From: Candidatus Zipacnadia bacterium
Lineage (GTDB): Bacteria; Armatimonadota; Zipacnadia; Zipacnadales; UBA5352
NCBI GenBank assembly: GCA_029820295.1
Contig: JALGVA010000047.1
Coordinates: 1 to 32,384, forward strand
Length of the DNA: 32,384 bases
Direction: 5' to 3'
Every line of letters starts with the position of its first letter. Positions within the stretch are counted from its first letter, which is position 1. The notes under the pieces were generated by a model that was not told where the DNA came from, ran no database searches, and was given only the letters and a program-made list of their open reading frames with translations. The translations under genes and the position numbers were made by a program. Shown one piece after another: positions 1 through 32,384 of the stretch.

Positions 1-1812
1 GGTGACCTCCTCGGCCAGCTCGCTGTCGGGATCGACGAGGAAGAAGCCCCACTGGTTGAGCATCCCCCGGACCTCGGCGCCGGCGGGGTGCGCCGTCGCG
101 GTGGTGCCCAGCACTCCGCGCGTGCAGCCCACGTAGCGGAACGGAGGCCCCACCTCAGTGTCGGTGTACTGGATGATCTCGTCGCCGATGCGCAGGAAGT
201 ACCCGGGGTAGGCGCGCGAGCGCGGCGTGGCCGGCGGCAGCATCTGCGGCTGTTCGGTGAGGGTGAGTGTGGTCGCCACCTCGTCGATGGCTTCGGCCAG
301 CGGCGGGCACGGGGCGTAGGCGAGGTCATCGTGCGGCACCGGCGTCACATATGGGTCATTGGGCGAGATCGACGGGCCGAAGACGTGCACGCCGGCGGTC
401 AGCCCGGCGGCGTGCACGCGGTCCACGAAGCGCTTCACGCTGTCGAGGCCATCGGGGTAGCGTTCGGTGTTGATGTCGTAGTGCCCGTGGTTGGCCAGCC
501 AGTCATTCTTCAGGATGATGATGGTCCCGAAGCCCCCCAGCCTGGCGTACTCGATGAGCGTGTCGATGTCCGCCTCGGTGCTCTGCGTTGCGAAGAGATA
601 GGACTCGCGGGCCATGTCCGAGAAGCGCGCCCACTGGCCGTCGAGCATCGGGCAGGGCAGGCCGTTGGCGCGCTCGGCGCCCATGATGGCCTCGTTGAAG
701 CGGTCCCGCGGCGCCACCACCAGCGCGAAGCCGGCGCCCGCGATGCCGTGCTCGGCCACGGCCGAGCAGCGCAGGGCGCGGATGGTCGTCCCGTGGTCCG
801 CGCCGGAGTTGAAGGTGTTGATGGTGGTCCCGAAGAGCGAGAGACCGAACCGGTCGTCGTAGGTCGCGTTGAACGCGGGGGCGACGTTCTTGCGGCGCTG
901 TACCGGGAACTGGATGGTGAAGGTCGCGACGTCGGCGGGCTCGATGTCGAGCACCTCGAAGAAGAAGTGCCCCTCGCGCGCCTCGGCCCGGATGCGCGCC
1001 CGCACCTCCGGGTCGAGGAACTGCACGGTGAGCACATCGCCTTCCTGCGTGATCGAGTGCACCGGGACGCTCATCCCCGCGCGCAGGGCCGTGAACACGT
1101 CCAGCGGCGTGTCTCCCGCGGCCAGCTCCTCGCCACTCGCCAGGTCCACCAGGCTGGTGAGCCGCCCGGCCGCCGAGATGGTCATGCGCGCCAGCGTGGT
1201 CTCGAGCACGATGTCCGGCCCCAGGTCGGCCTCGACGGGCAGTTCCAGCGGTTCGAGGCGCACGTCGTCCACGTCCACCGACCGGCCGGTCGGGACCGCG
1301 ATCGCCGCGGCCGAGTTGCGGTAGCCCTCACCGCCGGGGCGGTAGTAGCCGTAGATCTCGGTCCACTCGTCCTCGGCCACACCCTGCGCGATGGCGGGCG
1401 CACTCATCCAGTCGGTGTAGTACTCGTAGACGTAGAGGACCGCCGCGCCGCCGCGGATGCGCGCGGAGAGCCGGTACCACTGCTCGGGCACGAGGTCGTT
1501 GCGGACCTGGTAGATGTGGCTGCCGCGCTCGCCGGCGGTCAGGCGCACGTAGCGCTCGCCGTCGAAGGCGCCGTCCTCGCGCACCTCGATGGCGCCGAGG
1601 TAGGCGGTGTTGAGCGTCCAGCGATCGGGCACCAGCGGCGGATCGCCGAGCGTCCAGCCCTGGTAGAGGCCGTCTTCGCCGGGCGTGACGGCGGTCGCGG
1701 CCTCGAAGCTGGCGTTGGTGAGGGGCATCTCGGCCTCCTGCGCCTGCACGGCGCCGGCGAGGACGATGACCGCCGCTGCGCTCAAGAGCAACGTGCTACC
1801 GCTGCAAGCCAT
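1..1812 (-). CDS. Secreted TIM-barrel glycosidase-like protein (3' end outside window)
   Basis: The minus-strand frame stays open from ATG 1812 to the left edge (604 codons), so the C-terminus is missing. The first 24 residues form a Sec signal ending VQA before QEAE. Residues about 26-165 resemble a beta-sandwich carbohydrate-binding module (NASFEAAT near the start, many Tyr and Trp). A second beta-rich stretch follows. Then comes a barrel-like segment with GGFGTIIILKNDW and, later, DGLDSVKRFVDRVHAAGL, the phrasing seen in GH36/GH31-like alpha-glycosidase barrels, where a strand ending in K-x-D is followed by a helix that moves the reader 'up the path'. The substrate is unknown and catalytic residues cannot be assigned. 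It diverges from the DUF1080 gene at 2018, suggesting a shared sugar-degradation theme. Longer plus-strand ORFs here are antisense shadows. Confidence 0.75.
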   Translation of the reverse strand, partial: MACSGSTLLLSAAAVIVLAGAVQAQEAEMPLTNASFEAATAVTPGEDGLYQGWTLGDPPLVPDRWTLNTAYLGAIEVREDGAFDGERYVRLTAGERGSHIYQVRNDLVPEQWYRLSARIRGGAAVLYVYEYYTDWMSAPAIAQGVAEDEWTEIYGYYRPGGEGYRNSAAAIAVPTGRSVDVDDVRLEPLELPVEADLGPDIVLETTLARMTISAAGRLTSLVDLASGEELAAGDTPLDVFTALRAGMSVPVHSITQEGDVLTVQFLDPEVRARIRAEAREGHFFFEVLDIEPADVATFTIQFPVQRRKNVAPAFNATYDDRFGLSLFGTTINTFNSGADHGTTIRALRCSAVAEHGIAGAGFALVVAPRDRFNEAIMGAERANGLPCPMLDGQWARFSDMARESYLFATQSTEADIDTLIEYARLGGFGTIIILKNDWLANHGHYDINTERYPDGLDSVKRFVDRVHAAGLTAGVHVFGPSISPNDPYVTPVPHDDLAYAPCPPLAEAIDEVATTLTLTEQPQMLPPATPRSRAYPGYFLRIGDEIIQYTDTEVGPPFRYVGCTRGVLGTTATAHPAGAEVRGMLNQWGFFLVDPDSELAEEVT

Positions 1813-2017
1813 GTCGAGTCTCCCTGTGGGGCGTCGCTCAGCGATCAAAGGTGTGTTCGGCCCCCGGCGCGCCAGGTCCTTCGTGACCAGGGCGCGCAGA
1901 AGTCGAGAAGCGCACTGAGCCGACCGCCGGGAGGTGGGCGGCGCCTCCGGGCGGAACTCGCGCCCCACTATGCGCACACCCCCGGGCAGCGCGCCCGGAG
2001 CGACGGGAGGTCGCACC

Positions 2018-2764
2018 ATGGCTCAGCAGATCGGCTACGACGACACCCCCATCCTGCCCGGCACCAACTGGCACGTGCATGACGGCAAGCGCCCGCAGCC
2101 ACCCGTGGTCACGCCCGGCACGCCCGGCACCCAGGAGGCGCCCGGCGAGCCGCCCTCGGATGCCGTCATCCTCTTCGACGGCACCGACCTGTTGGGCTGG
2201 GAGAGCCGCGACGGCGGCCCTGCCGGCTGGAAGGTCGAGAACGGCTACATGGAGGTCGTGCCCGGAACCGGCCCGATTCACACCAGGGCGCAGTTCGGCG
2301 ACTGCCACCTGCATGTGGAGTTCCGCTGTCCCGAGGAGATCAAGGGCGAGGGGCAGGGCCGCGGGAACTCGGGCGTGTTCCTCATGAGCAGGTACGAGAT
2401 CCAGGTGCTGGACTGCTACGACAACCCGACCTACGCCGACGGCACCACCGGCGCGATCTACGGCCAGTATCCGCCGCTGGCCAACGCCTGCCGCAAGCCC
2501 GGCGAGTGGAACGTCTATGACATCATCTGGGAGGCGCCGCGCTTCGACGGCGACGCGCTGGTGCGGCCCGGCTACGTGACCGTCATCCTCAACGGCATCG
2601 TGCTGCACCACCACCGCGAGCTGCGCGGCGTCACCGCGCACCGGGTCGTCACCGAGTATGAGCCGCACGGGGCCGAGGGCCCGCTGGAGCTGCAGGACCA
2701 CGGCGACCTGGTGCGCTTCCGCAACATCTGGTACCGCCCGCTGGTGGGCTACGACGAGGACTGA
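2018..2764 (+). CDS. DUF1080 / 3-keto-disaccharide hydrolase domain protein
   Basis: The product has 248 residues. The DUF1080 domain (3-keto-disaccharide hydrolase, a concanavalin-like beta-sandwich) spans about residues 49-240. Family hallmarks are visible: ILFDGTDLLGWES near 51-63, a WKVENG strand, the FGDCHLHVEFR strand (93-103), RGNSGVFLMSRYEIQVLD (115-132) and GEWNVYDIIWEAPRF. The N-terminal 48 residues are Pro-rich, with no signal peptide. ATG 2018 is chosen because GGGAGG lies seven bases upstream; the frame extends upstream to 1934 but lacks a ribosome site there. Family members act on 3-keto glucosides or bind carbohydrate; the actual substrate is not readable. It precedes the Kelch gene on the same strand with a 110-base gap. 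Confidence 0.88.
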   Translation: MAQQIGYDDTPILPGTNWHVHDGKRPQPPVVTPGTPGTQEAPGEPPSDAVILFDGTDLLGWESRDGGPAGWKVENGYMEVVPGTGPIHTRAQFGDCHLHVEFRCPEEIKGEGQGRGNSGVFLMSRYEIQVLDCYDNPTYADGTTGAIYGQYPPLANACRKPGEWNVYDIIWEAPRFDGDALVRPGYVTVILNGIVLHHHRELRGVTAHRVVTEYEPHGAEGPLELQDHGDLVRFRNIWYRPLVGYDED

Positions 2765-2874
2765 CGCAGTGTCGCAACCGAGGATGCCGCATCAGCGTCG
2801 CATCAACCGCGGGCGTTCCGGGGGGACCGGGGCGCCCGCGGTCGTGATATCGCGGGCAGGTGGAGGGACCAGCG

Positions 2875-3873
2875 ATGTCCGTCCCGCTCAGCGCACTGCA
2901 TCTCGCCCTGTGGATGGTGACCGTGATGGGCACACAGCAGGAACCGGCGTACCGGTGGACGGCGATGACCGAGGAGGCGGAGTTCGCTCCCCGCGATGGC
3001 GCCGGGCTGCTGGCATTTAAAGGCCGCATGTGGCTGCTCGGCGGCTGGAACCCGCACGACAGGGAGCATTTCCCGGAGATCTGCAACTCGGAGGTGTGGT
3101 CGTCGGCCGACGGGCGCACGTGGAGGCTGGAGAACCCTCAGGCTCCGTGGGAGGGCCGGCACTGCGCCGGCTACGTGGTGCACGACGGGCGGATGTGGAT
3201 CGTGGGCGGCGACGCCAACCGGGGCCACTACCAGAATGACGTGTGGGTCAGCGACGACGGTGTCAACTGGCAGATGGTCACCGACGACGTGCCGTGGGGG
3301 CCACGCGTGCTGCATCACACCGTGGCCTTCGACGGCAAGATCTGGGTGATGGGCGGGCAGACGCTGCCGCAGTTCGCCCCTGCGGAGCTGGCCTACTTCA
3401 ACGACGTGTGGTGCACCGAGGACGGGCGCACCTGGACGCGCGTGCTCGAACACGCGCCGTGGAGCGAGCGCGGGATGATCGGCGGGAGCTGCGTGCTGAA
3501 CGGCCGCATCTGGTTGCTGGGCGGCGGCACCTACGACACCGAGGAGCGCCCGCAGCGGCTGTTCTACAACGAGGTGTGGAGCACCGCCGACGGGGTGAAC
3601 TGGGAGCTGCACACCGACGCCGCGCCCTGGGAGCCGCGGCAGTACCACGAGGTCGCGGCCTGGGACGGGCGCATGTGGGTGATGGAAGGCTACGAGGGCC
3701 GGGGCAACCGCAATGACGTATGGTACTCCGAGGACGGCGTCACCTGGCACGAGCTGCCCGGCACGCCCTGGCTGCCGCGCCACGCCGCGAGCGTGTGTGT
3801 GTTCGACGATGCGCTGTGGGTGGTCGCGGGCAACAACATGACCTCCGACTCGTGGCGGCTGGACCGACAGTAG
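2875..3873 (+). CDS. Kelch-repeat beta-propeller protein
   Basis: The product has 332 residues. Six Kelch-type blades are visible, each with a hydrophobic strand ending in a Gly pair or its variant: MWLLGGWN, MWIVGGDAN, IWVMGGQT, IWLLGGGT, MWVMEGYEG and LWVVAGNN. Each is followed by N-D/E-V-W and then a D-G-x-x-W turn, so the repeats are regular at about 50-55 residues. A weak hydrophobic N-terminus (LHLALWMVTVMG) may be a signal peptide. The ATG at 2875 is preferred over GTG 2860 because the GTG lies inside the GTGGAGGGA ribosome site. Such propellers bind sugars or proteins, and no catalytic residues can be assigned. Position after the DUF1080 gene suggests a carbohydrate-related surface or periplasmic role (inference). 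Confidence 0.85.
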   Translation: MSVPLSALHLALWMVTVMGTQQEPAYRWTAMTEEAEFAPRDGAGLLAFKGRMWLLGGWNPHDREHFPEICNSEVWSSADGRTWRLENPQAPWEGRHCAGYVVHDGRMWIVGGDANRGHYQNDVWVSDDGVNWQMVTDDVPWGPRVLHHTVAFDGKIWVMGGQTLPQFAPAELAYFNDVWCTEDGRTWTRVLEHAPWSERGMIGGSCVLNGRIWLLGGGTYDTEERPQRLFYNEVWSTADGVNWELHTDAAPWEPRQYHEVAAWDGRMWVMEGYEGRGNRNDVWYSEDGVTWHELPGTPWLPRHAASVCVFDDALWVVAGNNMTSDSWRLDRQ

Positions 3874-3976
3874 CGCGCGAAATCGTGTAATGGCGAGGGC
3901 GGCGGAAGGCACTTCCACCATGGGGAGGGCATCCCGCCGGCGCACGCGAAGACGATAGACGTGAGGGGGCATCGCA

Positions 3977-6490
3977 GTGCGCAGCTTCGCCATCGCGATC
4001 ATGGTCATCCTGGCCGCCGGCCCGGCCTGTCGGGCGGACGGCGGTTTCGTGCGCCCGCGGCTGAGCGAGCGGGCCGAGGGTCGCACGGGCGTCTCCTCGG
4101 ACGCGCAGAAGGGCGTCGTCATCCGGCTCGAGGACCGCACTGAGCTGCTGATCCTGCAGACCACCTACCGCGGCCCGGCCGAGGACTTCGGCTGGATCAT
4201 CCCCGTACCTGGACTTCCCGGCAGCGGCGACGTCTTCCCCGGCTCGCGCGACTTCATCGACTGGCTGTTCTACGTCACGCAGCCGTGGACCGTCACCGAG
4301 ATCGATGTCCAGCAGCCGCCGGACCCGATGCTGTTCGCCACCGCCGGCGCGCGTGAGAAGGCGCGGTCGGCGGCTGAGGGCGCGGTCGCGGACGGGGTGA
4401 TCGTGCACCGGCGCATGAACGTGGGCGACTACGACGCGGCGGTGCTGTCGGCCACCAACGACCTGGCCCTGCAGAGCTGGCTCGAGCGCAACGACTTCAC
4501 CATCCCCGACGGTGCCGCGAACGCCTTCGGCCACTACGTCGGCCGCGGCTGGTACTTCGTCGCGCTGCGCGTGCAGCCGGAGGTCGCGCGCGGGCGCCCG
4601 ACCGTCGCCGACCTCGCGCCCATCGCCGTGCGCTTCCCGGCCGAGCGCCTCGTCTATCCTCTGTACATCTCGCGCGCCAGCTCGCCCGAACTGACGGCGC
4701 TATCGCTGGTGGTCATCGACGGCGCGCAGACCGCCCTCGGCTGCGACCAGCTCCGCTGGGCGTGGCCGCGCTTCGCGGCCGCCTACCCGCCCGGGACGTC
4801 GTGGGCCACGCTGCGCCGCGAGCTGGCCTCCGGCCCCGAGCCGCGCGCGGTCTGCGAGGGCGTGTGGCGGATGGCGCTGCCGGCGCGGCACCTGGACTAC
4901 GCAGAGGGCGCCTGGGAGATGCAGGGCGAAGACGCACAGTTGATGATGGCGACCGCGACGCGCCTGTGGACGCTCCTGCCGCGCGACGCGATGCTCGATC
5001 TGACCTTCGGCAGGCAGGGAGCGCCCACGATCTCGCCGGACATTACCCGCCGGGCGAGCATCCGCGATGTGTTCGCCCGCTCGCCGTGGGCGGCGCTGCT
5101 CGCGGGGATCGCCTTCGTCATTGCCGCCGCGCTGGCGGCCGCCGGGCGGTGGCTGCCGCGCACGGCGTTGTGGGCGGTGGGCGCGGGCGGTGCGCTGCTG
5201 ACCGCGGTCGGCGTGCAGACGGTCGCGGTGATCGTGGTGCCCCTCGGGGTGCTGGTGATGCTCGCCTCGGCAGTGCGCGCGTCGGGGGCCGCCACGGATT
5301 ACGAGTCCCGGCCCTCCCCGCTGTCGCGCGTCGGCGCGCCCGAGTGGATCCTGTTCGCGTGCGTGCTCATCGTGGCCGGCCTGATCGTCCTGCAGGCACA
5401 GATCCCCGGGGGGCTGCGCGGGCTGCCGCCGGCGCTGCTGGTTGCTGCAATCGGCTCGGCGGCGGCGGTGATCGTGCTGGCGACGCAGGCTGCCCGGCGG
5501 TCGGCGGAGGGTGTGGGCGAGCGCGCGGCGGTCGGGGGATCGGTGCCGACGCCGGCCGAGGTCGCCGCGTGGACAGGCGTGACCGTGGGCTGGGCGGCGG
5601 TGATGGTCGCCGTGGGCACCCGCGCGCCCGCTCCGACGTTCGCCTCGGGCGATGGCTGGCTCGCGTCGGCGTACTACGCGCTCGCGTCGGTGGTGCCGGC
5701 GAGCGCGCTGGTGCTGTGTGCGGAAGTGGCGTGGATCATGGCGGCGCTGACGCTCATGGCGGGCGAGGTCCGGCGCTGGGAGCCGGCGGCGGTGTGGGCC
5801 GTCACCCGGACGACCGCGGTCACGGTGCTACTGGGCGCGCTGGGCATCGTGGCGGTGGTGCCGGTGCCCGGCATCTTCTCGAACCTGGGCAGCTTCCCTG
5901 CGGAGCTGCGGCCGCTCGTCGGCGTTCTGCACTTCATTGCCATCGTGGTCGCGGTCGGGCTGGTCGCGTTCGTGCTGGTCGCGTCGTTTACCACGCGCAG
6001 GTCGCGGCTGATCGGCCAGGGGCTGGCCACCGCGGCGGGGCTGATGGCGCTGCTGATGCTGGCCGGGCAGGTGCGCGTGCTGCAGCCGGCGGAGGCCGGC
6101 GGCACCCGCCCGGTCGCCACCCGCGCCGCGAGCCGCCTCGACAGCGCGCTTCAGCAGCTCGACATCGCCATCGCGGCCTTCGCGAGCGACACCGGCTGCT
6201 ACCCCGCGCGGCTCGAGGACCTGACCGCCCGCACGCCGCCGCAGGGAGGGCTGGACGCCAGCGGCAACGCGGCTGCGGTGGCCGGGGAATGCGCGGGGCC
6301 CTATCTCGCCGTGCTCCCGATCGATCCGCTGACCGGACGGCGCGACACCTGGGTCTACGAGGTGACCGGCTCCCCCATGGTCGCTTCGGGCGGTTACAGC
6401 CTCACGATCATGCCGCGCGAGGACAAGCGCACCGTCGCCCGCAGAGCGCGCCGCTGGTTCACGACGCGCACACCCGCACCGCCGCCCTGA
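3977..6490 (+). CDS. DUF2330 multi-pass membrane protein with pseudopilin-like C-terminal domain
   Basis: The product has 837 residues. GTG 3977 is the start, with GAGGGGG seven bases upstream, followed by a signal peptide (FAIAIMVILAAGPACRA). Residues about 20-360 are a DUF2330 domain, recognised by QKGVVIRLEDRTELLILQ and GWIIPVPGLP. About nine to ten hydrophobic helices follow between residues 370 and 705. The last 130 residues (from LDSALQQLDIAIAAF) read like the soluble domain of a type II secretion GspG pseudopilin: a helix, D-T-G-C-Y-P, then GPYLAVLPIDPLTGR and a Y-x-V strand. The function is unknown; the architecture suggests an envelope protein displaying an extracytoplasmic sensor or binding domain. 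It runs convergent to the AKR gene with only 19 bases between. Confidence 0.75.
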   Translation: MRSFAIAIMVILAAGPACRADGGFVRPRLSERAEGRTGVSSDAQKGVVIRLEDRTELLILQTTYRGPAEDFGWIIPVPGLPGSGDVFPGSRDFIDWLFYVTQPWTVTEIDVQQPPDPMLFATAGAREKARSAAEGAVADGVIVHRRMNVGDYDAAVLSATNDLALQSWLERNDFTIPDGAANAFGHYVGRGWYFVALRVQPEVARGRPTVADLAPIAVRFPAERLVYPLYISRASSPELTALSLVVIDGAQTALGCDQLRWAWPRFAAAYPPGTSWATLRRELASGPEPRAVCEGVWRMALPARHLDYAEGAWEMQGEDAQLMMATATRLWTLLPRDAMLDLTFGRQGAPTISPDITRRASIRDVFARSPWAALLAGIAFVIAAALAAAGRWLPRTALWAVGAGGALLTAVGVQTVAVIVVPLGVLVMLASAVRASGAATDYESRPSPLSRVGAPEWILFACVLIVAGLIVLQAQIPGGLRGLPPALLVAAIGSAAAVIVLATQAARRSAEGVGERAAVGGSVPTPAEVAAWTGVTVGWAAVMVAVGTRAPAPTFASGDGWLASAYYALASVVPASALVLCAEVAWIMAALTLMAGEVRRWEPAAVWAVTRTTAVTVLLGALGIVAVVPVPGIFSNLGSFPAELRPLVGVLHFIAIVVAVGLVAFVLVASFTTRRSRLIGQGLATAAGLMALLMLAGQVRVLQPAEAGGTRPVATRAASRLDSALQQLDIAIAAFASDTGCYPARLEDLTARTPPQGGLDASGNAAAVAGECAGPYLAVLPIDPLTGRRDTWVYEVTGSPMVASGGYSLTIMPREDKRTVARRARRWFTTRTPAPPP

Positions 6491-6509
6491 GGGCACAGGC
6501 GCTGCCCCG

Positions 6510-7499
6510 CTACCGAATGCGCGACTCGCTCTGCCACATGTCGGCGTTGGAGCCGAGTTTCGACTTCAGGGGCGCGGTCTCTTCGCTGAGCCGGGCGATG
6601 ATCTCGGGCGGGAGGTCCAGCTCCGCGGCGGCGGCGTTGGCGTGCGCCTGCTCGGGGTTGCGGATGCCGGTGATGACGCTGCCCACTGCGGGCTGCGCCA
6701 GCAGCCATGCGATGGCGACCTGTGCCATGGGCGCGCCGACCTCGTCCGCGATGGCGCGCACCGCGTCCACCGCCGCGAAGGTCTCGTCCTCGAAGCCCGC
6801 CTGGCCGTGGCGCGCGTCGGGGCGGTCGTCCGAGAAGTGGCGGCTGCGCGCGCGACCGCGCGGCACGTCGTCGGGCGTCGCAAACTTGCCCGTCAGCAGC
6901 CCCTGCATCAGCGGGCTGTAGCACAGGATTGAGATGTTGTGCGCGACGCAGGCGGGCTGGATCTCGTACTCGATGGCGCGGAACAGCAGCGAGTAGCCGA
7001 CCTGGTCCACGTCCGGGTGGCCGAACTGCAGGATCGCCTCGAGGTCCTGCGGGCCCCAGTTGCTGACGCCCCCCACGCGCACCTTGCCCTCGTCGATCAA
7101 CTCCTGCATGGCCTCCCAGGTGTCCTCGAAGGGGACCGTGCGGTTCGGCCAGTGGAGCTGGTACACATCAATGTAGTCGGTCTGCAGGCGGCGCAGCGAA
7201 TCCTCGCAGGCCTGCTTGAGCGCGGCGGGCTCGTGGTGGCCCGGCGAGGCCTTGGTGGCGACGATGGCGCGCTCGCGCAGCCCGCGCAGGCCGCGGCCGA
7301 GCAGCGCCTCGGACTCGCCACCGCCGTAGCCCTCGGCGGTGTCGAAGAAGTTCATGCCCAGGTCCACCGCGAGCCGGATGGCGCCGACGGCGTCCCGCTC
7401 GTCCTGCGGCCCCCAGATGGAATCGCCCGCGATGGCCCAGCAGCCGAAGCAGATGACCGGGACCTCGAGATCGCTGTTGCCCAGCCTGCGTGTGCGCAT
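6510..7499 (-). CDS. Aldo/keto reductase (paralog 1)
   Basis: The product has 329 residues, normal for the family. This NAD(P)H-dependent (beta/alpha)8 barrel oxidoreductase begins MRTRRLGNSDLEVPVICFGC. The catalytic tetrad is complete: Asp53 and Tyr58 in FFDTAEGYGG, Lys83 in VATKASPG and His116 in YQLHWPN. SNWGPQDLEAIL and the C-terminal ITGIRNPEQAHANA match the cofactor-binding region of the YhdN/IolS-like AKR group. The start at ATG 7499 is set by homology to paralog 2 (RQLGNSGVRV) and a GGAGTG ribosome site; upstream in-frame codons add only low-complexity sequence. The natural substrate is unknown, with sugar or keto-sugar reduction plausible from context. It is convergent with the DUF2330 gene. 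Confidence 0.93.
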   Translation of the reverse strand: MRTRRLGNSDLEVPVICFGCWAIAGDSIWGPQDERDAVGAIRLAVDLGMNFFDTAEGYGGGESEALLGRGLRGLRERAIVATKASPGHHEPAALKQACEDSLRRLQTDYIDVYQLHWPNRTVPFEDTWEAMQELIDEGKVRVGGVSNWGPQDLEAILQFGHPDVDQVGYSLLFRAIEYEIQPACVAHNISILCYSPLMQGLLTGKFATPDDVPRGRARSRHFSDDRPDARHGQAGFEDETFAAVDAVRAIADEVGAPMAQVAIAWLLAQPAVGSVITGIRNPEQAHANAAAAELDLPPEIIARLSEETAPLKSKLGSNADMWQSESRIR

Positions 7500-7712
7500 G
7501 GTGTCACTCCGTTCGTGAGCCGTGTGTGTCCCGGAGCGAAGGGTAGCCCCGCGTGGTACATGAGTCAAGGCGGAGGGCCAACCGACGGCCGCGGAGGAGA
7601 GCCGATGCCGGCGGGGAACGGTCTCGATGTCGCTCCGGTCTCAGCGCCCGCACTGGAAGGGGCACTCCCGATGGCTGACGAGCGCGGTGAGCCGCAGGCG
7701 ACGTGGGCGTAG

Positions 7713-7886
7713 ATGGAGGCGGCGGCGACGGCGTACCGGGGGCTGGTGGTGCTCAGCGCGCGGGCGACTGAGTGGATGAAGGCGTGCGGGGTGAAGGTGG
7801 GGCTGCTCGGGCCGACGCCCGCGGCCATCGCCAAGGTGAAGCAGAAGGCCGCGGTCAAGCGCGGTGCCGCGCCACCGGAGGCGTAA
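7713..7886 (+). CDS. Possible small protein (57 aa), maybe part of a broken gene
   Basis: ATG 7713 to TAA 7886 encodes 57 residues beginning MEAAATAYRGLVVL, with a basic Lys/Ala-rich C-terminal half (AKVKQKAAVKRGAA). Almost every codon ends in G or C, as in the real genes here. There is no ribosome site directly before it. The same frame is open upstream from ATG 7605, which has GGAGGAG at a normal distance, but a TAG at 7710-7712 separates the two parts. It may be a chance ORF, the second part of a gene broken by a stop codon, or a stop-start coupled pair. I do not recognise the product. Confidence 0.28.
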   Translation: MEAAATAYRGLVVLSARATEWMKACGVKVGLLGPTPAAIAKVKQKAAVKRGAAPPEA

Positions 7887-7903
7887 GGCTACGCGGCGAG
7901 ACT

Positions 7904-7925
7904 CCGCCGACAGGAGTGTCGGCGG
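7904..7925. repeat. Hairpin repeat, copy 1 (ccgccgaca / tgtcggcgg)
   Basis: A perfect 9-base stem with a GGAG loop. The 28 bases at 7903-7930 are identical to 18974-19001. Both copies are intergenic and on the same strand, so this is a dispersed REP-like element rather than a unique terminator. Confidence 0.75.
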
Positions 7926-8028
7926 CACGGGACGGCGGGCGGCGGCGGATGCCGTACGCCGTGCGGAGGGGCCGCCGCGAGCCCCCGACACCCGACGCGG
8001 CAGCGTCGGCCAGCGTCGGTGCGAGCGG

Positions 8029-8064
8029 TGCGAGGTCGTGAGGCCGCCACGTCACGACCTCGCA
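8029..8064. repeat. Perfect inverted repeat, 13-base arms, 10-base loop
   Basis: The left arm tgcgaggtcgtga (8029-8041) pairs exactly with tcacgacctcgca (8052-8064). There is no T-run on either side, so it is not a classical intrinsic terminator. It lies about 110 bases beyond the stop of the second AKR gene and could fold in its 3' RNA or be a protein-binding palindrome. Confidence 0.6.
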
Positions 8065-8140
8065 GTCGCCTGACCGGCCCGCCGTTGCGCCAGGACGGCG
8101 GCGGAGGCCTGTGGCCGGCGGCAGGCCCTCAGCCGTCCCC

Positions 8141-8173
8141 CGATTGCCCATCCCCGACTGCCGATTGCCTGCC
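8141..8173. repeat. ATTGCC-type short-repeat tract after AKR stop
   Basis: Read on the coding strand of the AKR that ends at 8176, this tract contains ggcaatcggcagtcgg and a further gggcaatcgg. The same wording (gggcaatcggcaatagg) occurs at the end of the UroD-like gene at 17117-17133 in the same orientation relative to its gene. It looks like a dispersed 3'-end tract. Confidence 0.45.
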
Positions 8174-8175
8174 GT

Positions 8176-9204
8176 TCAGAACGGCCCCAGCGGCTCGCCG
8201 GTCACAGTTGACTTGACCATGCGGTCGTAGATGGTGAAGTAGCGCGTCACCGCGGTGCCCGGCGGGATGATCTCGTTGACCTTCGCCAGCTCCTCCTCGG
8301 TCAGCTCGATTTCCGCCGCCCGCAGCGCCGACTCGACATGCGCCACCGTGCGCGGGCCCGTGATCGGCGCGGTGATACCCGGCTGGGCCGCGCACCACGC
8401 CAACGCGAACTCCGCCAGCGACACCCCGCGCGCCTCGGCCAGCGGGATAAGCGCCTCGACCAGGTCGAGCGTCTTCTCGGTCAGGCGCTCGTGGCCGTCG
8501 CGCTGTCCGACCTCCTTGAACTTGTGGCCCTCGGGGATGGGTTGGCCCTTGCGGTAGACGCCGGAGAGCACGCCTCCCGCGAGCGGGCCGAAGGGCACAA
8601 TGCCGATGCCGTAGCGCATCGCGGTCCAGACCAGCTCCATCTCGGCGCGGCGGTCGGTGAGGTTGTAGGGCGGCTGCTCGGCCACGATCTGCGGCCCGCC
8701 CATCCTGTCGGCCTTCCACAGCGCCTCCATGATCAGCGGCACCGGCCACTTGGAAGTGCCTACATAGAGGATCTTGCCCTGATCGACGAGCGTGTTGAGG
8801 GTGTCGAGCGTCTCCTCGATGGGCGTGGTGATGTCGGTGATGTGCAGGTAGAACAGGTCGATGCGGTCGGTCTCCATGCGCCGCAGCGAGTCCTCGACCG
8901 CGCGCGTGAGATGGTAGCGGCTGGCCCCGTGGTCGTTGGGGCCGTCGCCCATGCGCGCCACCGCCTTGGTCGCCAGCACCACGTCATCGCGCTTGCCGTT
9001 GGCCACCAGCGCGCGGCCGGTGAACTCCTCGGCCACGCCGCGCGCGTAGACGTCGGCGGTGTCGATGAAGTTGATGCCCCCGTCGATGGCGGTGTCGATG
9101 ATGCGGTGCGCCTCAGGCTCATCGGTGGAGCCGCCGAAGTTCATGGTCCCGAGGCAGAGCTTCGAGACCCGCACGCCACTGTTGCCGAGCTGTCGGTATT
9201 CCAT
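8176..9204 (-). CDS. Aldo/keto reductase (paralog 2)
   Basis: The product has 342 residues. It begins MEYRQLGNSGVRVSKLCLGT. The tetrad is intact: Asp49 and Tyr53 in FIDTADVYARG, Lys80 in LATKAVARMG and His121 in FYLHITD. LYVGTSKWPV and ITAPITGPRTVAHVESALRA fit the cofactor-binding barrel end of the general AKR group that includes L-glyceraldehyde-3-phosphate-reductase-like enzymes. ATG 9204 is chosen because GGAGGG lies seven bases upstream. It is divergent from the QueG-like gene at 9345, leaving a 140-base promoter region. It is only distantly similar to paralog 1, so the two are not a recent duplication. Substrate unknown. Confidence 0.93.
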   Translation of the reverse strand: MEYRQLGNSGVRVSKLCLGTMNFGGSTDEPEAHRIIDTAIDGGINFIDTADVYARGVAEEFTGRALVANGKRDDVVLATKAVARMGDGPNDHGASRYHLTRAVEDSLRRMETDRIDLFYLHITDITTPIEETLDTLNTLVDQGKILYVGTSKWPVPLIMEALWKADRMGGPQIVAEQPPYNLTDRRAEMELVWTAMRYGIGIVPFGPLAGGVLSGVYRKGQPIPEGHKFKEVGQRDGHERLTEKTLDLVEALIPLAEARGVSLAEFALAWCAAQPGITAPITGPRTVAHVESALRAAEIELTEEELAKVNEIIPPGTAVTRYFTIYDRMVKSTVTGEPLGPF

Positions 9205-9344
9205 TCGCGTACCCTCCGCGTCAATACGTAGTCGAGCGCCCACAGAACCTTCGCTGCCCGCGCGCGCCATCCTCCGCGCGGAGGAATCGTCGCCGCCCTC
9301 GCGAACCTTCGCCGACCGCCATCATCGCCGGACCAGGGAGAGCC

Positions 9345-10325
9345 ATGATCACAGCACAGGATGTGAAGGACTGCGCGCTGGAGATGGGCGCCGACCTCGT
9401 GGGCATCTCCTCGATGGACCGCTGGGAGGGCGCCCCCAAGCAGATGGACGCGCGCTACATCGCCCCGGACGCGAAGTCGATGATCGTGATGGGCTTCCGC
9501 ATCCCGCGCGGCACGCTGCGCGGCATCGAGGAGGGCACCTTCTACGTGTCCTACGCCTCGATGGGCTACGCGGCCATCAATCACGTGCTGCAGCCGATGG
9601 TGCTGTGGCGCGTGACCGCGCTGATCGAGGACGCGGGCTACGAGGCGGTGCCGATCCCCAACAACTTCCCGTGGTGCAACACCGATGGCAGTGGCCAGGA
9701 CCTGTCCAGGATCGGCGTGCACAACCCGGCGTTCTCCATGCCGGTGTCGCCCGACAAGCCCGCGCCGGACGTGTTCGTATCCATGCGCATCGCCGCCTTC
9801 ATGGCCGGGCTGGGCGAGATCGGCTGGTCGAAGATGTTCATCTCGCCGAAGTTCGGCCCGCGCCAGCGCTTGGCGATGATCCTCACCGACGCCCCGCTCG
9901 AGCCCGACCCGATCTACGACGGCCCGCCGCTGTGCGACCGCTGCATGGAGTGCGCGCGCGAGTGCACCGGCGGGGCCATCCCGACCGACCCGAACGACTC
10001 GATCAGGATCACGGTGGCCGGGCACGAGCTGGAGTGGGCGAACATCAACTACGTGGACTGCAGCCGCTACTTCTGCGGCGCTTCGGAGGAGTACAACCCG
10101 TTCATGGTGACCAAGGCGGACCAGGAGGGCTTCCAGCAGCCGGTGAGCCAGGGGCAGCGCTACAAGGTGGGGCCGACCTATGACTACGGGCGCGCGCTGG
10201 AGGGCGCGAAGGGCTGCATCCGCGCGTGCATGATCCACCTCGAGGAGCAGGGCAAGCTGGGCAACAGCTTCGACCGGCCCTTCCGCCGGCGGCCGGAGTG
10301 GAAGCTGGCCTGGCCACGGGAGTAG
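9345..10325 (+). CDS. QueG-like 4Fe-4S reductase family protein (paralog A)
   Basis: The product has 326 residues. The organisation matches epoxyqueuosine reductase / reductive-dehalogenase-like proteins: an N-terminal helix-rich region (ADLVGISSMDRWEG), then GLGEIGWSK (156-163) and FGPRQR, the place of the corrinoid-contacting loop in QueG, then a 4Fe-4S motif CDRCMECAREC (Cys197, 200, 203, 207). Further Cys at 239, 244, 291 and 295, the last two in GCIRACMIHLE, could complete a second cluster. It lacks the usual second CxxCxxxCP motif of QueG and the HEAT-like C-terminus, so it is probably not the housekeeping queuosine enzyme. Start ATG 9345 follows AGGGAGAG. The Gfo/Idh gene follows on the same strand after 67 bases. 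Two paralogs lie at 20036 and 22828. Confidence 0.8.
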   Translation: MITAQDVKDCALEMGADLVGISSMDRWEGAPKQMDARYIAPDAKSMIVMGFRIPRGTLRGIEEGTFYVSYASMGYAAINHVLQPMVLWRVTALIEDAGYEAVPIPNNFPWCNTDGSGQDLSRIGVHNPAFSMPVSPDKPAPDVFVSMRIAAFMAGLGEIGWSKMFISPKFGPRQRLAMILTDAPLEPDPIYDGPPLCDRCMECARECTGGAIPTDPNDSIRITVAGHELEWANINYVDCSRYFCGASEEYNPFMVTKADQEGFQQPVSQGQRYKVGPTYDYGRALEGAKGCIRACMIHLEEQGKLGNSFDRPFRRRPEWKLAWPRE

Positions 10326-10392
10326 CATCCCCCGCGATGACTGCACCGGCAACCTGCACCGCATGGCGCGCGCGGAACCGGGAGGCAGATTC

Positions 10393-11298
10393 ATGATCAG
10401 GATCGGGATCGTGGACGCGGACAGCTCGCACGCGCCGGAGTTCACGCGGCGCATCAACCACGTGGGCATCGAGGAGGAGCAGTGGGTCGAGGGCGCGCGC
10501 GTGGTCGCGGCCTACCCCGGCTTCTCCGAAGCGGTCGCCGACGCGCGCACCAAGAACGAACAGTACACGCAGGCCCTCGTCGAGTACGGCGTGGAGATGG
10601 TGGATTCGCCCGAGGCGCTGCTCGGCGAAGTGGACGCGGTCATGATCGAGTCCGATGACGGGCGCAGACACTACGCGCCGGCGCGGATGTTCATCGAGCA
10701 GGGCGTGCCCACGTTCGTGGACAAACCGATGGCCTGCGCGCTCTCCGAGGCGGTGGAGTTGGCGGAGCTGGCGCGGGAGCGCGGCGTGCCGCTCTACTCC
10801 GCTTCATCGCTGCGCTACGCGCCCGAGGTGGTCGAGGTCGCCTCCGGCGAGGCCCTCGGCGCGGTGGTCGGCGCGGACGCGATCTCGCCCTCGAAGGTGG
10901 CGGTCGAGGACGTGCCGGGGCTCATGTACTACGGCATCCACGCGGTCGAGACGCTGTATACGCTGATGGGGCCGGGCTGCGAGTCGGTGCAGGCGATCGA
11001 CAGCCCCTACGGGATACTGGTGACCGGGCGCTGGCGCGACGGCCGCCTGGGCTCAGTGCGGGGCTTCGTGAAGGGCGTGGCGGGCTTCGGCTTCCGGGCG
11101 GTGGGCGAGACCGGGACGCGCCAGGAGATGGTGAGCGCACAGTACATCTACCGGGAGCTGCTCAAGCGCGTGATCGCGATGTTCGAGACCGGCGAGCCAC
11201 CGATCGACATCCGCGAGACGCTGGAGATCATCGCCTTCATCGAGACGGCGCTGCGTTCGGCGGAGACGGGCCGGCGCGAGCATCTGCCGGCGGTCTGA
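10393..11298 (+). CDS. Gfo/Idh/MocA-family oxidoreductase (short form)
   Basis: The product has 301 residues. The N-terminus IRIGIVDADSSHAPEFTRRI is a Rossmann strand, but with D-A-D-S-S-H in place of the usual GxGxxG, a variant seen in some Gfo/Idh relatives. VDAVMIESDDGRRHYAPARMFIEQG and FVDKPMAC (Asp110-Lys111-Pro112) correspond to the family E/D-K-P motif with the catalytic Lys. GIHAVETLYTLMG carries the usual His of the C-terminal sheet. It is shorter than typical members (330-400 residues). Start ATG 10393 has GGAGG upstream. The likely reaction is NAD(P)-dependent oxidation or reduction of a sugar or cyclitol; the substrate cannot be named. It follows the QueG-like gene and is probably co-transcribed. 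Confidence 0.85.
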   Translation: MIRIGIVDADSSHAPEFTRRINHVGIEEEQWVEGARVVAAYPGFSEAVADARTKNEQYTQALVEYGVEMVDSPEALLGEVDAVMIESDDGRRHYAPARMFIEQGVPTFVDKPMACALSEAVELAELARERGVPLYSASSLRYAPEVVEVASGEALGAVVGADAISPSKVAVEDVPGLMYYGIHAVETLYTLMGPGCESVQAIDSPYGILVTGRWRDGRLGSVRGFVKGVAGFGFRAVGETGTRQEMVSAQYIYRELLKRVIAMFETGEPPIDIRETLEIIAFIETALRSAETGRREHLPAV

Positions 11299-11531
11299 CG
11301 TCGCCGGGGCGGGCGTGAGCGCCTTTCGCACGGCCGCTAAGGTTACGCATTTTCGTACCAGGGTCACGGATTCCCCTGCCACGGCCGTCTCGCCCGCGGG
11401 CGGTTGCCGTGGTCGCATGCAGCGCGGGTAGCGACACCCGCCGGTCGCCGGTGGCCTTGCGGAAGTCGCGCGTAGCCGCCTGCAGTGGCGTATCCCCGGG
11501 CACGGGAGTAAGCAGCGCTTATCTCCGCGCA

Positions 11532-11552
11532 GGTCGAGCATGCCTGCCCGAC
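11532..11552. repeat. Imperfect hairpin similar to the one at 31228
   Basis: The left arm ggtcgagca and right tgcccgac pair with one mismatch around TGCC. It differs by few bases from the perfect hairpin ggtcgggca/tgcccgacc after the YprB-like gene. It sits 13 bases beyond the stop of the Gp37/Gp68-like gene, where a terminator would be expected. The 266-base gap 11299-11564 otherwise shows no gene. Confidence 0.4.
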
Positions 11553-11564
11553 GCCGCTGCCGCG

Positions 11565-12296
11565 TCAAGCCACACAGCCGGACGCATCGACGCCCGCGGG
11601 CATGGCGTCCCAGGTGCGACCGAGAAGCTCGCGGCCGGCGGCCTTCTTGTTGACGCCGCCCCACTGCTTGAAGAAGAACGGGATGCGGCGCGCGTCGGCA
11701 GCGGCCTTGAGCGCCAACACCCACTCCTCGGCCATGGGCCGCGCGCCCGGCCCCGACTCTCCGCCCACGATCACCCAATCGATGCCCGTCAGGTCCACGT
11801 TGACAATCGGCCCGATGAGCGGCTCGAAGGAGACGAAGCGCAGCGCCGCGGGCACCCGGCGCAGGTGGTCGAGGCGGAAGGTGTAGTCCTGGTTCTCGAC
11901 GCTGACGCCCGCCCAGACGTTGTCCGGCCAGTCGATGCCCGGCGCGAGTTGGGCCATGCGCCCGGGGCGCTTCGTGAGCACCTGGAAGATGTGGTGGTCG
12001 GCGGCGCGCATGGTGGCGAAGACGCGCCGGATGAAGTCGAGCGGCACGTGCCGGTGGAACAGGTCACTCATGGAGTTGACGAAGATGATGTGCGGACCGG
12101 TCCACTCCAGCGGATCGGCGAGGCACTCCTCGTGGGTGACGACCTCAAACTCGCGGGCGTACTTGGGCTGGCCCATGGCGCGCAGCCGGCGCGCCATGCG
12201 CTCCGCGTAGCAGTTGTCGCAGCCCGGGCTGATCTTCGTGCACCCGGTTACCGGATTCCATGTGCAGTCGGTCCACTCGATCTGTGAGAGCGTCAT
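11565..12296 (-). CDS. Three-Cys-motif phage Gp37/Gp68-like protein (DUF5131), TcmP partner
   Basis: The product has 243 residues and matches the Gp37/Gp68 (DUF5131) family: SQIEWTDCTWNPVTGC, then CTKISPGCDNCYAERMA with Cys19, Cys26 and Cys29 as a compact three-Cys motif thought to hold a 4Fe-4S cluster like radical-SAM enzymes. Also present are HIIFVNSMSDLFH, VLTKRPGRM, the VSVENQDYTFR strand, FVSFEPLIGP, WVIVGGESGPGARP and FFFKQWGG, all conserved in the family. ATG 12296 is chosen over ATG 12302: AGGAGGG ends right at the upper ATG but six bases from the lower, and 12296 forms an ATGA overlap with the tcmP stop. It is the second gene of a coupled pair. The target of the pair is not known. 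Probably acquired. Confidence 0.9.
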   Translation of the reverse strand: MTLSQIEWTDCTWNPVTGCTKISPGCDNCYAERMARRLRAMGQPKYAREFEVVTHEECLADPLEWTGPHIIFVNSMSDLFHRHVPLDFIRRVFATMRAADHHIFQVLTKRPGRMAQLAPGIDWPDNVWAGVSVENQDYTFRLDHLRRVPAALRFVSFEPLIGPIVNVDLTGIDWVIVGGESGPGARPMAEEWVLALKAAADARRIPFFFKQWGGVNKKAAGRELLGRTWDAMPAGVDASGCVA

Positions 12297-13423
12297 GACC
12301 ATCCCTCCTTTCGAGGCGGGAACGTCACCATGACCTCATCAGCGAAAGTCCGCTTTCCTTCCCTCATGCGCCGCTGCTCCGCAGGCGGTTGAGCCACGAT
12401 CACTCCCTCTTCCTCCATCTGGCGAAGCACATCCTTGTAGTTCTTCTTCACGAACGGAGTCCCCACTTGGTGCTTCTCGAAGACTTGCTTCATTGAGAGA
12501 GTCCGTCCGGCGAAGTGCTCTAGAAGCAGGTCCCGAAGATCACTAAGGGGCCGCGCGTACTCGAAGAGTATTCCGTAGCGCTGGTCGGCTGGGTTGTACT
12601 CGAAGCGAGGCACACCCTCCCCGGCGCCTGAACTCTCGCGTGCCATGATGTCTTTCATTATCGTGTAGCCCTTGACGTGTCGACAGACGTGGATCAGGTG
12701 GTGACTCGCGCGAGTGCCCTCTTGATTCCTCACGCGGAACGGCAGCCCAAAGTCCATGCCCCGGCGCCTCAATGCCTGGACGAATTCCTCAACCACGGCC
12801 AACTCCCTGTCCACGCGCCTGAACGCCTCAATGCGCGCGCGCACTGCGGGCCAGTCGGCCGCGCCAAAGAGGAACTCCATTCTTGGCTGGACGCCCAGAT
12901 TCGAGACGGCGAGGTTGATGCGGTTGGTGTTGAAGAAGACGATGCACTCGCGCGCGAAGCCCGCAGTAAGAGTGCCGATCAGGTCCAACGAAATGCCGCT
13001 GTAGCCAAAGGGATCAAGGAAGGTGATCGTCGGAACTTCCGGCAGGGCTGCGAGGAGTTGTGCATCATCGCGGCCGACGGTGAGATTGAGGGTCTTCGGA
13101 TGGTGGCGGAGTTGGGCGATACCGGGAATGGACGCGATGTTGTTGACCAAGTGCTTGTAGGTGTCGCTGTCGGAGTCGTTGAACACCGTGATGAGATGCT
13201 TGCGCAGCCGGGAGTCGCTGATCGCGCGTTGCAGGATCAATAGCGGGACCGAGAGCGTGCCGTCCTCGTACTTCCCGCGCCCCGCATAGAAGTCTGCGTA
13301 GCATACGTCTCCTGTGGTGCGTGACAGCATGACGTTTGACCAAGCATCGAAGTACTTGTCAACTATCGTGATCTTCACGCGCGACGCGTCGCTGGGCAGA
13401 TCCCAAAAGTCGTTCTCTGTCAT
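12293..13423 (-). CDS. tcmP: Three-Cys-motif partner protein TcmP
   Basis: The product has 376 residues, of the family repeatedly found beside Gp37/Gp68 three-Cys proteins. Visible hallmarks are VKITIVDKYFDAWSNVM, the D-F-Y-A-G-R-G loop (about 44-50, placed like motif I of a Rossmann methyltransferase), TFLDPFGYSGI (DPFG 137-140, like a DPPY-type motif), the RMEFLFGA segment and a winged-helix-like C-terminus (LSMKQVFEKHQVGTPFVKKNYKDVLRQMEEEG). ATG 13423 has GGGGGAGG just upstream. Base composition is visibly less GC-rich than flanking genes, pointing to transfer. It overlaps its partner by four bases (ATGA). A LexA-like palindrome lies upstream. Methyltransferase activity is an inference from fold motifs, not demonstrated. 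Confidence 0.92.
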   Translation of the reverse strand: MTENDFWDLPSDASRVKITIVDKYFDAWSNVMLSRTTGDVCYADFYAGRGKYEDGTLSVPLLILQRAISDSRLRKHLITVFNDSDSDTYKHLVNNIASIPGIAQLRHHPKTLNLTVGRDDAQLLAALPEVPTITFLDPFGYSGISLDLIGTLTAGFARECIVFFNTNRINLAVSNLGVQPRMEFLFGAADWPAVRARIEAFRRVDRELAVVEEFVQALRRRGMDFGLPFRVRNQEGTRASHHLIHVCRHVKGYTIMKDIMARESSGAGEGVPRFEYNPADQRYGILFEYARPLSDLRDLLLEHFAGRTLSMKQVFEKHQVGTPFVKKNYKDVLRQMEEEGVIVAQPPAEQRRMREGKRTFADEVMVTFPPRKEGWS

Positions 13424-13445
13424 GGTTCCTCCCCCTGCACCGGCA

Positions 13446-13461
13446 TCGAACATCTATTCGA
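13446..13461 (-). promoter_or_regulatory. LexA (SOS)-box-like palindrome upstream of tcmP
   Basis: TCGAAC-ATCT-ATTCGA lies 22 bases before the tcmP ATG. It matches the mycobacterial / Gram-positive-type LexA operator TCGAAC-N4-GTTCGA at 11 of 12 fixed bases. The site would sit over or next to the promoter, suitable for repression. This is inference from the sequence alone; the LexA site preference of this organism is unknown. Confidence 0.45.
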
Positions 13462-13468
13462 TACCAGT

Positions 13469-14779
13469 CTAACCAGCGGCCCGCTCCGTGTCAAGCACTC
13501 CGAGCATCACATCCGTCACCGTCTCCGCGTCGGAGGTGCTGGCGCCGGCGAGGCCGTGGGTCCAGAGCAGGAACAGGCGGTCAATGGCGTTGTGGCCGAC
13601 CGGACGCTCCAGGCTCGGGCCCCAGTTGGGCAGCGTCGGGTCGGGCTCGGAGACGCGCTGCACCGCGAAGCTGTCGCCCAGATCGTCGGAGACCAGCAGG
13701 TAGATCTCCTTGCTCGGGTCCACCCAGTTGCCACGCTCGCCCACCCCCGCAGCGATGTAGAGCCGTCCGCCCGCGATGGTCGCCACGTTCGGCTGCGAGA
13801 AGCGCGGCGGGAAGCCCGCCGCCGCCTCCACGAACGGGCGCAGCGAGATGCCCTCCCAGCCCTCCCGCCAGCGCCACAGCACCAGGTCGGTATCCTCCTC
13901 GGAGTGCACCACCGGGAAGTAGGGCCGCGACTGCTCGTCGCATACCACGTTGCCCGCGCGCAGGTCCAGGCCCTCGCCCAGCTCGATCATCGCGCCGGGC
14001 GTCCGCGGCGTGACCGGCAGCGAAAGCTCCGTCCCGTCCATGAGCGTCCAGGTGTCGCCGCCATCGCGCGAGACCATGTGCCCGGCGGCCTTGCCCGCCG
14101 CCGGGTGCATGTCATACACGTGGAAGACCAGGTGCAGCGAGCCGTCGGGCGCCACCGTCAGCGCGTTGCCGAACTGCGTGTAGCCATCCGGCACCGCGGC
14201 GCTGACCAGCTCGCGCGGCTTGGTCCACTCCCCGCCCGCCGGTCGGCGCTGGTACATCACCCGGCAGGGCACGTCGCCGCCGCGGTAGGCGATGTGCAGC
14301 GTGTCGTGCGCATCGCAGACGAGCGACGGATAGGTACACTTGTAGCCGAACTCGGGCAGGGCCTCCCACCCGGAGGCATCGTTGGGCCGCGCCGAGCGCG
14401 CAAACTGGAAGGGCCCGTGGTGCGGGCCGAAGACCACGTAGAGGTAGCCCCGTGAGTCGGCGCACGTCGCCGGCCCGGCGTGGTTGTCCACGCCCGAGCC
14501 GATCAGCACCGGCGCGCTGATCTCGCCGGTCGCGTGGTCATACGTGACGACCATGGTGTCGGCCAGCGCGTCCAGCCAGGTGATGTGCGTGCGCTCGCCG
14601 ACGGTCAGGATCTTGTTGCTCATGTCATACAGCGACGCGCGGGTCGAGCCGTGCTGCGACAGCATCACGATGCGTTCCACGGTCACCGGCAGGTCTCCCT
14701 CCTGGGCACAGGCGCACGCCGACAGCAGCGCGAACGCGATAGCAGTCACGATTGTGGCGCCGCTGGTCGTGCGGAACAT
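13469..14779 (-). CDS. BNR_4-type beta-propeller lipoprotein (sialidase-like fold)
   Basis: The product has 436 residues. The N-terminus TAIAFALLSACAC carries a lipobox-like L-S-A-C (Cys22), so it may be a lipoprotein, or be cleaved by signal peptidase I before QEGD. The body is a BNR_4 domain: VDNHAGPATCADSRGYLYVVFGPHHGPFQ, YKCTYPSLVCDAHDTLHIAYRGGD, DGYTQFGNALTVAPDGSLHLVFHVYD and a Asp-box-like SRDGGDTWTL. Successive G-x-L-H/Y-x-V-F strands mark the blades. Family members bind or hydrolyse polysaccharides such as ulvan or alginate fragments; catalytic residues are not certain here. Start ATG 14779 has GGGAG nine bases upstream; ATG 14816 is an alternative. It ends 45 bases before the tcmP start. 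Confidence 0.82.
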   Translation of the reverse strand: MFRTTSGATIVTAIAFALLSACACAQEGDLPVTVERIVMLSQHGSTRASLYDMSNKILTVGERTHITWLDALADTMVVTYDHATGEISAPVLIGSGVDNHAGPATCADSRGYLYVVFGPHHGPFQFARSARPNDASGWEALPEFGYKCTYPSLVCDAHDTLHIAYRGGDVPCRVMYQRRPAGGEWTKPRELVSAAVPDGYTQFGNALTVAPDGSLHLVFHVYDMHPAAGKAAGHMVSRDGGDTWTLMDGTELSLPVTPRTPGAMIELGEGLDLRAGNVVCDEQSRPYFPVVHSEEDTDLVLWRWREGWEGISLRPFVEAAAGFPPRFSQPNVATIAGGRLYIAAGVGERGNWVDPSKEIYLLVSDDLGDSFAVQRVSEPDPTLPNWGPSLERPVGHNAIDRLFLLWTHGLAGASTSDAETVTDVMLGVLDTERAAG

Positions 14780-15086
14780 GGTGTGCGGCTCCCTTTGCGC
14801 GGGCATGGGTTCACCGCCTGCTTCGCCCCCGTCGCCGCCCGGGCCTTCACAGCAACAGGGCTCCTCCCCCGCCCGGCTGCGCCGGGCACCCCCTCCCCCT
14901 TCCGTGCGCGGTGCGCGCGGGGGCGGGAGAGGGGCATACGGCGAACGCGCTGCACGGAACGGAGCGCATCCGAGAGCACGCCAATGGCAAGGGCCTGAAT
15001 CAGCCCGCGGCTGGAGGTGACCGCGCGGCGGCGGCGAACCCGGCGAGAGCTTCGAAGCGCCGCATATCCAGGAGGAGTCAGTTCCC
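14780..15086. other. 307-base divergent intergenic region
   Basis: No gene is seen between the divergent BNR_4 and isomerase genes. The region holds a perfect 7-base hairpin (gcccggc TGC gccgggc, 14871-14887) next to the C-rich/G-rich hairpin repeat at 14889-14934. Promoters for both neighbours must lie here, but no convincing -35/-10 pair is visible. Confidence 0.5.
14889..14934. repeat. C-rich / G-rich hairpin repeat, copy 1
   Basis: A C-tract arm (cccctcccccttccgtg) and a G-tract arm (gggggcgggagagggg) form an imperfect inverted repeat around a short GC hairpin. The same plan occurs at 15884-15930 and, inverted, at 15955-15997. Confidence 0.55.
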
Positions 15087-15854
15087 ATGAAGCCTATCAA
15101 GCAGTCCGTGTGCTGGGGCGTCGTCGCCTCGGCCGGCGAGCCCGCCGACGTTGCGCGCCAGGTCAAGGAGATCGGCTACGCCTCGATCGAGATGAGCCCG
15201 CCCGAGATCTTCCCGGTCATCAAGGACGCCGGGCTGGACATCGCCATCTTCGTCGGCCACAAGTCGCTCGCCGACGGCCTCAACAAGCGCGAGAACCACG
15301 AACGCATCTACGACGAGCTGATGGCCAGCTTCGAGCTGGCCGAGCAGTACGATGTGCCCAGCCTGCTGTGCCTGTCAGGCAACCGCTACGAGGGCGTGAG
15401 CGACCTGCAGGGCGCCGAGATCTGCGCGGAGATCCTCGCCCGCGTCGCGCCCACCGCCGAGGAGAAGGGCATCAACCTGTGCATGGAGCTGCTCAACTCG
15501 CGCGTCAACCACCCCGGCTACATGTGCGACTCGACCGAGTGGGGCGTGCACGTGTGCAAGATGGTTGACAGCCCGCGCGTCGCGCTGCTGTATGACATAT
15601 ATCACATGCAGATCATGGAAGGCGACCTGATCCGCACGATCCAGGACAACATCGCCTGGTTCAAGCACTTCCACACCGCGGGCAACCCCGGCCGCCACGA
15701 CATGGACGATCAGCAGGAGATCTACTACCCGGCCATCGCCCGCGCCATCGCCGAACTGGACTACGACGGCTACGTCGGCCACGAGTTCGGTCCGAAGGGC
15801 GAGGACCGCATCGCGGCGGCGCGGGCCGCGTACGAGACGTGGAACGTCGGCTGA
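15087..15854 (+). CDS. Hydroxypyruvate-isomerase-like TIM-barrel sugar isomerase/epimerase
   Basis: The product has 255 residues, the usual size for the AP-endonuclease-2-type TIM barrel group. It begins KQSVCWGVVASAGEPADVARQVKEIGYASIEM, as in hydroxypyruvate isomerase (Hyi) and related epimerases. Metal ligands are in place: Glu134 (LCMELLNSR), Asp170 (LLYDIYHMQ), His196 (KHFHTAGNPGRHD) and Glu233 (GHEFGPKG). The HTAGNPGRH stretch is close to the Hyi/OtnI signature, so it probably isomerises hydroxypyruvate or a related keto-acid or keto-sugar. ATG 15087 follows GGAGGAG. It is flanked on both sides by copies of the C-rich/G-rich hairpin repeat. No tight operon partner. Confidence 0.88.
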   Translation: MKPIKQSVCWGVVASAGEPADVARQVKEIGYASIEMSPPEIFPVIKDAGLDIAIFVGHKSLADGLNKRENHERIYDELMASFELAEQYDVPSLLCLSGNRYEGVSDLQGAEICAEILARVAPTAEEKGINLCMELLNSRVNHPGYMCDSTEWGVHVCKMVDSPRVALLYDIYHMQIMEGDLIRTIQDNIAWFKHFHTAGNPGRHDMDDQQEIYYPAIARAIAELDYDGYVGHEFGPKGEDRIAAARAAYETWNVG

Positions 15855-15883
15855 CGGCGCCCCCCCGTCCTCGCGTCGCTCGG

Positions 15884-15930
15884 CCCCCCTCCCCCTTGCG
15901 ACGCTGCGCGTCGCGGGCGGTAGAGGGGGG
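15884..15930. repeat. C-rich / G-rich hairpin repeat, copy 2
   Basis: The arms are a C-tract (cccccctcccccttgc) and ggtagagggggg around a perfect 7-base stem gcgacgc/gcgtcgc with loop TGC (15898-15914). Same family as 14889-14934. Confidence 0.6.
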
Positions 15931-15954
15931 ACGGCAACGGCATGCGGCTTCGAT

Positions 15955-15997
15955 CCCCCCTCCCACCCTCGGACCGAAGGTCCGAAAGGGAGGGGGG
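15955..15997. repeat. C-rich / G-rich hairpin repeat, copy 3 (inverted)
   Basis: A central 7-base stem tcggacc/ggtccga with loop GAA is framed by ccccctccc on the left and gggaggggg on the right, giving nearly complementary arms of about 20 bases. Read on the minus strand it matches copy 2, so copies 2 and 3 form an inverted pair downstream of the isomerase gene. Confidence 0.6.
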
Positions 15998-16066
15998 CCG
16001 GCGATAGCCGGGGCGGGAGGAGGTGCCGTTGGCTTCCGGCCGTCGGGGGAGCGGAGCGACCGAGAC

Positions 16067-17131
16067 ATGACCTCACGCGAGCGCGTCTGGGCCGCGATCA
16101 CGCATCAGCCGGTGGACCGCATCCCCTGCGACTTCTGGGGCACCGCCGAGGTGCGCCGGATGCTGCTGCAGCACTTCCGCACCGATGACTGGCAGGTGGT
16201 GCTCGACGAGCTGGGCGTCGATGCCATCGTGAGCATCGGCATGCGCTACGCGGGCCCGCGATGGACCGGTCCCGACGGCCGGCCCGCGGGGCTGTGGGGC
16301 GTACAGAGCCGCACGATCACGCTGCCTACCGGCGGCACCTACTCCGAGCGCATCCACGCGCCCATGGCCGAGTTCACCGAGGTCGCCCAGGTCGAGGACT
16401 TCGACCTGGGCGACCCGGCCGATTGGGACTTCGCGGCGGCCGCCGAGGCCGCGCGCAACGCGCACCCGCACAGCGTGACCATGGGCGGCTACCTGGCGCC
16501 CTACGTGGACCTGTGGAACCTCTTCGGCGAGCAGCGGGCGCTGCTCAACATCGCGCTGCGCCCGGAGTTGATCGAGGCCGTGCTCGACCGCGTCATAGAC
16601 TACCGCCTGCGCCAGCACCGCATGTTCTTCGCGGCCGCCGCCGAGTGGCTCGACCTGGCGCAGGTCACCGACGACTTCGGCTCGCAGAACGGGCTGGTGA
16701 TGAGCCCGGCCGCCATCCGCAGCCTGTTCTGGCCGCACTACCGCCGCGCCATCGCCCTCGCGCACGAGTTCGGGCTGAAGGTCTACCACCACGATGACGG
16801 GGGCATCGGGGAGATCGTGCCCGATTTGGTCGAGATGGGCGTCGAGGTGCTCAACCCGATCCAGTACCGCTGCCGGCACATGGACCGCGAGTGGCTCAAG
16901 CGCGAGTTTGGCGACCGCCTGTGCTTCCACGCCGCCATCGACAACCAGTATGTCCTGCCCTTCGGTACGCCCGAGGACGTGCGCCGCGAGGTGCGCGAGA
17001 ATATCCGCATCCTCGCGAGCGATGGGACCGGCTACATCTGCGGCCCGTGCCACAACATCCAGTCAGGCACCCCGCTGGAGAACGTGCTGGCGCTCTACGA
17101 CGAGATACGAACCGCGGGCAATCGGCAATAG
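16067..17131 (+). CDS. Uroporphyrinogen-decarboxylase-family (UroD/MtaA-like) protein
   Basis: The product has 354 residues, typical of the UroD-like superfamily TIM barrel. Signs are MTSRERVWAAITHQPVDRIPCDFWGT at the start, VTDDFGSQNGLVMSPAAIRSLFWPHYRRAI, the KVYHHDDGGIGEIVPDLVEMGVEVLNPIQ strand-loop and the ending GTGYICGPCHNIQSGTPLENVLALYDEI. It belongs to the environmental branch related to corrinoid methyltransferases rather than to the haem enzyme: the N-terminal arginine-pocket motif of true UroD is not evident. The reaction is unknown, with methyl transfer or decarboxylation possible. Start ATG 16067 has GGAG ten bases upstream. The last residues (GNRQ) are encoded by the ggcaatcgg-type tract, so the C-terminus may have been altered by repeat insertion. 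Confidence 0.87.
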   Translation: MTSRERVWAAITHQPVDRIPCDFWGTAEVRRMLLQHFRTDDWQVVLDELGVDAIVSIGMRYAGPRWTGPDGRPAGLWGVQSRTITLPTGGTYSERIHAPMAEFTEVAQVEDFDLGDPADWDFAAAAEAARNAHPHSVTMGGYLAPYVDLWNLFGEQRALLNIALRPELIEAVLDRVIDYRLRQHRMFFAAAAEWLDLAQVTDDFGSQNGLVMSPAAIRSLFWPHYRRAIALAHEFGLKVYHHDDGGIGEIVPDLVEMGVEVLNPIQYRCRHMDREWLKREFGDRLCFHAAIDNQYVLPFGTPEDVRREVRENIRILASDGTGYICGPCHNIQSGTPLENVLALYDEIRTAGNRQ

Positions 17132-17150
17132 GCAAGGGGCAAGCAGGAAC
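17117..17150. repeat. ggcaatcggcaa-type tract at the end of the UroD-like gene
   Basis: Gggcaatcggcaataggcaa followed by ggggcaagcagg crosses the UroD-like stop codon. It resembles the tract after the AKR stop at 8141-8173, in the same orientation relative to the gene. Confidence 0.45.
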
Positions 17151-17190
17151 GGCGGAGAGTGGGGACGGCCCGCGGAGCCGTCCGCGCTGC

Positions 17191-18879
17191 TCACTCCCCG
17201 CGGATCCAGTCGATCTCGACGGCCGCGCCGTCGGCGTCACCGACGCTCGGGTCGAGGCGCAGGGCCACGATCTGGTGCCCGCGCCACTTCGCGTGCTCGC
17301 TCACCGGGAGCCGGTACTCGTGCCACTCGCCATCGGGCTCGATGGGGAAGTTGAGGTACTTGTCATCGCGGAAGCCCGGCTCCTCGGCGGTCGCCCAGAA
17401 CACCTGGCCCTCGCGCGCGCCCGCGCTGATGCGCATGCGCACCGCCAGCGTCGAGTGCGTGTCCGGCGGCACGCGCAGGAAGCTGCGCGCCATGTGTGGA
17501 TCGGCGCCGGTCACGCGCGTGCTCAGCGTCCCGCCGGCGACCGTGAACTGCGCCAGCGCATGCGTGGGCGACCAGCCCTCGGCATCGCCGTCGCGATCGA
17601 AGCCGAAGTCGATGCGGTCGAGGAACTCGGGCGGCTGCGGGTAGTCGAACTGCGTCTGCAGCCGGTAGAGCCGCCCGCCACCCGCCGGCAGCGCCACCGC
17701 CAGCACGCCCTCGGCAAGCTCGCAGGCGACCTCGCTGCCGTCCTCCGCCGAGATCTCGGTGACGCCGGTCACGTGCGGTAGCAGCCGCACCGCGAACTCG
17801 ACGGGCTGCTCGTAGTCGCGGTTCACCAGCATCATGTGCTGCGCCGCCTCCGCGTCCTCGAACAGGCCGATCACCAGCGGCACTTCTTCCGGCGCCTGCA
17901 CGATGGCATCGGTCCCGAGCCTCATCGCCCCGCGCGGGACCTCGCCGGTGTGGTAGACGCCGGTCGAGGTCAGGTTGAGCAGCACCGGCCCGAGCGCACG
18001 CATCTCCGCGTTGAGCTGCCGCACGATCGGGTAGAGCCGCTGCGGCCGGCCCTCGGCGTCCACGATGCCGAAGCGGTCCTGCTCGGCCAGCGAGGTGGGC
18101 GTCCAGTAGGTGAAGTACATGATGCCCTTCATCCCGTACGCCAGCGAGGTGTAGACCTGCCAGCGCATCTCGGCCTCGGTGGGGTCACGGTAGGCCAGGT
18201 GCGCGAGCGACAGGATGATCTGCCACGGCGGCACCCCGTGGCGCAGGCCGGCGTCGCGGATGATGCGCAGGTTCTCGAAGTAGTCCGGCCGGATGCCGCC
18301 ATCGCGGAGCAGGCAGTAATGATCGTAGCTGAGCACGTGCGGCTTCACGATGTCGAGGAAACGCTCGACGTGGTCGGCGTAGGTGGGCGTGCCGAGCTGC
18401 CGGACGTTGGCGTAGGTCGGGAAGAGGTTGATGTAGGCCAGGTGCTCCGGGTCGCGCGTCTCGAACTCCTCGCGGACCATCCCCAGCGGCTCGAAGTTCG
18501 CGTAGTTGGGCTCATCCTGCAGGTAGAAACCGAAGAGCGCGGGGTGGTCGGCGTAGTCGGCGATGACTTCACCGACGGTCTCGCGCCAGTGGGGGTCGGC
18601 GATCATCTGCCAGCCGATGCGCCCGTCGGTGACCATGGCCTTCACGCCCGCCTGCGCGCAGAAGTCAAGCATGCGCAGGTTGTCCTCAACGGAGTAGCCC
18701 CCGCGCGGGCCGGTGAAGGTGAAGTTGCAGTCGGCGACGGTCTGCCAGGTCTCCAGGGAGGTCGCCTCGACCGGCGGCCCCGACCAGAAGCCGATGGGGA
18801 ACTCGTCGGGCTGCCAGGCCTGGGCGGCCGCCGTCATCGCGGCGAAGATCGGGAGGAAGACAGCGATGCGCGGGACCAT
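17191..18879 (-). CDS. Secreted glycoside-hydrolase-like TIM barrel with C-terminal beta-sandwich
   Basis: The product has 562 residues. The signal peptide is MVPRIAVFLPIFAAMTAAAQ, cleaved after AQA at residue 21. The barrel includes CNFTFTGPRGGYSVEDNLRML, GVKAMVTDGR, a HPALFGFYLQDEPNY strand with Glu123 in the acid/base-like D-E-P position common in GH5/GH42-related barrels, HVLSYDHYCLLRDGG and the KGIMYFTYWTP strand. From residue about 460 a jelly-roll-like domain follows (FGFDRDGDAEGWSP, EWHEYRLPVSEHAKW, AAVEIDWIRGE at the end), like a carbohydrate-binding module. ATG 18879 is seven bases after GGAGGT; the upstream extension is low complexity. Substrate and family number are not assigned. 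Converges with the UroD-like gene. Confidence 0.8.
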   Translation of the reverse strand: MVPRIAVFLPIFAAMTAAAQAWQPDEFPIGFWSGPPVEATSLETWQTVADCNFTFTGPRGGYSVEDNLRMLDFCAQAGVKAMVTDGRIGWQMIADPHWRETVGEVIADYADHPALFGFYLQDEPNYANFEPLGMVREEFETRDPEHLAYINLFPTYANVRQLGTPTYADHVERFLDIVKPHVLSYDHYCLLRDGGIRPDYFENLRIIRDAGLRHGVPPWQIILSLAHLAYRDPTEAEMRWQVYTSLAYGMKGIMYFTYWTPTSLAEQDRFGIVDAEGRPQRLYPIVRQLNAEMRALGPVLLNLTSTGVYHTGEVPRGAMRLGTDAIVQAPEEVPLVIGLFEDAEAAQHMMLVNRDYEQPVEFAVRLLPHVTGVTEISAEDGSEVACELAEGVLAVALPAGGGRLYRLQTQFDYPQPPEFLDRIDFGFDRDGDAEGWSPTHALAQFTVAGGTLSTRVTGADPHMARSFLRVPPDTHSTLAVRMRISAGAREGQVFWATAEEPGFRDDKYLNFPIEPDGEWHEYRLPVSEHAKWRGHQIVALRLDPSVGDADGAAVEIDWIRGE

Positions 18880-18974
18880 GTGACGCACCTCCGGACTGAC
18901 GCCTGGGCACGCCGTTGCTGTATGTCGTCTGGAGAGGCCAGCCCCCGCGCCGGCCCCTCCAACGGCGACGGGGT

Positions 18975-18996
18975 CCGCCGACAGGAGTGTCGGCGG
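18975..18996. repeat. Hairpin repeat, copy 2 (ccgccgaca / tgtcggcgg)
   Basis: Identical to copy 1 at 7904-7925, including flanking bases, 28 in all. It lies 15 bases past the stop of the U32-like gene and upstream of the next gene, so it could also end transcription of the U32 operon, although no T-run follows. Confidence 0.75.
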
Positions 18997-19010
18997 CACG
19001 GACAACGCAC

Positions 19011-20039
19011 CTACGACCCGACCTTCACCAGCACCCGCTCCAGCACCCGCGCGCAATAGTCGCAAGCGTGGCAGCGGCGGTCGCAGGTCGAGGTGCGCTC
19101 AAACCAGTCCTCCGGGAAGCGCGTGTTGTCGATGATCGCCGGCGCGAACGCCGGCCCGAAGCCCGGCTCCATCAGATCAAGCAGGTTACCCCGGAAACGC
19201 CGGTTCACGTAGGCGTCGATCACCGCCCGCGGGCGCGCGTGCATGCGCGTGGCCAGCTTCACCACCTCGAACAGGCCCTCGTAGTGGTGCAGGTCCTCCG
19301 GACGCACCCAGGTGTTCTGCAGCACGCTCACACGGTTCGCCGGGTCCTGCAGGAAGCGCCAGCAGGTATGCGCGTTCCAGTCGGTGACGTTGCGACACTC
19401 GTCGATCTCCGCCTCGTGCGCCACCATGTTGTCGTGGAAGCTCTGGCCCGAGCAGTGGATCATACACCCCGAGTTCACCAGCATAATCAGGCGCTTGCCC
19501 GCACCGTCCGCCCACGCCTTCAGCTCGCGCAGGTACGCCACGTCGCGGTTGTACTCGCGCTGCACGTGGTAGCTGTCGAAGACGTCCGCGAGGTACTGCA
19601 TTCCCTTGATGGTGCCGATGCGCATGTTGACCGACGCGCGCACCTCGACGTTCGGGAAGTAGCGCTTGACGGTACGCGCGACGAAGGGCGAGGTGGTGGT
19701 CACGATGTCCGCGCCGCCCACACCCGCCTCCAGGTAGTCGAGCACCGAGCGCACCTGGTTCTCCAGCCACTCGCTGATGGCGCGTCCGCCGTAACACGCG
19801 GCGTTGAACAGCAGGTCGAGCCTCACGCCCATCTCGCGCAGGCGCACCAGATCGCGCTCGAGGTCGCGCTGGGCGGCCCAGTCGGTGTAGCCGCGCCGCG
19901 TGGCCAGCGGCGCGCGGCCCGAGGGCATGTCCGCCCACGGGAAATAGACCTCGGCGATGTGCTCGGCGTAGTCGGCGATGACCTCGACCACCGACTCGTC
20001 CTCATCGCCGGGAAGCTGGTATCCGACCGCGAACTTCAC
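19011..20039 (-). CDS. U32-peptidase-like protein with two Cys groups
   Basis: The product has 342 residues. It resembles the U32 'peptidase' family, whose characterised members (TrhP, RlhA) carry a 4Fe-4S cluster and hydroxylate tRNA or rRNA bases. Visible parts are an N-terminal barrel start (HIAEVYFPWADMPSGR), RLDLLFNAACYG, VRASVNMRIGTIKGMQYL, the RLIMLVNSGCMIHCSGQSFHDN segment (Cys192, Cys196), then Cys215 and Cys226, and a C-terminal CDRRCHACDYC group (Cys319, 323, 326, 329). Two groups of four Cys suggest one or two metal clusters. The GTG start at 20039 overlaps the TGA of the QueG-like gene (GTGA, four bases), so the two are translationally coupled. The substrate is unknown. Confidence 0.78.
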   Translation of the reverse strand: MKFAVGYQLPGDEDESVVEVIADYAEHIAEVYFPWADMPSGRAPLATRRGYTDWAAQRDLERDLVRLREMGVRLDLLFNAACYGGRAISEWLENQVRSVLDYLEAGVGGADIVTTTSPFVARTVKRYFPNVEVRASVNMRIGTIKGMQYLADVFDSYHVQREYNRDVAYLRELKAWADGAGKRLIMLVNSGCMIHCSGQSFHDNMVAHEAEIDECRNVTDWNAHTCWRFLQDPANRVSVLQNTWVRPEDLHHYEGLFEVVKLATRMHARPRAVIDAYVNRRFRGNLLDLMEPGFGPAFAPAIIDNTRFPEDWFERTSTCDRRCHACDYCARVLERVLVKVGS

Positions 20040-21058
20040 TGAGCCTCAAGCCTCCAGGGGGGGCGCTTGCGGAAGGGCGTCTCGAAGCGGTTCGTGAGCT
20101 TGCCCGTGGCCTCCAGGTGCACCATGCACGCGCGCAGGCAGCCACGCCCCCCGCACAGCGCCGAGTTGTAGCCCGCCGCCGCGCCGTAGTACTGGCGCAG
20201 CACGCGCTGCACCGCCAGCGTCTGCTCGGGAGTCAACCTCGCCTCGCCCGCGAGGATCGCCGCGGCGTCGGGGAACTCGTCGAAGGCATCCGGCGGCAGG
20301 AAGGGGTTGGTCTCCTGGTTGCTGCCCATGTACCCGTGGAAGCAGTCCCACTCCGCGAGCGCGCCCCACTGCAGCTCGCGGCCGGCGACCGTCACCCGCA
20401 CGCTCTCCTCGCCGCTGATCGCGCCCACCGGGCACTCGCACACGCAGACCATGCAGCGGTCGCACAGCGGCGGACCGTCGTAGAGCGGGTCGGGCTCCAG
20501 CGGGGCATCGGTGAGCATGAACGCGAAGCGCTGGCGCGGGCCGAACTCGGGCGTCAGGAGGAGCTTGCTCCAGCCAATCTCGCCCAGGCCGCAGATGAAG
20601 GCGGCGATGCGGAAGTGGAACATGACGTCCGGCGCGGGGCGGTCCTCGGCGACGGGCCGGGCGAAGCGGATACGCCGGCCGTGCTGCCAGGGCTCATCGG
20701 GGTCGCCGGTCATGTCGGAGACGGTCATGCGCCCGCCGGTGTTGCGGAAGGCCGCGCCCTCCCAGCCGTGGTCCTCGAGCAGGCAGGCCAGCTCGTGCAG
20801 GACCGTGGGCGCGTAGACCTCGTTGATGTTGGCGTAGCCCATCGAGGGGTACTGGTAGAAGTGCGTGCCCTCCTCGATGCCGCGCAGGTAGCCGCGCGGG
20901 ATCCGGAAGGCGAGCCCGATGATGGCGCGGGCCTCGGGGAAGATGTGGCGCGCGTCCATCGCTGGCGGCGCGCCCTCGAAGCGGGCCATGTCGCCGATCC
21001 CGACGAGATCGGCGCCCATGGCCCGCGCGGCCTGCTTGATCTGCTCGGCTGTAAGCAT
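20036..21058 (-). CDS. QueG-like 4Fe-4S reductase family protein (paralog B)
   Basis: The product has 340 residues. It is collinear with paralogs A and C: LTAEQIKQAARAMGADLVGIGDMARFEGAP at the start, FRIPRGYLRGIEEGTHFYQYPSMGYA, GLGEIGWSKLLLTPEFGPRQR, then CDRCMVCVCECPVGAI (4Fe-4S) and the C-terminal GCLRACMVHLEATGKLTNRF. An extra insert with a Pro/Ala-rich patch (FPDAAAILAGEARLTPEQT) precedes the last Cys pair. ATG 21058 aligns with the N-termini of its relatives, with GAAAGG upstream. It is coupled to the downstream U32-like gene by a GTGA overlap, suggesting a shared pathway. Upstream at 63 bases is the end of the coiled-coil membrane gene. The substrate is not known; corrinoid binding is inferred from QueG relatives only. 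Confidence 0.8.
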   Translation of the reverse strand: MLTAEQIKQAARAMGADLVGIGDMARFEGAPPAMDARHIFPEARAIIGLAFRIPRGYLRGIEEGTHFYQYPSMGYANINEVYAPTVLHELACLLEDHGWEGAAFRNTGGRMTVSDMTGDPDEPWQHGRRIRFARPVAEDRPAPDVMFHFRIAAFICGLGEIGWSKLLLTPEFGPRQRFAFMLTDAPLEPDPLYDGPPLCDRCMVCVCECPVGAISGEESVRVTVAGRELQWGALAEWDCFHGYMGSNQETNPFLPPDAFDEFPDAAAILAGEARLTPEQTLAVQRVLRQYYGAAAGYNSALCGGRGCLRACMVHLEATGKLTNRFETPFRKRPPWRLEAQ

Positions 21059-21120
21059 GGGGTGCCTTTCGTGCGAGCGGTCGAGGGCCAGCACGCATCC
21101 CATGGCCTTGGACCGTCCGC

Positions 21121-21849
21121 TCAGGGCAGCAAGCCCAGCATGCGCAATACCAGGGTGGCCAAGACCGAAGAGAAGACCCCGCCCACGAACCCGAAAAGGA
21201 GGTCGCGCCTGCTGGCCCGGCCCACGGCATCCACAACCCACGGGTCGACGATCCTGAGGAGATTCTCCACGTCCGCTTGAGACAACTCCCGTTGCTCAGC
21301 CAGCAGTCTCACTTCGCTCTCGAGTTCCTGGCGGCGGGTCGACAGATCGCCCAAGCTCTTGGTGAGTACGTCACGATGCGCCTCAAGGTCGACGAACGCG
21401 TCATGTGCAGCATCGAGCGCTTGCTTGGTGCGCTCCAGAACGCCCGCCAGCTTGCCCGATGTCTCGGCCACGACACCAGTGAGATCAGTCGCCGCTGCCA
21501 TGCGCGCCTGATAGGCTGCTACCACGGCCCAGAAGCCAATGAGGAAGAACGTGACCATTACGAGACTAGACACCGACGGAAGAGCTCTAGCAGCGAGGTT
21601 TGGGCAGCCGCAGGCCTGGAGCGCGCGGACGACCGCGTCGTGCACGAAATCGCGTCTCACCAGAGCAACACCGTTCGCGACCACGATCAGCCCACCCGCG
21701 ACCTCAAGAGCGACGAGCCAATATCTGAGGCGTGAGTCCATGATGTTGCGCCAGCGCACCCGGATGGAATGTATGAAGGCAGTCGCGCCGCCCGTGAGCA
21801 CGATCCCTAGCACGTGCTGTATGGTGTCCCGGACTTGACCGAGTTCCAT
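21121..21849 (-). CDS. Membrane protein with long cytoplasmic-type coiled coil, unrecognised
   Basis: The product has 242 residues and I do not recognise it. Hydrophobic segments lie at about 42-64 (YWLVALEVAGGLIVVANGVAL), 92-113 (VSSLVMVTFFLIGFWAVVAAY) and 217-238 (LFGFVGGVFSSVLATLVL), with a weaker one at 10-28. Residues 122-197 are a heptad-rich charged coiled coil (ETSGKLAGVLERTKQALDAA through RRQELESEVRLLAEQREL). ATG 21849 follows AAGGAGGAGG. It sits 81 bases after the wHTH-like gene on the same strand and probably forms an operon with it. Composition is less GC-rich than neighbours. A membrane effector or signalling anchor is possible, but nothing here proves a defence role. Confidence 0.7.
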   Translation of the reverse strand: MELGQVRDTIQHVLGIVLTGGATAFIHSIRVRWRNIMDSRLRYWLVALEVAGGLIVVANGVALVRRDFVHDAVVRALQACGCPNLAARALPSVSSLVMVTFFLIGFWAVVAAYQARMAAATDLTGVVAETSGKLAGVLERTKQALDAAHDAFVDLEAHRDVLTKSLGDLSTRRQELESEVRLLAEQRELSQADVENLLRIVDPWVVDAVGRASRRDLLFGFVGGVFSSVLATLVLRMLGLLP

Positions 21850-21930
21850 GTGATCCTCCTCCTTGACGGTTGAGTGCTCCGGAGGGCCGCCGCGACTTCG
21901 GCAAGCGAACGCATTGCCCCGTGCCCGGCG

Positions 21931-22776
21931 TCACTCGGCCCGGCGCCAGATGTACAGCCCGCTCTCGGCACCGCTCTCGAGAAGCCAGACCTCGTCCTCC
22001 TGTCTGACAACACGCAGTAGAGCCTTCGCGAAAACCTGAAGGAACAGCCAGCGGATCTCGTTGCTCTCCGATCTAACGGCTCCCACGGGATCAGTCAGCG
22101 GCAACTGCGCCGGGGGCAGGTACTGGCTGCTTGGACATGGCGCGATGAACCGAACCACGGCCGTTGTCTCGTCCACCAAGTACCGGTTCCCCGCTGTCTC
22201 ATACTGCGCCGCCTCAGCGATAGTCATCAACTCCGCCATTCTGAAGCGGCCCTGCACGTGTGAGACGGAGTAACCGCCGAACACCTGCTCTGCTCTGTCC
22301 ACAACGCGCTCCACGAGCTCGTCGTCGGTCTCGCCCTCTTCTCGCGGGAACGCCTCCTCGATCTTCCCCATGCCGATCTCCCGCAGTGTCCGTCTGAGCC
22401 GGTCGCGGTAGAACAAGTCATCGAGCGCGTCGCGAAGCCTCTGCTCATGCGTAAGTGGCAGGAAGAACTCGTACACGATGACGTCGCTGTAGAGCGAGGG
22501 GGCATAGTCGGCGAAGAGGCGGTTGCTCTGTCTGAACAGCGATCCGTACTCCTCAAGGGTTACGCGGAGGATGACAGGGTCGCAGCGGTACGCGCCGCGT
22601 CCGACACGCCGCACGAAGTCCCGGAGGCGCTTCGACAGGTTTGTCCTTGTGTTCCCCTCTGTCCATCCCGCTGCCGAAGCAAGCTCCGCTACGGAGAACT
22701 CCCGCCCGGTCTCCGCGGCGTCTCGCAGGAACTGGAACGAGGCAGCGATCCTCCGGTCCTGGGCCGTAGGGCGCAT
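21931..22776 (-). CDS. Winged-helix-like protein of unknown family, first gene of a two-gene cassette
   Basis: The product has 281 residues with no family I can name. Residues about 27-62 (FSVAELASAAGWTEGNTRTNLSKRLRDFVRRVGRG) read like a winged helix that recognises DNA or acts as a protein module; the phrase G-W-T-E-G-N-T-R-T-N marks the helix turn. The middle is helical and charged (RLRDALDDLFYRDRLRRTLREI, EEGETDDELVERVVDRAEQVF). The end is mixed beta (VWLLESGAESGLYIWRRAE). Its ATG 22776 follows AGGAAGGAG at seven bases. Base composition is visibly less GC-rich than the QueG-like genes on both sides, suggesting acquisition. The partner is the membrane coiled-coil gene. Confidence 0.68.
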   Translation of the reverse strand: MRPTAQDRRIAASFQFLRDAAETGREFSVAELASAAGWTEGNTRTNLSKRLRDFVRRVGRGAYRCDPVILRVTLEEYGSLFRQSNRLFADYAPSLYSDVIVYEFFLPLTHEQRLRDALDDLFYRDRLRRTLREIGMGKIEEAFPREEGETDDELVERVVDRAEQVFGGYSVSHVQGRFRMAELMTIAEAAQYETAGNRYLVDETTAVVRFIAPCPSSQYLPPAQLPLTDPVGAVRSESNEIRWLFLQVFAKALLRVVRQEDEVWLLESGAESGLYIWRRAE

Positions 22777-22827
22777 CGTGATGCTCCTTCCTCATGACGC
22801 TTGCGACGTAGCTGTTCTGACTCCTCG

Positions 22828-23784
22828 CTACTCCGCCGACCAGTCGATGCGCCACAGCGGCTTGCGGCGGAAGGGTGTCTGGAACTTGTTGCCGAGCTTC
22901 CCCTGCTCCTCCAGGTGGATCATGCACGCGCGTGTGCAGCCCTTCGAACCCGAGATGCCCTCACCGTGCTCGTAGATGTTCCGCGGCTTGTGATAGAACG
23001 GCGACCACGGGCCGGGCGCCACGTCGTCGCGGCCGGGCATGTAATCCCCGTGCTCGCCCTCAGGCAGGATCTCGCCCGCGCGGAAGTAGATGCCGCAGCG
23101 CTCGTGGTCGATGTCCGCCCACTCCACGTCATGGCCCGCCAGCGTCACCTTCACCGAGCGGTCGGTGGGCATGCAGCCGCCCGGGCACTCCTCCGCGCAC
23201 AACATGCAGCGGTCGCACAGGTACGGCTCCATGATCGGGTCAGGCTCGAGTTCGGCCTCGGTGAGCATCACGCCCAGGCGCTGGCGCGGGCCGAACTGGG
23301 GCGTGAGCAGCATCTTGGACCAGCCGATCTCCCCCAGCCCGCACAGGAAGGCGGCGATGCGCAGGTGCACCATCACATCCGGCGCGGGCTTTCCCGGCTC
23401 CACGGGGCGCGAGTAGCCCTCGCGCGGGTTCCCGAGGTTGTCGATGGCCCGCCACGGCGACAGGTGCCCCAGCGGGATCGCCTCGTAACCGTGGTCCTCG
23501 ATGAACTTGGCGAGGTTCATCATGGTCATGGGGATGTACAGCCAGTTCAGGGCGCCGTAGCCCATCGAGGAGTAGTTGGAGAAGAAGGTGCCCTCCTCGA
23601 TGCCGCGCAGCGCCCCGCGCATGACGCGGAAGCCGAAGGCGATGACGGACTTCGCCTCGGGCATGATGAAGCGCGGGTCCATCTGTACCGGCGCGCCCTC
23701 CCAGCGGTCGGGCGTGCCGATGCCAACCAGATCGGCGCCCATGGCCTTCGCGGCCTGCTTGACCTTCTCAGCGGTGAGGATCGT
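22828..23784 (-). CDS. QueG-like 4Fe-4S reductase family protein (paralog C), apparent ACG start
   Basis: About 318 residues. Alignment by eye to paralogs A and B gives ILTAEKVKQAAKAMGADLVGIGTPDRWEGAP, RGALRGIEEGTFF, GLGEIGWSKMLLTPQFGPRQR, then CDRCMLCAEECPGGC (4Fe-4S) and GCTRACMIHLEEQGKLGNKF near the end. No ATG, GTG or TTG is in frame at the expected place: the codon aligned with the start is ACG (23784-23782), which differs from ATG by one base and lies six bases after AGAGG. The coding frame remains open far upstream, but that sequence is shadow. It could be a rare ACG start, a start-codon mutation or a sequencing error. It ends 51 bases before the winged-helix gene, same strand. Confidence 0.72.
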   Translation of the reverse strand, partial: TILTAEKVKQAAKAMGADLVGIGTPDRWEGAPVQMDPRFIMPEAKSVIAFGFRVMRGALRGIEEGTFFSNYSSMGYGALNWLYIPMTMMNLAKFIEDHGYEAIPLGHLSPWRAIDNLGNPREGYSRPVEPGKPAPDVMVHLRIAAFLCGLGEIGWSKMLLTPQFGPRQRLGVMLTEAELEPDPIMEPYLCDRCMLCAEECPGGCMPTDRSVKVTLAGHDVEWADIDHERCGIYFRAGEILPEGEHGDYMPGRDDVAPGPWSPFYHKPRNIYEHGEGISGSKGCTRACMIHLEEQGKLGNKFQTPFRRKPLWRIDWSAE

Positions 23785-23994
23785 GATCGACCTCTTTCGG
23801 CGCAGAGTAAGTGCGGAGCGGGCGCCTCTTCGTCCGAGCGGGCGCGGAATCCTGCGTCGCCACGTGGGGCGGGCGTCGCCCGGCCCGTGGCACGGGTGGC
23901 CCCGCCCATGCGCCGTTGTCGTCGGAGCCGCCCTGCACGCGCCCACGTGCGCCTTCGGCGCCCCCGCCCCTTTCGCCGCGCCTGCGCTCTTGTG

Positions 23995-24000
23995 TATAAT
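23995..24000 (+). promoter_or_regulatory. Probable -10 box (TATAAT) for the PBP4/ABC operon
   Basis: TATAAT at 23995-24000 is a perfect -10 hexamer in a very GC-rich stretch, 49 bases before ATG 24049. A weak -35 (TTCGCC at 23972-23977, spacing 17) fits. The divergent gap 23785-24048 otherwise holds GC-rich hairpin-prone sequence and no gene. Confidence 0.5.
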
Positions 24001-24048
24001 GCAAGCAACTGCATCAGCACTCGCGTCAGGGGAAGCGACAGCCACCGC

Positions 24049-24927
24049 ATGACCGCTCACACGACCATCCGGGGATGGCGGCGCGCCCGAAGCGTGAGCG
24101 TGTCGCTCGCGCTGGCGTGCGTGCTGGCGTCGTCGATCTGCCTGCATGCCGCAACCCTGGAGCAGGTGCAGAACGAGGTTGCCGGTATCATCGCCCATCC
24201 CGCGCTGGCGGATGCGGGCGTGGGCGTATGCGTGGCGTCGATCGATCGCGATGAGACGATCTACCGCCGGAACGGCGCGCTGCCGCTGATTCCGGCGTCG
24301 AACATGAAGCTGGTAACGGTGGCGACCGCGCTGGAGCTGCTGGGGTCGGAGGCCGAGTGCCCGATGGGCGCGCACGGACCAGAGAGCCTGGCGGAGCTGG
24401 CCGCGCACATCCTCAAGCCCAGCGACAACGACCTGGCCGAGGCGCTGCTCGGGTGGCTGCCGACCGCGGCCGGACGCGACGACCTGACGCCGCGCCAGCT
24501 CTGCGCCGTGACCTGGGGCGAGCGCGACCTGTTCCTGCGCGGCGTACGCTGGCTCGACGGCTCGGGGCTGTCGCGCGCGAGCATGATGACGCCGGACTTC
24601 ACGGTGGCGCTGCTGCGCTGGATGCACGAGCGCAGCCGCTGGGGGCAGGTCTTCGAGAGCGCGCTGCCGGTCGCGGGCGTGGACGGGACACTGTGCACGC
24701 GCATGCGCGACACGCCTGCCCGCGGGCGCGTGCGCGCCAAGACGGGCACGCTCACCGGCGTCTCCGCGCTCTCGGGCTACGCGCGCACGCGGCAGGGCGA
24801 GCTGCTGGCCTTCAGCGTGATGATGAACGGGTTCTCGTGCGACAGGCAGCGCGCGCGGCGGCTGCAGGACATGGTGTGCGTGGCGCTGGTGGGCCTCGAG
24901 AGGACGGACGATGGCGGCGGAGACTGA
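24049..24927 (+). CDS. Minimal PBP4-like (peptidase S13) D-Ala-D-Ala carboxypeptidase-type protein
   Basis: The product has 292 residues. It carries an N-terminal signal (VSVSLALACVLASSICLHAA) and the serine-peptidase triad of penicillin-binding proteins: S-x-x-K at 84-87 (PASNMKLVT), S-x-N at 125-127 (SDN in KPSDNDLAE) and K-T-G at 231-233 (AKTGTLTG). WLDGSGLSR is the PBP4/DacB-type active-site neighbourhood. Classical S13 proteins have about 200 residues between S-x-x-K and S-x-N, forming extra domains; here only 37 separate them, so the inserted domains are absent. It may hydrolyse cell-wall D-Ala-D-Ala bonds in the periplasm, but activity without the inserted domains is unproven. A perfect TATAAT precedes it. 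It overlaps the ABC ATPase gene by 17 bases. Confidence 0.85.
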   Translation: MTAHTTIRGWRRARSVSVSLALACVLASSICLHAATLEQVQNEVAGIIAHPALADAGVGVCVASIDRDETIYRRNGALPLIPASNMKLVTVATALELLGSEAECPMGAHGPESLAELAAHILKPSDNDLAEALLGWLPTAAGRDDLTPRQLCAVTWGERDLFLRGVRWLDGSGLSRASMMTPDFTVALLRWMHERSRWGQVFESALPVAGVDGTLCTRMRDTPARGRVRAKTGTLTGVSALSGYARTRQGELLAFSVMMNGFSCDRQRARRLQDMVCVALVGLERTDDGGGD

Positions 24928-25921
24928 TGTGGCCGGCCACCCGGTCGATGAGGCGCTCGAAGCCGATGACGCGGCGATCCGGACGCGTGGCCTGAGCAAG
25001 CGCTACGGCCGGGTGCGGGCCGTCGATGGCCTCGACCTGACCGTGCCGCGCGGCTCGCTGTTCGGCTTCCTGGGGCCAAACGGCGCGGGCAAGAGCACGA
25101 CCATCCGTATGCTCACCGGCCTGGTGCGTCCGACCGCGGGGGAAGCGAGTGTGCTGGGCGTGCCGGTGGCGCGGCGGCTGACCCTCGGAGGGCGCGTGGG
25201 TGCGCTGGTCGAGCAGCCCGCGTTCTACGCGCACCTGAGCGCGTGGCAGAACCTGTCGCTGCTGGCCTCCCTGTCGGGGCCGACGGCACGCAAGCGCCTG
25301 GAGGAGGTGCTGGCGGTTGTCGGCCTGACGGCCGTCGCCCGGCGCCGGGTGGGGACCTACTCGCACGGCATGCGCCAGCGGCTGGGAATCGCGCAGGCGC
25401 TGGTGCCGCGGCCGGAGCTGCTGATCCTCGACGAGCCCGCCTCGGGGCTCGACCCTGAGGGCATGGCCGAGGTGCGCGAGCTGCTGACGTCGCTGCGTGA
25501 TGACGGCCTGACGATCTTCCTGTCGAGTCACATGCTGGCTGAGGTCGAGCAGACCTGCACGCACGTGGCGGTGGTGGCGCGCGGGCAGGTGGTGGCGCAG
25601 GGGGAGACCGGGGGGATGCTGCGCGGGGCGGCCCCGGGCACGCGCTTCGTGGTGGACGATCCAGGGCGGGCGCTGGAGGTGCTCGCGGCGGCGGAGCCGC
25701 CGGCCATCGAGGCCGAGGCGGTGGATGAGCGCACGGTGGAGGCGCGCGCCAAGGGGCGCGATGCGGCGGAGTTGAACGCGATCCTGGTGCGCGGGGGCGT
25801 GCGCGTATCCGAGGTGACGCCGGTGCGCCGCACGCTCGAGAGCTTCTATCTGGAGACGGTGAGCAACGCGGTCGAGGAGGCAGCGGGGACGGCGGGAACG
25901 TCCGGCCGGGCAGGCGCATGA
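24911..25921 (+). CDS. ABC transporter ATP-binding protein (ABC-2 export type)
   Basis: The product has 336 residues. Walker A is GPNGAGKS (55-62), the signature is YSHGMRQR (150-157), a common variant of LSGGQ in ABC-2 exporters, Walker B is LLILDEP (170-176) and the H-loop is SSH (205-207). The C-terminal 110 residues, with the VAVVARGQVVAQGET strand and a following domain, match the CcmA/DRA-type ATPases of antibiotic, lipid or gliding-type exporters. It starts at ATG 24911 inside the end of the PBP gene (17-base overlap), so the two are coupled. The permease encoded at 26146 is the probable partner. The cargo is unknown. Confidence 0.93.
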   Translation: MAAETDVAGHPVDEALEADDAAIRTRGLSKRYGRVRAVDGLDLTVPRGSLFGFLGPNGAGKSTTIRMLTGLVRPTAGEASVLGVPVARRLTLGGRVGALVEQPAFYAHLSAWQNLSLLASLSGPTARKRLEEVLAVVGLTAVARRRVGTYSHGMRQRLGIAQALVPRPELLILDEPASGLDPEGMAEVRELLTSLRDDGLTIFLSSHMLAEVEQTCTHVAVVARGQVVAQGETGGMLRGAAPGTRFVVDDPGRALEVLAAAEPPAIEAEAVDERTVEARAKGRDAAELNAILVRGGVRVSEVTPVRRTLESFYLETVSNAVEEAAGTAGTSGRAGA

Positions 25922-25985
25922 GGTGAGGCCCGCCTTGGGCATCCAGGCCCCTCGCCTGGACACCGTTGCCCGTGGTCGCTGCCGT

Positions 25986-26004
25986 GGTGGCACGAGGTGC
26001 CACC
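25986..26004. repeat. Hairpin between ABC ATPase and permease genes
   Basis: A perfect 8-base stem ggtggcac/gtgccacc with loop GAG. It is one of several structures in a 224-base spacer (25922-26145) that contains no gene, inside an otherwise overlapping operon. Confidence 0.45.
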
Positions 26005-26078
26005 CGATCGCGACACAGCCGACCGCACACGCCGTCGGGCTGGAAGCTCGACCCACGCGGACGGAGGGGCCGTTCCGC

Positions 26079-26101
26079 GGTTGCCGGTTGCCGGTTCCCG
26101 G
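26079..26101. repeat. GGTTGCC tandem tract
   Basis: Ggttgcc is repeated twice and followed by ggttcccgg. It resembles, in reverse orientation, the ggcaatcgg tracts after the AKR and UroD genes. A direct repeat ccggtct (26110 and 26121), which forms part of a small hairpin, follows shortly before the permease ribosome site. Confidence 0.35.
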
Positions 26102-26145
26102 AACACCACCCGGTCTCAGACCGGTCTAAGATACGAGGAGCCTTC

Positions 26146-26976
26146 ATGCGCCTGGCACCGCTGCGTGCCGAACTGACCAAGCTCTACCGGCAGCGCATCA
26201 CCTACGCCAGCTTCGTGGTGGTGCTGGCGCTGGTGGGCCTGGTCACCTGGGGCAGCCACCACGAGGCCCGGCACCTCGACGTGAGCCAGCGCGTGGGCTC
26301 GGAGTTCGTGGTCGCCGGGAGGACCATCACCGCGCTGTTCGTGGCGCGCGCGGTGATGGAGGTCGCACTCGTAGTGCTGGTGCCCATGCTCATCGCGGTC
26401 GTGGTGGGCGCGCTCATCGCCGGCGAGCGGCAGAACGGCACGCTGCGCACGCTGCTCACCCGGCCACAGCCGCGCCTGCGCGTGCTCGCCGCCAAGCTGC
26501 TGACCGGGTGGAGCTTCGCGGCGTCGGTCACCGTCTTCCTGGGCCTGTCGGCGCTGGCCATCGGACAGCTCGTGTTCGGCTGGGGCGACCTGGTGATCTT
26601 CGACGGCGGCCTGACCGTGCTCGACCCGCACACCGGCCTGATGCGCGTGGCCGAGGGCTACGCGCTGGCCGTGGCGTCGATGTGCTCGGTGGCCGCGCTG
26701 GCGCTGATGATGTCGGCGATCTTCGACAACTCGATGGCGGCCGCAGGGCTGACCGTCGCCGTGCTCATCGTGATGGGCATCGTGGGCCAGATGCCCTACT
26801 TCGAGCACGTCAAGCCCTACCTGCTCACCGCGCATCTGCGCGTATACAGCGAGATGTTCGCGGCCACCGTCGATCGCGCCGCCGTGCTCACCTCGGCCGG
26901 CTATCTGGCCGCGTACACCGCGTTGACCACCGCGGTGGCCATGATCGTCTTCGACCGGAGGGACGTCACGTGCTGA
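26146..26976 (+). CDS. ABC-2 type transporter permease
   Basis: The product has 276 residues. The topology is that of ABC-2 permeases: hydrophobic segments at about 20-35 (YASFVVVLALVGLV), then about 65-105 with the long ARAVMEVALVVLVPMLIAVVVGALIAGE helix and cytosolic GERQNGTLRTLLTRPQPR, the coupling loop typical of DrrB/NatB-type proteins. More helices follow (SFAASVTVFLGLSALAIGQL, VASMCSVAALALMM, GLTVAVLIVMGIVG, AAYTALTTAVAMIVF). ATG 26146 follows GAGGAG at five bases; the longer upstream frame is not coding. It ends inside the LolA-like gene (seven-base overlap). With the ATPase it should export a substrate across the inner membrane. Confidence 0.87.
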   Translation: MRLAPLRAELTKLYRQRITYASFVVVLALVGLVTWGSHHEARHLDVSQRVGSEFVVAGRTITALFVARAVMEVALVVLVPMLIAVVVGALIAGERQNGTLRTLLTRPQPRLRVLAAKLLTGWSFAASVTVFLGLSALAIGQLVFGWGDLVIFDGGLTVLDPHTGLMRVAEGYALAVASMCSVAALALMMSAIFDNSMAAAGLTVAVLIVMGIVGQMPYFEHVKPYLLTAHLRVYSEMFAATVDRAAVLTSAGYLAAYTALTTAVAMIVFDRRDVTC

Positions 26977-27620
26977 GATGGCGCGTTTGCCTGCCGGGCC
27001 TCATCGCGGTCGCGGCGCTGCTTGCGCAGTCGGCGCGGGCGGAGACCGCGATGGAGATGCTCCGGCGCGCGCTGGCGGCCACGCAGACCGTGGAGGACTA
27101 CACGGCCGACGTGACCGTGAGCGTGGACTCGCCCAACCTGCAGATTCCGCGGCGCACCGTGCGCGTATGGTACAAACGCCCGGACAGGGTGCACGTGGAG
27201 TCAAACGGCATCGCCGTGCTGCCGCGCGACGCGCTGCTGCTGGGGAACCTGGGCAAACACATCGCCGACTACGCGCAGGCGAGCTTCAACGGCACCGGCA
27301 CGCTGCACGGCCGGCCGGTGCACGCAATCAAGCTCACGCCCATCGACGCCGGTCCGGGCACCGGCCGCGTGCTGGTGTGGATCGACTCGGAGCGCTACCT
27401 GCTGCTCAAGAGTGAGATCTGGCGCGGGGGCACGAGGATGATCACGGTCACCTTCGAGTACACGCAGGCGAGCGGGCACTGGATGCCATCGCGCATCGTG
27501 GCCACGGTGGCGCCCGGCGCGATGACCGGGGGCGACGAGGGCGGGCGCATCGAGATGACCTTCGCCAAGTACCGCGTCAACGCCGGCATCCCCGACTCGG
27601 TCTTCGAGGAGGACGAGTGA
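26970..27620 (+). CDS. LolA/MucB-like outer-membrane lipoprotein carrier-type protein
   Basis: The product has 216 residues. GTG 26970 starts it, seven bases after CGGAGGG, inside the end of the permease gene. The signal peptide (RVCLPGLIAVAALLAQSARA) ends before ETAM. The mature part (AATQTVEDYTADVTVSVDSP, VRVWYKRPDRVHVESNG, VWIDSERYLLLKSEIW, FEYTQASGHWMPSRIVATVAPG) follows the pattern of the outer-membrane lipoprotein-sorting / LolA-like incomplete beta-barrel, in which a half-barrel binds lipid. The ending F-A-K-Y-R-V-N-A-G-I-P-D-S-V-F is common in this family. Its presence supports an outer membrane. Together with the ABC pair it suggests lipid or lipoprotein handling. Confidence 0.8.
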   Translation: MLRWRVCLPGLIAVAALLAQSARAETAMEMLRRALAATQTVEDYTADVTVSVDSPNLQIPRRTVRVWYKRPDRVHVESNGIAVLPRDALLLGNLGKHIADYAQASFNGTGTLHGRPVHAIKLTPIDAGPGTGRVLVWIDSERYLLLKSEIWRGGTRMITVTFEYTQASGHWMPSRIVATVAPGAMTGGDEGGRIEMTFAKYRVNAGIPDSVFEEDE

Positions 27621-28456
27621 TGGCGGCGGCCGGCACGCGCGAGCTGCGCACCGGGCTGCGCCGCGGACATCAGCCGGCGCTGGACGCGCTGCTGTACCGG
27701 TGCGCCGACGGCATGTACGCCATCGCACTGTCCGCGCTGCCTGACGAGGCTGCGGCGCAGGAGGTGGTGCGCGAGGCCTGGCTGCGCATGTTGTGGGCGC
27801 TGCGCAGGGCGCGCTTTGACGCCGACCCGGCACGGCGCATGTGGCGCATCACCGAGCAGGTGCTGGCCGAGCGGCTGAACCGGCGGGCCGCGCGGGCGGC
27901 CCGGCGCGCGGCCACCGGCGAGGACGGGAACATCGGCCTCGAGGGTGTGCGCCTGCCGCGCGCGCTGCTCGAGGAGCTGGCGGAGCTGTCGGCGGAGCAC
28001 GCCGAGGGCATCCGCCGCCGGTGGCGCCTGCGCCGGGGCGTCTTCCGAGGGGCGGTGGCGGCGCTGTTCCTGGCGACGGTGGGCGTGTGGGCGGCGGTGT
28101 TCTACCAGCGCTCGCGCGTGACCGGGGACCTGGCGGCGCTGCAGTACCAGTGCCTGCGCGAGCGCGTCATCCGCCAGGAGCTGTTGACGACCATGCGCGA
28201 GGTCACCTTCCATCTCGACGACCCGACCGGCGCCGACCAGCAGACGGCCGCCGACTGCGAACGCGTCATGCTGGTGCTGGAGGAGATCGCCAACAGCGAG
28301 TCGCTGGCGCAGGTTAACGGGCTGCGCTACGTGCGCGAGCGCGTCCGGCGTCATCACCTCGCCGACTTCGTGCGCTCGCTGGAGGACACGTTCCCGGAGA
28401 TGTCGGACACGCTGCCGCGGGTGGCGCTGGCGCTCGAGGAGGTCCAGAACCTGTGA
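27620..28456 (+). CDS. Sigma-70 region-2-like domain fused to a transmembrane helix
   Basis: The product has 278 residues. Residues about 1-88 (HQPALDALLYRCADGMYAIALSAL, DEAAAQEVVREAWLRMLWALRRA, WRITEQVLAERLNRRAARAARR) follow the helix pattern of ECF sigma region 2, but no region 4 follows. A single membrane helix lies at about 143-162 (RGAVAALFLATVGVWAAVFY), then a helical C-terminal domain. It is therefore not a normal sigma factor; it may be a degenerate sigma-like domain used as a membrane-bound regulator or structural module. ATG 27620 overlaps the LolA-like TGA (TGATG) and follows GAGGAGG. It overlaps the next gene (GTGA). Weak region-2 similarity is the main doubt. Confidence 0.6.
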   Translation: MAAAGTRELRTGLRRGHQPALDALLYRCADGMYAIALSALPDEAAAQEVVREAWLRMLWALRRARFDADPARRMWRITEQVLAERLNRRAARAARRAATGEDGNIGLEGVRLPRALLEELAELSAEHAEGIRRRWRLRRGVFRGAVAALFLATVGVWAAVFYQRSRVTGDLAALQYQCLRERVIRQELLTTMREVTFHLDDPTGADQQTAADCERVMLVLEEIANSESLAQVNGLRYVRERVRRHHLADFVRSLEDTFPEMSDTLPRVALALEEVQNL

Positions 28457-30159
28457 GGCGCCTGACCGCCGCGCTGGGAGTGCTGCTGGCGCTGGCGCTG
28501 CTTGCCGGGTGTTCGAGCAGGGCCGAGCGCCTCTATCGGCGTGCCGAGGCCTTCCTGGCGCAGGGGCAGTTCCAGATGGCCGCCGATGAGTACCGGCGGC
28601 TGGTCGAGGAGGATCCGCGCAGTCCGCTGGCCGATGACGCGCTCTACAAGCTCGCGTACATCCTCGCCGAAGAGACCGACGCGCCGGGTGCGGCGCTGGT
28701 GCAGTACCGCGCGCTGGCCGACAACTACCCGTCGAGCCCCTACGCCGACGATGCGCTCATGCGGGCGATGGCCATTCAGCGCCGCGTGCTCAAGGAGCCT
28801 GCGGCGGTGCGCGCGACCTACGAGGAGCTGTGTCGGCGCTTCGCCGCCCGGCGGGACCTGTGCGCGCGCGGGCTGCTCGAGGTGGCGTGGGCGCAGTTTG
28901 AGACCGAGGGCTACGAGCAGGCCGCCGCCGTCGCGGGCGAGCTGACCGCGCAGTACGGCGACCAGACCAGCGAGTGCGCGCAGGCGGCCCTGCTGCAGGC
29001 GCGGGCACGCAAGCGCCTGGGTGACGAGCCGACGCAGGTCGAGCAGCTCTATGAGGAGATCATCGCGCGCTACCCCGACACGCACGCGGCGGTGGCGGCC
29101 AAGCGCGAGCTGGGATACAGCTTCTACGAGCGGCGCGAGGAGCAGGAGGAGCAGCAGCAGGCGGAGGTGCGCCGGCGCTCGCGCACCATCGCGGGCGTGC
29201 CGGCGCATGCGTCCCAGCGGGGCGAGGTACTGCAGGCGCTGGCGGCACTGCGCTCGGCGCTGGCCCAGCGCGGTGAGAACCGCTCGCTGGACACGCTCAT
29301 CGCGCTCTCGGGCGCGGCCTTCACGGTGGTCTTCGACCCCGACCGGCCGTGGCTGGCGCGCTCGGTGATCGACGTCAAGCTCTTCGAGAGCGTGGCGGAG
29401 GCGCTGGGCTTCGCGTACAACGTGTGGTCGGGCCCGAGCGCCGAGCAGGCCTTCGAGTCGGTCCACCAGGCGCTGCTGCAGGGCCATCCGGTGCTGGTGC
29501 TCTACGGCTCGCCCCGGAGATGGGTGCTGGTGACCGGCTACGACATGGCCGAAGACCGCGTGTACTTCATGCCGCCCGACCGTGATGACTACGCCGCCGC
29601 GAGCAAGGCGAGCTTCCTCGCCCACTGGGCGGAGGCGAGCGGCTCGGGCTCGGGCGTGGCGGGGGCAGAGTCGTTCTACCAGTTCTCGCTGAGCGCGCGC
29701 ATGAGCCGACCCGACAGCACCGCGCTCACGGAGACCTCAGTGCGACGCGCGGCGCGGGTGATGCGCGCGACCTCGCTGGGCGGCGCGCCCGCGGGCGAGG
29801 AGGCCTGGCAGGCGCTGGGGGCGCATCTCGAGGCGTGCGTGCCACCCGAGGCCACCGACCGCCGCGACCAGGCGAGCCGGTGGGTGGCGGACGGGCTGAA
29901 GCCATGGCTGTCGGTGGCCGAGGCGGGAACCGCGATGCTGCGCCAGGCTGCTGAAGCCATTGAGGGGATGAGCGACGCGGCCGAGCGCCACGAGGAGCTG
30001 CTGACCGAGGCACGGCTGGTGGCGCAGAAGATCGACGAGGCGCGGGCCGCGGGCGACGAAGCGGCGCCCAAGTGGGAGGCGGCGGCGGCGCAGGCGAACT
30101 ACGTGGCCGCGCTGCACGCACGCCTCGCCCGCCAGCTCGCGGACGCCTCAGGGGGCTGA
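28453..30159 (+). CDS. TPR lipoprotein with degenerate C39-like domain
   Basis: The product has 568 residues. The lipobox LLAGC ends at Cys20. Residues 25-225 are TPR / YbgF- and BamD-like repeats (AERLYRRAEAFLAQGQF, ADEYRRLVEEDPRSPLADDALY, ALVQYRALADNYPSSPYADDA and so on). Residues about 277-395 look like a papain-like/C39-type fold (RSLDTLIALSGAAFTVVFDP, AEALGFAYNVWSG, HPVLVLYG, WVLVTGYDMAEDRVYFMPP), but the catalytic Cys and the His normally before WVLVTGYD are absent (Arg356-Trp357). The rest is helical with Ala-rich coil. GTG 28453 overlaps the previous stop (GTGA) and follows GAGGAGG. As an outer-membrane-facing scaffold it completes the operon; activity is unknown. Confidence 0.78.
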   Translation: MRRLTAALGVLLALALLAGCSSRAERLYRRAEAFLAQGQFQMAADEYRRLVEEDPRSPLADDALYKLAYILAEETDAPGAALVQYRALADNYPSSPYADDALMRAMAIQRRVLKEPAAVRATYEELCRRFAARRDLCARGLLEVAWAQFETEGYEQAAAVAGELTAQYGDQTSECAQAALLQARARKRLGDEPTQVEQLYEEIIARYPDTHAAVAAKRELGYSFYERREEQEEQQQAEVRRRSRTIAGVPAHASQRGEVLQALAALRSALAQRGENRSLDTLIALSGAAFTVVFDPDRPWLARSVIDVKLFESVAEALGFAYNVWSGPSAEQAFESVHQALLQGHPVLVLYGSPRRWVLVTGYDMAEDRVYFMPPDRDDYAAASKASFLAHWAEASGSGSGVAGAESFYQFSLSARMSRPDSTALTETSVRRAARVMRATSLGGAPAGEEAWQALGAHLEACVPPEATDRRDQASRWVADGLKPWLSVAEAGTAMLRQAAEAIEGMSDAAERHEELLTEARLVAQKIDEARAAGDEAAPKWEAAAAQANYVAALHARLARQLADASGG

Positions 30160-30250
30160 CGGGCGCGGCCTGATCAAGACGTGTCATCAGCTCCGTGGCA
30201 CGAGCGTCTCCCGTGCATCGTCGTTGCCGCCCGCCGGAGGATTGACCGGA

Positions 30251-31228
30251 ATGCTCTCGAAGCGCCTGCGCAGGCGCCTGCGACAGATCGATGACGCTGC
30301 CGGGCCGCCCACCGAGCCCGAAGGCCCGGAGGACGCGACCGATCGCGCATCGGCTCCGGCCGAGCCGGTCCGCGCGGGCGCGCCGGAGCTGTCACGCAGG
30401 CGTCTGGCCGAGCAGGCGCGGCGTTCGAGGGAAGCGCCGGCTCCCGCGCCGGCGCAGCCGCCGCCGATCGAGGTGCCCTCAGGCCCCCTCGAGGAGCTGG
30501 TGCCGGGGGAGGCCGTGGCGGGCAAGGAGGGCGCCTACTGGCGCGTCGCAGGCCCGGCGCGTGAGATGCTGCCACATGGCGCGGAGGTGCTCGAGCGCTT
30601 CGGGCGCCTGACGGGCCTGCTCGGCGATGAGGCCGAGGGGCTGCTCGCGCACCTGCGGGGCATCGCACCCCGGCAGTTCGCGCTGCTCGACACGGAGACC
30701 GCAGGGCTGGCCTCGGCGCCGATCTTTCTGGTGGGGATGATCGTCTGGGAGGCCGATGTGCCCGGCGAGGCGTTGTCGGTGCAGATGTTCGCGCGCGACT
30801 ACGCCGAGGAGCGTGCGGTGCTGGCCGAGGCCGGGGCGCTGCTGGCCGGGCGCTCGGTGCTGATAACCTACAACGGGCGCTCGTTCGACCTGCCCATGAT
30901 GCGCGAGCGCATGATCTACCACGCCCTGGGCGCGTGCCCGGAGCCGGCGACGCACCTGGACCTGCTGCAGGAGGTCCGCGCGCGCTTCCGGGGCCGCTGG
31001 GAGGACTGCCGGCTGCAGACCCTCGAGAAGCGCCTGTGTGGGCGCTCGCGCCTGGGCGACATCGACGGCGCGGAGATCCCGCAGGCCTGGCACGACTTCG
31101 TGCACACCGGCGACGCGGGGCGCATCGCGCAGATCATGGAGCACAACCGTCTCGACCTGATTACCATGCTCGAGGTGCTGCCGCACCTGCGACCGGACAC
31201 CTCGAGCGAACCGCACATCCCCGCTTAG
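30251..31228 (+). CDS. YprB-type RNase H-fold exonuclease domain protein
   Basis: The product has 325 residues. After a disordered Pro/Ala/Glu-rich start (residues 10-75), the fold begins at FALLDTETAGL (Asp147, Glu149), then LITYNGRSFDLPMM (Asn208, Asp213), THLDLLQEVRARFRGRWEDCRLQTLEKRL (Asp237) and EHNRLDLITMLEVL (Asp302), the DEDD arrangement of the YprB ribonuclease-H-like family. RSRLGDIDGAEIPQAWHDFVHTGD is a family hallmark. ATG 30251 has GGAGG ten bases upstream; the TTG at 30224 is not preferred. The protein is probably a 3'-5' exonuclease acting on DNA or RNA in the cytoplasm. It follows the lipoprotein operon by 91 bases and precedes a hairpin. Confidence 0.87.
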   Translation: MLSKRLRRRLRQIDDAAGPPTEPEGPEDATDRASAPAEPVRAGAPELSRRRLAEQARRSREAPAPAPAQPPPIEVPSGPLEELVPGEAVAGKEGAYWRVAGPAREMLPHGAEVLERFGRLTGLLGDEAEGLLAHLRGIAPRQFALLDTETAGLASAPIFLVGMIVWEADVPGEALSVQMFARDYAEERAVLAEAGALLAGRSVLITYNGRSFDLPMMRERMIYHALGACPEPATHLDLLQEVRARFRGRWEDCRLQTLEKRLCGRSRLGDIDGAEIPQAWHDFVHTGDAGRIAQIMEHNRLDLITMLEVLPHLRPDTSSEPHIPA

Positions 31229-31249
31229 GTCGGGCATCGCTGCCCGACC
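31228..31249. terminator. Hairpin after the YprB-like gene (possible terminator)
   Basis: A perfect 9-base stem ggtcgggca/tgcccgacc with loop TCGC starts on the last base of the stop codon. No T-run follows. A relative with one mismatch lies at 11532-11552, so it may be a dispersed repeat rather than a dedicated terminator. Confidence 0.5.
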
Positions 31250-31301
31250 GCGCATCCGCGGGACGTGCGACCGCCTGCACCACGCAAGGGAAGTGCACAC
31301 G

Positions 31302-32384
31302 TTGGACGAGTCACGTGACGACCCGCGGTGGCCTGAGGAGCACACGGGCGCACCACATGGGCCACCGGAGCGGCCGGAGGCCGCGCCATCGCCCGACGAG
31401 GGCGTGGCGGGCGAGGACGATGGCTACCACTTCGACGACCTGTCCGTGCCGCCCGAAGGCGACGAAGAAGTGGGCTTCGAGTTCGGCGACGACATCCCGC
31501 CCCCACCGTGGCTGGATGCCGCGCGCGAGGCTGAGGGGCCGCGCCGGCCGCCCCGGGCCGCCCGGATCGTCGCCTTCATGGTGGTTATCCTGGCGGGGCT
31601 CGGCATCGTCATGACCGCGCAGTCGGTGCGCCTCTATGACCGGCAGATGCAGACGCAGGCCACGCTTGACGCCTCGGTGGAGCGCCTTGCCGCCATCTAC
31701 GCCGATCCGGACGCCGGAGAGGCCGCGCAGCGCCGCATCGCCTGGCTGCGCAAGGCCCTGGGCGACGGCGACTATGCGCAGGCCCGGCAGGCCATCGAGT
31801 CGCTCGAGAAGCCGCCGGCCGCGCCGCCCGGCGCGGGCGTAGCGACGCCCGGCGGCCCGGACATCCCCGGCCCGGGCGAGGCGCTGTCCGGCGGCAGGCA
31901 GGGGCAGCTCCCCAGCCCGGCGCAGGCCGGGGACCTGTCCCCGGACGTGCAACAGTTCTTCAGCGACAACGCCGAACTGTGGGAGGCGTTCTTCGGCTTC
32001 ACCCGCGCGCTGGTGCAACTGCGCCGCGCCGGAGCGCCCATCGATGAGCTGGAGCAGATGCGCGCGTCGATGATCGAGGCCGCGCGGACCGGCCAGGCCG
32101 ACCGCGTCGAGCAGCTCCTGGAGGAGGCGCGCGAGAAGATCGCGCTTGGCACCGGCGAGAACCTGCCGGACGCGCTCAAGGACAGGCTCGCGCTCTTCGG
32201 CCAGGCCTTCGAGCGCGCCCAGCGCGAGGGGCGCGACGTGCGCCGGGCCGCGAACCTGGCGCAGCGCTCCGAGAACGCGGCGCGCGAGGGCGACTTCGAG
32301 CGCGCCGAGGCGCTGCTCGACCAGGCCATCGCGGCGGTGAGGGGCGCGCCGCGCGGGCGCGCGATGCGCATGACGCGGCCGGGG
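31302..32384 (+). CDS. Single-pass membrane protein with acidic N-terminus (cut by right edge)
   Basis: The frame stays open from TTG 31302 to the edge (361 codons); the C-terminus is missing. TTG 31302 is about ten bases after AAGGGA, while GTG 31293 is too close, so the start is tentative. Residues 1-85 are acidic and Pro-rich (GEDDGYHFDDLSVPPEG, GFEFGDDIPPPPW). One membrane helix lies at about 87-106 (ARIVAFMVVILAGLGIVM). Outside it come helical segments (AIYADPDAGEAAQRRIAWLRKALGDGDYAQA), a Pro/Gly linker (171-210), and a long helical region rich in Glu, Ala and Arg. A role in envelope assembly is possible but not shown. Confidence 0.65.
   Translation, partial: MDESRDDPRWPEEHTGAPHGPPERPEAAPSPDEGVAGEDDGYHFDDLSVPPEGDEEVGFEFGDDIPPPPWLDAAREAEGPRRPPRAARIVAFMVVILAGLGIVMTAQSVRLYDRQMQTQATLDASVERLAAIYADPDAGEAAQRRIAWLRKALGDGDYAQARQAIESLEKPPAAPPGAGVATPGGPDIPGPGEALSGGRQGQLPSPAQAGDLSPDVQQFFSDNAELWEAFFGFTRALVQLRRAGAPIDELEQMRASMIEAARTGQADRVEQLLEEAREKIALGTGENLPDALKDRLALFGQAFERAQREGRDVRRAANLAQRSENAAREGDFERAEALLDQAIAAVRGAPRGRAMRMTRPG

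Follow-up and report, generated by a model that had tools for sequence, protein, structure and literature searches.

The window, a stretch of 32,384 nt from a Candidatus Zipacnadia bacterium genome, contains two adjoining genes on its minus strand (Table 1). The first encodes a three-Cys-motif partner protein, TcmP, scoring 158.5 bits against TIGR04474 (cut-off 53), and the second encodes a DUF5131 protein, scoring 333.9 bits against PF07505 (cut-off 28.9). The final 10 bases of tcmP are shared with the DUF5131 gene, and we therefore treat the pair as one operon. The tcmP promoter overlaps the 3′ end of a BNR-repeat gene that runs in the same direction, and the first three bases of its −10 hexamer double as that gene's stop codon.

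Table 1. Genes and promoter elements at the tcmP-DUF5131 locus (window positions)
Feature	Position	Strand	Basis
tcmP, three-Cys-motif partner protein, 376 aa	12293..13423	-	TIGR04474 E 2.9e-46; PF22560; fold
DUF5131 gene, 245 aa	11565..12302	-	PF07505 E 7.5e-100; fold
BNR-repeat gene upstream of tcmP (context, outside the system)	13469..14779	-	PF15892
Putative LexA-box core TCGAACATCTATTCGA (TCGAAC-ATCT-ATTCGA)	13446..13461	.	sequence
Extended palindrome TATCGAATAGATGTTCGATG around the core	13463-13444, read on the minus strand
-35 hexamer TTGACA	13489..13494	-	promoter scan
-10 hexamer TAGACT	13466..13471	-	promoter scan
Ribosome-binding site GGAGG of tcmP	13428..13432	-	sequence

Read along the minus strand, TTGACA is followed by 17 bases, TAGACT, 2 bases, the palindrome TATCGAATAGATGTTCGATG, GGAGG and the ATG. 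A promoter scan across 2.3 kb (positions 11400-13700) found this tcmP promoter alone, where 0.1 were expected. The palindromic box starts 2-4 bases past the −10 hexamer and covers the expected transcription start of tcmP, so that it lies in or adjoining the core promoter, the placement by which a LexA operator is recognized. The longest open reading frame call starts tcmP at 13453, which would make the box part of the coding region; we prefer the ATG at 13423 because the ribosome-binding site GGAGG favors it, and the gap between box and start codon is then 22 bases. A sequence-only reading of this DNA had described a TCGAAC-N4-ATTCGA palindrome that matches the TCGAAC-N4-GTTCGA operator at 11 of 12 fixed bases, 22 bases before the start codon, and both the match (an A replaces a G once) and the distance are borne out. 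The palindrome is real, and it is best read as a LexA operator.

The LexA consensus established by experiment in Streptomyces venezuelae is tCGAAC-N4-GNNCGa (PMC9380542). The tcmP box shares with TCGAAC-N4-GTTCGA operators their dyad, their spacing, their place in the core promoter and their presence before lexA; it differs from them in the single A for G, in having tcmP-DUF5131 as its target and in being a predicted operator. Taken by itself, the tcmP operator is an ordinary LexA box.

Within the window, the tcmP box is the sole match to TCGAAC-N4-GTTCGA at up to one mismatch. Genome-wide (5.63 Mb), a search for the 12-base core that tolerates one mismatch gives 10 places, compared to 6-8 for a reversed control, which is not above chance. 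Because the core is too weak to tell a box from chance, we added flanking bases to obtain an extended 16-base motif, TATCGAAC-N4-GTTCGATA, which the tcmP box matches at 14 of 16 positions. The extended motif occurs at 8 places genome-wide when up to three mismatches are allowed (1 in the control), and at only four places when up to two are allowed: the promoter of a DEAD helicase, the promoter of a DUF6504/PHP operon, the tcmP box and a site inside darT. The three-mismatch group includes a dinB-like polymerase gene, with its box directly past the −10 hexamer as at tcmP. The remaining three-mismatch sites (L027, L028 and L029) look unconvincing; the one in L028 (G000:C252) lies over the 5′ part of a frame for the C-terminal half of an XcyI-type restriction endonuclease.

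The darT site is a perfect 20-base LexA-type palindrome (L003:1499-1518; G000:C2:3328-3347) within the reading frame, at about codons 32-38, and a macro-domain (DarG-like) gene lies downstream. This intragenic palindrome is either a LexA site or a chance product of the codons. A separate site, ACGAACTGTAGTTCGA, lies 5′ of a reading frame in L004.

The genome encodes one LexA, whose sequence carries Ala-Gly, Ser and Lys at what we take to be the positions expected for self-cleavage. The sequence-only reading had proposed that this gene's own upstream box be compared to the one at tcmP, and the lexA promoter does carry a box of the same type, TCGAACGGGCGTTTGC, 103 bases before the ATG. The form TCGAAC-N4-GTTTGC precedes lexA in all 10 genomes of the family, and TCGAAC-N4-GTTTG[AC] precedes it in the order and class mates G251, G256, G258, G262, G263 and G247. 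In this genome the box also stands in the promoters of the DUF6504/PHP operon, the helicase and the dinB-like gene, and in family genomes it recurs upstream of the corresponding helicase and DUF6504 genes. In six of these genomes (L014, L078, L081, L082, L088 and L092), the core promoter of the conserved DEAD-box helicase gene contains a LexA box. The recA gene of this genome is without a LexA box; such a box before recA is common, yet not obligatory, in an SOS regulon. The recurrence that had been anticipated is seen before lexA and before two other tcmP genes of the family, and is missing before recA here. The lexA box, the family tcmP boxes and the DUF6504/PHP, dinB-like and helicase sites together support reading the palindrome as a LexA operator. 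A literature search under Armatimonadetes found no SOS paper.

TcmP itself has a GMT-wHTH domain, and the palindrome might instead be the protein's own operator, bound through its winged helix in an autoregulatory loop. We judge this extremely improbable, since the motif also precedes lexA and other SOS genes, even in family genomes that have no TcmP.

TcmP is found in 45 of 291 genomes of the phylum, and a match is absent from 7 of the 10 family genomes. The upstream scans covered all 45 tcmP 5′ ends found, which come from 44 of the 45 loci (L068 has no 5′ end); control windows were drawn from the same loci, excluding those that contain the observed site. At up to one mismatch, the core is present only in the window, G273 and G270, and in 0 of 1624 control windows. 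In all three genomes the box lies 4 to 11 bases after a TTGAC[AC]-17-TA[GT][AC]CT promoter. Both of the other tcmP-bearing family genomes have retained box and promoter despite a low TcmP identity to the window (54% in G270 and 40% in G273, with DUF5131 at 76% and 81%, respectively). The pair adjoins the same TIM-barrel gene in all three, and the BNR gene intervenes in the window only. The proposal that the palindrome would be conserved before tcmP homologs is correct for three of three genes in the family; most other lineages are without a matching box, and it is found in none of four tcmP genes from named relatives outside the phylum set. The shorter dyad AAC-N4-GTT lies within 160 bp of tcmP in 8 of 45 cases, compared to 92 of 4462 control windows, and two of the eight (G196 and G209) look like chance.

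It could be argued that the palindrome is a chance near-palindrome, functionless and merely situated in front of tcmP. The 12-base core with one mismatch is indeed no commoner than its reversed control, and perfect or near-perfect sites also occur within genes (L015 and L003). Nevertheless, we consider an accident very unlikely, given the excess of the extended motif over its control (8 versus 1), the presence of the box at every family tcmP gene and in no control window, and its position just past the −10 hexamer at all three.

Other lineages of the phylum have other LexA boxes. Where LexA has the helix SLRGVTVHL, the lexA promoter mostly carries GTAGAC, for example GTAGACCTATGTCTAC in G228. 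The lexA promoters of this second LexA type (G079, G100, G135 and others) often show just the GTAGAC half clearly, with a −10 hexamer after it. The tcmP promoters of G079, G100 and G175 carry GTAGAC-N4-GTATAC; G175 was assigned to this second box type from its lexA promoter alone, not from its LexA helix. Exact GTAGAC-N4-GT[AC]TAC sites occur at 4 (G079), 3 (G100) and 2 (G175) genomic places, the tcmP site among them, and another such site in G079 precedes recA.

A third form, GCAAAC-N4-GTTTGC, lies between the −35 and −10 hexamers of the tcmP promoters of G214 and G215. It also precedes lexA and a DUF1848 gene in G214, and an IMS-family gene and uvrA in G215. DUF1848 genes adjoin these boxes in both genomes (L158 and L159); in G215, one of them and tcmP are transcribed away from each other on either side of the box. 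G214 also has an additional DUF5131 gene elsewhere (L156; G214:C40), with GCAAAC-N4-GTTTGC over its 5′ end, a pattern that hints at DUF5131 as the member of the pair that is regulated.

A formal test of covariation between the tcmP box and the LexA helix type points in the right direction, yet it is weaker than the single cases suggest: among 33, there are 6 matching and 1 crossing when two mismatches are tolerated (p 0.042-0.055, uncorrected for relatedness). Eight LexA loci that the helix pattern did not match were dropped (G281, G214, G215, G209, G019, the first of G015, G175 and G002), as were three genomes without a usable lexA match (G039, G239 and G141). G175 and the two f40 genomes, with local-type boxes, are uncounted because the helix pattern missed their LexA.

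In actinomycetes, TCGAAC-N4-GTTCGA at up to two mismatches lies upstream of 10 of 21 DUF5131 genes (69 of 2815 control windows). These 21 genes come from 7 of the 8 TcmP loci (L194 has no annotated DUF5131) and from 14 of the 60 records listed among 379 matches; the 14 were picked for breadth ahead of any reading of the upstream DNA, and many of the 21 are from Streptomyces and not independent. Most sites are 130-170 bases upstream of the start as annotated, and a perfect dyad lies 18 bases before a Rhodococcus DUF5131 gene. Upstream of actinomycete tcmP, the box is found in 0 of 9. DUF5131 and tcmP are convergent in most of the actinomycete plasmids read, and each gene therefore has a separate promoter.

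Among viral DUF5131 loci the TCGAAC type shows no enrichment, with 2 of 77 compared to 1.6 expected. A near-perfect Escherichia coli-type SOS box, TACTGTACGTTTAAACAGTA, lies just before a viral DUF5131 start (L216:1967-1986); striking single viral sites such as this one and those in L217, L246 and L257 are anecdotes. The box is present in 0 of 4 Pseudomonadaceae plasmid copies and 1 of 4 alphaproteobacterial plasmids. From the negatives among viral, plasmid and named-relative copies, we conclude that LexA control is recurrent but does not accompany the pair everywhere.

With the site, its promoter, a cleavable-looking LexA, the operator of lexA itself and the recurrence of the box before tcmP and SOS genes all found by computation, the case that the tcmP-DUF5131 operon is under LexA/SOS regulation is well supported, and we hold it to be very probable. 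LexA bound to an operator over the transcription start would keep the operon off. Upon DNA damage, RecA filaments would provoke the self-cleavage of LexA, and the operon would be expressed. Binding, repression and damage induction at the tcmP box are here predicted from sequence.

We now turn to the two proteins. The predicted structures are of similar confidence (pLDDT 86 for DUF5131 and 87 for TcmP). Six spore photoproduct lyase (SPL) entries rank first for the DUF5131 model (Z 13.0-13.4, rmsd 2.9-3.0 over 196-197 residues), followed by RlmN (Z 11.2) and viperin (10.9). The predicted fold is therefore radical-SAM-like and nearest to SPL, although a shared fold alone shows no function. Three DUF5131 cysteines, C21, C28 and C31, are invariant and spaced CX6CX2C; the SPL motif CX3CX2C is absent from DUF5131 and present in SPL-family proteins of the phylum. 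The SPL profile TIGR03886 has two weak matches in this genome, on contigs C94 and C26, and none at the DUF5131 gene (C44). Given this motif spacing and the family profile, we do not place DUF5131 in the SPL family. An hhalign comparison of DUF5131 to SPL aligned the Cys motif alone, with no significant sequence similarity, and a sequence search of solved structures returned nothing for DUF5131 at E 0.1.

The TcmP model is nearest to RlmJ, the 23S rRNA A2030 N6-methyltransferase (Z 16.8-17.5; next family 14.2), which the same search of solved structures found at E 0.08. TcmP combines this RlmJ-like methyltransferase fold with a C-terminal GMT winged helix. While RlmJ is the closest solved fold, the two share 11-13% identity, the winged helix is extra in TcmP, and the TcmP alignment carries LDPFG or a variant in place of what is presumably the RlmJ motif, DPPY.

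In alpha- and betaproteobacteria, the SPL homolog gene splB has already been proposed to be under SOS control (PMC3323433). Both splB and DUF5131 have a LexA box before a gene of the same fold, predicted in the case of DUF5131; DUF5131 differs in having CX6CX2C instead of CX3CX2C, no significant similarity and a methyltransferase-fold partner. Because a LexA-like box stands in front of the pair, and because the DUF5131 fold is near that of a DNA-repair enzyme, the pair probably takes part in the damage response. The sequence-only reading had reasoned that damage induction would hint at the pair's job; most likely it is an SOS-induced module that acts on damaged or modified nucleic acid. More tentatively, and with somewhat less than even confidence, we propose that DUF5131 acts as a radical-SAM-fold enzyme on a damaged or modified base in the manner of SPL, and that TcmP, with its adenine-methyltransferase fold and winged helix, acts on that nucleic acid too, by binding or methylating it.

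The same operator could serve a different substrate, with the pair modifying tRNA or rRNA in a stress response. The nearest solved fold to TcmP is an rRNA methyltransferase, ahead of the next family, and an RNA enzyme, RlmN, is second for DUF5131. However, all six SPL entries rank before RlmN, and LexA control favors a DNA substrate; we regard an RNA target as rather unlikely.

The main rival to repair or nucleic-acid editing under SOS is anti-phage defence, in which the operator is real and an SOS signal raised by infection switches the pair on. The pair is spread across several phyla, plasmids and phages, with DUF5131 on 161 phage records and many plasmids. Both proteins match the PADLOC candidates PDC-M30 and PDC-M41 (TcmP at 6.4e-15 and DUF5131 at 2e-107 to the PDC-M30 protein models), which comprise the same two protein families and are filed as candidate phage defence without tests. 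In Sinorhizobium, one study lists a tcmP gene beside the Hna defence helicase (PMC12445080). On the other hand, the PDC systems, whose names come from genomic embedding, are unvalidated (PMC10855318), with no mention of LexA control in what is available of that source, and both the DUF5131 fold and the fellow LexA-box genes point to repair. Our reading is that repair or nucleic-acid editing under SOS is preferred and defence, at perhaps a minority chance, is the alternative; the two are not mutually exclusive.

In the literature searched on TcmP, DUF5131, LexA, SPL, DUF1848 and PDC-M30, which included few subscription papers, LexA control of the pair was not found. As far as these searches reach, three things are new: the placement of the pair under LexA, its recurrence under different boxes, and the resemblance of the DUF5131 fold to SPL. 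There is perhaps a minority chance that the pair represents an unrecognized SOS-induced pathway of repair or nucleic-acid editing, made of a compact radical-SAM enzyme that reverses a base lesion in the manner of SPL and a winged-helix partner with an adenine-methyltransferase fold; the operator of this pathway would have changed along with the LexA specificity of its host. The analysis gives the pair a testable cue, DNA damage, and testable folds, an SPL-like radical SAM and an RlmJ-like methyltransferase; it sets repair clearly against phage defence as the role of tcmP-DUF5131, and it predicts which type of LexA box is used in several of the phylum's groups.
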